From NCBI GenBank assembly GCA_951812335.1, contig OX638293.1:1596731-1660730 (forward strand): a stretch of DNA of 64,000 bases. Reading direction: 5' to 3'. The notes below the pieces were generated by a model, which saw only the letters and a list, made by a program, of their open reading frames with translations, did no database searches and was not told where the DNA came from. Shown here in pieces: positions 1-64,000 of the stretch. The position numbers were made by a program, and so were the translations under genes. Each line of letters starts with the position of its first letter. Position 1 is the first letter of the stretch. Source of the stretch: Rhodothermales bacterium. Lineage in GTDB: Bacteria > Bacteroidota > Rhodothermia > Rhodothermales > VXPQ01.

Positions 1-496
1 GCCCGATCTCGGCAGCGGCCCCGGTGGTTCCACGGAATATTTTCCGGTCGTAAATGATGGCGCCGCCTACACCTGTGCCCAGCGTGACCATGATGAAGGA
101 AGGGTAGGGGCGTCCCCTGCCGTAGTGTGCCGAACCAAGCCCGGCCAGATTGGCGTCGTTTTCTACGAATACGGGAAGTTCGTCGCCCAGGCGCGCCTGT
201 AGCGCTTCCCGGAGATTTACCACACCCCATCCAGGCAGGTTGGGTGGTTGTACGACCGACGTACGTTCCCAGTTGATTGCCCCTGGCGCTCCGATACCGA
301 TGCCGCTGATGACCGCATCCGGGGCCTCGTCTGCGACCGAACGGATAAGCTCCGCAATACGGTCCAGTACATGATCGGGGCCGTGGCTTGCCTCGGTGTC
401 GCGTGCTTTCTCGACAACGAGTCCCTCACCACGCTGGACCAGGGCCGCCTTGATCATGGTCCCTCCGAGATCGATCCCTATTGCGAGCCGATTCAT
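1..496 (-). CDS. ROK-family sugar kinase (glucokinase-like), C-terminus beyond window
   Basis: About 165 N-terminal residues are present; the 3' end lies outside the window. The protein opens with the actin-fold phosphate-1 loop (GIDLGGTMIK, residues 7-16). It then shows the ROK signature region with the substrate and catalytic motif ENDAN and a glycine-rich phosphate-2 segment (VTLGTGVGGA). Such proteins phosphorylate glucose or N-acetyl hexosamines with ATP; some ROK proteins are repressors, but no N-terminal helix-turn-helix is present here, so a kinase is favoured. It lies 68 bp downstream of the FtsB-like gene and eno on the same strand and could be the last gene of that transcript. The exact sugar cannot be read from the sequence. 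Confidence 0.85.
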   Translation of the reverse strand, partial: MNRLAIGIDLGGTMIKAALVQRGEGLVVEKARDTEASHGPDHVLDRIAELIRSVADEAPDAVISGIGIGAPGAINWERTSVVQPPNLPGWGVVNLREALQARLGDELPVFVENDANLAGLGSAHYGRGRPYPSFIMVTLGTGVGGAIIYDRKIFRGTTGAAAEIG

Positions 497-564
497 GCCG
501 AGATTTTTTGATACAGGCGCCGAATCATTCCGGGGGGTCCGTGAGAAAATTTGTGTCGGAAGGG

Positions 565-1029
565 TCAATCTTTTGCAATGCGTTTGCGGCCGGACGCATT
601 GTCCGGAGATTCGTTCATGGCTTTACGTTGCCGATTTTCCGGAGCATTCTTTTTGGCGTGGGTGCGTTCTTCGACGGGATACACCGTTTCGCCGGGACGA
701 TGCATTCCATATTCTTCACGCGCGATTTTTTCTACCGCTTCGTCGGAGAGGCCTTCGCTAACTTCTTTTTCGAGTTGTTCGATGTCGGTCCGCAGCCTTT
801 CGTTTTCCTGACGCACTTCCGTGTATTCGTTGCGCCACGTCATACGCTTCAGGAGACTGTGGCTGTCGAGGAATGCGAACGAGCCAAGCGCAGCCGCTAC
901 GATAGCCCACAGGATTATTTTTCGCAGGCGCCGTTTCGTATCCGTAGACAGAGATAACAGAGATAACGGAGAAGACGGCGTATCCGATCCGATTCGATCC
1001 GACGAATGCTTGCGGGATTTCTTCTTCAT
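565..1029 (-). CDS. FtsB/DivIC-like septum formation initiator
   Basis: A 154-residue protein with a charged cytoplasmic N-terminus, one membrane helix at about residues 38-55, and a coiled coil at about 63-98. The coiled coil is followed by the short FtsB/DivIC motif around 'ARE-EYGMHRPGE'. This is the architecture of the bitopic division protein that bridges FtsL and FtsQ at the septum. The C-terminus is a charged, probably disordered tail. The gene starts 4 bp after the eno stop codon, so the two are very likely co-transcribed, a pairing common in bacteria. The family call is good; FtsB versus DivIC naming is arbitrary here. Confidence 0.82.
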   Translation of the reverse strand: MKKKSRKHSSDRIGSDTPSSPLSLLSLSTDTKRRLRKIILWAIVAAALGSFAFLDSHSLLKRMTWRNEYTEVRQENERLRTDIEQLEKEVSEGLSDEAVEKIAREEYGMHRPGETVYPVEERTHAKKNAPENRQRKAMNESPDNASGRKRIAKD

Positions 1030-1033
1030 GCAG

Positions 1034-2602
<1,569 letters not shown>

Positions 2603-2677
2603 CATACTACGAACGGGCCGCAAGTGCAGGCCGCTACATGGGACGGAAATAGTGACAGGGGAGCCGAATGCGAGGCG

Positions 2678-4030
2678 TTACGGGGCACGCACGGTGGTCG
2701 TTTCGTTGATCCATGCGTAACAGCCGTAATCCACTCGGTAGGGTTGCCCTGGCTCCCAGTTATTGAAAAAGAGAGCTTCCTGATCCGGAAAACTGCGTCG
2801 GTAGGTGGCGATTTTTTGATTCGCCTGCGCGGATATACTCGAATCCTTTGCCCGGGCCTGCTGATAATAATCTACTGCCAGCCAGTAAACGGCCCGGTCT
2901 TCCCGCTCGAACGTGCCGCAATTCGATACGGCGGAGGCGTACAGGTCGCCGATGGCGATATATGCCTGACCGAAGTTTGCATCTACCTGAATGGCCTGAC
3001 GGAAAAAGGATCGCGCCTGGGACACGGCGCCGTCCTGTTGCCGGGCGATTCCCAAATTGTAGAGAATGTCCCGCTTGATTGTGGCGTCTGTATCGTCGCC
3101 GAGCAGCGCAAGAGCCTCCTCGTAGTAGGATATTGCCCGGGTGGCATTCCCGTCCTGGAGATGAAGTTGTCCGAGGCGGCGGTACGTGAGGGGCGACGGA
3201 TCCATTTCGAGCAGGCGATCGCCGAGTTCTGCGGCTTCGTCGCGGTAGCCCAGTTCGAGATAGATGTCGAAGAGCTCCGCGGCTACCTCTATGTTATCCG
3301 GGGTGTTTTCCAGTCGTGTCTGGAGAAATTCAAGGCGTTCTTCCGGGGTGCTGAACAGGGCGTTACGTATCTCCGTGAGGTACGCAGCGACATCTGCATT
3401 GTCGGGATAGCATGCCTCGGCTTCGTCCGTCAGGTTAATGGCGCGCTGCTTGTCGCCGTTTCGGGCGGCGTCGTCGATGACGATGCGTACATAGTATGCA
3501 TCGATATTACACCCGATCATGGTGTAAACCTCGTTGTATACCGAGGCGAACGCAGGGGCATCGCTGCTCAGCGATTGATGGTGTTCCTGCAGGAAGCGTC
3601 CCTTTCGGAGTTTCCATTGGGCTTCATCGAACTCAACGGCGCCTTCCTGCATACGGGCGATGGATCGATCGAACCATACATAGGCGGAATCGAGATATGT
3701 TTGCCTGGCCTCTTCGCTTTCCGAGTCCTCGGCCAGTGCTGTGTAGAGTTCGACGGTCCGCTCGAAGTTTCGGTCGTCATTCCGCGGGTAATCGGGCGCA
3801 TTACGGAGGATCCAATGGAGATTCGGCAGGGCACTCAGATAATTCCTGTTTTTGAAATCCTCGTAGTAGAGGCTGTAGTGCACGCCCTTGTCCTGGTCGC
3901 TTACTGCGTTTGCCTCGTCGGATTGAGCGAGCACGGGCTGCACCGGCCCGGTGGCGCATGCGGCTGCAAGCAATACGGATGCGATGAGGCCCCGGCCACA
4001 AAGGGAGGTATGCTTTATAATGCGCCGCAT
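2678..4030 (-). CDS. Exported tetratricopeptide-repeat protein
   Basis: A 450-residue protein with an N-terminal signal peptide (hydrophobic stretch about residues 13-35, probable cleavage after VLAQ). At least four TPR-type helix pairs are visible in the C-terminal half, for example around GYRDEAAELGDRLLEMDP, LGQLHLQDGNATRAISYYEEA and LGIARQQDGAVSQARSFFRQA. TPR arrays mediate protein contacts. An exported one beside an outer-membrane barrel suggests a periplasmic or outer-membrane scaffold, but no specific function can be assigned. A cysteine in AAAC near residue 25 could be read as a weak lipobox; cleavage after AQ is preferred. It is followed 67 bp downstream of the next gene upstream on the same strand. 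Confidence 0.75.
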   Translation of the reverse strand: MRRIIKHTSLCGRGLIASVLLAAACATGPVQPVLAQSDEANAVSDQDKGVHYSLYYEDFKNRNYLSALPNLHWILRNAPDYPRNDDRNFERTVELYTALAEDSESEEARQTYLDSAYVWFDRSIARMQEGAVEFDEAQWKLRKGRFLQEHHQSLSSDAPAFASVYNEVYTMIGCNIDAYYVRIVIDDAARNGDKQRAINLTDEAEACYPDNADVAAYLTEIRNALFSTPEERLEFLQTRLENTPDNIEVAAELFDIYLELGYRDEAAELGDRLLEMDPSPLTYRRLGQLHLQDGNATRAISYYEEALALLGDDTDATIKRDILYNLGIARQQDGAVSQARSFFRQAIQVDANFGQAYIAIGDLYASAVSNCGTFEREDRAVYWLAVDYYQQARAKDSSISAQANQKIATYRRSFPDQEALFFNNWEPGQPYRVDYGCYAWINETTTVRAP

Positions 4031-4097
4031 GATAAAAAATCGTCTTGTGAAGAGGGATCGCCTGCCGATCAGGTTACACCTGTTACACCCTGCGCCG

Positions 4098-5468
4098 TTA
4101 ACGTAGTTTCGGGGTCTGGAACCATCGTTCTCCTATATTTATCGACATGGAGAGCCGGTAAAAAACATCGCGTACGAGATCGGCGTTGGCGGCGCCGCGT
4201 ATGCCTGCCTGCATATTTATATCGAAGCGCGCACCCGGTATCAGGGTCGGTAAACCAAAGCCTGCCGAAATCGTTGTTGTTTCGATGTTCATATTCCGGT
4301 CAGGGGAAATATAAGCCCGATCCCAGGAAATTCCGAAGCGGTAGGCGATGCGCGCTGGCCACGATGCAAGAAGATCGGTGCCTGCAGGCAGGAATTCAAC
4401 GCCAGTTCCGAGTTGCACTACGTCCGACAACCCATGGGCTGTTCCCGAGTCATATCCAGGCAAGGGGATCGTGCTCCGCAGATCGGTCCACGGGGCGAAT
4501 TTTCCACTGGCCGATAACGTCCATCGCGTATCTGGATAATACGCAACGCCCAGGCCCAATTGCCAGGGCATGTCGATTTTTCCGGAAATCGTTGTTCCCA
4601 ACGTATCCCTGTCGAGGTTCTCTCCCAGTGAAGTAACCCGTTTGGCCGACAACGTTGCGGGGAACGTAAAGGCTCCACCCACACTGATAAAATCCTCTTC
4701 GGCAAACACGTTTTGCACGCTGAACAAGGCTCCGAACGTAGCCGAGAAGCCGTTCAGCCGGGTCGACGTTTCAAGATTCGTATCAAGGAACAAGGGACCG
4801 TTAGGTCCTTCCAGAAAGATGGTTTCTCGCCCATTGTCGATGAGACCAAAGAGCGCATTGAGTGAGGCGCCGGCGCTGAAACCGGGACTGAACCGGTATC
4901 CGAGGCCGCCTGTAACTTGCTGTATTCCTCCCGATCCGAAAAAATTCACGAGATACCCTACCGTGTCGGGCCGGGCCGGATCTCCAGAGAAAAGAGTACC
5001 TTCATTCGCCACATTGTAGCTCACGCGCGAAAAGGGAGCAAACCCCAGCGCTATCCCCAGTTTCCGTTCAATCAGGGGAAAACCGAGCTGTATGCCACTC
5101 AGATGGCCGGAGCCAAGCCGACTGGTTTCCTTGTTTTTATCGGAAATCACAAGGTTCTGGTAGGCAAATCCTGCCGAAATGCGGGTGAGCACCTGATCGG
5201 CCCAGGCGCCCGGATTGTTCGGATTCACGTATTGCAGCGAATGAAGTGCAAATCCGGCGTGACCGATTCCCGTACCCTGCCCACCTGCATGGAGTTGCAA
5301 TGCGCCGATACCGAAGCGGGAATACAAGGATCCGTCGCGAGCGTCTTGCGCCATTCCGGACGATACGGCGAGCATCGCCGTGGAGAGGAACAGGATAGCG
5401 CATGCCGCGAGCGATCTGACGAAGCGGGCAGATCTGGCCCCGGCGCAGGAAAACGAAAGCGATGGCAT
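4098..5468 (-). CDS. Outer-membrane beta-barrel protein (FadL/PorV-like fold), function unknown
   Basis: About 456 residues from the ATG chosen here; a TTG at 5492 overlapping the upstream stop is an alternative start. A signal peptide ends near SSGMAQ. The mature start has the SLYSRFGIGAL...GGQGTG pattern followed by a conserved 'NPNNPGAWAD' stretch. Bacteroidota outer-membrane transport-like barrels typically carry this near the N-terminal hatch. The rest alternates short amphipathic strands with turns and finishes with strand-like residues. It follows directly after the DUF4270-like lipoprotein gene, so the two probably form a surface pair. No ligand can be inferred. Confidence 0.7.
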   Translation of the reverse strand: MPSLSFSCAGARSARFVRSLAACAILFLSTAMLAVSSGMAQDARDGSLYSRFGIGALQLHAGGQGTGIGHAGFALHSLQYVNPNNPGAWADQVLTRISAGFAYQNLVISDKNKETSRLGSGHLSGIQLGFPLIERKLGIALGFAPFSRVSYNVANEGTLFSGDPARPDTVGYLVNFFGSGGIQQVTGGLGYRFSPGFSAGASLNALFGLIDNGRETIFLEGPNGPLFLDTNLETSTRLNGFSATFGALFSVQNVFAEEDFISVGGAFTFPATLSAKRVTSLGENLDRDTLGTTISGKIDMPWQLGLGVAYYPDTRWTLSASGKFAPWTDLRSTIPLPGYDSGTAHGLSDVVQLGTGVEFLPAGTDLLASWPARIAYRFGISWDRAYISPDRNMNIETTTISAGFGLPTLIPGARFDINMQAGIRGAANADLVRDVFYRLSMSINIGERWFQTPKLR

Positions 5469-5488
5469 CGTTGCTCGACGGGGTGCGG

Positions 5489-6715
5489 TCAATAGATCGG
5501 GGTGAGCGTGATGAACCCGGCAGGCGCCCGATCGCCGGCGTCGGCGTCATAAAAGAGCATGGGATTCAGGGAGTTGTGATAATAGTAATAACCTGCCTGG
5601 TCCGAGGGCAATAGAGTAGAAAGATTTCTCGAGTCGGGCATCCGGATCTCGAATACCAGGTTTTCCGTGATGCTCTCCTGGATAATATGCGCAAGCGCAC
5701 GGCTCTCGAATACGAAGCGACCCTGGTCGTCCATCGTGCTTTGAGCTGCCAGGGCATAGACGCTATCGCCAGGAAATCGACTGTAGAGATCCAGCGTTCG
5801 GAGAAGGGGGCGCTCAAAATGCACCGGCGTGTTTTGCCGGAAGGTCAGGGTATCCGCCCATAGCGTAAAAGTAGCCCGGTTTATGGAGAGTGGTTCGTCG
5901 GACGTATAGATGTCGCCGGGGACGGATAGCGAAAATTCGGGGTTAGGACCAATGCCTGCCTGCATAAGGAACCGGTTTCCGGGGATATCCGCGGATGCAG
6001 AACGCTCTACGAAGGGATAGGCTTTACCCACCGGATAGAAAAGAGAGTCCGCGCCGGTCGTTGCAAACAGTGTAGAACCCGTCGGGCCAAATCCGACCAC
6101 CGCGTTTCCTTCGACAGGGTCGATGCGGAAGCCATGGAAAAGATTGCCGACATCGGGGTCCCGGAGCATGGAATCGTGTTCCGAAACCCAGGAATCGGGC
6201 AACGGAACGATGACCAGCGTATCTGTAGCTAAAAACGTGAATTCCGTGATGATCGGCCCGGTAGCGAAGGAAGTCCCGGTTGGTATATCGTCCAGGTCCC
6301 AATCTTCGCCGATGTCTCTCAGCACTGCTCGCAGTTCGCTCGTTGAATCACCGTATACATAGGTGCGCCGCAGGCGCAATTCGACCGCTTCGACGGTACC
6401 GGCCCGAAAATCCTCCGATGTGACGGCCGTAATGTCGAAATATCCCTGCACTTCGTATTGACCGAGCACGGGATCCTGAACCATGCCCGTGAGAACACGG
6501 GGGGGGCTGGTTGCGGGTTGTTTCAACTCTGCAGCCCGCAGGGATGATAGGGGCTCGACCGCATTGAAGGGATCTCCTCCGGCCGCGCCGAGCAGGTCGC
6601 CACCGACGTTTGCAGGATCGTCGCAGGCTACCAGCAGGGCGCCCATGCATACGAGCAGAGTAGGCAGGGCCGTCTTCACGCAGACTCGATTTTGGGACAA
6701 GGTATCCGGTGGCAT
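5489..6715 (-). CDS. DUF4270-like outer-membrane lipoprotein
   Basis: About 408 residues from the ATG at 6715. A longer open frame exists upstream, but this start places a lipoprotein signal peptide directly at the N-terminus, with lipobox LVAC preceding DDPANVGG. The mature protein is beta-rich with many short strands and a predicted extracytoplasmic fold. The order GT5-like protein, lipoprotein, beta-barrel recalls the glycogen-synthase/DUF4270 pairing I know from Bacteroidota genomes. That pairing and the N-terminal pattern are the basis of the family call; the body of the sequence is diverged. Function is unknown, but it is most likely anchored in the outer membrane. Confidence 0.6.
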   Translation of the reverse strand: MPPDTLSQNRVCVKTALPTLLVCMGALLVACDDPANVGGDLLGAAGGDPFNAVEPLSSLRAAELKQPATSPPRVLTGMVQDPVLGQYEVQGYFDITAVTSEDFRAGTVEAVELRLRRTYVYGDSTSELRAVLRDIGEDWDLDDIPTGTSFATGPIITEFTFLATDTLVIVPLPDSWVSEHDSMLRDPDVGNLFHGFRIDPVEGNAVVGFGPTGSTLFATTGADSLFYPVGKAYPFVERSASADIPGNRFLMQAGIGPNPEFSLSVPGDIYTSDEPLSINRATFTLWADTLTFRQNTPVHFERPLLRTLDLYSRFPGDSVYALAAQSTMDDQGRFVFESRALAHIIQESITENLVFEIRMPDSRNLSTLLPSDQAGYYYYHNSLNPMLFYDADAGDRAPAGFITLTPIY

Positions 6716-6825
6716 GAGGAACGTCGTCGACCGGATTTTTATTGTGAAGGGACAAAAAACGGGTACGCACAAGATGATTACAGGTTCCTCGTCGTTTACA
6801 CGATGCAAGCGAACCCGTTATGCAT

Positions 6826-7605
6826 TCAGGCGGCTATCTTGCCCAGCAGTTCTTCATAGACCGAGCGGGCTATTTCGACCTGTTCTCCGGACGTGTCGGC
6901 GAAGGATAATGCATTCGCCGTCTTTTCTTCGATCTGCGGGAGTGAGATAGTGGCGTCTGCGAACATGTCGCCGACATTGTTTGGGTTCTTGCCGATAAGA
7001 GGCAGTGAATCGGCCAGACGCTCGGTTTCGACAAATGCCTCGTCGATGGCAGCATCGAAAAGAACCGGGTGCGCGGTGAATACGCTTTGCGTGTTCTCGA
7101 AAATATCGTCGTCGGCATATTCGGTTTGCAGCAGCATGGGAACGAAGCCGCTCAACCACCCGAAGGCATGAATAATGTCCGGAGCCCATCCCAGCTTTCG
7201 GATCGTTTCGAGCGATGCCCGGCCCAAAAATAACGCCCGTTCCAGATTGTCTTCAAAAAACTGGTCGTTCTGGGCCGTGCGATAGATGCCTTTCCGTTTG
7301 AAATAATAATCATTGTCCATGAAATAGACTTGCAGGCGTATTCCCGGGATGGAAGCCACTTTCACTTTGAGCGTTTCCGCACGGTTACCCATTTTGATGC
7401 GCGTTCCCGAAAGCCGAATCACCTCATGCAGGCGGTTCCTGCGTTCGCTGACGATGCCGTACCGGGGCATCATGATGCGCATTTCGTATCCGCCCTCGTT
7501 GTGGAGCTGCTCGGGGAGTTGCCGGACTATCGTCGCTGTACTTGAAGATTTGGAAAAAGGATTAACCTCATCGGATACGAAGAGAATCCTTATTGGATTG
7601 GCCAT
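6826..7605 (-). CDS. Glycogen/starch synthase N-terminal (GT5) domain protein
   Basis: 259 residues, about half the length of a bacterial glycogen synthase. It resembles only the N-terminal Rossmann half: an IRILFVSDEVNPF start, the segment 'MRIMMPRYG', and 'PDIIHAFGWLSGFVP', equivalent to the conserved HxHDW-type region. The GT1-type C-terminal half that binds ADP-glucose is absent. At the position of the usual KxGGL glucan and nucleotide loop it reads KSSSTA, so catalysis is doubtful. Bacteroidota carry similar single-domain proteins, often beside panC or DUF4270 genes. It may be regulatory or act with another partner. It lies 110 bp upstream of the lipoprotein gene on the same strand. Confidence 0.72.
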   Translation of the reverse strand: MANPIRILFVSDEVNPFSKSSSTATIVRQLPEQLHNEGGYEMRIMMPRYGIVSERRNRLHEVIRLSGTRIKMGNRAETLKVKVASIPGIRLQVYFMDNDYYFKRKGIYRTAQNDQFFEDNLERALFLGRASLETIRKLGWAPDIIHAFGWLSGFVPMLLQTEYADDDIFENTQSVFTAHPVLFDAAIDEAFVETERLADSLPLIGKNPNNVGDMFADATISLPQIEEKTANALSFADTSGEQVEIARSVYEELLGKIAA

Positions 7606-7716
7606 GCCCGAATTTGTAACGATACATAATGACGCAATATGTAAACTGTAAGAATACGGAAAACGAAAGAATTTTCCAAGCAGGCCACCTGGCGGTTTCC
7701 GCGAACAGCGCCCCGC

Positions 7717-10700
7717 TTATCTTTGTTCTCGCTCTTGCTCTTGCTGTTGGCGTTGCAAGATTTCGAAGTAGCGCCTGATCCGCTCCTCGAAATCGGGTGC
7801 GTAGCCACTTTCGAGTGCGCGGATGAGATCGCGATGGAGTTTTTCCGCAGTTTCTTCGCGGGGTACACTGGGCGGCCCATCGCGCAGGATGTTCGTCCCC
7901 TCCCGCGATTCGCGCCGTCGTTCGCGGCCCCGTTCCTGCATGGAGCGCTGGGCATCGAGCAGGCGTTGCAGAATCCGTTGTTGCCGCTCGATCGTTTGTG
8001 GAGCCACCCGTCGTGCTTGTAATTCCCGAAGCGTTTCTTCCATGTCTTCGGCGATTTTGTCCAGATCTCCCAGCAACTTGCCGCGGGCTTCGGGATTGCG
8101 GCGCACCTGGTCGAGTCGATTCCTTATGGCTTCCTGCTGCGCACGCATTTGTTGCAGCCGCTGCTCCATGTTGGACCCGAGGCGATTTCCCTGAAGATCG
8201 TTCAGGAATTGCTGTATTTGCCGGTTCAGTTGTTGTTGCTGCTGCGCCATCTGCTGCATTTGCCGGATTACCTGCTGCATGCTATTGCCGCCACCGGATC
8301 CCTGCTGGTTCATGAGCTGATCGAGTACGCCGGCAAGTAGCAAAGCCAATTCGTTCAGATGCATCATGGAGGCGGTCTGGTAACTGCCGGCTTCTCTGCC
8401 GGCCCGCTCTGTCATGGCGCTCATGGCCCGTTCCATTTCGAGGAGCGCCTGCCCGGAAAGTCGTTGCACTTCCCGGCTGAGTTGGGGGATATTTTTTTCA
8501 AGGCTCCGCAGGGAATCGATGACGGTCGTAAGCCCTGCCGATAGCGCATCCTGGAGGCGAGTATTCTCACGTAGCGACGATTGATCCGAGGCGCGCTCAA
8601 GCAAATTTTTCCGAAGGGATTCCTGTTCCTGCGAGAGCGTGAGGACATCTCCGAGCGCCCGGCGTAGCCCGGTTGCGTTTATTTGTCGCTGTGCGCCCTG
8701 CATGCTTTCCTGCATCCCGACAAGATCGTTCTGGAGTTGCCGGAACCATTGCTGCATGCGTTGCTGACCGGATTGCGCCTCATTCAACCGATCGGAACGT
8801 AGTTGGCCGGCATTCTCCATCAATTGCCGCTGCATATCCTGTTCCCTGATCGACCGGTTCAACCGTTGTATATCCTGGACGGGCCCCTGTTGCATCTCTT
8901 TGATCCGCTCCTGCGCTTCTTCCATCAGTTCCTGAAGTTGTTTCATTTCTTTCTCGGCGCTTTCCTGACGGCGTGCGAGCCGTTCCCGATCGGAAGTTTC
9001 TTCCGGCGGCTGACCGTTTTCGGAGGTCTCGGCAGGGGTTTCAGGGGAATTTTCGGAAGAGGGATTTGAATCGTCAGCTCCGTTTTCCGTTTCTCGCTGC
9101 TGCAGCAATTCGGTCGTTTCTTCCTCCATGCGCGCCTGCTGGCGAGCCAGCTCCTCAGCTCTCCGTGCTGCTTCTTCAAGGCTTTGCTGGGCGCGCAGAT
9201 TTTTGAATAAATCCAACGTTCGTTCGAGGCGCTGCCGATACTGCGTTTCGCTGAATTCAAAACGTTCGATCGCCTCATGAATCTGTGCAATGTCCATGTT
9301 GGCGATGGATTCCTGAAGTTGCTGTAACGCCTCTCGGAATACAGGCGAATCGATCTCTTCAATTACTTGCTGCATTTCCCGGTACAGCGAGAGCGTTTCT
9401 TCGCTTAGCAGATTGTTTTGCTCGGCGGTGCGATTCATGGATTCGACCTGTTCGGCCAGGTCGTTTACCTGTTCCTCCATGCGTTGCTGTTGTTGCTCGA
9501 TCTGTTCGATCTGGCGCTGGTCTTCCCAGTCCGCATTTTGTTTGCGGCGCACCTCGTCGCGTAACTTGTCAAACCGTTCGTCCAACTGCTCTGCCTGCCC
9601 CAGTATATCTTGAAGCCGGGATTCAACGTCTTCCCGATCCCGACGCAAGGATTCGTATCGTTCGGCGAGCGAGGGCATCCGGAGCAGGCGTGGAGGCGTT
9701 CGGGCGGCTTTGTATCCCGCCCAGGCATCGTTGTCGCGCACACGCACAAAATATTCGATGACGTCTCCTGGCACGGGGTCGAGGGATGTCGTGGTGCCGA
9801 TATTCCAGTCGTACACCACTTGCTGATCCGGCAGCCGCGGATCGGGGACGGGCAATTGTACTTGCTCGAACGTGTCGGACGGCTCGTCGAAACGACTTTC
9901 GGCAAGGCGGTAGAAGAGCGTCAGATCATGGAATCCGAAGTCGTCGCCGATGCTCCCTTCGAGCGTGCGCTGGAGCGTCTCGTCAAGCAAGTCGTCAGGT
10001 TCCGGGCGCACGAGCAGGATAGACGGCGCTACATCTTCCTCTGCATCGATGGCGTACTCGATGGGAGCTCTGTTGCGGGCGCCGCGGGCGCTTTCAAGCA
10101 TGATCCGGTATGAACCCTTTCGGGATACCGTGAATTTCCCCACCGCGCGTTGCCCGTCTGTCTCGAGTGGGATGTATGTACCGTCGTCGAATGCAATGAC
10201 GGCGGCGGCGATCTCGGAGCCGCCGAGGATAAGATCGAGTTCCACCAGTGTGCCGGGCAATCCCGCTACATCGCCCACATCAGGGTCGAGTCGACGTACA
10301 GGGAGGCCGGAATAGGCCGGGGGGCGTAATGTGATCCGGAAGCTGCGGACAAGCGGATAATCGGTGACGGATACCCTGTACCAGGCGCTTGTGACGGGCG
10401 GCGCCGCGACACGATAGCGAAGAGACCGCCGGATGTTCGCGAGTTCATGTCGGAAGACGCCGCTCGAATCCTCGCTCAGGCGTATGCTCTCGATGTGATC
10501 TTCGTTTTCCCGGTTGACGGATATTTCGAGGGCGGCAGGTCGTTCTTGTCCTTCCGTGCGGACCTCGATAGCCAACGTGGAACCCCGCGCCATTTCGATG
10601 GAACCCGGTGTTACGTAGAGCTGGAATGGCGCAGGTCGATCAAAATGGATTCCCGGTGAGAGCAGACGGCCCGAGGCCTCCATGAATGTGCCCGGCGCTG

Positions 10701-11271
10701 CTGCAAGAAGGCACAATAGCAAGAGGACAGGAATAGCGGCGAACCGTATTGTTCGCTTCGCCCTGGAAAAATCCGCGACGGTTTCGAAAGGGACCGAATC
10801 GACTTCCGTCCCAAGCATATGTACGGCCTGGTCGAGCAGGGGCTGCGATGTGTCGCTGTGCCGGCCTTCCGAAAGATCCAGCAGGTTCACGAGGCGATCC
10901 CCGATGGGCGGCATCCGGCGACCGACCTCGCGGGCAATCGCCCTCGGAGCCCGGTTACGAAGAAGCCCCAACATTTTCAACAGAGGGCGCATCGGGAACC
11001 AGGCTGCCAGGCCGAGCGATGCCAGCCCGACAATCCGGAAGAGCGCTGTTCGCGGGGCGACATCCAGCCGCCATCCCGCTTCGATCAGGGTCGCAACGAA
11101 CCACAACCCGGCGATGGCGCCGGTGGTCAGGACGCACCCGAACAGAAAATCGGCCAGCGTCATGCGACGAGCCGTAGTCTGCAGGCGCCCACGAATGCGC
11201 TTCAGGAGTTGAGAGGATTTTTCGTGCATGTCATCAGCAACCGCAGCGAACGAATTTTGTGTGTACCGCAT
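7717..11271 (-). CDS. DUF4175-like large membrane-anchored coiled-coil protein
   Basis: 1184 residues; an ATG at 11229 (MHEKSSQ) is an alternative start. The N-terminal quarter has two or three membrane segments (about residues 40-62, 78-95, 175-195). A beta-rich extracytoplasmic region follows (about 210-480) with Ig-like stretches. From about residue 540 to the end it is dominated by Gln/Glu/Arg-rich heptads forming long coiled coils, including a Q-rich segment near residues 1010-1045. This matches the DUF4175 proteins of Bacteroidota and other Gram-negatives, whose function is not established; an envelope or mechanical role is a guess. It is transcribed away from glgC. The poly-Gln stretches come from mixed CAG/CAA codons, not a simple DNA repeat. 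Confidence 0.75.
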   Translation of the reverse strand: MRYTQNSFAAVADDMHEKSSQLLKRIRGRLQTTARRMTLADFLFGCVLTTGAIAGLWFVATLIEAGWRLDVAPRTALFRIVGLASLGLAAWFPMRPLLKMLGLLRNRAPRAIAREVGRRMPPIGDRLVNLLDLSEGRHSDTSQPLLDQAVHMLGTEVDSVPFETVADFSRAKRTIRFAAIPVLLLLCLLAAAPGTFMEASGRLLSPGIHFDRPAPFQLYVTPGSIEMARGSTLAIEVRTEGQERPAALEISVNRENEDHIESIRLSEDSSGVFRHELANIRRSLRYRVAAPPVTSAWYRVSVTDYPLVRSFRITLRPPAYSGLPVRRLDPDVGDVAGLPGTLVELDLILGGSEIAAAVIAFDDGTYIPLETDGQRAVGKFTVSRKGSYRIMLESARGARNRAPIEYAIDAEEDVAPSILLVRPEPDDLLDETLQRTLEGSIGDDFGFHDLTLFYRLAESRFDEPSDTFEQVQLPVPDPRLPDQQVVYDWNIGTTTSLDPVPGDVIEYFVRVRDNDAWAGYKAARTPPRLLRMPSLAERYESLRRDREDVESRLQDILGQAEQLDERFDKLRDEVRRKQNADWEDQRQIEQIEQQQQRMEEQVNDLAEQVESMNRTAEQNNLLSEETLSLYREMQQVIEEIDSPVFREALQQLQESIANMDIAQIHEAIERFEFSETQYRQRLERTLDLFKNLRAQQSLEEAARRAEELARQQARMEEETTELLQQRETENGADDSNPSSENSPETPAETSENGQPPEETSDRERLARRQESAEKEMKQLQELMEEAQERIKEMQQGPVQDIQRLNRSIREQDMQRQLMENAGQLRSDRLNEAQSGQQRMQQWFRQLQNDLVGMQESMQGAQRQINATGLRRALGDVLTLSQEQESLRKNLLERASDQSSLRENTRLQDALSAGLTTVIDSLRSLEKNIPQLSREVQRLSGQALLEMERAMSAMTERAGREAGSYQTASMMHLNELALLLAGVLDQLMNQQGSGGGNSMQQVIRQMQQMAQQQQQLNRQIQQFLNDLQGNRLGSNMEQRLQQMRAQQEAIRNRLDQVRRNPEARGKLLGDLDKIAEDMEETLRELQARRVAPQTIERQQRILQRLLDAQRSMQERGRERRRESREGTNILRDGPPSVPREETAEKLHRDLIRALESGYAPDFEERIRRYFEILQRQQQEQEREQR

Positions 11272-11393
11272 CGCACATGGAGGGTTTCCGAAAGCTGCCC
11301 CGGCCGCCCGGAATTAGTGCCCGTGCATTCGTACCTTTACAGATGCGGCCATGCTACCCTGTTCTTATAAAAACTCAAGGTGGTTCCGGGCTT

Positions 11394-12659
11394 ATGGACG
11401 AATTACTTGCTGTTATTCTTGGGGGAGGAGCCGGAAAACGGCTCTTTCCCCTGACTATGCACCGCTCCAAACCCGCGGTTCCCCTTGGGGGGAAATATCG
11501 CCTGATCGATATCCCGGTATCGAACTGTATTAATTCGGACATCAGCCGGATATTTGTCCTTACGCAGTACAATTCCGCGAGTTTGAATCGCCACATAGCC
11601 CGTACGTATCAGTTTGACCGGTTCCGGGAAGGGTTTGTCACGGTGCTGGCCGCCGAGCAGACCCCGGAATCCGAGACATGGTTTCAGGGAACGGCGGACG
11701 CTGTACGTCAATCCCTGTCCAATCTGAGAGCGCACCGGCATTCCCATGTGCTCATTTTGTCGGGCGATCAGCTCTACACCATGGACTACCGGAAGTTGAT
11801 GCAGCATCACTTCGATAGCGGTGCGGGCGTTACCCTGGCCACCATCCCGGTGCATGCCGAGGAGGCTCCCTCGTTCGGCATCGTCAAGACAGAGGACGGG
11901 TTGATCACTGCGTTTCACGAAAAGCCTGCCCCGGAAAATCTTGCGGGCAAGGAAAGTCCGGTGAGTGAAGAGATGCGCAATCAGGGACGCACATTTCTTG
12001 CCTCCATGGGCATTTACATGTTCGATGCAGAGGTTTTGCAGACGTTGCTTGCCGGCTTGCCGGATGCGAATGATTTTGGACAGGAAATTATCCCGGAGGC
12101 TATTCGGAAGCACCCCGTGGCGAGCTATGCGTTTGAGGGGTATTGGAGTGACGTAGGGACCGTCCGGTCTTTCTTTCAGGCCAATCTGATGTTGGCGAAG
12201 CGGCATCCCCAATACGACATTTATAACACGATGGCGCCGCTGTACACCAATACGCGCATGCTTCCGCCCGCAAAGATGCTGAGTTCGTATGTTGAAGATT
12301 CCCTGATTGGGGAAGCCGCCGTTATTTTCGACAGCAGGATATCGAACTCTGTGGTAGGCATCCGATCATACATCGGCGCCGGCACTACGGTCGAGAACAC
12401 AGTGTTCATGGGGGCCGACTATTATGCATGGCACGATCCCCGCTTGCGGAATCCGGTGGGGGGGCCGCCCAGTCCGGGTATCGGCGATGGAAGTTACGTC
12501 GAGGGGGCTATCGTAGACCGGAATGTTCAGATAGGAAAGCGGTGCGATATCAGGAGGCGGGAAGGGGTTCGACACGTGGATGCCGAAAATTATTTTGTGC
12601 GCGACGGCATTATCGTAATTCCCAAGAATGCGCATATTCCCGACGATACCGTGATCTGA
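11394..12659 (+). CDS. glgC: Glucose-1-phosphate adenylyltransferase (ADP-glucose pyrophosphorylase)
   Basis: Makes ADP-glucose from ATP and glucose-1-phosphate, the committed step of bacterial glycogen synthesis. The 421-residue protein starts with the nucleotidyltransferase motif GGGAGKRLFPLT (about residues 10-21). It has the catalytic 'SGDQLYTMDY' region with the metal-binding Asp, the 'SFGIVKTEDG' glucose-1-P region, and a C-terminal left-handed beta-helix with hexapeptide repeats ('ISNSVVGIRSYIGAGTTVENTV'). The ATG at 11394 is chosen because the catalytic fold begins directly after it; the open frame upstream has no homologous character. No glgA or glgB adjoins it, although a GT5-like fragment gene is encoded 4 kb away on the other strand. 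Confidence 0.95.
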   Translation: MDELLAVILGGGAGKRLFPLTMHRSKPAVPLGGKYRLIDIPVSNCINSDISRIFVLTQYNSASLNRHIARTYQFDRFREGFVTVLAAEQTPESETWFQGTADAVRQSLSNLRAHRHSHVLILSGDQLYTMDYRKLMQHHFDSGAGVTLATIPVHAEEAPSFGIVKTEDGLITAFHEKPAPENLAGKESPVSEEMRNQGRTFLASMGIYMFDAEVLQTLLAGLPDANDFGQEIIPEAIRKHPVASYAFEGYWSDVGTVRSFFQANLMLAKRHPQYDIYNTMAPLYTNTRMLPPAKMLSSYVEDSLIGEAAVIFDSRISNSVVGIRSYIGAGTTVENTVFMGADYYAWHDPRLRNPVGGPPSPGIGDGSYVEGAIVDRNVQIGKRCDIRRREGVRHVDAENYFVRDGIIVIPKNAHIPDDTVI

Positions 12660-12707
12660 GCAGGATCGCTGTTTCCCGTACAGGGGCGACCGACCAGTGA
12701 GGTGTCG

Positions 12708-12940
12708 GTTTTGATCGGCGCTTCACGTTCGTGCGTAAAAGATATTGTAATTGCATCGCGGGAATTAGCGAAAAACATTGCGGATTCGGGGCGTCGCGGG
12801 CGTGAAGCGCCCTTCGGGAGGCTGCGAGGAGCACGCTGGCCGTGTCATTCCTCATTATGTGGGGAATGACAAATTGCTTCGTCATTCTTTGCCAGCACAC
12901 TCCTCGCAGCCTCTGAACTTTGCGGACTTATGGAGTATCC
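12708..12940 (-). repeat. GGATACTCTGAT-TIR element, copy 2 (degenerate)
   Basis: A diverged copy in reverse orientation between glgC and pyrF. The right end, GGAGTATCC, stops exactly at the base before the pyrF stop codon. The left end is eroded (TTTTGATCGGCG remains, preceded by unrelated sequence back to about 12662). Core blocks shared with other copies include GCGGATTCGGGGCGTCGCGG, CCCTTCGGGAGGCTGCGAGG and TTGCTTCGTCATTC. It fills most of the 281-bp gap between the convergent genes. Confidence 0.85.
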
Positions 12941-13783
12941 TTAAGACAAGGCGGGTATAAGGGACGTTCGCAAGGCTTCAGCCGCTTGCCGGGCCGCCCG
13001 GTCGAAGTCACGACCGGCGGAGGCGTACAAGATAGCCCGGCTGCTGTTGACAAGGACCGGTCCGGAACCCTCGCGTATGGTCTCCAGCACGTCGCTGCTA
13101 TTGCCTCCTTGTGCGCCCAGCCCCGGAATGAGCAGTGGGGAGTCGGGGGCAAGGGCGCGGATACGGCGCAATGCCTCGATATCCGAAGCCCCGGCCACGA
13201 AGCCAAGGGAGCCCTTCTCGCCGTCGTTTCCGGGTTCCCCCCATGCCAGTGCCGTGCGTACGACGTGTTCGTAGAGCGGTCGGCCCTGATATTCGACTGC
13301 CTGGAAATCCGATCCGCCGGGATTGGACGTACGGGCAAGGAGGAAGACGCCTCGGCCCGGATGATCAAGGAACGGCGCCACGCTGTCTCTACCCATGTAT
13401 CCCGATACGGTGCACGCGTCGAAGTCCAGCAGGTCGAAGCATGCGTGTGCGTAAAAGCGCGCCGAATTGCCGATATCTCCGCGTTTTCCGTCGGCAACGA
13501 CAGGTACGGCCCCCGGGATGATGTCCAGGGTTGCTTGCAGGACGCTCCAGCCCTCGGCTCCGAGGGCCTCGAAGAATGCAAGGTTCAGTTTATAGGCGGC
13601 AGCTGTGTCTACCGTTGCTTCGATGATGGCCCGGTTGAATTCGATGACTGCCTGGGCGGCGTTCTTCCGGCTGGTGAGATGGGGGGGGAGGCGCTGGAGG
13701 TCGGGGTCGAGGCCAACGCAAACGAGGGAGGTTGTTTCTTCCATGCGGGCGGAAAGGCGCTCCGCGAACGAACGTACAGTCAT
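12941..13783 (-). CDS. pyrF: Orotidine 5'-phosphate decarboxylase (type 2)
   Basis: Final step of de novo UMP synthesis. About 280 residues, the length of the longer type-2 OMP decarboxylases. The key active-site motif DGKRGDIGNSA contains the Lys/Asp catalytic array, and 'KLNLAFFEALG' and 'PGLGAQGG' (phosphate loop) are present. The ATG at 13783 is chosen because the fold starts at once (SFAERL...CVGLDPD). It begins 5 bp after the serS stop codon, so serS-pyrF is one transcript. The TAA stop directly abuts the terminal repeat of the adjacent interspersed element, so the element end may coincide with the 3' boundary of the gene. Confidence 0.95.
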   Translation of the reverse strand: MTVRSFAERLSARMEETTSLVCVGLDPDLQRLPPHLTSRKNAAQAVIEFNRAIIEATVDTAAAYKLNLAFFEALGAEGWSVLQATLDIIPGAVPVVADGKRGDIGNSARFYAHACFDLLDFDACTVSGYMGRDSVAPFLDHPGRGVFLLARTSNPGGSDFQAVEYQGRPLYEHVVRTALAWGEPGNDGEKGSLGFVAGASDIEALRRIRALAPDSPLLIPGLGAQGGNSSDVLETIREGSGPVLVNSSRAILYASAGRDFDRAARQAAEALRTSLIPALS

Positions 13784-13788
13784 GCGGT

Positions 13789-15069
13789 TTACCCGATGCG
13801 ATCGAAGCCGGTATAGGGTTGCAGCGCATCCGGGATTGCAATGGTCCCGTCGCTCTGCTGATATTGTTCGAGGAGTGCGGCCACTATGCGGGGGAGCGCC
13901 AGCCCCGATCCATTGAGCGTGTGAACGAGCGCCGGCTTTTTTCGGTCTTCGAGGCGGCATCGAATCTGCATCCGCCGAGCCTGAAAATCCTCAAAGTTCG
14001 ATATCGAAGAAACTTCGAGCCACCTGCCCTGCCCCGGGCTCCAAACTTCAAGGTCGTATTTTTTGGCTTGTGCGAATCCCATGTCCCCTGTGCACATCAG
14101 CAGTACGCGATAGGGTAATACCAGCGCTTTCAGCGGGCGCTCCGCATCGCTGCGCAGGGTTTCCAGCGCTTCGTAACTTCGCGTCGGATGGGTAAACCAG
14201 ACCAATTCCACTTTGTCGAACTGGTGCAGGCGGTTCAGTCCGCGTACGTCTTTACCGTACGAGCCGGCCTCTCGTCGAAAGCATGGGGTCCAGGCCGCAT
14301 ATTTGACCGGCAAGCGATTCCCGTCCAGGATTTCTGCGCGGTGTACGTTGGTAACCGGTACCTCGGCGGTGGGGATCAGGTACAATTCATCCCGGGACAC
14401 TTCGTACATGAGGTCCTCCTTATCGGGCAGTTGCCCGGTGCCGCGCGCACTGTCCGCATTGACCAACAGGGGCGCTTGCATTTCCTGGTAGCCCCCTTCG
14501 TCTACGGCGAGGTCAAGGAAGTAATTGATCAGCGCCCGTTGCAGGCGCGCTCCCTTGCCTGTATAAAACGGAAATCCGGCTCCTGAGACGTTGGCGCCGC
14601 GCTCAAAGTCGATCAGGCCATGCCGTTCGGCCAACTCCCAGTGTGGAAGCGGGTCGAAATCGAACATGCGCTGCTCACCGTGCCGGGCGATGATCTTGTT
14701 GTCCTCCGGCGTATGCCCCAAAGGCACATCGGGGTGGGGAATATTGGGGATTTCGAGGAGGCCCCGTTCGAGGCGCTCGTTCGCTTTCGCAGCAGCTTCC
14801 TGGAGTTCCCGGATGGATGTTTTCAGTTGACTCGATTCATCGATCAGCGTTTTGGCTTCATCGGCGCGCCCGCTTTGCATGCAGATGCCGATGTCTTTCG
14901 AGACGGCGTTGGAGCGCGCCTGCGCTTGCTGGAGAGCTGCCAGGTGATCCCGGCGCCTGCGATCCAGTTCCGTGAGTTGATCGATCAGTTCCGGATCTCC
15001 GGTTCCCTTGTCCCGGATCGCTTGCCGTATGCGTTCGGGGTTTTCGCGAAGTACCTGAATGTTTATCAC
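13789..15069 (-). CDS. serS: Seryl-tRNA synthetase
   Basis: Charges tRNA-Ser. 426 residues, the normal length. The N-terminal long antiparallel coiled coil that grips the tRNA-Ser variable arm spans about residues 25-105. It is followed by the class II catalytic domain: motif 1 around 'QEMQAPLLVN', motif 2 'TPCFRREAGSYGKDVRGLNRLHQFDKVE' region, and motif 3 'HTLNGSGLALPRIVAALLEQ'. The ATG gives the standard MINIQVLRENPE start. pyrF follows after 5 bp. A complete copy of the interspersed repeat lies upstream from position 15123, leaving only about 50 bp between it and the start codon. Confidence 0.97.
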   Translation of the reverse strand: MINIQVLRENPERIRQAIRDKGTGDPELIDQLTELDRRRRDHLAALQQAQARSNAVSKDIGICMQSGRADEAKTLIDESSQLKTSIRELQEAAAKANERLERGLLEIPNIPHPDVPLGHTPEDNKIIARHGEQRMFDFDPLPHWELAERHGLIDFERGANVSGAGFPFYTGKGARLQRALINYFLDLAVDEGGYQEMQAPLLVNADSARGTGQLPDKEDLMYEVSRDELYLIPTAEVPVTNVHRAEILDGNRLPVKYAAWTPCFRREAGSYGKDVRGLNRLHQFDKVELVWFTHPTRSYEALETLRSDAERPLKALVLPYRVLLMCTGDMGFAQAKKYDLEVWSPGQGRWLEVSSISNFEDFQARRMQIRCRLEDRKKPALVHTLNGSGLALPRIVAALLEQYQQSDGTIAIPDALQPYTGFDRIG

Positions 15070-15122
15070 GTAGCGGACGATGCGGTTGTGCGGTTAGAAA
15101 ATCTTCCGTAAGCAAGGCTACA

Positions 15123-15376
15123 GGATACTCTGATTAAGCCCGCAAAGCTCAGAGGCTGCGAGGGGTGCGCCGGCAAGGAATGACGAAGCAGTGTGGCAGG
15201 CCCCACACAATGAGGAATAACGCGGCCAGCGTGCCCCTCGCAGCCTCCCGAAGGGCGCGTCACGTCCGCGACGCCCCGAATCCGCAGTGTTTCCCGCTGA
15301 TTTCAACGATGGAATCATGACGTTCTTTACGCGCGAAAGTAAAGTGCCGGGCGAAGCGGTTTCGATCGGAGTATCC
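15123..15376 (+). repeat. GGATACTCTGAT-TIR element, copy 3 (complete)
   Basis: 254 bp, the same length and orientation as copy 1. Ends are GGATACTCTGATTAAG and GATCGGAGTATCC. The internal inverted arms are long and well matched (GAGGCTGCGAGGGG at about 15151-15164 against CCCCTCGCAGCCTC at about 15234-15247). Its last base is also the first plus-strand base of the stop codon of the reductase gene that ends at 15376. Confidence 0.92.
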
Positions 15377-16287
15377 TATACAAGACCAAGGCGGACTCCG
15401 ATCCTGCGAAGAGTCTCCCGGACAGGTCTGGGGCGGTAATCGAGTTCCGTTTGCGCTTTCAGAATAATAAATCCTGTTTTTGCCGGTCTATCGGCGGTTT
15501 GTCGGAATGTCGAGGCATCGACCGGCCGTATCAGTCTACTGTCCAGGCCGAAAACGTCGGCGATCATGTGAGCAAAATCATAGATGGACATCCATTCCGC
15601 ACCTGAGAGATGGAAAATTCCTCCACGCCGCCGTCGCACGATGCGCTCAACGCCCCAGGCAAGATCGGCCACGCAAGTAGGGGTTCGCCACTGGTCCGTA
15701 ACGACTTGAACGGATTGTTCGGAAGACAGCCGGTCAAGCAACCAAAGTACGAAATCGGATCGGTCCGTATGCGATCCTGCGCCGTAGACAAGTACCGTGC
15801 GGGCAATGGTCCACTTGTCGAAACCCGCTCTTCGCACCGCATTTTCGGCGGCCTGCTTGGACTTACCGTAAAAATTCACGGGATCCGGACGAGCGTTTTC
15901 CTCATACGGTCCATTCAGCCCATTGAAAACGAAATCCGTAGAAAGCTGGATTAGCCGGGCGCCGGTATCGCTGCACTGCTGCGCCAGCGTTTCCACCGCT
16001 TCCGCATTCGCCTTCCAGCATGCCTTCCGATCTGTTTCACAACGATCGACATCGGTCATTGCTGCACAGTTTATCACTACGGTGGGCTCGAAATCCCGGA
16101 AGGCATGTTGCACGTCGCGCCGTACCGTAATGTCCAGGGGCATGTATCCATACGAGCCATCGGACTGCGTCGTCGCACTGCGTCCAGTGGCGAGTACGTC
16201 GTATTCGGAGAACCGGCCGAGCAGGCCAACCAGTTCTCTGCCAAGCAGACCGTTCGCTCCCGTTACGAGTACGCGCTCGTACAACAT
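15376..16287 (-). CDS. RmlD-like NAD(P)-dependent sugar-nucleotide reductase (extended SDR)
   Basis: 303 residues from the ATG at 16287. The N-terminal Rossmann motif is VTGANGLLG (about residues 7-15), and the catalytic YxxxK is YGKSK, in the setting 'PVNFYGKSKQAAE'. 'INCAAMTDVDRCE' is typical of dTDP-4-dehydrorhamnose reductases (RmlD/RfbD) and their relatives. No rmlA, rmlB or rmlC genes adjoin it, so the rhamnose role is not certain; Bacteroidota encode stand-alone members. The TAG stop codon shares its last base with the end of repeat copy 3. If the element inserted here it may have fixed or replaced the original C-terminus. Confidence 0.8.
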   Translation of the reverse strand: MLYERVLVTGANGLLGRELVGLLGRFSEYDVLATGRSATTQSDGSYGYMPLDITVRRDVQHAFRDFEPTVVINCAAMTDVDRCETDRKACWKANAEAVETLAQQCSDTGARLIQLSTDFVFNGLNGPYEENARPDPVNFYGKSKQAAENAVRRAGFDKWTIARTVLVYGAGSHTDRSDFVLWLLDRLSSEQSVQVVTDQWRTPTCVADLAWGVERIVRRRRGGIFHLSGAEWMSIYDFAHMIADVFGLDSRLIRPVDASTFRQTADRPAKTGFIILKAQTELDYRPRPVRETLRRIGVRLGLV

Positions 16288-16343
16288 CAATTCCTGAAGG
16301 GATTTCCGTTCACCCGGGAAACGCGGGGGCCGGATAACCGCTG

Positions 16344-16826
16344 TTATTTCCTGAAGTAGTAGCGCACTCCGATCCCGCCCCCGATATGGCCTGTGGTGCC
16401 GGGGAGCAGGTCGAGACGAGGATTGACCTGTAAAAACACCTCGTAGCGCTCCGCAAAAAAATGGACTCCGAAGGTTCCACTGACGCCAACGACGAAATCG
16501 CTTTGCGCATCTTTTTTTTCTATCCCCGCTACTACGCCCGGTCCAAGATAATACCCGAGGGGGGAATCGGGAATGGCGCGTTCGTGCAGCGCGTGCCCGC
16601 TCAGGAAGAAGAAATCGCTGAGATTCCATGCAGCCAACCCCTCGTATGCGAATCCCGGCTTTCGATACAGTTTCACAGAAACGCCGCCGGGTTGCCCGAA
16701 CTGCACGCCGACGCCCGTCCTGCCCGGGGGCTGCTGCGCATGCGCCCGCCCGGCGCCGGTCATTGCGAGCACGAACAGAGTTATTGCCGTTGCGGCCCAC
16801 TGTACACTCGTTTTGGGGATACCCAT
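16344..16826 (-). CDS. Small outer-membrane beta-barrel protein, unknown function
   Basis: 160 residues from the ATG at 16826; an earlier ATG at 16871 would lengthen the cytoplasmic N-terminus without benefit. A signal peptide ends at GRAHAQ. The mature part of about 130 residues alternates strand-like segments with Gly-rich turns. It ends '...GGIGVRYYFRK', where aromatic residues alternate near the C-terminus as in Gram-negative outer-membrane barrels of 6-8 strands. No specific family was recognised. It is 57 bp after the larger exported protein gene on the same strand and 56 bp before the reductase gene, so it may belong to that transcript. Confidence 0.6.
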   Translation of the reverse strand: MGIPKTSVQWAATAITLFVLAMTGAGRAHAQQPPGRTGVGVQFGQPGGVSVKLYRKPGFAYEGLAAWNLSDFFFLSGHALHERAIPDSPLGYYLGPGVVAGIEKKDAQSDFVVGVSGTFGVHFFAERYEVFLQVNPRLDLLPGTTGHIGGGIGVRYYFRK

Positions 16827-16883
16827 GACGACTCTGTCGTTGAGGAAAGAATTTGCGAAGGACACGACCAACCGGCGTAGCGG

Positions 16884-18200
16884 TCAGGTTTTTTGTTTTT
16901 TCTTCTTCGCGGCGGGAAAGAGGATATTGTTCAGAATGAGGCGGTAGCCCGGTGAGTTTTTGTGCAGATCCAAATCGGTGGGAGGATCGCCTACGTAATG
17001 CTGATAATCTTCGGGGTCGTGACCGGCATAGAACGTGAAGGTCCCTTCTCCGAAATTCCCGTGCAGGTATTTGACTTCATCTCTGTTGGGCGCTTCCGCC
17101 AGTACGACAACCGACGGCTTGACGAACGCCTTGCGAAAATTGGTTGTTTGTCCAATAAATCCCTTGAGCGTTGCAACATGGTTCTGGGTGAGCATGGTAG
17201 GTACCGGATCCCATTTTGCACTGAATTCAAACAGTGTGAAATAGTCGATAGCCTGATTACGCAACGCAGGGGGAGGAGGCCCGGCATCGATGTTCGCGTG
17301 TTCGTACTCTGCGGGATGAAAGACGGGTGTGAAGTTTTCGAAGGCAAGCGTCATGTCGAAATCGAGCCGCGACAGTGCGTCAGGGTCTACCGGGTCGCCG
17401 TCATATTCCGACGGGACGATGTCCGTTCGATGAGCCGCCAGCGCAAGGTCGTAGGTGTCGGTGCCGGAGCACATGGCAAACAGGAATCCCCCTTGCCCTA
17501 CATACTCCTTTATGGTTCGGGCTACTTCCAGTTTCAGGTGGCTTGCCTTGCGAAAACCGTACCGCGCAGCCATTTGCTCGGTTTCACGCTGCTGTTCGAT
17601 GTACCAGGGTATATTTCGGTATTGCAGAAATTTGCCGTACTGTCCTGTGAAATCTTCGTGATGAAGGTGTAGCCAGTCGTATTCGCGGAGATGCCCCTCG
17701 AGAATCTTGTCGTCGTACAGAATGTCGTACGTTACCTCGGCATATTCGAGCGCAAGCAGTACGGCGTCGTCCCACGGAAGCGTTTGTTCCGGAGCGTACA
17801 CGGCAATGTTCGGCGCTGTCTCCAGTCGTACGATGGCTGTGTTATGTTCTTCGCTTTCCACCTCTGCAACGATGCGGGCGGATGCGCCCGTGCCGATACG
17901 TTCGAACTGAACCTCACGTACCTGCAATTCCTGTTCGAGACCGTTGAACCCGCTGGCGAGGAACGAGCCTCCCCGGTAGTTTAGCAGCCAGTCCACCGTT
18001 TCGCCCTGTTCGAGTAGCCAGAATACGATTCCGTACGCCTTAAGGTGATTGGACTGTCGGATATCCATGGGTATCAGGATATCCTGCGCCCTTGCGGATA
18101 GCGTGGCGAGCGACAGGACAGTCGCCAGAAAAAGAAAGCGAATGCTGCACAGAGACATTGTTTTTCCCGAGATGCTGCTGCGGAATGCGGGCTGTTTCAT
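16884..18200 (-). CDS. Conserved exported protein with amidotransferase-like fold (often mislabelled asparagine synthetase B)
   Basis: 438 residues with a signal peptide (cleavage probably after ARAQ near residue 39). The conserved start of the mature protein is ILIPMDIRQSNHLKAYGI. The middle ('HHEDFTGQYGKF', 'GGFLFAMCSGTDTYDLALA') looks like a class I glutamine-amidotransferase/ThuA-type alpha/beta fold with a Cys-Ser-Gly nucleophile-elbow-like site. Database entries for this family carry the name asparagine synthetase B, but an N-terminal nucleophilic Cys and the synthetase domain are missing, so I do not accept that function. Its start overlaps the stop of the TPR gene (ATGA), indicating translational coupling. 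It ends in a Lys-rich tail. Confidence 0.65.
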   Translation of the reverse strand: MKQPAFRSSISGKTMSLCSIRFLFLATVLSLATLSARAQDILIPMDIRQSNHLKAYGIVFWLLEQGETVDWLLNYRGGSFLASGFNGLEQELQVREVQFERIGTGASARIVAEVESEEHNTAIVRLETAPNIAVYAPEQTLPWDDAVLLALEYAEVTYDILYDDKILEGHLREYDWLHLHHEDFTGQYGKFLQYRNIPWYIEQQRETEQMAARYGFRKASHLKLEVARTIKEYVGQGGFLFAMCSGTDTYDLALAAHRTDIVPSEYDGDPVDPDALSRLDFDMTLAFENFTPVFHPAEYEHANIDAGPPPPALRNQAIDYFTLFEFSAKWDPVPTMLTQNHVATLKGFIGQTTNFRKAFVKPSVVVLAEAPNRDEVKYLHGNFGEGTFTFYAGHDPEDYQHYVGDPPTDLDLHKNSPGYRLILNNILFPAAKKKKQKT

Positions 18201-20074
18201 ACGCCGTCGCCTCGGAGGCGGCGTATTTGATCGCGGGCTTTGCCGGCAAACAGGGAACCCGGATATTCGGACAGCAAACGCCGGTACGCGGCGATTGCTT
18301 CTTCCCTTTTACCCGATTCGCGAGACAATATCCCGGCAGCTTCGAAAAGCGCCCGATCCGCCAGAAAACTTGCCGGATACATCAGGGGGATTTCCGCAAA
18401 CGTTTCGTATGCCTCTTGTCCTCGTCCAGCAGCAAGCAGAATTTCCCCGCGCAGGAAGCGGGCTTCGTCGGCAAGCGCATGGCCAGGGTACATGGAAAGC
18501 AATGCGTCCGCCGAATCGAGGGCGGCGAGGGGGCGTCGTTGTTCCCGGGCGAGCAGGGCGCTCGCATACCTTCTCAGCGGCATGTCGAGCGAGTCGGGGC
18601 CACGATTTTCAAGCAGCAATATTTTCAAGGCGATCGCGTCGTTCGAAACGTCTGTCGAGGTATGTGTATCGATAATATCGAGCAGTGACTGGGCTGCGTC
18701 GAATTCCCCGGCGAACATGTGAATACCGGCCAGCTTGAAACGGGCCTGTTCGACAAGGTCTCCCGTTCTGAGTCGTTCGATGAGCCGGTTGAAACGAAGG
18801 CGGGCATCGTCGAGTTGGCCATGCAAGATCGCGATACCGGCCAGATCGAAGGCTGCCTGATCGGCGGCGCGGGTATTCGGAAAGATGGAAACGACCTGCC
18901 GGAAGATCGACTCGGCAGAACCTGTGTCAAGAAAAACATCCTGTTGTAATCGCCCAATGCGGTGCAGTACATCCGGATACAGTTCGTGGTTTGGATATTG
19001 CTGAAGGAAGGTTCGGTATGCCGCGAGTACTTCGTCGTAGTGAGGCGCATTCACTCGATCGCCGGTTTCGTCGAAGGTGCGTTCGCCGATCTCCGCCGCC
19101 CAGCGCATATGCATTGCTCCGAATGCAGCGAGCGTTCGAGGCGCCGCCGGTGCATCCGGATACCGCGCCAGTACTTCCCGGTATGCCTCTGAAGCTTTAT
19201 TCCAGGCGCCTGCGTCGGCGGCCGTGCGGGCAAATTCGAACAGCATACGGCCTTGTCCGCTTTCCAGTCCATCCACTGCCCGGTATTCCCCGAGAGCGTT
19301 CCCGAAGTCCTCTGCTTCTATGTACAACCACCCCAGCAATTCGCGCCATGCCCGGTATAACGGATCGGTGCGGACGGCGTCTTGCACTACGGCGAGGCTT
19401 GACGCCAGCGCTTCTTCCTCTTCCAGAAAAGATCCCAGACGCGAACGCACGAAGTTGAGATGCTGGTCGTTCTCTTTCAGAAGGGCGAGGTATTCCTCCG
19501 CGGCCTTCTCGTGCAGCCCGGAAATGCTGCACAGATAGGCCAGTTCCACTCTAAACAGAGCGGCTTGCCCGGTGGCTGAACGCGCCTGTTCGAGTAGTAA
19601 AACGGCGCGTTCGAACTGCCTTACGCCGAGGAGGGACCGGTAGACGACGCGATATGTGTTCGGGTCGGTTGGGGCCGTTTCCACGGCCTCTTGCCATGTA
19701 GCGTGGGCATCTTTTTCGTTTCCTTGCAAATAGCGGATGTGCGCAAGATCCGAAAGCAGCGCTGCAGATCGCGTATCCACCAGCCGCGCCTTGACCAGCG
19801 CGGCGGCCTCTTCATAGCGCTTTACATTTTCGTACGCCTCTTTCAGCTTTTCGTAGAATGCATCGTTCCGGGGCGCTTCCGCATAGAGATCTTCCAGTAA
19901 GCCGATGGCCTGGTCGAATTGCCCCGAGCGCAGGAACGTGTCGGCCAGGCGGAATCGGACAATTTGAGGATTTTCCTGCTGTTGCCCCGCCGCATCCGCA
20001 GCCGGCGCCCATATCGGAGCGGTAAGTACAACGACGCCGATCCATGACCGGATCGGCAGGAATGTTCGTTTCAT
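18197..20074 (-). CDS. Exported tetratricopeptide-repeat protein (long TPR array)
   Basis: About 625 residues from the ATG at 20074 (MKRTFLPIRSW), which starts a clear signal peptide ending near ADAAGQ; the upstream in-frame ATG at 20155 is less likely. The mature protein is almost entirely TPR or TPR-like helix pairs, for example 'LADTFLRSGQFDQAIGLLEDLYAEAP', 'LRFNRLIERLRTGD' and a C-terminal YbgF/BamD-like set ('AAGRGQEAYETFAEIPLMYP', 'YRRLLSEYPGSLFAGKAR'). It probably acts as a periplasmic scaffold. It is coupled by an ATGA overlap to the exported amidotransferase-like protein, so the two gene products probably work together. The specific role is unknown. Confidence 0.75.
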   Translation of the reverse strand: MKRTFLPIRSWIGVVVLTAPIWAPAADAAGQQQENPQIVRFRLADTFLRSGQFDQAIGLLEDLYAEAPRNDAFYEKLKEAYENVKRYEEAAALVKARLVDTRSAALLSDLAHIRYLQGNEKDAHATWQEAVETAPTDPNTYRVVYRSLLGVRQFERAVLLLEQARSATGQAALFRVELAYLCSISGLHEKAAEEYLALLKENDQHLNFVRSRLGSFLEEEEALASSLAVVQDAVRTDPLYRAWRELLGWLYIEAEDFGNALGEYRAVDGLESGQGRMLFEFARTAADAGAWNKASEAYREVLARYPDAPAAPRTLAAFGAMHMRWAAEIGERTFDETGDRVNAPHYDEVLAAYRTFLQQYPNHELYPDVLHRIGRLQQDVFLDTGSAESIFRQVVSIFPNTRAADQAAFDLAGIAILHGQLDDARLRFNRLIERLRTGDLVEQARFKLAGIHMFAGEFDAAQSLLDIIDTHTSTDVSNDAIALKILLLENRGPDSLDMPLRRYASALLAREQRRPLAALDSADALLSMYPGHALADEARFLRGEILLAAGRGQEAYETFAEIPLMYPASFLADRALFEAAGILSRESGKREEAIAAYRRLLSEYPGSLFAGKARDQIRRLRGDGV

Positions 20075-20231
20075 AGGGGTATCCGCAGAGCGAGGGTGCG
20101 GGAAACTCGGATCTGACTGCCTTTTGATATTGCAATCCCGCGCGGTATGTTTCATGCCATGGTCGTTGCCTGGAGCCGGGCAGCGGATTTTACAGGGATA
20201 TACGCAAAACGGACCAATCCGTCAGTGCTAT

Positions 20232-21443
20232 ATGCGCCCGAAGCGTGCAGAGAATCGGAAACCGGTAAACCGGGAGGCAGATGTCAAGCGGCTCAGTGTA
20301 TTGGGTTCGACCGGCTCCATTGGCACGCAGACGCTGGATATCGTACGCCTTTTTCCGGAGCGCTTCGACGTCTGCGCCCTCACTGCCGGTACGAATGCCG
20401 ATCTTTTGATTGCTCAGGCCCGGGAATTTTCGCCAGAATGCGTTGTTCTGGGCGACGCCCGTCGCCGGAAACAGGTCGAACAGGCGCTCGAACCGCTGGG
20501 CATACGCGTGTTGTCAGGGCGGGAGGGGCTTTGCGAGGCGGCTGCCCTGGATGGGGTAGATACGGTTTTGGCGGCGCTTGTAGGGTTCGCCGGACTCGAG
20601 TCGGTAATCGAAGCTGTCCGGGCCGGCAAGAAAGTCGCGCTGGCGAACAAGGAAACATTGGTTGTTGCCGGACAACTGGTCACTCGTCTCCTGAAAGAAC
20701 GCAATGGTACGCTTGTACCTGTCGACAGCGAGCACTCCGCTATTTTTCAATGCCTTGTCGGGGAGCCGGCGAATAGTGTCGAATCCCTTATTTTAACCGC
20801 ATCGGGAGGACCGTTTCGGACCCGCCCCGCGGAAACGTTCGGGACCATTACAAGGCAGGAAGCGCTGGCGCACCCGAACTGGTCCATGGGGGCAAAGATT
20901 ACGATCGATTCGGCCACTATGATGAACAAGGGGCTGGAAGTAGTGGAGGCCCACTGGATTTTCGACATCCCCGCAGCATGCATCTCGGTGCTGGTGCACC
21001 CGCAATCCATTGTGCATTCCTTTGTTGTTTTCTCGGACGGCTCCGCCAAGGCGCAAATGGGCTTGCCGGATATGCGTTTGCCGATCCAGTATGCGCTCAG
21101 CTATCCGGAGCGTTGGCCCGCGCCGCACGAACGGCTTGATTGGTCGGGAGCAATGCATCTGCATTTCGAACCCCCCGACCGCGCCAAATTTCCATGTCTC
21201 GACCTGGCGTACGAGGCGCTCGAGATCGGGGGTGCGGCGCCTGCGATTCTGAACGCCGCAAACGAACAGGCGGTTGCTCTTTTCCTGGCGGAGAAGATCC
21301 GCTTTACGGATATTCCCGACGCTATCGATCGGGCGCTTGGCGGCATGCCGGTTCAAGAGCATCCGGAACTGGAAGATCTCATTGCCTGCGACGCCGAGGC
21401 TCGGCGAGTCGTACAGGAACATGTCCGGGCAATCACTATATAA
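20232..21443 (+). CDS. dxr: 1-deoxy-D-xylulose 5-phosphate reductoisomerase
   Basis: Second step of the MEP route to isoprenoids: DXP to MEP with NADPH. About 403 residues from the ATG at 20232. The NADPH motif is VLGSTGSIGTQTLD, the nucleotide-binding 'ALANKETLVVAG' is present, and the metal and substrate site is PVDSEHSAIFQ with TASGGPFR. 'SMGAKITIDSATMMNKGLEVVEAHWIF' and 'NAANEQAVALFL' complete the family signature. It is the first gene of an envelope and isoprenoid series (dxr, rseP, uppS, bamA, skp-like) in the same order logic as the E. coli cluster. 114 bp separate it from rseP. Confidence 0.96.
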   Translation: MRPKRAENRKPVNREADVKRLSVLGSTGSIGTQTLDIVRLFPERFDVCALTAGTNADLLIAQAREFSPECVVLGDARRRKQVEQALEPLGIRVLSGREGLCEAAALDGVDTVLAALVGFAGLESVIEAVRAGKKVALANKETLVVAGQLVTRLLKERNGTLVPVDSEHSAIFQCLVGEPANSVESLILTASGGPFRTRPAETFGTITRQEALAHPNWSMGAKITIDSATMMNKGLEVVEAHWIFDIPAACISVLVHPQSIVHSFVVFSDGSAKAQMGLPDMRLPIQYALSYPERWPAPHERLDWSGAMHLHFEPPDRAKFPCLDLAYEALEIGGAAPAILNAANEQAVALFLAEKIRFTDIPDAIDRALGGMPVQEHPELEDLIACDAEARRVVQEHVRAITI

Positions 21444-21557
21444 TGTAGCCCTTTTATATTGCTCTGCACCCCGTTCGTCTCGAACTGCGCGGATCGGCGT
21501 CTTGCACAGTGCGCCGGACATGTCTGATGCCGGGCTCTTCACAGCACACCGCGATCA

Positions 21558-22952
21558 ATGGAGATGATTGTCGAGATTTTCCGGATGATTCCCGGAATCC
21601 TCCTGTCGTACGTTCTTCCGTTCCTTCTCGCCATTACCCTGCTCGTATTCGTGCACGAGATGGGGCATTTCCTTTTCGCCAAACTGTTCGGGATGCGCGT
21701 GGACCGGTTTTCTATCGGATTCCCTCCCAAAATTTTTAAAAAACAGATTGGAGAAACAGAGTACGTCATCGGCGCCACGCCTCTTGGCGGATACGTGAAA
21801 ATAGCGGGTATGGTGGATGAAAGCCTGGATACCGATCGTCTCGACAAGGCGCCGGAATCCTGGGAGTTTCGTTCGAAACCCGTTTGGCAGCGCATGATCG
21901 TTATTTCCGCCGGCGTTGTTTTCAATATGCTGCTGGCGTTTCTGATTTTCACGGGTCTCCGGCTTTCTTACGGAGAGACAAACATCCCGGCGGAAAATAT
22001 CGATGCGGTTTTTGTCGCCGATACGTCCATTGCCTACGACATGGGGCTGCGCACGGGAGATCGCCTTCTGACGGTAAACGGCGAACCCCTGGAGCGTTAC
22101 GAGGATTTCGAAAGCATCGAGTCGCTGGTTGCAGACCCGTTCACCGTCACGGTGCTCAGAGGGGACGACACCCTGCTCGTTCGCGGCCCGGAAGACATTT
22201 TCACGCAGATCAACCGCCGGGGGCCGCGCCTGGGCGTGTATATTGCGCCGGCTGTGCTTGGCGGCGTCATGCAGGATACGCCGGCCGACTCTATCGGCTT
22301 GCAGGCCGGGGACCGTATTGTTTCCATAGCCGGCGAGGAAATTCGCTTTTGGGCGGAAATGACGGAATACATACGGCGTACGGAGGGAAATCCAGTGACC
22401 GTCCGCTGGCAACGGCCCGATTCCGTCGGGATGGATGCGCTTCCCGTCTACGAAGCGCTCGTGGCGCCCGTGTTGCGGGAGGAGGGATACCTCCTCGGTG
22501 TATATAGACCCGGTGCGGATATCCTGGCGCAGGAGTTTGGCGCTATTCAGCGCCGTTTTTCGCTGTTCGAAGCGCTGGGCGCAGGAATTGGCGATACCTG
22601 GGGCAACACGCGGGTCATTGTTCTGAGCCTGGGGCGTATTTTCACGGGTCGGGAAAATCTTCGGGAAAACCTCGGGGGGCCGATCATGATCGCACAGGTT
22701 ATCAATCAGGCTGCCGAAGTCGGTGCGGGTCTCTTTTGGGACATTGTAGCGATGCTTTCCATTACACTGGCCATTATAAACATCCTGCCCATTCCGGCGC
22801 TCGACGGAGGCCACCTCGTTTTTCTGATGTACGAAGGGGTTATTCGGAGGGAACCGTCCTTGCGGTTTCGCATGGTTACGCAGCAGGTCGGTATGTTTCT
22901 GCTGCTTGCCTTCATGGTATTCCTTGTCTTTAATGACATTTTGCGTCTATAG
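21558..22952 (+). CDS. rseP: RseP-type site-2 zinc metalloprotease
   Basis: An intramembrane protease that clips anti-sigma factors and remnant signal peptides. 464 residues. The zinc motif HEMGH is at residues 33-37 in the first membrane helix; the second catalytic motif is NILPIPALDGGH near the C-terminus (LDG Asp is the third ligand). Two PDZ-like domains lie in the periplasmic loop (about residues 130-215 and 215-300; 'YDMGLRTGDRLLTVNG', 'IGLQAGDRIVSIAG'). Four membrane segments are visible. It sits between dxr and uppS. An ECF sigma/anti-sigma pair elsewhere in the window is a conceivable target, but that is only inference. Confidence 0.93.
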   Translation: MEMIVEIFRMIPGILLSYVLPFLLAITLLVFVHEMGHFLFAKLFGMRVDRFSIGFPPKIFKKQIGETEYVIGATPLGGYVKIAGMVDESLDTDRLDKAPESWEFRSKPVWQRMIVISAGVVFNMLLAFLIFTGLRLSYGETNIPAENIDAVFVADTSIAYDMGLRTGDRLLTVNGEPLERYEDFESIESLVADPFTVTVLRGDDTLLVRGPEDIFTQINRRGPRLGVYIAPAVLGGVMQDTPADSIGLQAGDRIVSIAGEEIRFWAEMTEYIRRTEGNPVTVRWQRPDSVGMDALPVYEALVAPVLREEGYLLGVYRPGADILAQEFGAIQRRFSLFEALGAGIGDTWGNTRVIVLSLGRIFTGRENLRENLGGPIMIAQVINQAAEVGAGLFWDIVAMLSITLAIINILPIPALDGGHLVFLMYEGVIRREPSLRFRMVTQQVGMFLLLAFMVFLVFNDILRL

Positions 22953-22966
22953 CACCTTTTTCGACG

Positions 22967-23749
22967 GTGAAGGTCACGGCCAACAGGGATATACGTGCGG
23001 ATGACGACGCTGCGTTGCAGGAGGCATTGAAGCGCCGCGGGGAGATCCCCTCCCACATTGCCATGATTATGGACGGCAATGGGCGTTGGGCGCGAGAGCG
23101 GGGTAAGCGCCGTGTGGCGGGGCACCGTGCAGGGGTCGATTCCGTACGGGAGATTACGGAAACGTGCGCGCAATTGGGGGTGGATTATCTCACGCTCTAT
23201 ACCTTCAGCCATGAGAACTGGGATCGTCCTTCCTCGGAGGTTCGGGCCCTGATGCGGTTGCTTTTAAACACTATTCGCCATGAAACCAGAACATTGGCCA
23301 GGAATAATATTCGTCTGCACGCTGTAGGCGATTTGTCCAGGATGCCCGAAGAAGTACGCCGCGGGTTGCATGAGGCGATGGAGGAGACGCGTAACAACGA
23401 TCGGATGACCCTGACCATCGCTGTATCGTACAGCGGGCGGCTCGAGATCGTGCGCGCTGCACAGAAGATGGCGGAGCGTGTCCGGGCCGGCGTTTTGCAG
23501 CCCGAAGACATTGACGAGGAGCTTTTCGGAACCGCGCTGATGACCTCGCATATGCCGGACCCCGACTTGCTTGTTCGTACCGGCGGGGAATTCCGGATAT
23601 CGAATTTTCTGTTATGGCAGTTGGCTTATACGGAGTTGTACATCACCGATCGCTACTGGCCGGCCTTTCGTCGACATGCACTGTACGAGGCTATCCGGGA
23701 TTACCAGGATCGGGAAAGACGTTTCGGGCGGATACTAACGGGCGAATAA
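22967..23749 (+). CDS. uppS: Undecaprenyl diphosphate synthase (cis-prenyltransferase)
   Basis: Makes the C55 lipid carrier for peptidoglycan and O-antigen precursors. 260 residues with a GTG start 15 bp after rseP. The catalytic Asp36 lies in IAMIMDGNGRWA; 'GHRAGVDSVREI', 'LTLYTFSHENWDRP', 'AVSYSGRLEIV' and 'PDPDLLVRTGGEFRISNFLLWQLAYTELY' are all conserved cis-prenyltransferase regions. A short charged N-terminal extension of about 26 residues precedes the catalytic fold; an internal start there is possible but has no better signal. It is placed between rseP and bamA, consistent with an envelope operon. Confidence 0.95.
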   Translation: MKVTANRDIRADDDAALQEALKRRGEIPSHIAMIMDGNGRWARERGKRRVAGHRAGVDSVREITETCAQLGVDYLTLYTFSHENWDRPSSEVRALMRLLLNTIRHETRTLARNNIRLHAVGDLSRMPEEVRRGLHEAMEETRNNDRMTLTIAVSYSGRLEIVRAAQKMAERVRAGVLQPEDIDEELFGTALMTSHMPDPDLLVRTGGEFRISNFLLWQLAYTELYITDRYWPAFRRHALYEAIRDYQDRERRFGRILTGE

Positions 23750-23891
23750 TTTCGTTATGAGCAAGGAGGGGTGTCGATAAAGGGCGTTTTCGTCCCGGTG
23801 GCGGTGCGGCCCGCCGGAAACTCTCCTGACGAGTTTGGGTATACCAATGCTTTCAGCCGGCATATTACGGCTGTAGCTGTTTCCGTTGGCT

Positions 23892-26399
23892 ATGAGCGCA
23901 AGATTTTCCATTCTTCTATTATGCTTTGTTCCGCTGACCATTCCGGCCAGTGCGCAAGGCATAACGGGGTCCTTCGAAACGGGTTCCTTCGATACGTCGG
24001 GGCCCTATGCGTCGCCTCCTGCTCCCTATGAGATTCTCGACATTACCGTCGAAGGCTCGGATAGTGAAAGCGCCCGTTCCATTATTGCTCAGGCAAGCGG
24101 TCTTATTGCGGGTGAGATCGTTACGTTACCCGGCGACGAAGCCATTGCGGATGCAGTCCGTTCGGTGTATCGGTTGGGCCTTTTTTCGGATGTCAAGATC
24201 GTGGAGGAGCGCCGTGCAGGGGACGGCGTGTATCTTTCTATCGAGGTGAAAGAGGAACCTCGCCTCGCAGAGTACACCTTTTCCGGCATCAAAAAGGGAC
24301 AGCAGAAAGATTTGCGCGAGAAGGCGCCGCTATTGAAAGGAAGTCCTGTTCGCCCTTCCGACATTGAGCGCACGGATCGGCAGATCAAACAGTATTTCCG
24401 CGACAAGGGGTATCTGCTTGCTCAGGTGGATGTGCGGCGCGAGGAAACCGCCGACGGGCAGGTAAAGGTTGATTTTGCGATTGACCGCGGGCAGAAGGTC
24501 AAGGTCGAGGAAATCCGGATTACGGGTAACGAAGTCGTTTCCGATTTCCGCCTGAAGCGCAAGATGAAGAAGACGAACGAAAACAAATGGTGGCGTTTCT
24601 GGAGTGGGGCGAAGTTCGACCGGAACGAATACGAAAACGACCTGAACAATGTCGTTCGATACTACAACGATAACGGGTATTACGATGCGCGTATTCTAGG
24701 CGATTCCGTGTTTGTGCAGCAGGGAGAGAAGCCGGGCATGATTGTCGAGCTGGCTGTCGAGGAAGGCCCGCGGTATGTTGTTCGCGACATTATATGGGAG
24801 GGCAACACGATCTACCCCGATGATTTTCTGGGCGATGCGCTTGGCATTGTACAGGGGGAAGCGTTCGACCGATCGAAGCTGGAACAGAATCTGTACCAGA
24901 ACAAAAACAGCAGCGATATTTCCAGCCTGTACATGAATCGCGGGTACATGCGGTTCAGTATCGAGCCGACGATACGTGTCGCCGAAGGGGATTCGCTCGA
25001 CGTTCATTTCGATATCGTCGAAGGAGATGTATATCAATTCGGCGACGTGGGCATTTCAGGCAACACCAAGACCAAGGAGCATGTCATCCGCCGGGAATTA
25101 TATACGATTCCGGGTCAGACGTTTAGTCGTGACGCCATTCAGGAGTCGATTCGGCGCCTGAGCCAGCTTAATTATTTCACGCAGGAATCGCTGGGCGGCG
25201 GCCCGGGGATAGACATTGACGAAACGGGAAAAACGGTCGATCTGACCTACTCGGTTGTTGAGCAGAGCAGCGATCAGCTGGAGCTTTCCGGTTCGTGGGG
25301 TTCCTTCGGACCCATTCTGATGCTCCGGTTCGGTTTTAACAATTTTTCGGCGCAAAACCTGTTCAACGGGTCTGCGTGGGATCCTCTTCCCTCCGGCGAT
25401 GGGCAGCAGTTGTCGCTGGCTGTGCAGACTACGGGTTCGTTTTACCAGAATTATTCCCTTTCCTATACGGAGCCGTGGTTCAGGGGACGCCCTACGCCGA
25501 TCGGGATGTCGCTTTCGTATTCGAGTTACGGCGGCGGAAGCAGCAGTCGCCGATTTTCCGGTTATAGCTATGGGTTCCAGTCGGACGGGCATTTGAAAAC
25601 GGCGTCGGCGCGCGTGTTCTACGAGCGCCGCCTGCAATGGCCGGACGACAAATTCAGCATGGGAAGCGCCCTCCGCTATCAGCATTACGACAACCAGAAT
25701 CTTTTCCGTTCGATCCCGGAAGGCATCAGTCGAATCGCTACCTTCCAGCAGAGTCTTTCCAGAAATTCGCTGGATCATCCGATTTTTCCCTCCAGGGGCT
25801 CGAGTTTTTCGTTGTCTCTTGAAATCGCTCCGCCGATCCCGGGATTTGTGCAGTATTACAAGACTCGTTTCAAGACGGAATGGAACGCGCCATTGGCTTC
25901 CAAACTGTCCATCCGATTCGGCGCCGACTTCGGATACGTGGGCTCGCTGACGGGGAATCGGGTGAATTTCGAACGCTTCGTCGTGGGCGGCTCGCCGTTC
26001 GATACGCAAGGGTACTATAACTATTTCGGACGGGACATCGTGTATATGCGCGGCTATCCCTCCGCCTCGATAGGTCCTCGTCTTAATGGCGAGCCGGTCG
26101 GAGGAGTCGTTCTGAACAAATACATGTCCGAAATAAAATTGCTGGCGATCCAGACCGAGCAGCTCTCGGCGCAGCCCTACGTGTTCCTCGATGCGGTCAA
26201 TGCATGGGATCGTTTCGGGTTGTACAACCCCGCAGAACTATTTCGATCCGCCGGCGTTGGGATGCGCATGTACCTTCCGATATTGCGGATGGTCGAATTG
26301 ACCTACGGGTATAATTTTGACGAATTTTCTTCCGGTTCTTCCACCGAGCCCGGTTTAAGCAAATGGAGATTCCAGTTTACGCTCGGGCAAGGGTTCTGA
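23892..26399 (+). CDS. bamA: Outer-membrane protein assembly factor BamA
   Basis: Inserts beta-barrel proteins into the outer membrane. About 835 residues. The signal peptide ends at ASAQ, five POTRA domains occupy about residues 45-420 ('YEILDITVEGSD', 'AEYTFSGIKKGQ', 'VEEIRITGNEVV', 'VRDIIWEGNTIY', 'FGDVGISGNTKT'), and the C-terminal 16-stranded barrel includes the lid-loop motif near 'DIVYMRGYPSASIGP' (VRGF/Y equivalent). It ends in Phe, the expected terminal residue. The ATG at 23892 was chosen over the TTG two codons earlier. A skp-like gene follows only 11 bp downstream, so chaperone and insertase are co-expressed. Confidence 0.94.
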   Translation: MSARFSILLLCFVPLTIPASAQGITGSFETGSFDTSGPYASPPAPYEILDITVEGSDSESARSIIAQASGLIAGEIVTLPGDEAIADAVRSVYRLGLFSDVKIVEERRAGDGVYLSIEVKEEPRLAEYTFSGIKKGQQKDLREKAPLLKGSPVRPSDIERTDRQIKQYFRDKGYLLAQVDVRREETADGQVKVDFAIDRGQKVKVEEIRITGNEVVSDFRLKRKMKKTNENKWWRFWSGAKFDRNEYENDLNNVVRYYNDNGYYDARILGDSVFVQQGEKPGMIVELAVEEGPRYVVRDIIWEGNTIYPDDFLGDALGIVQGEAFDRSKLEQNLYQNKNSSDISSLYMNRGYMRFSIEPTIRVAEGDSLDVHFDIVEGDVYQFGDVGISGNTKTKEHVIRRELYTIPGQTFSRDAIQESIRRLSQLNYFTQESLGGGPGIDIDETGKTVDLTYSVVEQSSDQLELSGSWGSFGPILMLRFGFNNFSAQNLFNGSAWDPLPSGDGQQLSLAVQTTGSFYQNYSLSYTEPWFRGRPTPIGMSLSYSSYGGGSSSRRFSGYSYGFQSDGHLKTASARVFYERRLQWPDDKFSMGSALRYQHYDNQNLFRSIPEGISRIATFQQSLSRNSLDHPIFPSRGSSFSLSLEIAPPIPGFVQYYKTRFKTEWNAPLASKLSIRFGADFGYVGSLTGNRVNFERFVVGGSPFDTQGYYNYFGRDIVYMRGYPSASIGPRLNGEPVGGVVLNKYMSEIKLLAIQTEQLSAQPYVFLDAVNAWDRFGLYNPAELFRSAGVGMRMYLPILRMVELTYGYNFDEFSSGSSTEPGLSKWRFQFTLGQGF

Positions 26400-26410
26400 G
26401 GCCCAGCGCC

Positions 26411-26950
26411 ATGAATGGGTCGTATCCTTTTGTCTCGTTATTCCTTGTGGCGATGCTTGGGGTTTCTCCGGTATACGCCCAGCAGAAGTTGGGTTATGTG
26501 GATTCGGAGTATATCCTGGAGCAATTGCCGGAGTACGCTACGGTACAGCAGCAGATTGATCGTATGGCCCAGGAGTGGCAGCTGGAGGTTGAGGAGCGCC
26601 GCGACGAAGTGGACGAGCTTTTTCGGGAGTATCAGGCCCGGGAATTGCTTTATACGAACGAGGAACGACAGCGGCAACGCGATGAAATCATTCGGGCCGA
26701 GGAAGGGATAGAACAGCTCAGGATGCAGTACTTCGGTCCGGAAGGACGTGTTTTTCAGGAGCAGGAACGGTTGGTGCGCCCCGTTCAGGAAAGCGTGCTT
26801 GAAGCCATTGAAGCGGTGGCCATCCGAGACGGATACGACTATGTGTTCGACAAGGGAGGAGATTATATCTTCATGTATGTTCGGGAGCAATTCGATCTGA
26901 GCGACGATATTCTTGAGGAACTTGGTATCGATACGGATAGTCAAAATTGA
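26411..26950 (+). CDS. OmpH/Skp-like periplasmic chaperone 1
   Basis: 179 residues. The signal peptide ends at PVYAQ, followed by the family opening 'KLGYVDSEYILEQLPEYA'. A long charged helical region (about 45-125) forms the tentacles of the trimeric jellyfish fold, then the C-terminal strand region ('AIRDGYDYVFDKGGDYIFMY'). Skp holds unfolded barrel proteins on their way to BamA. It starts 11 bp after bamA and precedes a second paralogue, a duplication common in Bacteroidota. The start was set at the ATG at 26411, which lies beyond the bamA stop. Confidence 0.88.
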   Translation: MNGSYPFVSLFLVAMLGVSPVYAQQKLGYVDSEYILEQLPEYATVQQQIDRMAQEWQLEVEERRDEVDELFREYQARELLYTNEERQRQRDEIIRAEEGIEQLRMQYFGPEGRVFQEQERLVRPVQESVLEAIEAVAIRDGYDYVFDKGGDYIFMYVREQFDLSDDILEELGIDTDSQN

Positions 26951-27044
26951 TTGCCTCGGCACAGTACCCGGGAGCGCATGCGCGCCGCGTACTGTGCATT
27001 GCCGGTGAAGCCACGAACCACACAAAAAACGTCAACGATCTATT

Positions 27045-27650
27045 ATGTTGAAACGCATATCTGCAGGATGTTTTCTTTTTGCCGTTGTCTTGCTTGCTTT
27101 TGCAACTGCCGGCTGGTCGATCGATGCTCGTGCTCAAGCTCTTTCGATCGGCTTCACCGATCATGAGGTTATCCTGATCAATATGCCGCAGTACCAGGAG
27201 ATTCAGCAGCAGTTGCAGACGGACTTCGACGCCAATCAGGAGGCTTTACAAGCTCTCTATACCGACTACCAGGACAAACTGGAGCGCTACCAGCGCCAGC
27301 AGTCTCTTCTTTCCGAAGATCGTCGTCAGGAGCGTGAACAGGAATTGGTCCAATTGCAACAGCAGATTCAGCAGGATGCCCAGGATCAGGATCAGCAATT
27401 GGCTGTGCGTCAGGCTGAACTGATGCAACCGCTTCTAGAACAAATACAGGACGCTATCAATGAGGTGGCTGCCGCAAACGATCTCGATATCGTGTTGCGC
27501 ACGCGGGTCGGTACGGAGCCCCTTCTGTTATTTGTTAACCCGGAGACCGTCCGGGATATAACGCTGGATGTGGCGCGTACGCTGGGCCTGGACGTGGATG
27601 GGGAAGCGACGCAATCCACCGGAGAAGCGGCCGCCTCGGACTCGAATTAG
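27045..27650 (+). CDS. OmpH/Skp-like periplasmic chaperone 2
   Basis: 201 residues with a signal peptide ending near DARAQ. The N-terminal 'SIGFTDHEVILINMPQYQEIQQQLQ' matches the opening of paralogue 1. The helical tentacle region (about 50-130) is strikingly rich in Gln (for example ELVQLQQQIQQDAQDQDQQL). The C-terminal strand region is 'AAANDLDIVLRTRVGTEPLLLFV', with an acidic tail after it. It is separated by 94 bp from paralogue 1 and lies 57 bp before panB. The high Gln content differs from the Glu/Arg-rich paralogue 1, suggesting divergence in client or partner. Confidence 0.85.
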   Translation: MLKRISAGCFLFAVVLLAFATAGWSIDARAQALSIGFTDHEVILINMPQYQEIQQQLQTDFDANQEALQALYTDYQDKLERYQRQQSLLSEDRRQEREQELVQLQQQIQQDAQDQDQQLAVRQAELMQPLLEQIQDAINEVAAANDLDIVLRTRVGTEPLLLFVNPETVRDITLDVARTLGLDVDGEATQSTGEAAASDSN

Positions 27651-27707
27651 CGGCGCCTCGACGCAGGCTGCCGGGTGTGCAGGGAAAGGGAAGAGGAAGC
27701 CGATCAA

Positions 27708-28538
27708 ATGAGCAGCGAATCTGTTACCGGGGCGCTTGACGCGAGGCGAATCACCACGCAGACCCTGCAGGACCTGAAGCGTGCCGGTGTGCCGATCGCC
27801 ATGCTGACGGCCTATGACTATACGTCGGCGCGTATCCTGGATGCCGCGGGTGTGGATGTACTTCTGGTCGGCGATTCGGCGTCCAATGTGATGGCGGGGT
27901 ACGAAACGACGCTTCCCATCACGCTGGATCAGATGATCTACCATGCGCAGTCCGTTATTCGGGCGGTGCGGCATGCCCTTGTAGTGGTGGACCTTCCTTT
28001 CGGATCCTATCAGGGCAATTCGAAGGAGGCGTTGGTGTCGGCTATCCGGGTGATGAAAGAGGCGGGTGCGCATGCGGTCAAGATGGAAGGCGGAGAACCG
28101 GCCCTGGAGGCTGTGCAGCGTATCACCGACGCCGGCATTCCCGTGATGGGTCATCTCGGTCTTACTCCGCAGAGCATTTATCGCTTCGGCACATACCGCG
28201 TGCGTGCACAGGATACGGAGGAAGCGGATGCCATTCGGAAAGATGCACAGTTACTGGAAGAGGCAGGATGTTTCGGCCTTGTTCTCGAAAAAATCCCTGC
28301 AGGCCTGGCGCGCGACGTATCGGGTGATCTTTCGATCCCGGTTATCGGCATCGGCGCCGGGGCACGTTGTGACGGACAGGTGCTTGTTACCCACGACTTG
28401 CTGGGCCTGAATACCGATTTTAATCCCCGTTTCGTGCGACGTTACGCTCATCTTGAAGAAACGATTACGGAAGCGGTGCGACATTACGTGCAGGATGTGC
28501 GCACCCGCGCTTTTCCAACCGGGGAAGAAAGTTATTGA
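27708..28538 (+). CDS. panB: 3-methyl-2-oxobutanoate hydroxymethyltransferase
   Basis: Transfers a hydroxymethyl group from methylene-THF to alpha-ketoisovalerate, first step of pantothenate (CoA) synthesis. About 276 residues. Family motifs: [14 protein letters not shown], '[16 protein letters not shown]' with the Mg-binding Asp, 'DLPFGSYQ', 'VKMEGG', '[12 protein letters not shown]' and '[21 protein letters not shown]'. The ATG at 27708 is preceded by GAGGAAG, one of the few Shine-Dalgarno-like sites here, and is preferred to the more upstream ATG. surE follows 48 bp downstream. No panC or panD is nearby. Confidence 0.95.
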
Positions 28539-28586
28539 CGGCGCGGTAGCCCGCTGCGTACGCGCGAAATGCGAGAAGGCATGCAC

Positions 28587-29375
28587 ATGGATTCGCATAA
28601 TGGAGCCCGACCGCTTATTCTTGTCAGTAACGATGACGGCGTGAACGCTCCGGGGATCGCGGCGCTTGCGGAGGCCATGGTCAGGCTGGGGGATGTTTAT
28701 GTGGCAGCTCCTCTTCTGGAACAAAGCGCCGTCGGGCATGCGATTACGCTGCGCGATCCTGTGCGCGCTTTTCCCGTAGATGCGAACATGGGTGGGGCGA
28801 TGCGCATCTACGGCGTTCAGGGCACCCCGGCCGATTGCGTAAAACTGGCGATCAGGGAGTTGCTGCCCCGTGAGCCGGACCTTGTCGTCAGCGGTATCAA
28901 TCGGGGGGCGAATACGGCTCTTAACGTGATCTATTCGGGTACCGTCAGTGCGGCGACGGAAGCCGCTATTCTGGGTGTCGACGCTGTGGCCGTATCTCTC
29001 TGCGACTGGGATGCCCGCGACTACGAGGCCTCGCAGGAGATCGCTTTCACGGTGGCGGAGAAAGTGCTGGAAAAGGGGTTGCCGCCGGGCATTCTGCTGA
29101 ATGTGAATATCCCGCCCCTTCCGCTATCGGCCATCAAGGGTATGCTGGTTACACGTCAGGCGCGTTCCCGCTGGAAAGAATCGTTCGATCAGCGCGTCGA
29201 TCCAAACAATCGGCCCTACTACTGGATGACAGGTACCTTTGTTAACCTTGACGAAGGACAGAACACGGATATAGCCGCGGTGCAAAGCGGACACGTTTCC
29301 GTAACACCCATTCACTACGATCTCACGGCGCACGATTTCCTTGAGCCCTTATCGGAGTGGAACTGGAACCGGTAG
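28587..29375 (+). CDS. surE: 5'/3'-nucleotidase SurE
   Basis: A metal-dependent nucleoside-5'/3'-monophosphate phosphatase linked to stationary-phase survival. About 262 residues. The active-site opening ILVSNDDGVNAPGI holds the metal-binding Asp pair; 'VAAPLLEQSAVGHAITL', 'GTPADCVKLAI', 'DLVVSGINRGANTALNVIYSGTVSAATEA' are all diagnostic. Three ATGs lie close together; the one at 28587 has GAGAAGG at proper spacing upstream. It ends 12 bp from the end of the convergent argH gene, with no obvious hairpin terminator between them. Confidence 0.94.
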   Translation: MDSHNGARPLILVSNDDGVNAPGIAALAEAMVRLGDVYVAAPLLEQSAVGHAITLRDPVRAFPVDANMGGAMRIYGVQGTPADCVKLAIRELLPREPDLVVSGINRGANTALNVIYSGTVSAATEAAILGVDAVAVSLCDWDARDYEASQEIAFTVAEKVLEKGLPPGILLNVNIPPLPLSAIKGMLVTRQARSRWKESFDQRVDPNNRPYYWMTGTFVNLDEGQNTDIAAVQSGHVSVTPIHYDLTAHDFLEPLSEWNWNR

Positions 29376-29387
29376 CGGCGCCGTATT

Positions 29388-30713
29388 TTATTTCGCTTTG
29401 TCCGGCGCCTTGACGATCCGGTTCAGTCGTTCCATGACGATGTCGGGCCGACACCGCCCGGGATACCCATCTACGCGGTACGCTTCCAGCGCTTCTTCTG
29501 CCGGAGGTTTCCGGATAGCGTCCAGTTCGCCGGCGGTCCGGCGATACGCTTCCCGAAACGGCGTTCCCTTTTGCACCATGCCGATGGCGCGGGCGGTGGC
29601 GAACAAATCGGGGGATACGGCCTTGTCGAGGCGCGCCTTGTCGAAGCGCATATCCCTGAGTACAACGGCCATTGCTCCGGTTACATTCGAAGCCGTGTGT
29701 ACGGCGCGTAGAACGGCCTCCTTGGTGAGTTGCAGATCTCGATGGTAGCCTGAAGGCAGGTTTGCGGGGAGGGACGCCAGCAACTGCATTTCGGCAAAAA
29801 TTCGGTGGTACGACGCCCGCACAAGTTCCGGTACGTCCGGATTCCTTTTCTGAGGCATGATGGAACTTCCCGTGCTGTAGGTATCGCCGGGTTTCAGAAA
29901 ACCGAACTCTGCTGTGTGATACAGCACAATGTCTGCGGCAAGGCGATTGCATGTCCCCGCGATTTGTGCGAGAGCATGAACGACATCCAGTTCCAGCTTT
30001 CCGCGCGATAACTGTACGGCGGTAACATGCTCCTGGACTCCGTCGAAGCCGAGTCGACGGGCCATCTTCTCGCGGGGAAGCCCCAGAACAGGGACCCCGT
30101 ACCCCGCCGCTGACCCGAGAGGGGATACGTTGATGCGCTTCGCCGTTTCCTGCAATCGTTCGATATCGACCGTGAGCAGTTCAGCGAAGCCCATTGCCCA
30201 CAAACCTACCGTTGCGGGCATGGCGCGCTGCATGTGCGTATATCCGGGTATAATCCAGTCGTCTCCCTCTTCGCCCCACCGACACAGGATCCGAACCATG
30301 TCTGCGGTTTGCCGCATTATTCCCGACAAGGCGTCTCGGAGATACAATCGAAGCGCGGCGAGCACCTGGTCGTTTCGGGAGCGCCCTGTGTGGATTTTCC
30401 TGCCGATGTCGCCGAGTGCTTCCGTCAGGCGATTTTCGATCACGGTGTGGGAATCTTCGTCTTCGGGGCGGACAGAGAGTTCTTGTTCCGCCAGCGCATC
30501 CAGTGTTTCGACGACCGCATCGAATTCCGCCTGTGTCAGGATCCCGATTTCCATCAACCCCCAGGCATGGGCGCGGGTTGCCCGTATATCGTACGGCAAC
30601 AGGAGCGTATCCCACCGATAGTCCTCTCCAACGGTGAATTGCATCACCTGGTTTTCGAGCGTTTCGGGTGCGTCCGATTTCTTCCAGAGCGGGGGGGGCG
30701 ATGGGTGTGTCAT
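29388..30713 (-). CDS. argH: Argininosuccinate lyase
   Basis: Last step of arginine synthesis: argininosuccinate to arginine plus fumarate. 441 residues. The fumarase/aspartase superfamily signature is GSSIMPQKRNPDVPE, with 'HTGRSRNDQV' and 'GYTHMQRAMP' for substrate binding. It is the final gene of the arginine operon; its ATG overlaps the stop of the M20 deacylase gene (ATGA at 30710-30713), so translation is coupled. The C-terminus is somewhat shorter than E. coli ArgH but no catalytic part is missing. Confidence 0.96.
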   Translation of the reverse strand: MTHPSPPPLWKKSDAPETLENQVMQFTVGEDYRWDTLLLPYDIRATRAHAWGLMEIGILTQAEFDAVVETLDALAEQELSVRPEDEDSHTVIENRLTEALGDIGRKIHTGRSRNDQVLAALRLYLRDALSGIMRQTADMVRILCRWGEEGDDWIIPGYTHMQRAMPATVGLWAMGFAELLTVDIERLQETAKRINVSPLGSAAGYGVPVLGLPREKMARRLGFDGVQEHVTAVQLSRGKLELDVVHALAQIAGTCNRLAADIVLYHTAEFGFLKPGDTYSTGSSIMPQKRNPDVPELVRASYHRIFAEMQLLASLPANLPSGYHRDLQLTKEAVLRAVHTASNVTGAMAVVLRDMRFDKARLDKAVSPDLFATARAIGMVQKGTPFREAYRRTAGELDAIRKPPAEEALEAYRVDGYPGRCRPDIVMERLNRIVKAPDKAK

Positions 30714-31774
30714 GATTCGAAGTAAGCTTCAATAACGGAACGATAGACCTCCACGGCGCGCTGCACCTCGGCGATCGGGATATGTTCTTCCGAGGTATGG
30801 GACAATCGACTCGATCCCGGTCCGATTTTGACGGTTGGGACATCAGCCAGAAATATCCAGTCCGACGCCGTGGGAGACCCGATCGGTTCGACATCGGGAA
30901 TTGCGCGGAGGCATGCCTGGACGATCCGTTCGTTCGGATCCGTAGCGACGGGCACGATCCGCTCGCTATGCACATGTACTTCCGATTCGAGCGCATCCTG
31001 AACGATATCGATCAATTCCTTGTGGGTGTAGACCGGTGTCGACCGGATGTCGAGGGTAAACGTACACCGGTCCGGCACGACGTTGCGCGCCGAACCTCCC
31101 GTTACGGTGGTTACGGTAACCGTAGGGTATCCCAGAAAAACATCCTCCCGTTCGAAGACAAGGTTCATAGCGCGCTCAATGTCTCTCGCAGCGCCTGCTA
31201 TAGCATTTTGCCCGAGATGCGCCCGGGCGGCATGGGATGTTTTGCCCTGTGCTTCCACGCGCAGCACCAGCAGGCCCTTTTGGGCGATGCACGGAACGAG
31301 GTTGGTGGGTTCGCCTACGAGAGCCGCCGCCGGATTCGGCAGATGCGGGCGCAATGTCTTTAGTCCATTATAGTCTCCGCCCGTTTCTTCGCAGGCAGTC
31401 AATGCCACCACGATCCGCCCGGAAGGCCGGAAGCCATCGGCAGCCACCGAAAGGAGCGCAGTGGTCATGGCGGCGACAGACGCCTTCGCATCCACGCTGC
31501 CACGCCCGTACAGGCATCCTTCCGATTCGATAGCATCGAATGCGCCGTGCGGGTGATGCTCCGACGGGGGCACCGTGTCGAGGTGCGTGTTCAGCAACAA
31601 TACGTCGTCGCCTTCTCCGAATCCGAAGAACACGTTATCGTCGATGCGGCCCGTTTCTATCCCGTGATGTGCAACATATTCCTCCATAAATCCGGCGGCG
31701 TTTTTTTCCTCGCCGCTGAGCGAAGGGATGCGCACGAGCTCTTTCAAAAGCGCTATGACATCTTTGTGGGGCAT
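30710..31774 (-). CDS. M20 N-acyl-amino-acid deacylase (probable N-acetylcitrulline/acetylornithine deacetylase)
   Basis: 354 residues from the ATG at 31774. The zinc-dependent M20 fold is clear: 'LLLNTHLDTVPP' with the first metal His/Asp, 'LYGRGSVDAKASVAA' with the bridging Asp, 'ACEETGGDYNG' with the general-base Glu pair, and 'GEPTNL'. It lies between argB and argH in an operon that has an N-acyl-ornithine carbamoyltransferase. In that pathway (worked out in Xanthomonas) the acyl group leaves at the citrulline stage, so this enzyme most likely deacylates N-acylcitrulline, not N-acetylornithine. DapE or LysK activities are alternatives that the sequence alone does not exclude. Confidence 0.82.
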   Translation of the reverse strand: MPHKDVIALLKELVRIPSLSGEEKNAAGFMEEYVAHHGIETGRIDDNVFFGFGEGDDVLLLNTHLDTVPPSEHHPHGAFDAIESEGCLYGRGSVDAKASVAAMTTALLSVAADGFRPSGRIVVALTACEETGGDYNGLKTLRPHLPNPAAALVGEPTNLVPCIAQKGLLVLRVEAQGKTSHAARAHLGQNAIAGAARDIERAMNLVFEREDVFLGYPTVTVTTVTGGSARNVVPDRCTFTLDIRSTPVYTHKELIDIVQDALESEVHVHSERIVPVATDPNERIVQACLRAIPDVEPIGSPTASDWIFLADVPTVKIGPGSSRLSHTSEEHIPIAEVQRAVEVYRSVIEAYFES

Positions 31775-31805
31775 GCAGTGCGGGATAGCATGGGTATTGC
31801 AGGTA

Positions 31806-32588
31806 TCAATGCATAATACGAGTGCCCGTCGAGGGGTCCCGAATACCTTCCGGGGACACGATGAATACGTTCGGAATGCCGGCATCGAGCGCGGCGAAGC
31901 CCACGTCGATCTTTACACGCATTCCGTCGGCGATCCACCCTTCCTGTACACCCCGGGAGCATAGTTCAGCATTGAAGGAAGATAAAAGCGAATCCGGATC
32001 GACAGCATTTCTGCGAATGCCGCCGATTTCCGTGACGAGCAGATATTCGTCTGCCCGCAAGGCCTCCGCCAGGGCGCAGGAGACCGTATCGGCGTTCACG
32101 TTGTACAACTGCCCCGTATGGTCGATACCAAGCGGGGCGATTACCGGGACATACCCCTGATCGAGCAGGGTATCGAGAAGCCCCGTATCGACAGATGCAA
32201 TATCTCCGACCCATCCGAAATCAATCGTTTCCCCGTCGACATTCCAGGGAGGCCGTTTTGTAACGCGCACAAGGGGGCCGTCGGCGCCGGACAGCCCCAC
32301 GGCCTTGACGCTATGCTTGACTGCGCAGGCTACAAGACGCCCATTCAGCTCGCCCCGCAGAGTCCATTGCACGATGTGCAGGTCGGCGTCGGTGGTGACG
32401 CGACGCCCATGCACCATGCGCGGGGTATGACCAAGACGTTCGGCGATCTCGGTGGCCCGGATCCCGCCGCCATGCACGATAACGACCCGCCCGGTTTCCG
32501 CCAACCGGGCCACGGAGGTCCAAAGCGTATCGAGGGGCTCGTCGCGTATGACGGATGCGCCTCCCATCTTGATGACGGTCGTTTTCAT
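31806..32588 (-). CDS. argB: N-acetylglutamate kinase
   Basis: Second step of the acylated arginine pathway: phosphorylates N-acetyl- (or N-succinyl-) glutamate. About 260 residues from the ATG at 32588, which shares one base with the argF' stop (TGATG). The amino-acid-kinase fold starts KMGGASV, then 'VIVHGGG' for ATP phosphates, 'VVTTDADLHI'-type region ('RRVTTDADLHIV'), 'PLGIDHTGQLYNVNADTVSCALAEAL' and a C-terminal 'RVKIDVGFAAL'. No N-terminal helix typical of the arginine-inhibited hexameric forms is seen, so feedback inhibition at this enzyme is uncertain. Whether it prefers acetyl or succinyl substrates should follow ArgF' specificity. Confidence 0.93.
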   Translation of the reverse strand: MKTTVIKMGGASVIRDEPLDTLWTSVARLAETGRVVIVHGGGIRATEIAERLGHTPRMVHGRRVTTDADLHIVQWTLRGELNGRLVACAVKHSVKAVGLSGADGPLVRVTKRPPWNVDGETIDFGWVGDIASVDTGLLDTLLDQGYVPVIAPLGIDHTGQLYNVNADTVSCALAEALRADEYLLVTEIGGIRRNAVDPDSLLSSFNAELCSRGVQEGWIADGMRVKIDVGFAALDAGIPNVFIVSPEGIRDPSTGTRIMH

Positions 32589-33580
32589 CAGAGCCCCCAG
32601 ACATACTCGAGAATCGCTTTCTGTGCATGCAATCGGAATTCGGCCTGTTCCAGGTGAATGGCGCCCGGTCCGTCCAGGACATCGTCTTCGACGACCACAT
32701 TGCGCCGTACGGGCAAGCAATGCATGAAGCGCGCCTCTCGCGTTTTCTGCATCCATTCCGTGGTAATACACCAATCCCGCAAGCTTTCCCGCCGCGCCGC
32801 TTCATGTTCGGGATCGGAATAGACGAGCGGTCCGCTCCATGCCTTGGCGTACACGATATCCGCGCCGTCGAAAGCTTGTTCGCGGTTATCCGTTTCCTCG
32901 ACTTGTGCGCCGTAGGACCGGGCCATTTGCATGATCCCGTAATCGAGCGCGTAGTCGTCGGGTCTCGCCACGGTCACGTTCATTCCCGATCGGGCAGCCA
33001 TCAGCACGGCGGAATTGGGCACGGCCATGGGGAGCGCTTTGGGGTGATACGTCCATGCCAGCACAAACTTCTTGCCGCGCGGATCGCCCAGTTGCCGCCG
33101 GATGACCGCGGCATCGGCCAGGGCCTGACATGGATGATAAAAGGCGGATTCGAGATTGATGATCGGCACGGACGAAGCCGAGGCGATCGTGCGGATGAGC
33201 CTTTCGTCCCGATCCTTGTTGAAACTCTTGAGCGAGGCAAAAAGCCGTACGCCGAGCGCGTCGTAGTACCTCGACAGCACGCCGATGGCTTCCCGGATAT
33301 GCTCTGCCTCCTGACCATCCATGACAGCGCCCTCTTCAAAGGCGAAACGCCATGTCTCCTGACCGGGGGTGAGTACGGTTGAGTAGGCCCCGAGTTGTGC
33401 TGCCGCCAGTTCCATGGAGGTTCTGGTGCGCAGCGAAGAATTGAAAAACATGAGCCCGATACTACGCCCCCTGGCGGTATCCGTCCATTCCCCGGCATGT
33501 TCGTAGTAATCCAGGGCCCGTTCCACAGCCGCATTCCATATCACGCGGCTGAGCGATTGCCAGTCGATCAGGTGTCTCAT
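32588..33580 (-). CDS. argF': N-acyl-L-ornithine carbamoyltransferase (AOTCase/SOTCase family, ArgF')
   Basis: 330 residues from the ATG at 33580. It carbamoylates an N-acylated ornithine to N-acylcitrulline. It aligns by eye over its length with Xanthomonas AOTCase and Bacteroides SOTCase, not with ordinary ornithine carbamoyltransferase: carbamoyl-phosphate loop FFNSSLRTRTS (45-55), 'WRFAFEEGAVMDG' (77-89), 'LAWTYHPKALPMAVPNS', 'VYAKAWSG', 'FMHCLPVRRNV' and a C-terminal 'LHAQKAI' with the Lys that is carboxylated in AOTCase. The specificity residue (Glu92 in AOTCase, Pro90 in SOTCase, from memory) is Ala92 here, so the acyl group cannot be assigned. Its ATG overlaps the argD stop (ATGA). 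Confidence 0.9.
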   Translation of the reverse strand: MRHLIDWQSLSRVIWNAAVERALDYYEHAGEWTDTARGRSIGLMFFNSSLRTRTSMELAAAQLGAYSTVLTPGQETWRFAFEEGAVMDGQEAEHIREAIGVLSRYYDALGVRLFASLKSFNKDRDERLIRTIASASSVPIINLESAFYHPCQALADAAVIRRQLGDPRGKKFVLAWTYHPKALPMAVPNSAVLMAARSGMNVTVARPDDYALDYGIMQMARSYGAQVEETDNREQAFDGADIVYAKAWSGPLVYSDPEHEAARRESLRDWCITTEWMQKTREARFMHCLPVRRNVVVEDDVLDGPGAIHLEQAEFRLHAQKAILEYVWGL

Positions 33581-34788
33581 GTGTCGACATCTACGGTTTG
33601 ACCAATGGTTAATACGGATGAGAGCGCCTCGCAAAACGCATCCAGCGCTTCGAAGGGGGTATTAATGGGGGGCATGAGCCGGATCACGTTCGGATCGTCT
33701 GCTCCGCCTGTAAGAATGCCCTGTTCCAGCAGCGCTTCGCGAACCGGAGAGGCGGGGCGATTCAGCACGATGCCAATAAGTCCGCCTCGCCCGCGTACGC
33801 TGCAGTCGAGCGGTCCCAGCCCACTGCGTATGCGTTCGAACAGTTTGGTTGCACGTGGCATGAGATGCTCTTCAACCAGCGTCCGTAGCGTAGCCTCCAC
33901 AGCGGCCATGGCTATCATCCCGCCCCCGAAGGTTGTTCCCTGATCTCCGGGTTTCACGGTCGATGCAATCTCGTCGGACAGGAGCACGGCGCCCACCGGC
34001 ACACCTGCTCCAAGGCTTTTCGCCAGCGAAATGCAATCCGGGCGCACCCCGTATTGCGTACTGACGGAGAATGTACCCGTGCGTCCTACTCCCGTCTGTA
34101 CTTCGTCAAAGAGCAGCAGGGCGCCATATCGGTCGCATAGATTCCGCAATGTGCGGTAGTATGTCGTCGTTGCCTCGACCATACCCGCCATACTCTGGAT
34201 AGGTTCGAGGAGCACCGCTGCAATATCGTCATGCGCCTCGAAAGCCTTCTCGACAGCGGCGGTATCGCCGAACGGAACGAACGTGGTTGCCGGAAGCACG
34301 TCCCGGTACGGCGCCCGGTACGCATCTTTCCACGTTACGGCGAGGCAGCCGAGGGTACGTCCGTGAAAGCCGCCCTCCATGGCAAGGATGCGCGGCCGTC
34401 CGGTATGCTTGCGCGCCAGTTTGAGCGCCGTTTCGTTTGCCTCGGCGCCGGAATTGCAAAAGAACACGTGCCGGAGCCCTTCGGGGGCCAGTGTTCCGAG
34501 ACGTTCAAGGGCGCGGGCTCGCGTATCGTTATAGACGGTATTGGAATAAAACAGGAGTTGCTCGGCCTGCGCCCGGATTGCTTCCACAACCCGGGAGGGA
34601 CTATGCCCAAGGAGCGCCACGCAGTGTCCCCCGTAAAGGTCCAGATATTTTCGCCCCTCGATATCCCACACGTAGCTGCCTTCGCCCCGGGCGAGCACAA
34701 TGGGCATGCGGGCGTAGGTGGGGATCTGGTAGAGGTTTTCGAGTGCTATAGCTTCCTGCGTAGTCATGCGTATACGGCGCGTGTTCAT
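33577..34788 (-). CDS. argD: Acetylornithine aminotransferase
   Basis: A PLP-dependent class III aminotransferase that forms N-acyl-ornithine from the semialdehyde. 403 residues. PLP-binding features: 'FFCNSGAEANETALKLAR', 'GGFHGRTLGCLAVTW', 'LLLFDEVQTGVGRTG' with the pyridine-binding Asp, and the Schiff-base Lys in SLAKSLGAGVPVGA. An ATG at 34767 (MTTQEAIALEN) could also start the protein. It lies 2 bp after argC and overlaps argF' by four bases. Members of the family can also act on succinylated substrates, which fits the ambiguous acyl group of this operon. Confidence 0.94.
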   Translation of the reverse strand: MNTRRIRMTTQEAIALENLYQIPTYARMPIVLARGEGSYVWDIEGRKYLDLYGGHCVALLGHSPSRVVEAIRAQAEQLLFYSNTVYNDTRARALERLGTLAPEGLRHVFFCNSGAEANETALKLARKHTGRPRILAMEGGFHGRTLGCLAVTWKDAYRAPYRDVLPATTFVPFGDTAAVEKAFEAHDDIAAVLLEPIQSMAGMVEATTTYYRTLRNLCDRYGALLLFDEVQTGVGRTGTFSVSTQYGVRPDCISLAKSLGAGVPVGAVLLSDEIASTVKPGDQGTTFGGGMIAMAAVEATLRTLVEEHLMPRATKLFERIRSGLGPLDCSVRGRGGLIGIVLNRPASPVREALLEQGILTGGADDPNVIRLMPPINTPFEALDAFCEALSSVLTIGQTVDVDT

Positions 34789-34790
34789 AA

Positions 34791-35807
34791 TTACGCCCCC
34801 GGAGCGGGAAGAAGACCTGCCGTTTCAGGCAAGCCGAGAAGAAGATTGAGGTTCTGGATGGCTTGTCCGGCAGCTCCCTTGATCAGGTTGTCTTCCGCAA
34901 AACCGACCAACAGGCGGCTGTCCCGGACGATCCACCCGATGTCGCAGAACGGCGAATGCACCGCAAATCGAAGTTCCGGTAATCCATCCGCATAAAGCCG
35001 CACAAACGGGCGGTCCGCATAGGCTTCCGCATACCATTGTTCCACATCGGAGGTCGCAGCGCCTGCAGGCAGCGCAATATCCGCTACGCCCCAGATGCCG
35101 CGTGTCCAGGGGCCGGAAACGGGTACAAAACGGATTTCCGCATCTGCTCCCAGCACCTGCTTGATTTCGGGGAGGTGCTGGTGACTTAGCGCCTTGTAAG
35201 CCCGCACATTTCCGTCCCGGGTCGGAAAGTGTGTTGCGGCCTTGGGGCGCGCTCCCGAGCCCGAAGCGCCTGTCCAGGCTGTCACAAAGGCATCCACCGT
35301 TTCCATATGCTGCGTAACCGGCCACAGCGCCAGACTGATGCCTGTCGCAAAACAACCCGGATTCGCAATACGCTTCGTTCCCGGGGGGTACGGTGCACAA
35401 ATCTCCGGCAGGCCATATACGAATGACGAGAGCAGGTTAGGCGCCGGATGCGCGAAATCGAACCATGTTTCGTACAGGGAGGCGTTCCCGAGTCGGAAAT
35501 CTGCGCTCAGGTCAATGAGTAACCCATCGAATCCGTCCGCGAATAACTTCGTTGCGAGTCCGGCGCTTTTACCGTGCTCGGCAGCTATGAAGATAATGTC
35601 TGTCTCGACGGGGTCGAACTCGTCCGGATCGCTGAAGATCAGGTCCAGTTGTCCGCGCAGGTGCGGGTGTGCGCACCACACCGGTTTCCCGGTATATGCT
35701 CGACTGGTAACGGTGTTGAGTCGAGCCACCGGGTGGGTAAGAAGGAGGCGGATCAATTCGCCGCCTGTGTATCCTGCGCCGTGAAGCAGGGCTATCCGGT
35801 TATTCAT
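34791..35807 (-). CDS. argC: N-acetyl-gamma-glutamyl-phosphate reductase
   Basis: An NADPH-dependent reduction giving the N-acylglutamate semialdehyde. About 338 residues from the ATG at 35807. The N-terminal Rossmann loop is LLHGAGYTGGELIRLLL, the catalytic Cys is in 'RIANPGCFATGISLAL', and 'TRDGNVRAYKALSHQHLPEI' supplies the active-site His. The first Rossmann strand reads IALLHGAGYTG instead of the commoner VGIxGASGYTG, a mild variation. It lies 25 bp after argG and 2 bp before argD. Confidence 0.94.
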   Translation of the reverse strand: MNNRIALLHGAGYTGGELIRLLLTHPVARLNTVTSRAYTGKPVWCAHPHLRGQLDLIFSDPDEFDPVETDIIFIAAEHGKSAGLATKLFADGFDGLLIDLSADFRLGNASLYETWFDFAHPAPNLLSSFVYGLPEICAPYPPGTKRIANPGCFATGISLALWPVTQHMETVDAFVTAWTGASGSGARPKAATHFPTRDGNVRAYKALSHQHLPEIKQVLGADAEIRFVPVSGPWTRGIWGVADIALPAGAATSDVEQWYAEAYADRPFVRLYADGLPELRFAVHSPFCDIGWIVRDSRLLVGFAEDNLIKGAAGQAIQNLNLLLGLPETAGLLPAPGA

Positions 35808-35832
35808 GACGGAATGCAACGAGTGCGAGTAT

Positions 35833-37056
35833 TCAGGCGGGCGATTCTTTCGGCGCGTTTTCCGCATTGCGGCGCGCTCTGTGCGCCAATAGAGCCTGCA
35901 CGCCGTAAATCTGCGTAAATCCCTCGGCGTCTCGTCCATCCCACAATGCGTTGGTTTCCCCGTAGACCGCCACGCGGGGGTCGAACATCGAATAAGGACT
36001 TTCGCAACCCAGCACCTCGATACGTCCCTGACGCGCTTTCACTCGCACGGCGCCGGTGACGGCGGTCTGCGACGAATCGACGAGGGCTTCAATATCCCGC
36101 ATTACCGGGTCGAAATACTGTCCTTCGTGCAGCATCTGCCCATAGTAGTCCGCCAGATGATCCTTTTGGAAGCGTTGCCGACTCGTCAGCACGATCTTTT
36201 CCAGTTCGCGATGTGCAGGGAGCAGGATTGCCGGCGCCGGCGCCTCGAAGGCTACGCGTCCTTTGACCCCGAGAATCGTATCTCCCACATGCATGCCTCT
36301 CCCGATTCCGTGTGCAGCTCCCTCGGCATTGAGTGTTTCAACAAGTGTGACCGGATCCAGAAGCGACTCATCGATAGAAACGGGAAGACCGGCTTCGAAG
36401 CCAATCGTCCATTCCTGTCCTGCGTCGGGAGCGTCGGCGGGCGCTACCGTATCTACCCATCCCTCTTCGGGGAGCGGGTTGGCGGAGGCGAGTGTTTCAC
36501 CCCCTCCGATCGTGGCGCCCCAGAGACCCCGGTTGATGGACCACACCGTTGTTTTGCGGGGTACGTCGAAGCCGCGTTCCTGTAAAAAGGCTGTTGTTTC
36601 CTCACGACTCAGCCCCAGTGACCGGATTGGGGTCAGAATGTCCAGATCGTCCGCCAGCAGACGCACGGCGACATCGAAGCGAACCTGATCGTTTCCGGCG
36701 CCGGTCGATCCGTGGGCAATGGCCCGTGCTCCGGTTTCCTGCGCCGCATGAACCACCATACGAGCTTGCGTTACCCGTTCCGGTCCGACACACAACGGGT
36801 ATACGCCGCCGCGCAGGACGTTTCCCTTGATCAGGTAGCTCAGGTGATCGTCGAACAGGGCCTTCCGCGCATCCACGAGGATGTGCCGGGCCGCGCCAAG
36901 CGCCCGCGCTCGCGCTTCAACAACCTGTGCCTCTTTTTCCGAAAGGCCCCCTGTGTTGACTGTAACCGTATATACCGGCTCGCCGCAGGTTTCGGCGAGA
37001 TACGGTACGCAGAAAGACGTATCGAGGCCGCCGCTAAAAGCAAGTACTATGGCCAT
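35833..37056 (-). CDS. argG: Argininosuccinate synthase
   Basis: Joins citrulline and aspartate using ATP. About 407 residues. The PP-loop ATP motif is LAFSGGLDTSFCVPYL (residues 5-20), with 'AHGSTGAGNDQVRFD' for aspartate and citrulline binding. The ATG at 37056 is chosen because the PP-loop follows at once. It is the first gene of the operon argG-C-D-F'-B-E'-H. Its 271-nt predicted leader contains a sigma70-type promoter, a short Arg-rich open frame and an intrinsic terminator, so expression may be controlled by attenuation. Argininosuccinate synthase at the head, not near argH, also fits Bacteroidota-type arginine operons. Confidence 0.95.
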   Translation of the reverse strand: MAIVLAFSGGLDTSFCVPYLAETCGEPVYTVTVNTGGLSEKEAQVVEARARALGAARHILVDARKALFDDHLSYLIKGNVLRGGVYPLCVGPERVTQARMVVHAAQETGARAIAHGSTGAGNDQVRFDVAVRLLADDLDILTPIRSLGLSREETTAFLQERGFDVPRKTTVWSINRGLWGATIGGGETLASANPLPEEGWVDTVAPADAPDAGQEWTIGFEAGLPVSIDESLLDPVTLVETLNAEGAAHGIGRGMHVGDTILGVKGRVAFEAPAPAILLPAHRELEKIVLTSRQRFQKDHLADYYGQMLHEGQYFDPVMRDIEALVDSSQTAVTGAVRVKARQGRIEVLGCESPYSMFDPRVAVYGETNALWDGRDAEGFTQIYGVQALLAHRARRNAENAPKESPA

Positions 37057-37117
37057 CGTTATAATGTGGGGAAAGATAAAAGGCTGTGCGGTTGGACCAC
37101 TGCGGACCCGCGCGGTA

Positions 37118-37150
37118 CAAAAAAAGCGCTGACCCAAGTGAATCAGCGCT
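37118..37150 (-). terminator. Intrinsic terminator/attenuator in the argG leader
   Basis: Read on the minus strand: a perfect 8-bp stem AGCGCTGA / TCAGCGCT with a loop of about 10 nt, followed at once by a run of seven T. It ends about 60 nt upstream of the argG start codon. An upstream AGCGCT (within 37196-37205) could pair with the first stem arm and form an antiterminator. A plain terminator of folD read-through is the simpler alternative. Confidence 0.8.
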
Positions 37151-37188
37151 GTGCAGGTAATTTGGCCAGGATTAATCCCCGCCGGGCG

Positions 37189-37287
37189 TCATAGTGAAGC
37201 GCTTCTCCACGCAAAAAGAAAGCATCCTCGTCGCAGGCGCGACGAAAATGCAACAAAACGACGACTATGTGTGCGGGATGCATGCAT
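37189..37287 (-). CDS. Candidate Arg-rich leader peptide of the arginine operon
   Basis: A 32-codon frame, ATG to TGA, with 7 Arg codons at positions 5, 9, 10, 17, 19, 20 and 28 (CGC, CGT CGT, CGC, CGA CGA, AGA). It starts about 40 nt after the predicted transcription start and ends 38 nt before the terminator stem, the layout of a classical ribosome-stalling attenuator. There is no strong Shine-Dalgarno site, as for most genes here. Another frame of the same stretch is also fairly rich in CGN, so Arg content alone is weak evidence. Confidence 0.35.
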   Translation of the reverse strand: MHASRTHSRRFVAFSSRLRRGCFLFAWRSASL

Positions 37288-37333
37288 GGGGCCTGTCAGG
37301 CGTTATGATCAACCGTCAGGTACATAATATAAC

Positions 37334-37362
37334 ATAATAACTTTCGCTGATACCCCTGTCAA
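37334..37362 (-). promoter_or_regulatory. argG: Sigma70-type promoter for the arginine operon
   Basis: On the minus strand TTGACA (37362-37357), a 17-nt spacer and TATTAT (37339-37334): a consensus -35 box and a one-mismatch -10 box. The predicted transcription start is near 37327. The -35 box lies inside a CCCC/GGGG inverted repeat, and GCCTGTCAGGC, a short palindrome, lies at 37291-37301 downstream of the start; either could be an operator. Confidence 0.6.
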
Positions 37363-37454
37363 GGGGACAAGGTTTCCGGGAATGCGTTTTCTCTACCGGC
37401 CTTCAGGGCATGCTCTGGAAAAGTGCATTGCCTTCTACTGCGAGAAGGTCCCTC

Positions 37455-38333
37455 CTAACGGTACGTTCCCTGCGCAGCGGCCAGCGTGTTCCGGAGCAGC
37501 ATGGCAATGGTCATGGGGCCTACCCCTCCGGGCACGGGGGTGATATGCCCTGCTTGCTTCGACACGCCGTCGAAGTCCACATCTCCCACGAGGCGATAGC
37601 CCCGCTCTCGCGACGGGTCGTCGATCCGGTTGATGCCTACGTCGATGACCGTTGCGCCAGGTTTTACCATATCCTGCGTGATAAATGCAGGCCGGCCTAT
37701 GGCGGCCACGAGGATATCGGCTTGGCGCGTCACGTTCTCAAGGTTCTGTGTCCGGCTGTGGCACACGGTCACGGTGGCGTCCGTTCCGCGTTGCATCATT
37801 AGCGCCGCCAATGGTTTCCCCACGATATTCGACCGCCCCACGATGACCGCCCGCTTGCCGGGAATGTCGATCTTTGCCCGGACAAGCAATTCCATAACCC
37901 CCGCCGGGGTGGCGGATACAAACGCCGGATCGCCAATCAACAGGCGCCCCACGTTCTCGGGATGAAATCCGTCGACATCTTTCGCCGGGTCGAGGGCATG
38001 GATGACCCGTTTCTCCGAGATATGCCCAGGGAGCGGTAACTGCACGAGAATACCATCTATGCCGTCGTTCGCATTCAGCGCATGGACGAGTTCGAGCAGG
38101 GCCTGCTCGGATATATCGGCGTCCCGGCGGATCGTTTCGCTTTCGACGCCGACTTCGGCAGAGGCTTTTCTTTTACCGCGTACGTAGGAGGCAGAGGCGG
38201 GATGATCTCCCGCCAATACGACTGCGAGCCGCGGGGCGCGATGGCCGCTTGCGACCCATGTCGCCACTTCTTCGCGAACTTCTTCACGGACGGCTTGTGC
38301 CACGGCGCGTCCGTCCATGATTCTGCAGGGCAT
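37455..38333 (-). CDS. folD: Bifunctional methylene-THF dehydrogenase/methenyl-THF cyclohydrolase
   Basis: Interconverts one-carbon folates with NADP. About 292 residues from ATG 38333; ATG 38318 is also possible (MDGRAVA). Diagnostic segments: 'YVRGKRKA' (catalytic Lys of the YVxxKxK motif; the exact form here is YVRGKRK), 'DGILVQLPLPGHI', 'CHSRTQNLE', 'VGRSNIVGKPLAALM' for NADP binding, and the C-terminal PVPGGVGPMTIAML. It reads towards the arginine operon on the same strand but 398 bp away, with a terminator in between, so the two are probably separate transcripts. The region upstream to 38647 separates it from the divergent methionine operon. Confidence 0.95.
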   Translation of the reverse strand: MPCRIMDGRAVAQAVREEVREEVATWVASGHRAPRLAVVLAGDHPASASYVRGKRKASAEVGVESETIRRDADISEQALLELVHALNANDGIDGILVQLPLPGHISEKRVIHALDPAKDVDGFHPENVGRLLIGDPAFVSATPAGVMELLVRAKIDIPGKRAVIVGRSNIVGKPLAALMMQRGTDATVTVCHSRTQNLENVTRQADILVAAIGRPAFITQDMVKPGATVIDVGINRIDDPSRERGYRLVGDVDFDGVSKQAGHITPVPGGVGPMTIAMLLRNTLAAAQGTYR

Positions 38334-40314
<1,981 letters not shown>

Positions 40315-40331
40315 ATAAACCGGATCTATTT

Positions 40332-41411
40332 ATGGCTGAGGCGTTCAGGCTTCCGACGCTAAAGCTCGATTCGGGACGTACGATGACGGACGTATCCGTC
40401 GCCTGGTCGTCCTGGGGCGAGCTGAATGCACAAGGCGACAACGCGATCGTCGTTTGCCATGCTCTGACGGGCAGTCCGGCGGCGGACGATTGGTGGGCGC
40501 CACTCATCGGGCCGGATCGAACGCTCGATACGAATCGGTTCTTCGTCGTTTGCCTGAACGTACTCGGTTCGCCGTACGGTTCGGCCTCGCCGGTCTCGAA
40601 CAACCCCGAGACCGGCGAGCCGTACGGCTCCGGGTTTCCGGCCGTGACTATTCGCGACACGGTGCGGGCGCACCGCCAGGTGCTGGAGGAGGCGCTCGGC
40701 GTACGCCGGGTGTTGTTTGCCCTCGGAGGGTCCATGGGCGGCATGCAATCTCTCGAATGGGCCTTCGAAGACGATTTCGTGGACGGTATCGTACCGATTG
40801 GAGTGGGGGGGCGGCATTCCGCGTGGTGTATCGGATTCAGCGAAGCCCAGCGGCAGGCCATCTATGCGGACCCGGTCTGGAACGACGGGCAATACACGGA
40901 GCAGCCCGGGCAGGGCCTGGCGACGGCTCGTATGATCGCCATGCTGACGTACCGTTCTTCGGGTTCGTTGACCAGACGATTCGGGCGCAAGTTACAGGAC
41001 GGTGCAGAAGATATGTTCGCCGTCGAGAGTTACCTTGGCTACCAGGGGGCCAAGCTGGTGGATCGGTTCGACGCCAACTGTTATGTACATCTCACTCGTC
41101 AAATGGATACGCACGATATCGCCCGCGGGCGTGGTGCGTACGAAGATGTACTGCGCAATATCGAAAAGAAAACATTGGTTATCGGTGTCGATTCCGACAT
41201 ACTGTATCCGCTGGCCGAACAGGAAGAGCTGGCTTCGCTGATTCCCGGCGCTCGACTCGAGGTCATCCGTTCGCCGGATGGGCACGATGCTTTTCTTATC
41301 GAATTTGAACAATTGGGGCGGTTCGTTCGCACATGGATGGAGCAGGAATTGCGGAGTCCGGAACCGCCGGGCGTGTGCGCGGTTCGGAGCGAGAAGTTTA
41401 TCGGTGTCTGA
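40332..41411 (+). CDS. metX: Homoserine O-acetyltransferase
   Basis: Makes O-acetylhomoserine for MetY. 359 residues, alpha/beta-hydrolase fold. The nucleophile Ser sits in GGSMGGMQSLEWA (about residues 135-147), the catalytic Asp in 'IGVDSDILYPLAEQ' and the His in 'PDGHDAFLIEF'. 'HALTGSPAADDWW' and 'NVLGSPYGSASP' are typical of the MetX family. Some family members use succinyl-CoA; acetyl is assumed from the adjacent metY. It is under the same SAM riboswitch as metY. A 13-bp end of the interspersed repeat family lies 40 bp downstream. Confidence 0.95.
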   Translation: MAEAFRLPTLKLDSGRTMTDVSVAWSSWGELNAQGDNAIVVCHALTGSPAADDWWAPLIGPDRTLDTNRFFVVCLNVLGSPYGSASPVSNNPETGEPYGSGFPAVTIRDTVRAHRQVLEEALGVRRVLFALGGSMGGMQSLEWAFEDDFVDGIVPIGVGGRHSAWCIGFSEAQRQAIYADPVWNDGQYTEQPGQGLATARMIAMLTYRSSGSLTRRFGRKLQDGAEDMFAVESYLGYQGAKLVDRFDANCYVHLTRQMDTHDIARGRGAYEDVLRNIEKKTLVIGVDSDILYPLAEQEELASLIPGARLEVIRSPDGHDAFLIEFEQLGRFVRTWMEQELRSPEPPGVCAVRSEKFIGV

Positions 41412-41450
41412 GGCGTTCAGGTGCTGCGACGGCCTGCAGGGCGCCATAAC

Positions 41451-41463
41451 AATCAGAGTATCC
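41451..41463. repeat. Solo terminal repeat of the GGATACTCTGAT family
   Basis: AATCAGAGTATCC, an exact end of the element family, stands alone between metX and asd. No internal element sequence flanks it, so it is either a deletion remnant or chance; the 13-bp exact match next to a gene end favours a remnant. Confidence 0.5.
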
Positions 41464-41548
41464 TGTAGATTTTTCGTCCGGAAGACGCCGCAATCGGGTC
41501 ATGCCGGGCGGCGTAGCCATGCAAGAAAGCAATTTGTCGGTGCGAGAT

Positions 41549-42625
41549 ATGAAGGACAAGTTCAGGGTGGGCATTCTCGGCGCCACCGGTGCGGTGGGCC
41601 AGAAATTCATTGAAGTGCTTGACGGACACCCCTGGTTCGAGATTACGGCATTGGCTGCATCGGAACGCTCTGCCGGCAAGCGGTACGCGGACGCTGCGAA
41701 CTGGATCGGATCGGCGTCTATCCCGCCGGGCATTGCGGCTATGGAGGTTGTGGCGGCGGCGCCGGACCTGGATGCCGATTTCGTGTTTTCCGGTCTGGAT
41801 GCATCCGCGGCGGGCGATATCGAGGCGCTTTTTGCGCGGGCGAGCTACCCTGTGATCTCGAATGCGCGCAACTACCGCATGGCGGAGGACGTTCCGCTTC
41901 TGATTCCCGAAGTAAATCCGGACCATACGGCGCTGGTCGATCGGCAGGATCGCGGAGACGGTTTCATCGTCACGAATCCGAATTGCAGTACGGTCGGCCT
42001 TGTGTGTGCGCTCAAGCCGCTGGTTGATCGTTTCGATGTGGACGCCGTACATGTGGTCACCATGCAGGCGCTTTCCGGGGCCGGGTATCCGGGCGTATCG
42101 TCGCTGGATGCTCTTGGCAATGTGGTCCCGTACATTGGCGGGGAGGAGGACAAGGTGGTCACGGAGCCGACAAAACTGCTGGGGCGGCTGGTGGATGGCC
42201 GCATCGAGCCGGCGGCCCTTCGCGTAAGTGCTCAATGCACGCGGGTTCCGGTTCTTGAAGGACACCTTGAAGCCGTTTCGGTGCGATTCCACGATGCGGT
42301 TTCTGCGGAAGATGTCAAAGAAGCCCTGCAGACCTGGCGTAATCCGATCGCCGGATACGATCTGCCGTCTGCACCGGCGCGGTTCATCGAAGTGTTTGAG
42401 GACGAGCGCTTCCCTCAGCCTCGTCGTCATGTCGGGCTCGGACGGGGCATGACCGTATCTGTCGGGCGCATCCGTCCTTGCGAAGTGCTGGACGTAAAGT
42501 TTATCGTACTTTCGCACAACACGATACGAGGCGCCGCGGGAGGGGCTGTGCTGAATGCCGAATTGCTTGTCAGGCAGGGGCGTCTTGCCAAACGGGAAGA
42601 AATCGCTGAAGCGGTTGCAGGGTAA
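41549..42625 (+). CDS. asd: Aspartate-semialdehyde dehydrogenase (archaeal/fungal type)
   Basis: Makes aspartate semialdehyde for homoserine, Met, Thr and Lys. About 358 residues from ATG 41549; ATGs at 41501 and 41519 give longer N-termini without family support. The NADP loop is RVGILGATGAVGQKFIEVL, the catalytic Cys is in VTNPNCSTVGLV, and 'ALSGAGYPGV' is typical. It belongs to the Methanococcus/yeast-like branch, not the E. coli-like branch, judged by overall sequence ('GGEEDKV', 'VVLSHNT' type C-terminus with 'FIVLSHNTIRGAAGG'). Its position after metYX fits supply of the aspartate family to methionine. Confidence 0.93.
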   Translation: MKDKFRVGILGATGAVGQKFIEVLDGHPWFEITALAASERSAGKRYADAANWIGSASIPPGIAAMEVVAAAPDLDADFVFSGLDASAAGDIEALFARASYPVISNARNYRMAEDVPLLIPEVNPDHTALVDRQDRGDGFIVTNPNCSTVGLVCALKPLVDRFDVDAVHVVTMQALSGAGYPGVSSLDALGNVVPYIGGEEDKVVTEPTKLLGRLVDGRIEPAALRVSAQCTRVPVLEGHLEAVSVRFHDAVSAEDVKEALQTWRNPIAGYDLPSAPARFIEVFEDERFPQPRRHVGLGRGMTVSVGRIRPCEVLDVKFIVLSHNTIRGAAGGAVLNAELLVRQGRLAKREEIAEAVAG

Positions 42626-42777
42626 CGAAGGCCTCTCTTTCTTCTCTGCGATCCGGTTTGTTTTTTCGTAGCGTTTCCTTCGCCGCGCCGTAGTTACGGG
42701 GAACATGGATACGCACGTTCCGTTTGCATACGCCGCTTCCTTTTTCGGGGCGATGGTTGTATCTGAAGGGTGCACAT

Positions 42778-42853
42778 GCGGAAGTAGCTCAGTTGGTAGA
42801 GCATTTGCTTGCCATGCAAAAGGTCGCGGGTTCGAATCCCGTCTTCCGCTCCA
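42778..42853 (+). tRNA. tRNA-Gly (anticodon GCC)
   Basis: Acceptor GCGGAAG pairs with CTTCCGC; D-arm AGCTCAGTTGGTAGAGC; anticodon stem TTTGC/GCAAA around loop TTGCCAT; T-arm GCGGGTTCGAATCCCGT. Discriminator T at 42850 and an encoded CCA at 42851-42853. A complete cloverleaf. Confidence 0.97.
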
Positions 42854-42875
42854 TATCGTTGCCCAAAGGCTCCCC

Positions 42876-42920
42876 GCGGAAGTAGCTCGGCGGTAGAGTG
42901 CTCCATTGTCCTTCAATGAG
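42876..42920 (+). pseudogene. tRNA-Gly-like 5' fragment
   Basis: GCGGAAGTAGCTC (13 nt identical to the start of the tRNA-Gly 98 bp upstream), then GGCGGTAGAG as a D-arm, then a degenerate anticodon-like hairpin CATTG/CAATG with only a 5-nt loop. No T-arm (no GTTCGA) or matching acceptor 3' strand follows. It appears to be a decayed or truncated second tRNA-Gly gene. Confidence 0.55.
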
Positions 42921-43025
42921 CGATGTACGCTGCCCGTGAGCCTGAGCCGATGGGGTTTGGGCCTCGGCGGCGTTTTGGTTCGTCGCCCGGCATGTCCTGG
43001 CAAAGGCTTCGACGGCACGGAAACG

Positions 43026-43499
43026 ATGAGTAAAAAATCCTCACAGGCGTACGCTCCGACGCCCATCTGGTTTGGCAAGCCCGATCTGGATGCGCTCACC
43101 GAAATGACGGCCGGTACACTGGCCTCGCATCTTGGGATCGAGTATACGGAGATCGGTCCCGATTTCTTGCGCGGCACAATGCCTGTAGACGAGCGCACGA
43201 TGCAGCCGCGAGGCATCATGCATGGAGGCGCATCCGCTGCTTTTGCGGAAACGCTGGGGAGTGTGGCGGCCCACCTGTGCGTGAATCGGTCCAGGAAGCG
43301 TTGCCTGGGACTCGATATTTCCGTAAACCATATCCAGCGAGTTTTCGCCCCCGGCAAAGTCACAGGAACGGCGCGGCCGTTGCACATAGGGCGAACCACC
43401 CACGTCTGGGAGATTCGCATCGAAAATGCCGCCGGCGCCCTGGTCGGCGTGAGCCGCCTGACGATCATCGTCTTTACGTTGCCGGAGCGTCGTTCCTGA
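43026..43499 (+). CDS. Hotdog-fold acyl-CoA thioesterase (YdiI/MenI-like)
   Basis: 157 residues from ATG 43026. It resembles E. coli YdiI/MenI closely by eye: 'MPVDERTMQPRGIMHGGASAAFAETLGSVAAHLCV' contains the HGG motif and the catalytic Glu. 'LGLDISVNHIQRV' and 'RPLHIGRTTHVWEIRIENAAGALVGVSRLTI' follow in order. YdiI-type enzymes release 1,4-dihydroxy-2-naphthoate from its CoA ester in menaquinone synthesis; other members act on phenylacetyl- or benzoyl-type CoA esters (PaaI). No men genes adjoin it, so the menaquinone role is plausible but not shown. It reads towards the minus-strand HGD-repeat protein gene, ending 53 bp from it. Confidence 0.85.
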   Translation: MSKKSSQAYAPTPIWFGKPDLDALTEMTAGTLASHLGIEYTEIGPDFLRGTMPVDERTMQPRGIMHGGASAAFAETLGSVAAHLCVNRSRKRCLGLDISVNHIQRVFAPGKVTGTARPLHIGRTTHVWEIRIENAAGALVGVSRLTIIVFTLPERRS

Positions 43500-43552
43500 C
43501 GCCTCCCATTACCAGGGACCTGCTTGCCTGTAAGGCGGTGCTTTCGTCCCGC

Positions 43553-44719
43553 CTACCTTGTCCGGAGTGCAATGTCCCCATGCGATGCCTGGGCATACAG
43601 TTCGGGGCCGCCTCCGTTCACACGTCCCTGCACTTCTTTTTCCTTGCGCATTCCCTCAAACCGGAAGGCATCGTCCATGGAGACGTCGGAGGCTTTCAAA
43701 TCGACATCAAGTGCTGTACGCGCCGGGGCGGACAAGTCGATATCTCCATGCGCAGCGCTGAATTTGCCGCCGGCCGCCCGGAGAAAATGCAGGCTGATGT
43801 CGCCATGCCGGACTTCTATGCGCGGATAGCCGTCCATTTCGTGGACGTCAATGTCCCCGTGGGCCGCTTCTACATCGATTTTCTCGGCGGTAATGCGATT
43901 CATGGCCAGATCGCCGTGCGCCGTACGGATGCGGACGGTTTTTGCGGTCGCGTAGTCTATATCGAGATCGCCATGCGCTGTAGATAACTCGACATCCGTT
44001 GCGTCGATGCGATGTGTGGACAGATCGCCATGTTGCAAATTCAAGCGGATGCGCTCGCTGCCCAAATGGCTGGTTTGCACGTCGCCGTGCGCTATGTTCA
44101 TGGACAGCGAGGAACCGCTCAGCGATCCGGCGTCTATGTCTCCATGGGCAAGGTCTACGTTCAGGGCGCCTTTCAGGGCATTGATATCCACATCGCCATG
44201 GGCTACATCCATTTTGGCGTCAAACAGCTCCGGTACGGAAATATACACATGGACGCCTGCGCGCATGCGCCACCCCTTCCGTCGCCAACTCCAATTGCCG
44301 CCGGGGTCCGTACGCACGAACAGTTTGCCGTCCGTTTGCCCAACCTCGAAGTTCAGATAATCGAAGAAGTCGCGTGCCCGGTCGTTTATCTCCTTGCCTT
44401 CAAGCGTAATGCGAATGCGCGCTTCGCCTCCCTCGCTTTTTTCGATATGGATGTCGCTGTGAATTACATCCACCAGCAGTTGTTCTCCAGGTTGAACGGA
44501 AAATGTCTTGTTGATCATTTCCTCTTCAGCCCGGTCGCCGATGTGGTCCAGGCCGTTTGGGCCGGCATGGGAAGTAAGTCGAACAGGGATATTCGGGCCA
44601 GTGCGAGAGACGAATTCGGCACGGTTGAGTTCGGCACGATTGAACAACGTGGTTCCGGCGACGGCAAGAAGCAACAATGCGCCGGCGCCAAGGCCTGCGA
44701 TACGGAGTGCGGAATGCAT
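43553..44719 (-). CDS. DUF4097-like exported protein with ten HGD repeats
   Basis: 388 residues. An N-terminal hydrophobic segment (about 7-24) is a signal peptide or anchor. Residues 75-160 look like the start of a DUF4097 domain ('FSVQPGEQLLVDVIHSDIHIEKSEGGEARIRI'). From about residue 172 to the end, ten imperfect units of about 20 residues each carry [AQRS]HGD[IVL], for example VAHGDVDI, LAHGDIDA, TAHGDLDI, ASHGDIAL. This is the pattern expected of a right-handed beta-helix or solenoid with one rung per unit. DUF4097 proteins are thought to be secreted or envelope adhesin-like solenoids, but no function is established. Confidence 0.72.
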   Translation of the reverse strand: MHSALRIAGLGAGALLLLAVAGTTLFNRAELNRAEFVSRTGPNIPVRLTSHAGPNGLDHIGDRAEEEMINKTFSVQPGEQLLVDVIHSDIHIEKSEGGEARIRITLEGKEINDRARDFFDYLNFEVGQTDGKLFVRTDPGGNWSWRRKGWRMRAGVHVYISVPELFDAKMDVAHGDVDINALKGALNVDLAHGDIDAGSLSGSSLSMNIAHGDVQTSHLGSERIRLNLQHGDLSTHRIDATDVELSTAHGDLDIDYATAKTVRIRTAHGDLAMNRITAEKIDVEAAHGDIDVHEMDGYPRIEVRHGDISLHFLRAAGGKFSAAHGDIDLSAPARTALDVDLKASDVSMDDAFRFEGMRKEKEVQGRVNGGGPELYAQASHGDIALRTR

Positions 44720-44872
44720 GGGAATCTGTGATTTGTTACGGGAGGATCGGAAAACGCACTATGACGAAGGCCCTATATTTTGAGGGCGGACGTTTGGAGG
44801 GGGCGATATACGCCGCTGTGCTGTATGGTCCGCGGTGTATGCACGGTGCAAGGCCTCTTTCACCGGAGTTTA

Positions 44873-45118
44873 GGATACTCTGATCGAAACCGCTTCGCCC
44901 GGCACTTCGCTTTTGCGCGTACAGGATGTCATGATTCCACCGTTGAAATCAGCGGGAAACGCTGCGGATTCGGAACGTCGCGGGCGTGAAGCGCCCTTCG
45001 GGAGGGGCACGCTGGCCGCGTCATTCCTCATTATGTGGGGCCTGCCACATTGCTTCGTCATTCCTTGCCGGCGCATCCCTCTCAGCTTCTGAGCTTTGCG
45101 GACTTAATCAGAGTATCC
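44873..45118 (-). repeat. GGATACTCTGAT-TIR element, copy 4 (near complete)
   Basis: 246 bp in reverse orientation, ends GGATACTCTGATCGAAACC and TTAATCAGAGTATCC. It lacks about 8 bp (the CTGCGAG block) in one arm of the internal hairpin compared with copies 1 and 3, which explains its shorter length. It lies between the divergently transcribed HGD-repeat gene and the DNA glycosylase gene, so it occupies their shared promoter region. Confidence 0.9.
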
Positions 45119-45195
45119 TTTAGGGCTTTTTCGCTGGAAAATTCGAGGACGTATACCCCGATTACGGGACGTTCGGTTGTAAGGTTACATCGGGA

Positions 45196-45852
45196 ATGCA
45201 CATATTGACGGAAAATTTTTACGATCGACCCACACTCGAGGTGGCGTGCGACTTGATCGGCAAGCATCTTGTACGCGTGCTGGACGACGGTACCGAACTC
45301 TCCGGCCGCATCGTGGAAACGGAGGCCTATACGCAGGACGATCCCGCGTTCCATGGATGGGGTATTCTTGACCGGGAAACCGGATTGCTGAAGCCGGAAG
45401 GCCGCGGGCGCGACCTGTTCGGCAGGCCCGGGACGGCGTACGTATACCTGACCTATGGAATACATTGGCTGATGAATGTGGTGACGGAGCGGGAAGGGAT
45501 CGGCGGCGGCGTACTTTTGCGCGCCGTGGAACCCCTTGAGGGTATTGCGTCCATGTACGAGCGGCGGGCATCGGCGCGCAAGGACATTGATCTTGCGAAC
45601 GGTCCCGGGAAATTGGCCCAGGCCTTTGCTATCGCCGGGGCATTGCACAATATTTCCATCACGAAACCGCCCCTGTATGTGAGAGAAGCCGACGCCGGAG
45701 GGCATCCCGCCGTCGAGGCGTCTTGCCGCATCGGCATCGCTCGCGGCGTCGAACTTCCCTGGCGCTTTTATGTGGCGGACAATCCGTATGTCTCGCGTGG
45801 CGTGCCCAGCGATATAGTCCGGATGCGGAAACGCGGCAGGATTTCGACATAG
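45196..45852 (+). CDS. 3-methyladenine DNA glycosylase (AAG/MPG family)
   Basis: Excises alkylated and deaminated purines in base-excision repair. 218 residues. The catalytic motif is GRIVETEAYTQDDPAFHGW (ETEAY at residues 41-45). 'GRPGTAYVYLTYGIHWLMNVV' carries the intercalating-Tyr region, and 'NGPGKLAQAFAI' and 'RIGIARGVELPWRFYV' complete the AAG fold. It starts 78 bp after the end of repeat copy 4. Its N-terminus MHILTENFYDRPTLEVACDLIGK matches the family, supporting the ATG used. Confidence 0.92.
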   Translation: MHILTENFYDRPTLEVACDLIGKHLVRVLDDGTELSGRIVETEAYTQDDPAFHGWGILDRETGLLKPEGRGRDLFGRPGTAYVYLTYGIHWLMNVVTEREGIGGGVLLRAVEPLEGIASMYERRASARKDIDLANGPGKLAQAFAIAGALHNISITKPPLYVREADAGGHPAVEASCRIGIARGVELPWRFYVADNPYVSRGVPSDIVRMRKRGRIST

Positions 45853-45966
45853 GGGTAACGAGGATTCCGGCATCCTCATCCCCGGATTTGGGCACATTGC
45901 GCCCTTCCCTTCGTTCACTTGCGATTCGTGAACTGTCAATGCATGGCGTTCTTCGCCTGCTCTGTC

Positions 45967-48900
45967 ATGCCCGATCTGCTTTCTTCCAACGACATTCGTA
46001 GCGCTTTCCTCGATTTTTTCCGGGATCGGGGGCATGAGGTAGTGCCGAGCGATTCGCTGGCGCCTCATGGCGATCCCACACTGCTTTTCACGAATGCCGG
46101 GATGAACCAGTTCAAGAATGTTTTTCTCGGAACAGGCGAGCGGGACTACCGCCGTGCAACGGACACCCAGAAATGTCTCCGGGTATCCGGAAAGCACAAC
46201 GATCTCGAAGAGGTAGGTCTCGATACGTATCACCATACGTTTTTCGAGATGCTGGGCAACTGGTCGTTCGGCGACTATTTCAAGAAGGAAGCCATCGGGT
46301 GGGCGTGGGAGTTACTCGTGGATGTATTCGGGCTGGCCCCGGATCGGCTGTATGCTACCGTGCATGAGGGCGACGATGCATTGAATCTGCCGCCCGATTC
46401 GGAGGCGGCCGCTTTGTGGAAGTCCGAAACGGCCATCGATCCGGATCACATCCTCTACGGAAGTTCGAAAGACAATTTCTGGATGATGGGCGACGAGGGG
46501 CCATGCGGACCCTGCTCGGAAATTCATATCGATCTGCGTTCGGACGAGGCGCGTCGGGCCGTATCCGGCAAAGAATTGGTCAATGCAGATCACCCGGGCG
46601 TAATAGAACTGTGGAACCTGGTGTTCATCCAGTACAATGCGCGGGGTAACGGGTCGCTCGAACCGCTTGCGGCCCGGCATGTGGATACAGGACTGGGACT
46701 GGAGAGATTAGTGGCGGTGCTGCAGGGGAAACGGTCGAATTACGATACGGATCTGTTTGCGCCGCTTCTTGCCGGCATGGCGGTGTTATCGCCTCGCGAA
46801 GAGATTGTATCCTACGACGCCATCGATATTGACGACGAGGCGGAGCACGAGCGGTGCCGCATAGCGATGCGCGTTGTAGCCGACCATGTACGCACCATCG
46901 CGTTTGCCATAGCCGACGGGGTGTCTCCCGGCAATGTGGGGCGTTCTTACGTGATCCGGCGTATTCTGCGCCGGGCCGTGCGATTCGGCTATCAGGCGTT
47001 AGGGATGAGGGAGCCGTTCGTTCATCGGCTCATCGCGCCGCTTGTCGAAAAAATGGGCGATTCTTTCCCGGAGTTACGCACCCGCCGGGAGCATATAGAG
47101 CGTGTCGCGCGAGCCGAAGAGGAGCACTTCCTGAGAACGCTCGGTACGGGCATCGACTTCTTCGAGTACATTGCGAACCATGTGAAGGCATTGGCCGATG
47201 CGATCGAAGAGGCGGAACATGCGGTCCAGGAAGCGGCGGCCAGGGAGGGAGTATCTATCCATACGGTAAACAGCAGGGCGAGGGTGGAATATTCCGGCGA
47301 GGGGTACCGCCGGGTCAGGGAAACGAAATCGGCTGCACAGAAAGTGCTCAGCTTACTTGGCTCCGATCGCAAGATGCTGGATATTCTGCAGAAGGCATTC
47401 GGAAAGAGACCGGGGTATGAGGCCTACAGAGTGTTCATCTTTGCGGCAATGGGAGGCCGCGTTGCCGGAGAGATCGTCTTTCTGTTGCATGACACGTACG
47501 GGTTTCCTGTGGACCTGACGCAACTTATGGCGCGCGAGAAGGGCCTTGTTGTACATGACGAGGATATTGCGCGGTATGAGGAACTCATGCAGATGCAGAA
47601 GGAACGCGCTCGTGCGGGCGCCTCGTTCAGGATGACCACGGATTCGGAGGAAGCCTGGCAGGTATTCGTGTCAGGAGAGGATTCCGCGCCCGGGGATTCG
47701 CTATTCGTCGGGTACGCTGCGCTGGAGGCAACGGATGTCCGCATCGCTGCGATGCGAGTCGTTTCGCCGGAGACGAACGGTAAGGATGAAGAAAAAAGAG
47801 GGCGCCATGCAGCCCACGCAACGTATGAAATCGTACTCGACCGTACGCCTTTTTACGGAGAAAGCGGCGGGCAGGCAGGAGATACCGGCGTCCTGGATGC
47901 AGGCGGGGAGCAGATTCGGGTGTTGGATACGAAGCGGCGGCAGCACCGAATTGTGCACTGCGTCGACCGATTGCCGGACGACCCCTCTGCACTAGTGCAT
48001 GCCGCGGTGGATGCGGATCGTCGCCGCCGCATCGAAAAACATCACACCGCAACACATTTGCTCCATGCGGCGCTGCGCGAGGCGCTGGGGGAGCATGTAC
48101 AGCAAAGAGGGTCGCTCGTGGCCCCCGACCGGTTGCGTTTCGACTTTAGCCACTACGAGCCTGTGGCGCCGGAAATGCTGGAGACCGTGCAGGCGAGAAT
48201 CAACGAGGTAATCCAGCGCGATATACAGGCGCGTGTCGAATTCGATGTGCCGATCGCGGAGGCGCAGGCCCGGGGCGCTATGGCGCTTTTTGGGGAAAAA
48301 TACGAAGATCGCGTACGTGTCGTTACGTTCGATCCGGCTTGGTCGGTTGAATTGTGCGGCGGCACACATGTCCGCGCCACCGGCGAATTGGGTGTTTTCC
48401 GCTTGTTGTCGGAGGGATCGGTTGCAGCAGGTATACGGCGTCTCGAGGCAGTGGTTGGCGAGGAAGCTCTGAAGGTAATCGAACGGGAACGGAAAGAATT
48501 GGTGGGTATCCGGAAGCAACTTGGTTTCGTACAGCGTCCGGCCTCGGAGGAAGTTGCCCGGCTGGTCGCAGAGAACAAACGCCTCCGGCGCGAAGTGGAG
48601 ATGCACCGGGAGCAGGCGCTTTCCGGGCAGCTGGAGGGTTTCCTTGAGAAGGGGCGCGAAGTGGGAGGAATTCGCGTAATAACGGGCCGGATGGAAGCTG
48701 TGCCGATGGATATGCTGCGCAGCCTGGCGGAAACGATGCGTGAGCGCATGGGCGAATCTTCCGTGGCGGTGCTGGGCACTCCGGATTCCGCAGGGGAAAA
48801 GGTATACCTTGCGGCTGTGGCATCCGACGATCTCATCCGATCGGGCGTGTTGAAGGCGGGCGATCTGGTAGGGCGGCTTGCCCGGATCGTAGGCGGTGGC

Positions 48901-49017
48901 GGAGGGGGGCGTCCCGAATTGGCTACGGCAGGGGGGCGTCGTCCGGAGAAATTGAACGAAGCACTGGACTCGACCGGCGAAGTGGTCCGCGACTTCCTGG
49001 AAAATTCCGTATCCTGA
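45967..49017 (+). CDS. alaS: Alanyl-tRNA synthetase with internal extra segment
   Basis: Charges tRNA-Ala. About 1016 residues, compared with roughly 875 for E. coli AlaRS. All domains are present: class II core (motif 2 '[17 protein letters not shown]'-like '[22 protein letters not shown]', motif 3 '[15 protein letters not shown]'), the tRNA-recognition domain, the editing domain with [14 protein letters not shown] and [13 protein letters not shown], and the C-Ala domain. The extra length is mainly about 85 residues (roughly 404-490) between 'LRTLGTG' and '[15 protein letters not shown]'. ATG 45967 is the start that matches the family N-terminus. A GTTCAC/GTGAAC inverted repeat (45913-45933) lies upstream. 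Confidence 0.95.
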   Translation: [1016 protein letters not shown]

Positions 49018-49145
49018 CGGGTTTTTGTTTTTATGCCGGCTCTTGCACGATGCTGGCGTAGCCTTAAGGAGTGTCGAAAAACCTGTACCGGATGGAATGA
49101 ATGCTTGCTCGCAGGGATCGAATAATTGCATGCCGTTTATGCGTT

Positions 49146-49784
49146 ATGCGTCGGCTGCTTGTGAGCACGACAAGAAGGGCTGTTGAGGACGAACCGCACG
49201 AATACGTTATGCCGCATGCGGCGGGGCCTACGGACGAGGAATTAGTGGAGCGTGCTCTTGCCGGAGACTCGCGTGCATTCGAGCAGATCGTACACCGATA
49301 TGAGGGACAAGTGGCCGCAACAGTGATCGGCATGATGGGAAGGCGCCCTGAGGCGGATGATGTGGGTCAGGAGACGTTCGTTCGCCTCCATACCTATCTC
49401 CATAAATACCGGGGAGATGCTGCACTCGGTACGTACATCGTGCGGATTGCGATTAATCAGGCGCTCAAGGCGTTGAAACAGCGCAAGCGGTGGAGGCAAC
49501 GGTTTGTCGGGTACGATCAGGAAGCGCCGGAGTCGATAGAGCCGGTTACAGAAGCAGGCGATGCAATCGATGCACGAGAGCGTGAGCGACTTGTGCATGT
49601 TGCCCTGGGGAAAATCAATCCTGAGCAGCGCGCTGTTGTGGTGCTGCGCATGCTCGAGGGGTATTCGACCCGCGAAACGGCTGCGATGCTGAATGTCCCG
49701 GAAGGCACAGTCATGTCCCGGTTGTCTCGGGCGCTGGAGCGGCTAAAGAGCTTGCTAGGTCCACTGCTTTTGGACAATCCGTAA
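49146..49784 (+). CDS. ECF-type RNA polymerase sigma factor (sigma-70 family, RpoE-like)
   Basis: About 213 residues from ATG 49146; ATG 49209 is an equally plausible shorter start. Region 2 is 'ELVERALAGDSRAFEQIVHRYEGQVAATVIGMMGRRPEADDVGQETFVRLH', including the core-binding DVxQETF motif. Region 4 is 'LGKINPEQRAVVVLRMLEGYSTRETAAMLNVPEGTVMSRLSRALERLK', with a standard helix-turn-helix. There is no region 1.1, so it is an alternative factor. The gene is followed after 17 bp by a membrane-bound candidate anti-sigma factor, then by a CpxP-like periplasmic protein, a typical envelope-stress cassette. Confidence 0.9.
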   Translation: MRRLLVSTTRRAVEDEPHEYVMPHAAGPTDEELVERALAGDSRAFEQIVHRYEGQVAATVIGMMGRRPEADDVGQETFVRLHTYLHKYRGDAALGTYIVRIAINQALKALKQRKRWRQRFVGYDQEAPESIEPVTEAGDAIDARERERLVHVALGKINPEQRAVVVLRMLEGYSTRETAAMLNVPEGTVMSRLSRALERLKSLLGPLLLDNP

Positions 49785-49801
49785 ATATATGAGGTACGCA
49801 G

Positions 49802-50221
49802 ATGCTAGCGGATAACGAAAAATTATTGCGATACATCGAAGGCGGTTTGTCTGCTGCGGATCGTCGCAACATCGAAGAGCGCCTTGCAGGGGAGGCTTCC
49901 TTACGGAAAGCTCTTGATACGCTTCGTGGACTGCACGGCGCTCTTCGGGCGACCCAGGCAGAATCTTTTGGGCCGTATTTCAGCGAACGGGTGATGCGGC
50001 GTTTACAAGGCGTCGCGCAAGCACCGGCCGAGTCGTTCTACAACGGGTTGCAATGGGTATTTCTGCGAGCAGCGACAGCGAGTCTCGTTGCGGCAGTTGC
50101 GTTCGGTGTATACAATGCGATTACGTACCGATCGCTGGGCGCTGCCTCGTCTTTTGTGGAAGCAGTGTTCGGACTGCCGTCCGCTTCGCTGATGGATGCA
50201 CTGTCCTATTCGATCATGTAA
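49802..50221 (+). CDS. Candidate membrane-bound anti-sigma factor
   Basis: 139 residues. The cytoplasmic N-terminal half ('EKLLRYIEGGLSAADRRNIEERLAGEASLRKALDTLRGLHGAL') has the zinc-less anti-sigma-like start with an acidic helix pair common in FCB-group anti-sigma proteins. A single membrane helix lies at about residues 86-106, followed by a short periplasmic tail. It lies 17 bp after the ECF sigma gene. No HxxxCxxC zinc motif is present. The assignment rests mostly on position and topology. Five bp after its stop codon lies a truncated repeat element. Confidence 0.65.
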   Translation: MLADNEKLLRYIEGGLSAADRRNIEERLAGEASLRKALDTLRGLHGALRATQAESFGPYFSERVMRRLQGVAQAPAESFYNGLQWVFLRAATASLVAAVAFGVYNAITYRSLGAASSFVEAVFGLPSASLMDALSYSIM

Positions 50222-50225
50222 CTAA

Positions 50226-50277
50226 GGATACTCTGATCAAAACCGCTTCGCCCGGCACCTTTAAGGATACTCTGATT
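50226..50277 (+). repeat. Truncated GGATACTCTGAT element with two ends in direct orientation
   Basis: GGATACTCTGATCAAAACCGCTTCGCCCGGCACC (34 bp of one end, reported here in two parts: GGATACTCTGATC then AAAACCGCTTCGCCCGGCAC) is followed by TTTAA and then a second GGATACTCTGATT. The rest of the element is missing. It splits the anti-sigma gene from the CpxP-like gene and suggests deletion between, or one-ended insertion of, two ends. Confidence 0.75.
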
Positions 50278-50296
50278 CTGGACCCCATCTGACACC

Positions 50297-50839
50297 ATGA
50301 CCGCTCGCACGAAATCGATATTATTGCTGCTGGGTACGCTGCTCATCGGCATGTTGCTCGGCGTATTTGTCCATACGCTGATGGTGGAAGATCGTATCGA
50401 ACGTATTACCTCCTTGCGTTCCCAGGCAGGATTTGTGCGTTTTATGGAGAATATGATCGAGCCGACGGACGATGCACAGCGGGCGGCCATTCGGGACGTG
50501 CTGGAGGAAACGGCCGAGAGGTTGGATGCGCATCATGCGGGGAGCCGGGAGGCGGTCGAGGAGATCATGGAATCTTTTCGCACCTCGCTGGATAGCCTCC
50601 TTACGGAAGAGCAGGTCAATGCGTTGAATGAACGCATGGAGCGGAAGCGGAAATACAGGGGAGACCGCGGGCGCAAGGATTCTTCTTCGCATCGTAGTCG
50701 CAAGGATTCTTCTGCGATGAGTTATGGGCGCAAGGGGGCGTATTCGGAGCGCTTCGGAGAACGCCCTGATCGATATGAAAAATCTCAGGAAATCCGGGAT
50801 CGCGGTGAGTTGAAAGAGACGGGGCGGGCGTACCGGTGA
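50297..50839 (+). CDS. CpxP/Spy-like periplasmic protein with charged tail
   Basis: 180 residues. An N-terminal membrane or signal helix (about 7-27) is followed by helical segments resembling the LTxxQ-family (heavy-metal resistance/Spy-CpxP) fold: 'IEPTDDAQRAAIRDVLEETAERLDAHHAGSREAVEEIMESFRTSLDSLLTEEQVNALNERMER'. After about residue 115 the protein becomes very Arg/Lys/Ser/Glu rich with two near-identical RKDSS blocks, probably disordered. It lies 76 bp after the anti-sigma gene, separated by a truncated repeat. A role sensing envelope misfolding with the sigma/anti-sigma pair is inferred from position. Confidence 0.65.
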   Translation: MTARTKSILLLLGTLLIGMLLGVFVHTLMVEDRIERITSLRSQAGFVRFMENMIEPTDDAQRAAIRDVLEETAERLDAHHAGSREAVEEIMESFRTSLDSLLTEEQVNALNERMERKRKYRGDRGRKDSSSHRSRKDSSAMSYGRKGAYSERFGERPDRYEKSQEIRDRGELKETGRAYR

Positions 50840-50915
50840 ACCTTATCGAATTTCCAACGTCGCCCCTGCAAGGAACAGATGCCGCCATCCCTTGTTGATT
50901 GCTCCGCCTGAAATC

Positions 50916-50928
50916 ATGGTTGCCGGAT
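50916..50928 (+). repeat. 13-bp direct repeat, left copy flanking tRNA-Ser
   Basis: ATGGTTGCCGGAT lies 22 bp before the tRNA-Ser gene and recurs exactly at 51045-51057, 7 bp after its end. The two enclose the tRNA gene. Confidence 0.55.
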
Positions 50929-50950
50929 CGTCTTCCGGCTATCGGGCAAC

Positions 50951-51037
50951 GGAGGGGTGCCGGAGCGGTCGAACGGGGCGGTCTCGAAAACCGTTGCGCC
51001 CTTTGGGGCGCCGGGGGTTCGAATCCCTCCCCCTCCG
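50951..51037 (+). tRNA. tRNA-Ser (anticodon CGA)
   Basis: 87 nt with a long variable arm, the class II form of tRNA-Ser. Acceptor GGAGGGG pairs with CCCCTCC; D-arm starts TGCCGGAGCGGTCGAAC; anticodon loop CTCGAAA gives CGA, reading UCG; variable arm near GCGCCCTTTGGGGCGC; T-loop GGTTCGAATCC. The CCA is not encoded. Confidence 0.96.
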
Positions 51038-51127
51038 CAAGAAAATGGTTGCCGGATTGCACGGCATATATTTGCTGCTGCCCCGGAATTTCATGAATTT
51101 TTATCGTATCCTTAGGGGTTATTTGCG

Positions 51128-51155
51128 CATGGTATCGTTGCGCAAAGATACCATG
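51128..51155. promoter_or_regulatory. Inverted repeat upstream of the DUF1080 gene
   Basis: CATGGTATC (51128-51136) and its exact inverse GATACCATG (51147-51155) flank a loop containing TTGCGCAA, itself a palindrome. A perfect 9-bp dyad 50 bp before the start codon of the secreted DUF1080 protein could be an operator or an RNA hairpin. Confidence 0.45.
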
Positions 51156-51204
51156 ATCTATGTTTACCCCACCCTCCATTCGTAAACCGTATCCGAATCC
51201 GAAG

Positions 51205-51987
51205 ATGACTCGTTCAAACTTTCTTCTGCCGATGCTCGCCGCTATAGTTTTTTCATTCGGCATAGCCATGAGCGCCCCGGCGCAAACCGGTGTGGGCGCG
51301 GAAGCCCCTGACGGCGCCGATATCCTTTTCGACGGGACGCGTACATCGCTCGACGAAAACTGGGAATACTGGGAGGGGCCTTGTTTTACCTCGTCTATGC
51401 CCATCAAATGGAATGTCGTTCCGAATCATTTCGACGGGGGCGAGGGTACGGCTATGTCCAGTAAGGAGCCTTACTCGAGCACCTATGGACAGGCCGACAT
51501 TGTCACGAAGAAGAAGTACCGCGATTTCCGGCTGCATGTTGAATTTCTGATTCCGCGTAGCCGGGGCAACAGTGGTGTCTATCTCGACAACCGGTACGAG
51601 ATTCAGGTTGTTGAGGGCGAGGAAGGGCTGCATGGCATGGCTTCTGTGATCAACGAGAAGGAAGCCCCGTACGAGTTGTTCAACGGTCTGCAGAAATGGA
51701 ATGCATACGACATCCAGTATCGCGGCGCTCGCTTTGAGGAGAACGGCGATCGTAGCGACAAGGCGATGGTCACCATGTATTTCAATGGCGAAAAGGTACA
51801 TGAGAATGTACCCATCAACCAGGTCTGGGGCGGTCCTTGCTCCGCGATCGACGGGGGAAACGATGGGGGCAAGCGTATTACCGCAGGGCCAGGCGGCGTG
51901 AAACTCCAGGCGGAAGGACACGATGTGCGATACCGGAATATCTGGATGCGGGAGATGAGCTTCGACGAGCCTGATACGGATTTCTGA
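51205..51987 (+). CDS. Secreted DUF1080 (3-keto-disaccharide hydrolase) family protein
   Basis: About 260 residues from ATG 51205, with a signal peptide ending near SAPAQ. The lamin-G/concanavalin-type jelly-roll of DUF1080 is recognisable: 'DFRLHVEFLIPRSRGNSGVYLDNRYEIQVVEG' (the GNSGVYL motif), 'NGLQKWNAYDIQYRGARFE', 'VTMYFNGEKVHENV', and the C-terminal 'GGVKLQAEGHDVRYRNIWMREM'. Characterised members hydrolyse 3-keto-glycosides; binding-only members also exist. It is followed after 4 bp by folK, an odd partner, so the two may share only a transcript. Confidence 0.85.
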   Translation: MTRSNFLLPMLAAIVFSFGIAMSAPAQTGVGAEAPDGADILFDGTRTSLDENWEYWEGPCFTSSMPIKWNVVPNHFDGGEGTAMSSKEPYSSTYGQADIVTKKKYRDFRLHVEFLIPRSRGNSGVYLDNRYEIQVVEGEEGLHGMASVINEKEAPYELFNGLQKWNAYDIQYRGARFEENGDRSDKAMVTMYFNGEKVHENVPINQVWGGPCSAIDGGNDGGKRITAGPGGVKLQAEGHDVRYRNIWMREMSFDEPDTDF

Positions 51988-51991
51988 GTCG

Positions 51992-52573
51992 TTGACGTTG
52001 AAGGAACATCGGGCGTTTCTTGCTCTTGGCTCGAACCTCGGTGAACGGTTCGATCATATCCGCTTTGCAGTGGAGCGATTGCAAAGCGCGAAAGACGTGC
52101 AGGTAGCGGATGTGTCCCCGGTCTACGAATCCGAGGCGCATGTATTGCCCGGAAGCGCGCGGCAGCCTCCCTATCTGAATCTCGTGGCGGCTGTTCGGAC
52201 TCGTATGGACGCCCGGACGTTGCTTGCGCTTGCGCTTCGGATTGAGCGGGAAAGAGGTCGGCGGCGCCCGGAAACGATCCGGAGCACTCCTGACGCGGCC
52301 GATCCTTCACTCGGTTCATTCGCGTGGGCTCCCCGGACGCTTGATATAGACTTGCTCGTATTCGACAGGCTGCGCTTGTTCGGGAACGATCTTTCCGTGC
52401 CTCATCCCAGGCTTGCTCTTCGGCGGTTCGTACTGCGCCCCTTGTGTGATGTGGCTCCCGATCTGTATGTGCCTGCGCCATTCGACGCTCGGGTAGAACA
52501 GTTGCTCGCGAACTGTCCTGACAAAGGGCAACTTGTCCGGATGCCGTTCGAGCTTCTAAACGTAACGTCTTGA
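51992..52573 (+). CDS. folK: 2-amino-4-hydroxy-6-hydroxymethyldihydropteridine pyrophosphokinase
   Basis: Folate synthesis: pyrophosphorylates the pterin alcohol. 193 residues, TTG start 4 bp after the DUF1080 stop. HPPK motifs: 'FLALGSNLGERFDHIRFAVERL' at the N-terminus, 'PVYESEAH', 'PYLNLVAAVRT' and the metal-binding 'WAPRTLDIDLLVFD' (DIDLL). An insertion of about 8 residues precedes the last motif ('DAADPSLGSF'). It is followed after 2 bp by a small membrane protein gene. Confidence 0.92.
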   Translation: MTLKEHRAFLALGSNLGERFDHIRFAVERLQSAKDVQVADVSPVYESEAHVLPGSARQPPYLNLVAAVRTRMDARTLLALALRIERERGRRRPETIRSTPDAADPSLGSFAWAPRTLDIDLLVFDRLRLFGNDLSVPHPRLALRRFVLRPLCDVAPDLYVPAPFDARVEQLLANCPDKGQLVRMPFELLNVTS

Positions 52574-52575
52574 GC

Positions 52576-52767
52576 ATGCTTCTGAAAATCTTCGCCTTTT
52601 GCCTACTGGTGTACATGATCTTCAGGATCTTAAGAGTGTTCTTGCGGGCGATTGTGCGCATTGCAGCGCCGCAGGGCCAGGAAGAAGGGAAATGGACTGG
52701 CCCCCAGCCACAGAAAACCTCCCGAACGCATGAGAATGTGGAAGACGCCACCTACGAGGATATTTAG
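52576..52767 (+). CDS. Small membrane protein (DUF4834-like)
   Basis: 63 residues from ATG 52576, 2 bp after folK. One membrane helix (about residues 3-24) rich in Ile/Leu/Phe is followed by basic residues (RAIVR), then a hydrophilic tail. The tail ends in an acidic DATYEDI motif. The pattern of short anchor plus terminal (D/E)xxYEEI-like motif is what I recall of the Bacteroidota DUF4834 family. Function is unknown. The tight spacing to folK and good reading frame make it a real gene despite its size. Confidence 0.65.
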   Translation: MLLKIFAFCLLVYMIFRILRVFLRAIVRIAAPQGQEEGKWTGPQPQKTSRTHENVEDATYEDI

Positions 52768-52811
52768 AAGGCGTTCGCCGTATTCTCGAGGTATAAACGA
52801 AGCTTGCGCCG

Positions 52812-53489
52812 TCAACTGTCGACGCCGAACGTAACGGTTAATGTGATGTGGCTTGCTATCGCCTTGCCGTCCTTGCGCGCCGGCCGGAATATCCACTGAG
52901 TTACGACGGAAAGTGCAGCTTCCTCCAGGCCGTGCCCGAGGATGTCAACCGCCTCTTTGACCAGTCCGTCCTCGTCGATCAGAAATCGTTCGGTTATGGT
53001 TGCTTCCTCAACTTGCCCCCTGACATTCACGAGAACTCGCACCCCCAGTTTTGCGCGCACTCTCCTCCGCCTGGCCTCCTCCGTATACTTGGGCTCTACA
53101 AACCGCACGAGGCGCGGCCCTGCCGAGATGCCGGCGAGAGATTGAACCTGTTCTCCGGGATCGGTCGCGGGAGTCTCGACTAATTCGAGGGGGAGTGAGC
53201 TGTCGGTAAGATCAAGCTCATCTTCGGTAAGGTATACATCGTCCGGAACCAGAATCGGCGGCATCGGTGCGGGAGGGGCGGGCGCAGACGCGGCGTGTCG
53301 CGTAGGCCGGATCTCCTCGATTTCGATGCGCTCTCTTTCGCCTGCACGGTAGATTGGGCGCAGGTCGGGCGAAGTCTCCTGTACGGGCCAAAAGCGAACA
53401 GCGACGGTGAGCACGACAAGCGTCGTTGCAAGGCACGCCAGAAAACGGGTGCGGTGGTTCGCGATATGGTACGGGTCGGAACGCGGCAT
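52812..53489 (-). CDS. TonB-like energy transducer
   Basis: About 225 residues from ATG 53489; a start at 53555 is possible. One membrane helix lies at about residues 15-32 and is followed by a Pro/Ala-rich linker ('SAPAPPAPMPPILVP'). The C-terminal TonB domain is 'VRFVEPKYTEEARRRRVRAKLGVRVLVNVRGQVEEATI...ALSVVTQWIFRPARKDGKAIASHITLTVTFGV', with the conserved P-x-Y-P-x2-A-like start (EPKYTEEA) and the WxFxPAxKxGxP-like end. It passes proton-motive energy to outer-membrane receptors. No exbB or exbD adjoins it. The lone placement suggests a dedicated rather than general TonB. Confidence 0.85.
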   Translation of the reverse strand: MPRSDPYHIANHRTRFLACLATTLVVLTVAVRFWPVQETSPDLRPIYRAGERERIEIEEIRPTRHAASAPAPPAPMPPILVPDDVYLTEDELDLTDSSLPLELVETPATDPGEQVQSLAGISAGPRLVRFVEPKYTEEARRRRVRAKLGVRVLVNVRGQVEEATITERFLIDEDGLVKEAVDILGHGLEEAALSVVTQWIFRPARKDGKAIASHITLTVTFGVDS

Positions 53490-53682
53490 CGACGGGCTGC
53501 CGGTACAGGATTTCCGTTTCAACCCGCCTTGTGCGCAAGGGTTCACGGTAGACACGGCTCAACGGCTCTGCACTTCCCTATAAATACATCTTTGTCTTCA
53601 AAATGCACGTGAAGGTATTGAGACCGGGCGCAAGGATGCCTAATTTTAGAAAATGCACTTTTGATCGTTGCTTAACGTACCT

Positions 53683-54825
53683 ATGAAACAAGCGCCGACG
53701 AATGGCTCTCCGTGCAAGTTGGCTTTGGCGGACGGGATTGTTGTGAACGGATACGCCATTGGCCATCGGGGCGAAACGGGCGGCGAGCTCTGTTTCAATA
53801 CGAGCATGACGGGGTATCAGGAAATCATGACGGATCCGTCCTATCATGGGCAGATCATGATGATGACCTACCCGCACATTGGGAACTACGGAGCCATGGA
53901 TATCGACATGGAGGCAGACATGCCGATGGTGGCGGGGTTCGTGGTGCGCCAATTCGCCGAGAGGTATTCCAACCTGCAGGCGGACGAGTCGCTGGATCGT
54001 TTTATGAAGCGACATCGCCTGGTGGGTATCAGCGGCGTAGATACGCGCCGTCTCGTTCGTCATATTCGGGCGCAGGGGGTCATGAACGCCGTGGTGTCCT
54101 CTGTGGACCTTGACGATGAGCGGTTGATCGAGAGAGCGCGAAGCTGGCCTTCCATGGATGGTCTTGAACTGGCTTCACGAGTCACAGTGGATGCCGCCGC
54201 CGATTGGTGTGGAGGAGACGGTCCGCGTATCGCAGTATTCGACTATGGCGTGAAGCGCAATATTCTTCGATCGTTCGAGGCGCAGGGCTGTGCAGTCCGT
54301 CTCTTTCCCGCCTCCATATCGCTCGAACAAGTGCTTGCCTGGGAGCCGGACGGTCTCTTTTTCTCGAACGGTCCGGGGGATCCGCGCGCTATGCCCGATG
54401 CGATAGAAACGGTCCGGGAAGCGTTTCGGACGGATATTCCCCTCTTCGGGATATGCCTGGGCCATCAGCTCATGGCGCTTGCCTCCGGGTGCGAGGTCTA
54501 CAAGATGTTTGTCGGGCATCGGGGGGCCAATCAGCCGGTACAGAATCTCGAGACCCGCCATGTGGAAGTTACAACGCAAAATCACGGATTTGCTGTTCGG
54601 GAAGATTCCATTCCGGAAAAGGAAGCCCATATTACGCACCGGAATTTGAACGACCGGACGGTGGAGGGGCTGCGTTTCACGAATCATGCAGCGTTTTCGG
54701 TGCAGTATCACCCTGAAGCGTCGCCGGGGCCGCACGACAGTCATTATTTGTTCGATCTTTTTTTGAAGGCAGTGGGAATGCGCCGACGCGCGGCGGCAGG
54801 CGCCACAGAGAAGGTGACGGCATGA
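53683..54825 (+). CDS. carA: Carbamoyl-phosphate synthase small subunit (glutamine amidotransferase)
   Basis: Supplies ammonia from glutamine for carbamoyl phosphate, feeding pyrimidines and arginine. About 380 residues from ATG 53683, which is favoured over the TTG 15 bp earlier. The N-terminal CPSase domain contains 'GHRGETGGELCFNTSMTGYQEI'. The class I GATase has the nucleophile Cys in 'PLFGICLGHQLMALA' and His/Glu in 'QYHPEASPGP'. carB follows 45 bp downstream. Two AAAATGCAC direct repeats (53600 and 53650) lie in the upstream region. Confidence 0.96.
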   Translation: MKQAPTNGSPCKLALADGIVVNGYAIGHRGETGGELCFNTSMTGYQEIMTDPSYHGQIMMMTYPHIGNYGAMDIDMEADMPMVAGFVVRQFAERYSNLQADESLDRFMKRHRLVGISGVDTRRLVRHIRAQGVMNAVVSSVDLDDERLIERARSWPSMDGLELASRVTVDAAADWCGGDGPRIAVFDYGVKRNILRSFEAQGCAVRLFPASISLEQVLAWEPDGLFFSNGPGDPRAMPDAIETVREAFRTDIPLFGICLGHQLMALASGCEVYKMFVGHRGANQPVQNLETRHVEVTTQNHGFAVREDSIPEKEAHITHRNLNDRTVEGLRFTNHAAFSVQYHPEASPGPHDSHYLFDLFLKAVGMRRRAAAGATEKVTA

Positions 54826-54870
54826 GCAAAGCGCACGCAATGGCAAGACGAATCATTTGCTTTTGGACAC

Positions 54871-57699
54871 ATGCCCAAACGTGAGGACATCCACCGGATT
54901 CTGCTGATCGGGAGCGGGCCTATCGTGATCGGTCAAGCGTGTGAATTCGACTATTCCGGTACCCAGGCTGCACGGGCGCTCCGCAGAGAGGGGTATGAGG
55001 TGGTATTGGTTAATTCCAATCCGGCCACCATTATGACCGATAAGCTCACGGCGGACAAAATTTATCTAAAGGATTTGATTCCGGCTTCGATCCGGGAAAT
55101 TGTTGAGATAGAGAAGCCGGAGGCGGTGCTGCCGACCATGGGCGGGCAGACCGCGCTGAACCTTGCCGGTGTGCTCCAGGACGAAGGATTCTGGGCGGCG
55201 CACGACGTAGAGGTTATCGGCGTGGATATCGACGCCATACGGATTACGGAAGACCGGCAGGAATTTCGCGATCTGATGGATCGCATAGGGATCGATCAGG
55301 CGCGCAGCCGCGTGGCGAAAAGCTTGCTGGAAGCGAAGGAGATCGCCCAGGAAATCGGAGAACTTCCCGTGGTGATTCGCCCGTCGTATACGCTGGGCGG
55401 GTCCGGGGGCGGGATTGTATGGACGTACGAGGAATTCGATCGCAAGGTTATGCGGGGGCTGGAAATGTCTCCGGTTCACCAGGTGCTGATCGAGGAATGT
55501 TTGTTCGGCTGGAAGGAATACGAGCTGGAGCTTCTTAGAGACGCCAACGATAATGTCATTATTGTGTGTCCTATCGAGAATGTGGATCCGATGGGCGTGC
55601 ATACCGGAGATTCCGTAACCGTGGCGCCGGCGCAGACGCTCACCGACAAGCAATACCAACGGATGCGGGACGCGGCGATTCGCGCCATGCGGTCGATCGG
55701 TACGTTTGCGGGAGGGTGCAACATCCAGTTCGCATTCGACCCGGCTGGCCGCCGTATGATCGTCATAGAGATCAATCCGCGCGTATCGCGCTCGTCCGCG
55801 CTGGCGTCGAAAGCAACGGGATATCCGATCGCAAAGGTAGCGGCACGGTTGGCGGCAGGATATACCCTGGACGAGTTGCCGAACGAGGTCACCGGCACGA
55901 CAAGCGCCTGCTTCGAGCCGGCCATAGATTATGTGGTGACAAAGATTCCACGCTTCAATTTTGACAAGTTCGAGGGGGTGGATGAGGTGCTCACTACCCA
56001 GATGAAGGCAGTGGGCGAAGTGATGGCTATCGGTCGGACGTTTCCCGAGAGCCTGCAAAAAGCCTGGCAGAGTCTGGAGATTGGCTACAATGGTCTTGGC
56101 GCCGACCGCGAGGATGCTTCTCCTTCGGAGGTGCGCGAGCGCCTGGCCAAACCTCTTTGGGACCGTACGCTCCAGATTCGGAATGCCTTCAAACTGGGAG
56201 CTTCCGTAGAGGAGATTGCGGATGTGTCGAAGGTAGATCCGTGGTTTCTGTACCAGATTCGGGACATTGTCAGATTGGAGGAGGAGATCGGGAAGCGGAC
56301 TATACAGGAGATGGATGCTGAATTTACGGGCCGGGTGAAGCAGTATGGCTTTTCCGACATTCAGATCGCATACCTGCTGAATGGGGATGCGAACGAGATG
56401 CAGGTTCGGGAACACAGAAAAACGCTCGGTGTGACCCCGTCGTATCAGGTAGTAGATACCTGCGCAGGGGAATTTCCGGCGGAGACGCCTTATTTCTATT
56501 CTTCGTACGAACAGGGTACGGAAAGCAAGGTGTCGGACCGCAAGAAGGTTATCATTTTGGGAAGCGGGCCGAACCGCATCGGTCAGGGCATCGAATTCGA
56601 TTATTCCTGCGTACATGGCGTAAATGCTGCACGGGACAGCGGATTCGAGGCCATTATGATCAACTGCAACCCGGAAACGGTCTCGACCGATTTCGACATT
56701 GCGGATAAGTTGTATTTCGAGCCGGTGTATTGGGAACGGGTTCTGGATATCATTGAGTACGAACAGCCGGAAGGGGTCATCGTGCAGTTGGGTGGGCAGA
56801 CCGCCCTGAAAATTGCGGAGAAGTTACACCGGCACGGCATCCGGATTTTCGGTACGTCTTACGAAATGATGGATTTGGCGGAGAGCCGGGGCAAGTTCTC
56901 GGAGATTCTCAAGGAACTGGAGATACCGTTTCCGCCCTATGGCATGGCGGTGACTGTACAAGAGGCTGTCGCTACCGCCGAGCGCATCGGCTACCCCATT
57001 CTGATTCGTCCGAGTTATGTACTGGGCGGACAAGGAATGCGCATCGCGATCAACAAGGAAGAGGTACAACACTACACGAAAAAAATCTGGACGCTGTTTC
57101 CGGACAATCATGTGTTGCTCGATCTGTTCCTGGAGAATGCCATCGAAATGGATGTAGATGCGGTGCGCGATGGGGAGGAGACGTGGATTGCGGGTATCAT
57201 GCAGCATATCGAACCGGCAGGGGTGCATAGTGGGGATTCGACGGCGGTGTTGCCTCCGTTTTCCCTGTCGGAGGAAATTTTGCAGACCGTACGCAAGTAT
57301 GTGCGGGACATTGCAGACCGGCTGGATATTATAGGAGTGATGAATGTGCAGTTTGCGATCAAGGACGGGATCGTTTATTGCATTGAGGCGAATCCGAGAG
57401 CATCGCGGACCGTGCCGTTCGTTGCAAAAGCGACGGGAATCCCTGTGTCGGATATTGCCACAAAGGTGATGCTGGGTCAGAAACTTTCCGATTTCCGAAA
57501 GGAGGGACGGCTTATTTCGAATCTTGAGGGATATGCAATCAAGGAACCCGTGTTTTCGTGGGATAAATTTCCCGAGGTGCCGAAGGAACTGGGTCCTGAG
57601 ATGAAATCTACGGGCGAAGCGATTGCGTTCGTGGATGCGCTGACTGACGAGCACTTCCGGCGTCCGTATGAAATGCGGAATCTGTACCTGAGCCGATAG
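54871..57699 (+). CDS. carB: Carbamoyl-phosphate synthase large subunit, lacking the allosteric domain
   Basis: Synthesises carbamoyl phosphate from bicarbonate, ammonia and two ATP. 942 residues. Both tandem ATP-grasp halves are complete (first 'LLIGSGPIVIGQACEFDYSGTQA', second 'IILGSGPNRIGQGIEFDYSCVHG'), with matching 'NSNPATIMTD' and 'NCNPETVSTD' segments and an oligomerisation domain between them. The protein stops soon after 'EMKSTGEAIAFVDALTDEHF', so the C-terminal MGS-like domain of about 130 residues that binds UMP and ornithine in E. coli is missing. The stop is followed 10 bp later by psd with no frameshift remnant, so the absence seems ancestral, as in other short CarBs I know from Bacteroidota. 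Confidence 0.95.
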   Translation: MPKREDIHRILLIGSGPIVIGQACEFDYSGTQAARALRREGYEVVLVNSNPATIMTDKLTADKIYLKDLIPASIREIVEIEKPEAVLPTMGGQTALNLAGVLQDEGFWAAHDVEVIGVDIDAIRITEDRQEFRDLMDRIGIDQARSRVAKSLLEAKEIAQEIGELPVVIRPSYTLGGSGGGIVWTYEEFDRKVMRGLEMSPVHQVLIEECLFGWKEYELELLRDANDNVIIVCPIENVDPMGVHTGDSVTVAPAQTLTDKQYQRMRDAAIRAMRSIGTFAGGCNIQFAFDPAGRRMIVIEINPRVSRSSALASKATGYPIAKVAARLAAGYTLDELPNEVTGTTSACFEPAIDYVVTKIPRFNFDKFEGVDEVLTTQMKAVGEVMAIGRTFPESLQKAWQSLEIGYNGLGADREDASPSEVRERLAKPLWDRTLQIRNAFKLGASVEEIADVSKVDPWFLYQIRDIVRLEEEIGKRTIQEMDAEFTGRVKQYGFSDIQIAYLLNGDANEMQVREHRKTLGVTPSYQVVDTCAGEFPAETPYFYSSYEQGTESKVSDRKKVIILGSGPNRIGQGIEFDYSCVHGVNAARDSGFEAIMINCNPETVSTDFDIADKLYFEPVYWERVLDIIEYEQPEGVIVQLGGQTALKIAEKLHRHGIRIFGTSYEMMDLAESRGKFSEILKELEIPFPPYGMAVTVQEAVATAERIGYPILIRPSYVLGGQGMRIAINKEEVQHYTKKIWTLFPDNHVLLDLFLENAIEMDVDAVRDGEETWIAGIMQHIEPAGVHSGDSTAVLPPFSLSEEILQTVRKYVRDIADRLDIIGVMNVQFAIKDGIVYCIEANPRASRTVPFVAKATGIPVSDIATKVMLGQKLSDFRKEGRLISNLEGYAIKEPVFSWDKFPEVPKELGPEMKSTGEAIAFVDALTDEHFRRPYEMRNLYLSR

Positions 57700-57709
57700 G
57701 GGGCCTTGA

Positions 57710-58381
57710 GTGGTTGCACGTGAAGGATACGTTATCATAGGTATCGCGCTCGTGTTTGCCGCGGCGCTTTCCGGTATCGTCCTGGTTGTATCCGTGTCGT
57801 GGGGTATACTGTGTCTGGTCGCTGCGGCGTTCGTCGCTGCGGGGGTTCTGTTTTTTTTTCGCGATCCTGTCCGTACGCCTCCACCCGTTTCCGATCGGCT
57901 GGTGCTTGCGCCGGCGGACGGCAAGGTGGTGGTCGTGGATAATGCAGTTCCCGAGCTACTGTACCTGGGAGACATGGCTAAAAAAGTATCCATTTTCCTT
58001 TCTCCGCTCGATGTGCACGTAAATCGCATTCCGGTGGATGGAATAGTCGAACATGTGAAATATGTACCCGGCAAATACCTGGTTGCGTGGCATCCCGAAG
58101 CGAGCGAGAAAAACGAGCGTTCGGAGATTGGCGTGCGACATCCGTCCGGTGCGCGAGTGCTTTTCAAGCAGATCTCCGGCTCCGTGGCGCGCCGTATCGT
58201 ATATCATGTGGCGAAAGAAGATCAGGTCGCGGCAGGACAGCGTTTCGGGATCATAAAGTTTGGGTCCCGGATGGATGTGTTCGTGCCACAGGAGGTGACG
58301 CTGGGGGTATCCGTCGGAGATCGCGTACGTGCGGGGGAAACGATTCTTGGTCGCTTTCCGACTTTGAAGCGAGATCCATGA
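57710..58381 (+). CDS. psd: Phosphatidylserine decarboxylase proenzyme (short type)
   Basis: Makes phosphatidylethanolamine. About 223 residues with a GTG start 10 bp after carB. Two N-terminal membrane helices are seen (about 6-28 and 32-48), then 'FFFRDPVRTPP', 'LAPADGKVVVVD' and 'VHVNRIPVDG', as in the short archaeal-type PSDs. The autocleavage site is Gly185-Ser186 in KFGSRMDVF; the Ser becomes the pyruvoyl cofactor. The usual LGST is FGSR here, but the GS pair is kept. Its stop overlaps the pssA start (ATGA), so the phosphatidylethanolamine branch is translationally coupled. Confidence 0.92.
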   Translation: MVAREGYVIIGIALVFAAALSGIVLVVSVSWGILCLVAAAFVAAGVLFFFRDPVRTPPPVSDRLVLAPADGKVVVVDNAVPELLYLGDMAKKVSIFLSPLDVHVNRIPVDGIVEHVKYVPGKYLVAWHPEASEKNERSEIGVRHPSGARVLFKQISGSVARRIVYHVAKEDQVAAGQRFGIIKFGSRMDVFVPQEVTLGVSVGDRVRAGETILGRFPTLKRDP

Positions 58382-59184
58382 CGAACGGCGATTCCGACTC
58401 CGAAGCTCGGCCCATGACAAACGGCCATTCCGACGAAAGGCGTAAGGCACTGTCCCGTACCGCCGTGCCTTCGTTTTTTACCCTGATGAATCTTCTCTCG
58501 GGGTATCTTGCCGTCGTGCAAACGATCGAGGGACGTTTCGAATATGCCTGCTGGCTTATCGTGCTCGCAGGACTATTCGATGCGCTTGACGGTATGATGG
58601 CGCGCCTTACGGACAACACAAGCCTTTTCGGCGTCGAACTGGACTCGCTCTCCGATATTGTGTCGTTCGGCGTGGCCCCGTCCGTTCTGATCTATGTGTT
58701 CGGATTACAGGAATATGGAGCGGTCGGTCTGATTGTTTCGGCCCTGCCGACGATTTGCGGGGCCGTACGTCTTGCCCGGTTCAATGTGCGGTTCGATGGG
58801 ATAAAGCGGGATTATTTCATGGGATTGCCTACACCCGCAATGGCTATGGTTATTGTGGCATTCATTCTCAATTTTGACGAGGCGGGTTGGTTTCACCGGT
58901 TCAGTCCAGGGGGGTTGTCGGTTTTCATTCCTTTGGCGATCGGCCTGTCGATCCTGATGATTTCCACGGTGAAGTTCGACACGCTACCAAGGCCATCTCG
59001 CGCGTACATTCTCGGTCATCCGTGTAAGGCGGCGTTGTACGGAACAGGGTTCCTGCTGATTATTTCTCTGCAACAGATCGGGTTGCTTGTGGTGCTGACC
59101 GGTTATTTGCTGATTAATGTGTTTCGAGCCGTGTACTCGCTTTTCAATGGAATTCCTGTAGAGAAGAACAAAGGAAGCGCGTGA
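58378..59184 (+). CDS. pssA: CDP-diacylglycerol-serine O-phosphatidyltransferase
   Basis: Makes phosphatidylserine from CDP-diacylglycerol and serine, the substrate of the preceding psd. About 268 residues. The CDP-alcohol phosphatidyltransferase motif is FDALDGMMARLTDNTSLFG followed by VELDSLSDIVSFG, giving the Asp residues of D-x2-DG-x2-AR-x8-G-x3-D-x3-D. Six or more membrane helices follow. A hydrophilic N-terminus (about 25 residues, with a duplicated MTNGxSD) precedes the first helix. ATG 58378 overlaps the psd stop. Confidence 0.93.
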   Translation: MTNGDSDSEARPMTNGHSDERRKALSRTAVPSFFTLMNLLSGYLAVVQTIEGRFEYACWLIVLAGLFDALDGMMARLTDNTSLFGVELDSLSDIVSFGVAPSVLIYVFGLQEYGAVGLIVSALPTICGAVRLARFNVRFDGIKRDYFMGLPTPAMAMVIVAFILNFDEAGWFHRFSPGGLSVFIPLAIGLSILMISTVKFDTLPRPSRAYILGHPCKAALYGTGFLLIISLQQIGLLVVLTGYLLINVFRAVYSLFNGIPVEKNKGSA

Positions 59185-59257
59185 CAGAAACGCATGGCGT
59201 ATCTTTCTGTACATCCAAATGTTGTATCGTCATTGTATCGTCTCGTCTCGTAATTCC

Positions 59258-59506
59258 ATGTATAAAGCCAGCGTCCACGTCACCTTGCGATCCTCCATTC
59301 TTGACCCCCAGGGAAAAACGACCCATCACGCACTTGAAAACCTTGGCTTCGAACGAGTGGAACGGGTCCGGATCGGGAAATTCGTGGAGATGTGGATCGA
59401 CGAACGTACGCAGGAAGACGCCGAGCGCATGGCAAGGGCGGCCTGCGAACAACTCCTTGCCAATCCGGTGATGGAGGATTTCGAAATTTCCGTCGAGGAA
59501 GGATAG
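59258..59506 (+). CDS. purS: Phosphoribosylformylglycinamidine synthase, PurS subunit
   Basis: The small subunit of the PurSQL complex in purine synthesis. 82 residues, the normal PurS size. 'YKASVHVTLRSSILDPQGKTTHHALENLGFERVERVRIGKFVEMWID' carries the N-terminal strand and the conserved DPQGxxxxxAL motif. A CEQLLANPVMEDFEISVEE-type C-terminus follows. ATG 59258 is chosen because YKASV is the family start. It stands apart from purQ and purL here, 73 bp after pssA. Confidence 0.93.
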   Translation: MYKASVHVTLRSSILDPQGKTTHHALENLGFERVERVRIGKFVEMWIDERTQEDAERMARAACEQLLANPVMEDFEISVEEG

Positions 59507-59555
59507 GCGCAAGGACCGCCTCGTTGAAGCCGGGGCGGTATACAAGCGGATATGT

Positions 59556-60152
59556 TCAGTCCTGCTTGTGCCGATGGTCGTGGCGGCCCTGGTGGAACAC
59601 GACATGCAGCAACGATCCGCCAACGAATGCCTGGTAAAGCTCTACGCCGCCGCCATGCCCGAAGAATTGGGTTCCTGCTGCGTATCCTGCCACTGTAGCG
59701 ACAAGGATTACTGCGATGCCGAGTGAAGCCCGCCCGAAGCCGTGCCGAGGTCGCAATAGCCACCATATGGCAAGGCCCTCCAGCACCCGGTGAAGAATGA
59801 CAGCGGGCGCGATACCGGTTTCCTGGGACACCAGTGCGGCCCCCTCCAGAAACGCGTGCAGCACCAGACCGGATAGGCCGACCAGCAACGCTACATTGTC
59901 GGTGTGTGATGCAAACGAGGCCGATAGGCGCTCAATGAGGATGGGCAAGCCTGCGCCCAGAGCAAGCGCCACAAGAACCATCACGCCATGCTCGGCCCAG
60001 GCGTGCGGAACTACCTGCCAGATAACGAGCGCCGGGATGGCGACGTACATGGAGCCGTCAAAGAGGCGCACCGCGCCAGGTCGATTATGCAGCCACCCGT
60101 ATAGCAATGCGCCCGCAATCGGGGCTGCGAGCGATCCGGCGAGCTGGAACAT
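59556..60152 (-). CDS. ZIP-like integral membrane protein
   Basis: About 198 residues from ATG 60152 with six or seven predicted membrane segments. Two ZIP-type motifs appear in the middle: HAFLEGAALV and, about 20 residues on, HRVLEGLAIW. They are equivalents of the HNxPEG metal-site helices of ZIP metal-ion transporters. The C-terminal end is His-rich (HGGG, HVVFHQGRHDHRH). The length is short for a ZIP transporter (usually about 250 or more), so a ZIP-related transporter or sensor is likely. The metal is unknown. It converges with purS, with a weak ACCGCC/GGCGGT dyad between them. Confidence 0.65.
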   Translation of the reverse strand: MFQLAGSLAAPIAGALLYGWLHNRPGAVRLFDGSMYVAIPALVIWQVVPHAWAEHGVMVLVALALGAGLPILIERLSASFASHTDNVALLVGLSGLVLHAFLEGAALVSQETGIAPAVILHRVLEGLAIWWLLRPRHGFGRASLGIAVILVATVAGYAAGTQFFGHGGGVELYQAFVGGSLLHVVFHQGRHDHRHKQD

Positions 60153-60386
60153 GGCGACGGTCTCTGCCAAATACCGATGAAATATCGCGCCGGCCGCAGG
60201 ATCTTCCCCGCATCCGGTCCGAGTCCGTGCCGGGAAAGGCATTGTACATCGGAGATGTACGCGCTTCGTTGGGGTGTTCGTACCTCTCGATGGCTACGCC
60301 GCTTCGTCTTACTCGTCCTTGGGCGCTTCCCTGCGGTCATGGCAATGATCGCCGTGCGGACGGTGCATGCGGCCATCCGCAATATA

Positions 60387-60403
60387 GGATACTCTGATCA
60401 AAG
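60387..60403 (+). repeat. Solo terminal end of the GGATACTCTGAT family
   Basis: GGATACTCTGATCAAAG, an exact family end not followed by the rest of the element. It lies upstream of an apparent coding remnant at 60421-60588. Confidence 0.6.
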
Positions 60404-60420
60404 TTCCCATTGAACAATAA

Positions 60421-60588
60421 TGCCGCTTACACAGTTTAGCGGGCACCGCCCACATTACCATTCAACTGGAAGATTCGGCGGATGGCTGTACCGAACACCA
60501 TCGCATCGACTACCTGTATGCCCACAGCGGGCCACAGAAAGATATTACATGGATGCAGAAGTTGAAGAAACGTATACGCCCACAGTGA
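60421..60588 (+). pseudogene. Possible 3' gene remnant (no start codon in frame)
   Basis: A 55-codon open frame directly after an in-frame TAA, ending at TGA 60586-60588. The C-terminal part, DYLYAHSGPQKDITWMQ and LKKRIRPQ, looks like a real protein end with a basic tail, but no family was recognised. It lies just downstream of a solo repeat end, so the 5' part of a gene may have been lost there. A chance open frame is possible; confidence is low. Confidence 0.25.
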
Positions 60589-60599
60589 AGGGTACTGCT

Positions 60600-61058
60600 T
60601 TATGCTCCGATATCTCTCTGGCGCTTGTATTCTTTCATGGCGGTGACAGCCGCTTCATCGACGAGGTTATTGAGCTCATTGTCGGCGTGCCCTTTTACCT
60701 TGATCCATGTTATGCGATGGCGGGCGCTTTCCTGAAGCAACGATTCCCACAAATCCTTGTTCTCGACAGGTTTTTTTCCTGACGTTTTCCAGCCGTTGCG
60801 TTGCCAGACGTCGAGCCAGCGCCGGTTGAATGCATTCGCGAGATAGGCGCTATCGGTGTGGAGTTTTACCTGACATGGCTTCTTTAGATGGCGGAGCGCC
60901 TCCAGGGCTGCCGTGAGCTCCATCCGGTTGTTTGTCGTATGGGGTGCGCCGCCGGTCAGTTGTTTGCGGTGTAATTTGTACATAAGAAGGGCCGCCCAGC
61001 CGCCGGGGCCGGGGTTGCCGCTGCAGGCGCCGTCCGTATAGATGGTTATGTTTTGCAC
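60600..61058 (-). CDS. rnhA: Ribonuclease HI
   Basis: Degrades RNA in RNA-DNA hybrids (R-loops, Okazaki primers). 152 residues. Catalytic residues Asp9 (YTDGACSGNPGPGGWA), Glu47 (NRMELTAALEAL), Asp69 (HTDSAYL) and Asp134 (NNLVDEAA), plus the flexible-loop His124 (KVKGHADN). The N-terminus is short and starts directly at the first strand. It is transcribed away from obgE, whose start lies 372 bp upstream across repeat copy 5. Confidence 0.96.
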   Translation of the reverse strand: MQNITIYTDGACSGNPGPGGWAALLMYKLHRKQLTGGAPHTTNNRMELTAALEALRHLKKPCQVKLHTDSAYLANAFNRRWLDVWQRNGWKTSGKKPVENKDLWESLLQESARHRITWIKVKGHADNELNNLVDEAAVTAMKEYKRQRDIGA

Positions 61059-61140
61059 GATCGGGTGTCTTGAAGAGGCGATGTTGACAGAACCGTAGCC
61101 GCATGGATCCGGTACGAAAGCGTCGGCAGGCGAAGTGTCA

Positions 61141-61406
61141 GGATACTCTGATCAAAACCACTTCGCTCAGCACTTCACGTACGTACAGGTTTTAATCAGA
61201 GTATCCATGTCATGATTCCATCGTTGAAATTAGCAGAAAACACTGCGGTTCCAGGCATCGCGGCCGTGAAGTGCCCTTCGGGAGGCTGCGAGGGGCACGC
61301 TGGCCGTGTCATTCCTCATTGTGTGGAGCCTGCCACATTGCTTCGTCATTACTTGCCAGCGCACCCCTCTCAGCCTCTGATCTTTGCGGACTTAATCAGA
61401 GTATCC
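61141..61406 (-). repeat. GGATACTCTGAT-TIR element, copy 5 (with a nested inner end)
   Basis: 266 bp in reverse orientation between rnhA and obgE; it ends 24 bp before the obgE ATG. Besides its outer ends it carries a third family end (TTTTAATCAGAGTATCC at 61190-61206). Positions 61141-61206 thus form a 66-bp unit with ends GGATACTCTGATCAAAACC and GGTTTTAATCAGAGTATCC, which are inverted copies of each other in 18 of 19 positions. The remainder follows the canonical internal order. Confidence 0.9.
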
Positions 61407-61430
61407 TGTACGCATACGTAACGCACAAGT

Positions 61431-62450
61431 ATGAAATTCGTCGATTACGTAACCATTACCGTACGCAGTGGACGGGGTGGGGCGGGCGCCGTCGCATTCC
61501 GGAGAGAGAAATACGAACCCAACGGCGGCCCGTCAGGAGGGGACGGCGGAAATGGTGGTTCGGTGATCATCGAGGGGGACAGCCACCTGTACACCCTCCT
61601 GGACTTTCGCTACAACCGGCGCCATTTCGCAGAAAACGGCGAGGCGGGCGCCGGTAACAACCGGACCGGACGTTCCGGTCAGGATATTGTTCTTCGCGTA
61701 CCGCTCGGCGCCATAGCCAGACAGCGTGACACCGGTGAAATCATTGGCGAGGTGTGCGGGCAGGGCGAGCGAATGATCCTCGCGGAAGGTGGGCGGGGCG
61801 GCAAGGGCAATGCGTTTTTCAAGTCGCCGACGAATCGGACGCCGCGCCATGCCCAGCCGGGCGAGGCGGGCGATGAGCGGGAAATTACGCTCGAGCTTAG
61901 TTTGCTGGCCGATGTCGGGATTGTGGGATTTCCGAATGCGGGCAAGAGTATGCTTGTTTCCGTGTTGTCGGCAGCGAAGCCGAAAGTAGCCGATTATCCC
62001 TTCACGACGCTTGAACCTTCGCTGGGTGTTGTGCAGGTGGAGGAGTACCAGTCGTTCGTTGTCGCCGATATTCCGGGAATCATCGAGGGAGCTCATGAAG
62101 GCAAAGGGCTGGGTATCCAGTTTTTGCGCCATATTGCACGCAATGCGGTGCTGCTTTTCCTGATCCCTGTCGATTCGAAGGATCTGGCAGGGGAATACAA
62201 TGTCTTGCTGAAGGAAGTGGCGGCCTACGATCCCGCATTGCTCGACAAACCACGGGTCGTGGCATTGTCGAAAACCGATTTATTGCCCTCCGAGGAGCGG
62301 ATGCTTTTGCCGGACATTACACAGGAGGATTTTCCTGAAGGAGCTGCACCGATGGCGATCAGTTCGGTGGCGGGTTTTGGGCTGGACGCGTTGAAACGGC
62401 GACTTTGGGAGGTCGTTCGGCAGAGCAGGGGGGATCAGGATTTCGAATGA
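61431..62450 (+). CDS. obgE: GTPase Obg (CgtA)
   Basis: An essential ribosome-associated GTPase. 339 residues. The N-terminal Gly-rich Obg fold (residues 1-158) is clear: 'DYVTITVRSGRGGAGAVAFRREK', 'GGPSGGDGGNGGSVI', 'LAEGGRGGKGNAFFKS'. The G domain has Walker A GFPNAGKSML, switch regions with 'YPFTTLEPSLGVV', G3 DIPGIIEGAHEG and G4 SKTD (here 'ALSKTDLL'). The C-terminal OCT domain is absent, as in many Bacteroidota Obg proteins. Its stop overlaps dprA (ATGA). Repeat copy 5 ends 24 bp before its start codon. Confidence 0.96.
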   Translation: MKFVDYVTITVRSGRGGAGAVAFRREKYEPNGGPSGGDGGNGGSVIIEGDSHLYTLLDFRYNRRHFAENGEAGAGNNRTGRSGQDIVLRVPLGAIARQRDTGEIIGEVCGQGERMILAEGGRGGKGNAFFKSPTNRTPRHAQPGEAGDEREITLELSLLADVGIVGFPNAGKSMLVSVLSAAKPKVADYPFTTLEPSLGVVQVEEYQSFVVADIPGIIEGAHEGKGLGIQFLRHIARNAVLLFLIPVDSKDLAGEYNVLLKEVAAYDPALLDKPRVVALSKTDLLPSEERMLLPDITQEDFPEGAAPMAISSVAGFGLDALKRRLWEVVRQSRGDQDFE

Positions 62451-63628
62451 CGGAGAAGTCGAGAAGAAGTCGGGCGTTGTCGGCATGCAACTTCCCCGCA
62501 TCGGGTGTGCCGGATGATGCGGAGCGACGAGCGCTCGTTGCGCTTTCGCTGGTTCCGGGAGTCGGATCGAGGCGAATGAGGGCGCTTATGTCGAGCATGG
62601 GTTCGGCCAGGGCCGTGCTCGGCGCTTCGGCAGCATCACTGACTTCTGTTCCCGGCATTCGTCCGGACCTTGCAGTGCAGATTGCGGCTGCCGATTACGG
62701 GGAGGCTGTCGAGAGGCAGTTTTCCCGGGCCGAAGAGATCGGCGCCGAGATGATTGCCTTGCGGGATCCGCATTACCCGTTCCTGTTGCGCCAGATACAC
62801 GATCCCCCCATGTTTTTGTGGATGCGGGGAAGGTTGCCGGTCAGTAATTCTCCGGAACGCATGTTGGCCATCGTGGGTACGCGGCGGATGTCGCCGTATG
62901 GCTTGCGTGTTACGGGAGAGTTAACGGAGGCGCTCGTTCGGGAAGGGTTTTCGATTGTCAGCGGTCTGGCGTACGGCATTGATGCGGCGGCGCACCGGGC
63001 GGCCCTGAATGCAGGCGGCTGCACGATCGCTGTACTTGGGTCGGGCATTGATCGGATTTATCCGGCGCAGCACAGTCCCCTTGCCGAAGAGTTGATGGTC
63101 GAAGGCGCTTTGCTGTCCGAATATGCGATGGGGGCGATACCGGAAGGGACGCATTTTCCGCGCCGGAATCGGATTGTGAGTGGACTTGCTTTGGGTACCC
63201 TGGTCGTAGAGGCATACGAAGAGGGAGGCGCACTTATTACGGCTCGATTAGCGCTTGAGCAGAACCGGGAAACGTTTGCGGTACCTGGAAGCGTACATAG
63301 CCCGGCCAGTGCAGGTGTGAACCGGCTGATCCAGAAAGGGGAAGCCAAACTCGTCCAGCGCGTCGAGGATATCCTTGAAGAGCTGGATATGGGGTCGAAA
63401 GCGATGTCCGTTCCCGTGAAGGACATTCCTGTACTTTCTCCGCAAGAAACAACCTTGTGCCAGGCCCTGTCTACTACTGCAGGGCCCTTGCATATCAATA
63501 CGCTGTGTTTGTCTGCCGGTATGGACCCGGCAACGGCTCTCGTGCATTTGCTGGACCTTGAACTGAAAGGGATCGTGAAGCAGTTGGCGGGCAAGCAATT
63601 TTTTCTGGTTGCATCGGTGGGGTCGTAA
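62447..63628 (+). CDS. dprA: DNA-processing protein DprA
   Basis: Loads RecA on incoming single-stranded DNA in transformation. About 393 residues from ATG 62447, overlapping the obgE stop. N-terminal SAM/HhH-like region ('LSLVPGVGSRRMRALMSSMGSA', about 45-110), then the Rossmann DprA fold: 'MLAIVGTRRMSPYG', 'VSGLAYGIDAAAHRAALNAGG', 'VLGSGIDRIYP', 'FPRRNRIVSGLALGTLVVEA' and 'FAVPGSVHSPASAGVNRLIQKGEA'. A C-terminal winged-helix-like domain ends at 'GIVKQLAGKQFFLV'. Natural competence is not otherwise indicated in this window. Confidence 0.95.
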   Translation: MTEKSRRSRALSACNFPASGVPDDAERRALVALSLVPGVGSRRMRALMSSMGSARAVLGASAASLTSVPGIRPDLAVQIAAADYGEAVERQFSRAEEIGAEMIALRDPHYPFLLRQIHDPPMFLWMRGRLPVSNSPERMLAIVGTRRMSPYGLRVTGELTEALVREGFSIVSGLAYGIDAAAHRAALNAGGCTIAVLGSGIDRIYPAQHSPLAEELMVEGALLSEYAMGAIPEGTHFPRRNRIVSGLALGTLVVEAYEEGGALITARLALEQNRETFAVPGSVHSPASAGVNRLIQKGEAKLVQRVEDILEELDMGSKAMSVPVKDIPVLSPQETTLCQALSTTAGPLHINTLCLSAGMDPATALVHLLDLELKGIVKQLAGKQFFLVASVGS

Positions 63629-63739
63629 GCGGAGATGCGGCCCCGCGCTGTAATAGAGGAGTGTATCGAAACGGTCGCGTGGCGCTGTCCTGAAAACGGT
63701 GTAATTGGTTATCCATAGTTTCATCAGGAGGCGAAGCCG

Positions 63740-63817
63740 GTGACCGAACTTACAGAAAGGCATATATCCCGTGGAATGGTTCGCCTGCGCAGAACGTTCG
63801 GATCACAAGCCGCATGA
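63740..63817 (+). CDS. Possible 25-residue small ORF
   Basis: GTG start with AGGAGG about 8 bp upstream, a rare strong Shine-Dalgarno site in this genome, then 25 codons to TGA. The peptide is basic and contains no recognised motif. It lies in the 264-bp gap between dprA and the RluA-family gene; nothing else was seen in that gap. Translation is unproven. Confidence 0.2.
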   Translation: MTELTERHISRGMVRLRRTFGSQAA

Positions 63818-63892
63818 GAAATCAAGGTATTTCCGCCAGCCTGTCCTTTGAGAAATTTTCAAGTCCATATTGTTAGCCGCTTATGAGTCGTT

Positions 63893-64000
63893 ATGTCCGA
63901 AGAACGGATCGAACAGATCGTAACGCTCCAGGTACCTGCCGGATATACGGAATCTCTCCGGATTGACCGGTACCTTGCCCGATTTCTGCCGAATGTTTCC
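63893..64000 (+). CDS. RluA-family pseudouridine synthase, N-terminal part
   Basis: 36 residues to the window edge. 'TLQVPAGYTESLRIDRYLARFLPNVS' matches the S4-like RNA-binding start (xRLDxxLAxxLP) of RluA/RluD-family rRNA pseudouridine synthases. The catalytic domain lies outside the window, so RluC, RluD and other branches cannot be told apart. Confidence 0.7.
   Translation, partial: MSEERIEQIVTLQVPAGYTESLRIDRYLARFLPNVS

Follow-up and report, generated by a model that had tools for sequence, protein, structure and literature searches.

A predicted ribosome-mediated transcription attenuator for arginine biosynthesis upstream of argG in Rhodothermales

Results

The arginine operon and its leader

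The window, i.e., the whole stretch of 64,000 nucleotides analysed here, comes from a Rhodothermales bacterium whose genome is a single contig of 2.69 Mb. Judged by argG, the closest relatives are MAGs that carry the label Rhodothermales bacterium and that the NCBI taxonomy places in the phylum Rhodothermota. Downstream of the leader under study, the minus strand bears an arg operon of seven genes in the order argG-C-D-F'-B-E-H, ending at 29388, while folD is the gene upstream of the leader and argG. The genes downstream of the leader are those of the arginine pathway, so that the operon makes the very amino acid that the leader would sense.

35833..37056, minus strand: argG, argininosuccinate synthase, the operon's first gene (TIGR00032)
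34791..35807, minus strand: argC (TIGR01850)
33577..34788, minus strand: argD (TIGR00707 family match, under the curated cut-off)
32588..33634, minus strand: argF', N-acetylornithine carbamoyltransferase (NF003384; listed ORF, start codon uncertain)
31806..32774, minus strand: argB (TIGR00761; listed ORF, start codon uncertain)
30710..31885, minus strand: argE-like deacylase (TIGR01910 family match, under the curated cut-off)
29388..30713, minus strand: argH, the final gene of the run (TIGR00838)

The features of the region between folD and argG are as follows.

37334..37362, minus strand: promoter TTGACA-N17-TATTAT for the leader, with a predicted transcription start near 37327
37189..37287, minus strand: leader ORF of 32 codons plus stop, MHASRTHSRRFVAFSSRLRRGCFLFAWRSASL, of the same length and free of indels in six members of the genus
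37258..37263, minus strand: first Arg pair, codons 9-10 (CGT CGT), codon 10 invariant and codon 9 lost in two sister genomes
37228..37239, minus strand: main control codons Arg17-Leu18-Arg19-Arg20 (CGC CTG CGA CGA), Arg kept in six of six genomes
37222..37251, minus strand: 13-pair hairpin and T-rich stretch within the leader ORF, its sequence changed in G001/G002
37198..37210, minus strand: region 2, the 5' arm of the antiterminator, GTGGAGAAGCGCT, spanning the end of codon 26 through codon 30 and unchanged within the genus
37138..37150, minus strand: region 3, AGCGCTGATTCAC, common to the antiterminator (with region 2) and the terminator by duplex prediction and folding
37125..37150, minus strand: intrinsic terminator hairpin (regions 3:4), followed by T7 at 37124-37118

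An earlier, sequence-only reading of this locus had described a near-consensus promoter, a 32-codon frame with seven Arg codons and two Arg-Arg pairs, and an intrinsic terminator with a perfect 8-bp stem before argG, and all three are indeed present on the minus strand. The promoter (37362-37334) has 11 of 12 consensus matches, the frame (37287-37189) carries Arg at codons 5, 9, 10, 17, 19, 20 and 28, and the terminator (37150-37125 plus seven T) has a stem of 8 perfect pairs, or 11 counting G-U pairs, and ends 68 nt from the argG ATG (37056). When the window sequence alone was scanned, one promoter was found vs. 0.6 expected and two terminators vs. 1.2 expected, neither being above chance; an Arg cluster as dense as that of the leader arose in 1 of 200 dinucleotide shuffles. 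Since scans of one sequence at chance level are unconvincing, the weight of the argument rests on the combination of the parts and on their conservation in other genomes.

Several further features of the region were considered. The hairpin at 37251-37222 (minus strand), followed by TTTCTTTTT, resembles a second terminator; three sister genomes have nearly the same sequence, and two others carry substitutions. As the main terminator it was rejected and is not required, because its sequence is altered in G001/G002 and it overlaps the control codons. An overlapping 46-codon frame (37283-37143) was also rejected, its length not being conserved in the sister genomes and the frame being absent from G005. 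Two candidates for a 1:2 pause/protector hairpin were seen on a non-systematic inspection of the window. An Rfam scan of the window returned only two tRNAs and a SAM riboswitch, all located elsewhere, and no curated RNA family at the leader, which therefore does not match a T-box or another known RNA switch. The SAM riboswitch (RF00162; 38647-38800, plus strand) is an ordinary one, lying 5' of genes for sulphur amino acids that diverge from folD.

Alternative pairing and the position of the ribosome

The sequence-only reading had further proposed that a palindrome within the short frame, GAAGCGCTTC, can pair with the AGCGCT arm of the terminator. The palindrome does lie in the frame and provides a 6-bp match, but the useful arm extends over 37210-37198 and provides 11 bp: GUGGA-GA-AGCGCU (37210-37198) pairs with AGCGCU-GA-UUCAC (37150-37138) around a tandem GA. 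The palindrome alone was thus discarded as the antiterminator, because the wider pairing is better and conserved. In duplex prediction, the region 2:3 duplex of the window reached −17.4 kcal/mol, a value that none of 200 shuffles matched.

The nascent RNA of the window was folded under constraint, with a ribosome footprint of +13 from the A site. With the ribosome at any Arg codon from 5 to 20, the best nascent fold was the antiterminator; with the ribosome at Arg codon 28 the antiterminator was lost, and at the stop codon the terminator formed. Codon 28, an AGA, sits within region 2, such that a stall there would favour termination. For the complete RNA the terminator was thermodynamically best at every ribosome position, and antitermination must therefore be kinetic, as is assumed for trp. 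Among the 63 genomes with this layout (see below), region 3 was more paired upstream in the stalled state than at the stop codon in 44 and the reverse was seen in none (margin 0.2). For the window and its nearest sisters, a ribosome at the stop codon still left region 3 paired with other sequence upstream (0.75). The locus thus combines an Arg-rich leader, a terminator before argG, an antiterminator that uses the 5' arm of the terminator, and a geometry in which stalling and arrival at the stop codon lead to different folds.

Conservation within the genus

In the six genomes sampled from the genus, the leader frame has exactly 32 codons and no indel, with indels in the flanks on both sides. 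The start, codons 2-3, Arg10, Leu18-Arg19-Arg20-Gly21 and codons 27-30 are invariant, and Arg17 shows a synonymous change only. Region 2 corresponds to codons 27-30, and the remaining peptide drifts. With invariance falling mainly on Arg codons, the start and region 2, the constraint appears to act on the Arg codons and on RNA pairing. The pN/pS of the leader is below 0.4 among four close genomes and 0.7-1.0 against two distant ones, which does not support purifying selection on the whole peptide.

Distribution across families

The region upstream of argG was compared in 93 genomes. An Arg-dense short frame plus a terminator just before argG was found in 63 of these, belonging to 15 families, and four more genomes (G013, G053, G080 and G086) are under the thresholds but have the same layout by eye. 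These counts are semi-automatic calls in which a few automatic frame choices were wrong, three being corrected by hand, and, since related genomes are not independent, family-level statistics are preferable. For 59 of the 63 genomes, at most 10 of 200 dinucleotide shuffles were as Arg-dense as the leader, whose recurrent core is two Arg pairs, RR-x-RR. The region 2:3 duplex had a mean z of −2.16 over the 63 genomes. When each genome's own pair of regions was ranked among pairs from other families, the mean rank fraction was 0.23 against 0.5 (family-level Wilcoxon p = 0.0006), which indicates that region 2 covaries with region 3 across families. The pairing is near perfect in the G007/G021 family (−34.5 kcal/mol) and weak or not significant in f4, f10, f12 and part of f13. 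The trp/his-type layout which the sequence-only reading had seen upstream of argG, and for which it had proposed a conservation check, is supported by this comparison, since frame, terminator and alternative pairing are retained together in relatives from 15 families.

No such element was found at argG in family f15, where argG (e.g., L071, L078, L081) lacks both the attenuator and ArgR and has a common, conserved upstream stretch, GATCCA(A)...GCGTT. Nor did 20 Bacteroidota genomes outside Rhodothermia have such a leader at argG, which there follows other genes, several of them apparently acetyltransferase or argR when the sequence was read by eye.

Codon choice in the leaders

The leaders show a strong preference among Arg codons: CGA makes up 206 of 478 (43%) vs. 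27 of 419 (6%) in argG (odds ratio 11, p 3e-39), and the share of CGG is 6% in the leaders vs. 32% in argG, all leader counts having been made before the hand correction of three frames. A scan of 30 of the 43 tRNA loci of the window's genome, with their neighbouring genes, found the Arg anticodons ACG, CCG, TCT and CCT. The ACG (inosine) tRNA would read CGA, CGC and CGU, so that the leaders would concentrate demand on one isoacceptor. Theory identifies control codons as the ones read by the tRNAs whose charging responds most sensitively to starvation (PMC1183508), and the CGA bias may be understood as a choice of this kind. In the leaders of families f17 and f18 (see below) there is no CGA bias.

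Codon choice bears on the possibility that the leader senses free arginine through arrest by the nascent peptide, and not charged tRNA at the level of codons. Such a device exists in fungi, where the uORF of the arginine attenuator peptide responds to free arginine by peptide-dependent ribosome arrest; it is eukaryotic and acts on translation, and resembles the present leader as a short upstream frame controlling arginine genes. Our data do include a short conserved frame 5' of arginine genes and motifs around the Arg run that are common to some families. However, across families only the Arg residues recur and the others vary, so that the AAP-type pattern was not found; most of the codons that the genus keeps invariant are Arg codons, the start or part of region 2; and the CGA bias with its CGG avoidance points to decoding. 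Sensing of free arginine by peptide arrest is thus very unlikely.

Leader promoters and the upstream gene

A promoter score of at least 8 was obtained in 50 of the 63 genomes vs. 11% in shuffled sequence, and in 34 of the 63 the −10 box stops 6-12 nt short of the leader ATG vs. 1.7% expected. With the −10 box so near the ATG, many families would have an almost leaderless transcript; in the window's genus, exceptionally, about 40 nt would precede the ATG. The gene upstream of the leader varies by family (folD or a PadR-like gene, for instance), and the leader persists.

The terminator could in principle only end folD transcripts, with argG having its own start downstream and the frame being there by chance. 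It does lie in the folD-argG gap, and promoter and terminator scans of the single sequence gave chance-level results. Yet in most families a promoter intervenes between the upstream gene and the leader frame, often at a fixed distance from the frame ATG; the upstream gene changes between families, whereas frame and terminator persist; and the apparent covariation of region 2 with region 3 also argues against this origin. A terminator merely ending folD transcripts, which the sequence-only reading had named as its own refutation, is therefore disfavoured, and we regard it as highly improbable.

A palindrome close to GGAAGCGCTTCC was noticed about 65-100 nt before the leader ATG in f2 and f10-f14 genomes, e.g., L059 (G018). 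Similar palindromes occur in some f17/f18 arg operons (L163 5046, L164 6160) and near carA of G007 (L194); in the window, none is present upstream of the leader promoter. It is a candidate operator of some regulator.

ArgR and other operon arrangements

In many other bacteria ArgR/AhrC controls the arginine pathway in response to the same signal. A search for ArgR (PF01316) that detected it in 9 of 14 control genomes gave matches in 2 of 148 relatives. As PF01316 is absent from the window's genome (G000), ArgR control of its arg operon was rejected. G039 lacks the attenuator and has ArgR directly upstream of its argG, which is divergent; in G016, PF01316 is represented by five copies of equal score, which are probably not ArgR. 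At argG of G045, G033, G100 and f15, neither the attenuator nor ArgR was found.

In f17 and f18, argG is internal to the operon, and an Arg-rich leader precedes the operon's first gene in all 14 genomes looked at; this gene is a carbamoyltransferase by sequence match in G132 and was assigned by position and eye in the others. In 9 of the 14, the leader has an RRRCRTG, RRRRPRA or LRRRR motif and a terminator; antiterminator pairing was checked in these two families and was not significant. The Arg leader sits before whichever gene heads the operon and thus follows the operon head, although the mechanism may differ in f17/f18. Five f18 genomes (L163, L220-L223) have no terminator after the leader, which ends with IPRRR, FPRRR or RRRRQRMG, its Arg codons lying directly at the stop codon or close to it. 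These f18 leaders without a recognisable terminator, and the Salmonella speF orf34 leader, whose Arg codons are used with Rho and mRNA decay (PMC6386406), would suit a leader acting otherwise, by Rho-dependent termination, for instance, or at the level of translation, the hairpin then being incidental, but the strong intrinsic terminators with matching antiterminators in the window and 15 families make this the least probable of the explanations considered.

Discussion

The element upstream of argG is very probably a ribosome-mediated transcription attenuator of the trp/his type for arginine, sensing charged tRNA-Arg. Computation established what the parts are and that they are conserved, together with the operon, the alternative pairing and the dependence of folding on ribosome position, and these results suggest the following course of events. 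RNA polymerase would start at the promoter (37362-37334), and a ribosome would begin to translate the 32-codon leader in close coupling with the polymerase. If charged tRNA-Arg is scarce, the ribosome would slow at the Arg codons, mainly 9-10 and 17-20, leaving region 2 (37210-37198) free to pair with region 3 (37150-37138), and this pairing would block the terminator and allow argGCDF'BEH to be transcribed. If arginine is plentiful, the ribosome would reach the stop codon at 37189 and cover region 2, whereupon region 3 would pair with region 4, the terminator would form and transcription would end before argG. The operon would be expected to respond to arginine in this manner in vivo.

Attenuators are textbook knowledge for Trp, His, Leu, Thr and Phe, and arginine synthesis is normally under ArgR or, in Firmicutes, T-boxes. 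Like the trp, his, leu, thr and phe attenuators of Proteobacteria, the arg element has a leader rich in the product's codons, an intrinsic terminator before the first gene and an overlapping antiterminator, with the ribosome at the stop codon covering region 2. Unlike them, it concerns arginine, is found in Rhodothermota, has CGA-biased control codons and, in many families, a leader frame beginning no more than a few nt from the predicted 5' end of the transcript. ArgR/AhrC, a DNA-binding protein and not an RNA leader, was not found in 146 of 148 relatives including the window's genome. Nearly the whole order carries the arg element and seems to rely on it instead of this repressor.

Two other systems deserve comparison. 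In the nearest one found, the 34-codon leader orf34 of Salmonella speF, two consecutive Arg codons transmit the arginine level via ribosome pausing, but the gene controlled is that for ornithine decarboxylase and not for arginine synthesis, and the leader acts through Rho, masking of the ribosome site and decay by RNase G, and an intrinsic terminator was not found in it (PMC6386406). The polycysteine leaderless short ORFs of mycobacteria appear, from their citation in PMC9031893 (Canestrari 2020), to be similar in having a near-leaderless frame with a run of a single amino acid that serves as a responsive attenuator. These leaders sense cysteine, and no conserved terminator hairpin was found for them (PMC1262725).

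In the open-access literature searched we found no such attenuator for a bacterial arginine biosynthesis operon; the main text of a terminator survey mentions neither arginine nor Bacteroidetes (PMC2965389). In view of this and of the lack of an Rfam match, we judge that the mechanism would be the same as in known attenuators and that what seems new is the amino acid, arginine, and the phylum.

Other amino acid operons of the order were noted as well. Candidate trp leaders with Trp runs (FGWWWF, FGWWLW, GWWCS) precede trpE in G007 (L206), G018 (L211) and G058, and hisG of G058 in turn follows a His-rich leader and a terminator (the G058 loci being L208 and L185); terminators are present in three of the four candidate trp/his leaders. 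Ribosome-mediated attenuation is thus probably used for other amino acids too in the order. The 5' regions of leuA (L198, L200, L201) have in common CGACTTA..GGCGCCCG with a complementary run downstream and give no Rfam match; a LEU element has been described in Actinobacteria, to which this motif might be related. An intrinsic terminator precedes carA in four of six genomes (L191, L193, L194, L195), and the only genomes flagged as having an Arg-rich frame at carA were G007 and G012, the G012 frame starting with TTG.

A broader proposal is plausible but falls just short of what we would favour. Attenuation by an Arg leader may be the ancestral control of arginine synthesis across Rhodothermia, taking the place of ArgR and following the head of the operon; the terminator would have been lost in some f18 genomes, where another mechanism would act, the leader would be translated leaderless in many families, and sensing would be mainly of tRNA-Arg(ICG) via CGA codons.

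An arginine attenuator in most of the sampled families of the class would add an amino acid to the list of those governed by attenuation, and it would provide this group with a regulator where the usual one, ArgR, is missing. It would also imply close coupling between ribosome and RNA polymerase in Rhodothermota. Moreover, the theory that links control codons to charging sensitivity (PMC1183508) finds a natural test case in the CGA bias of the leaders.
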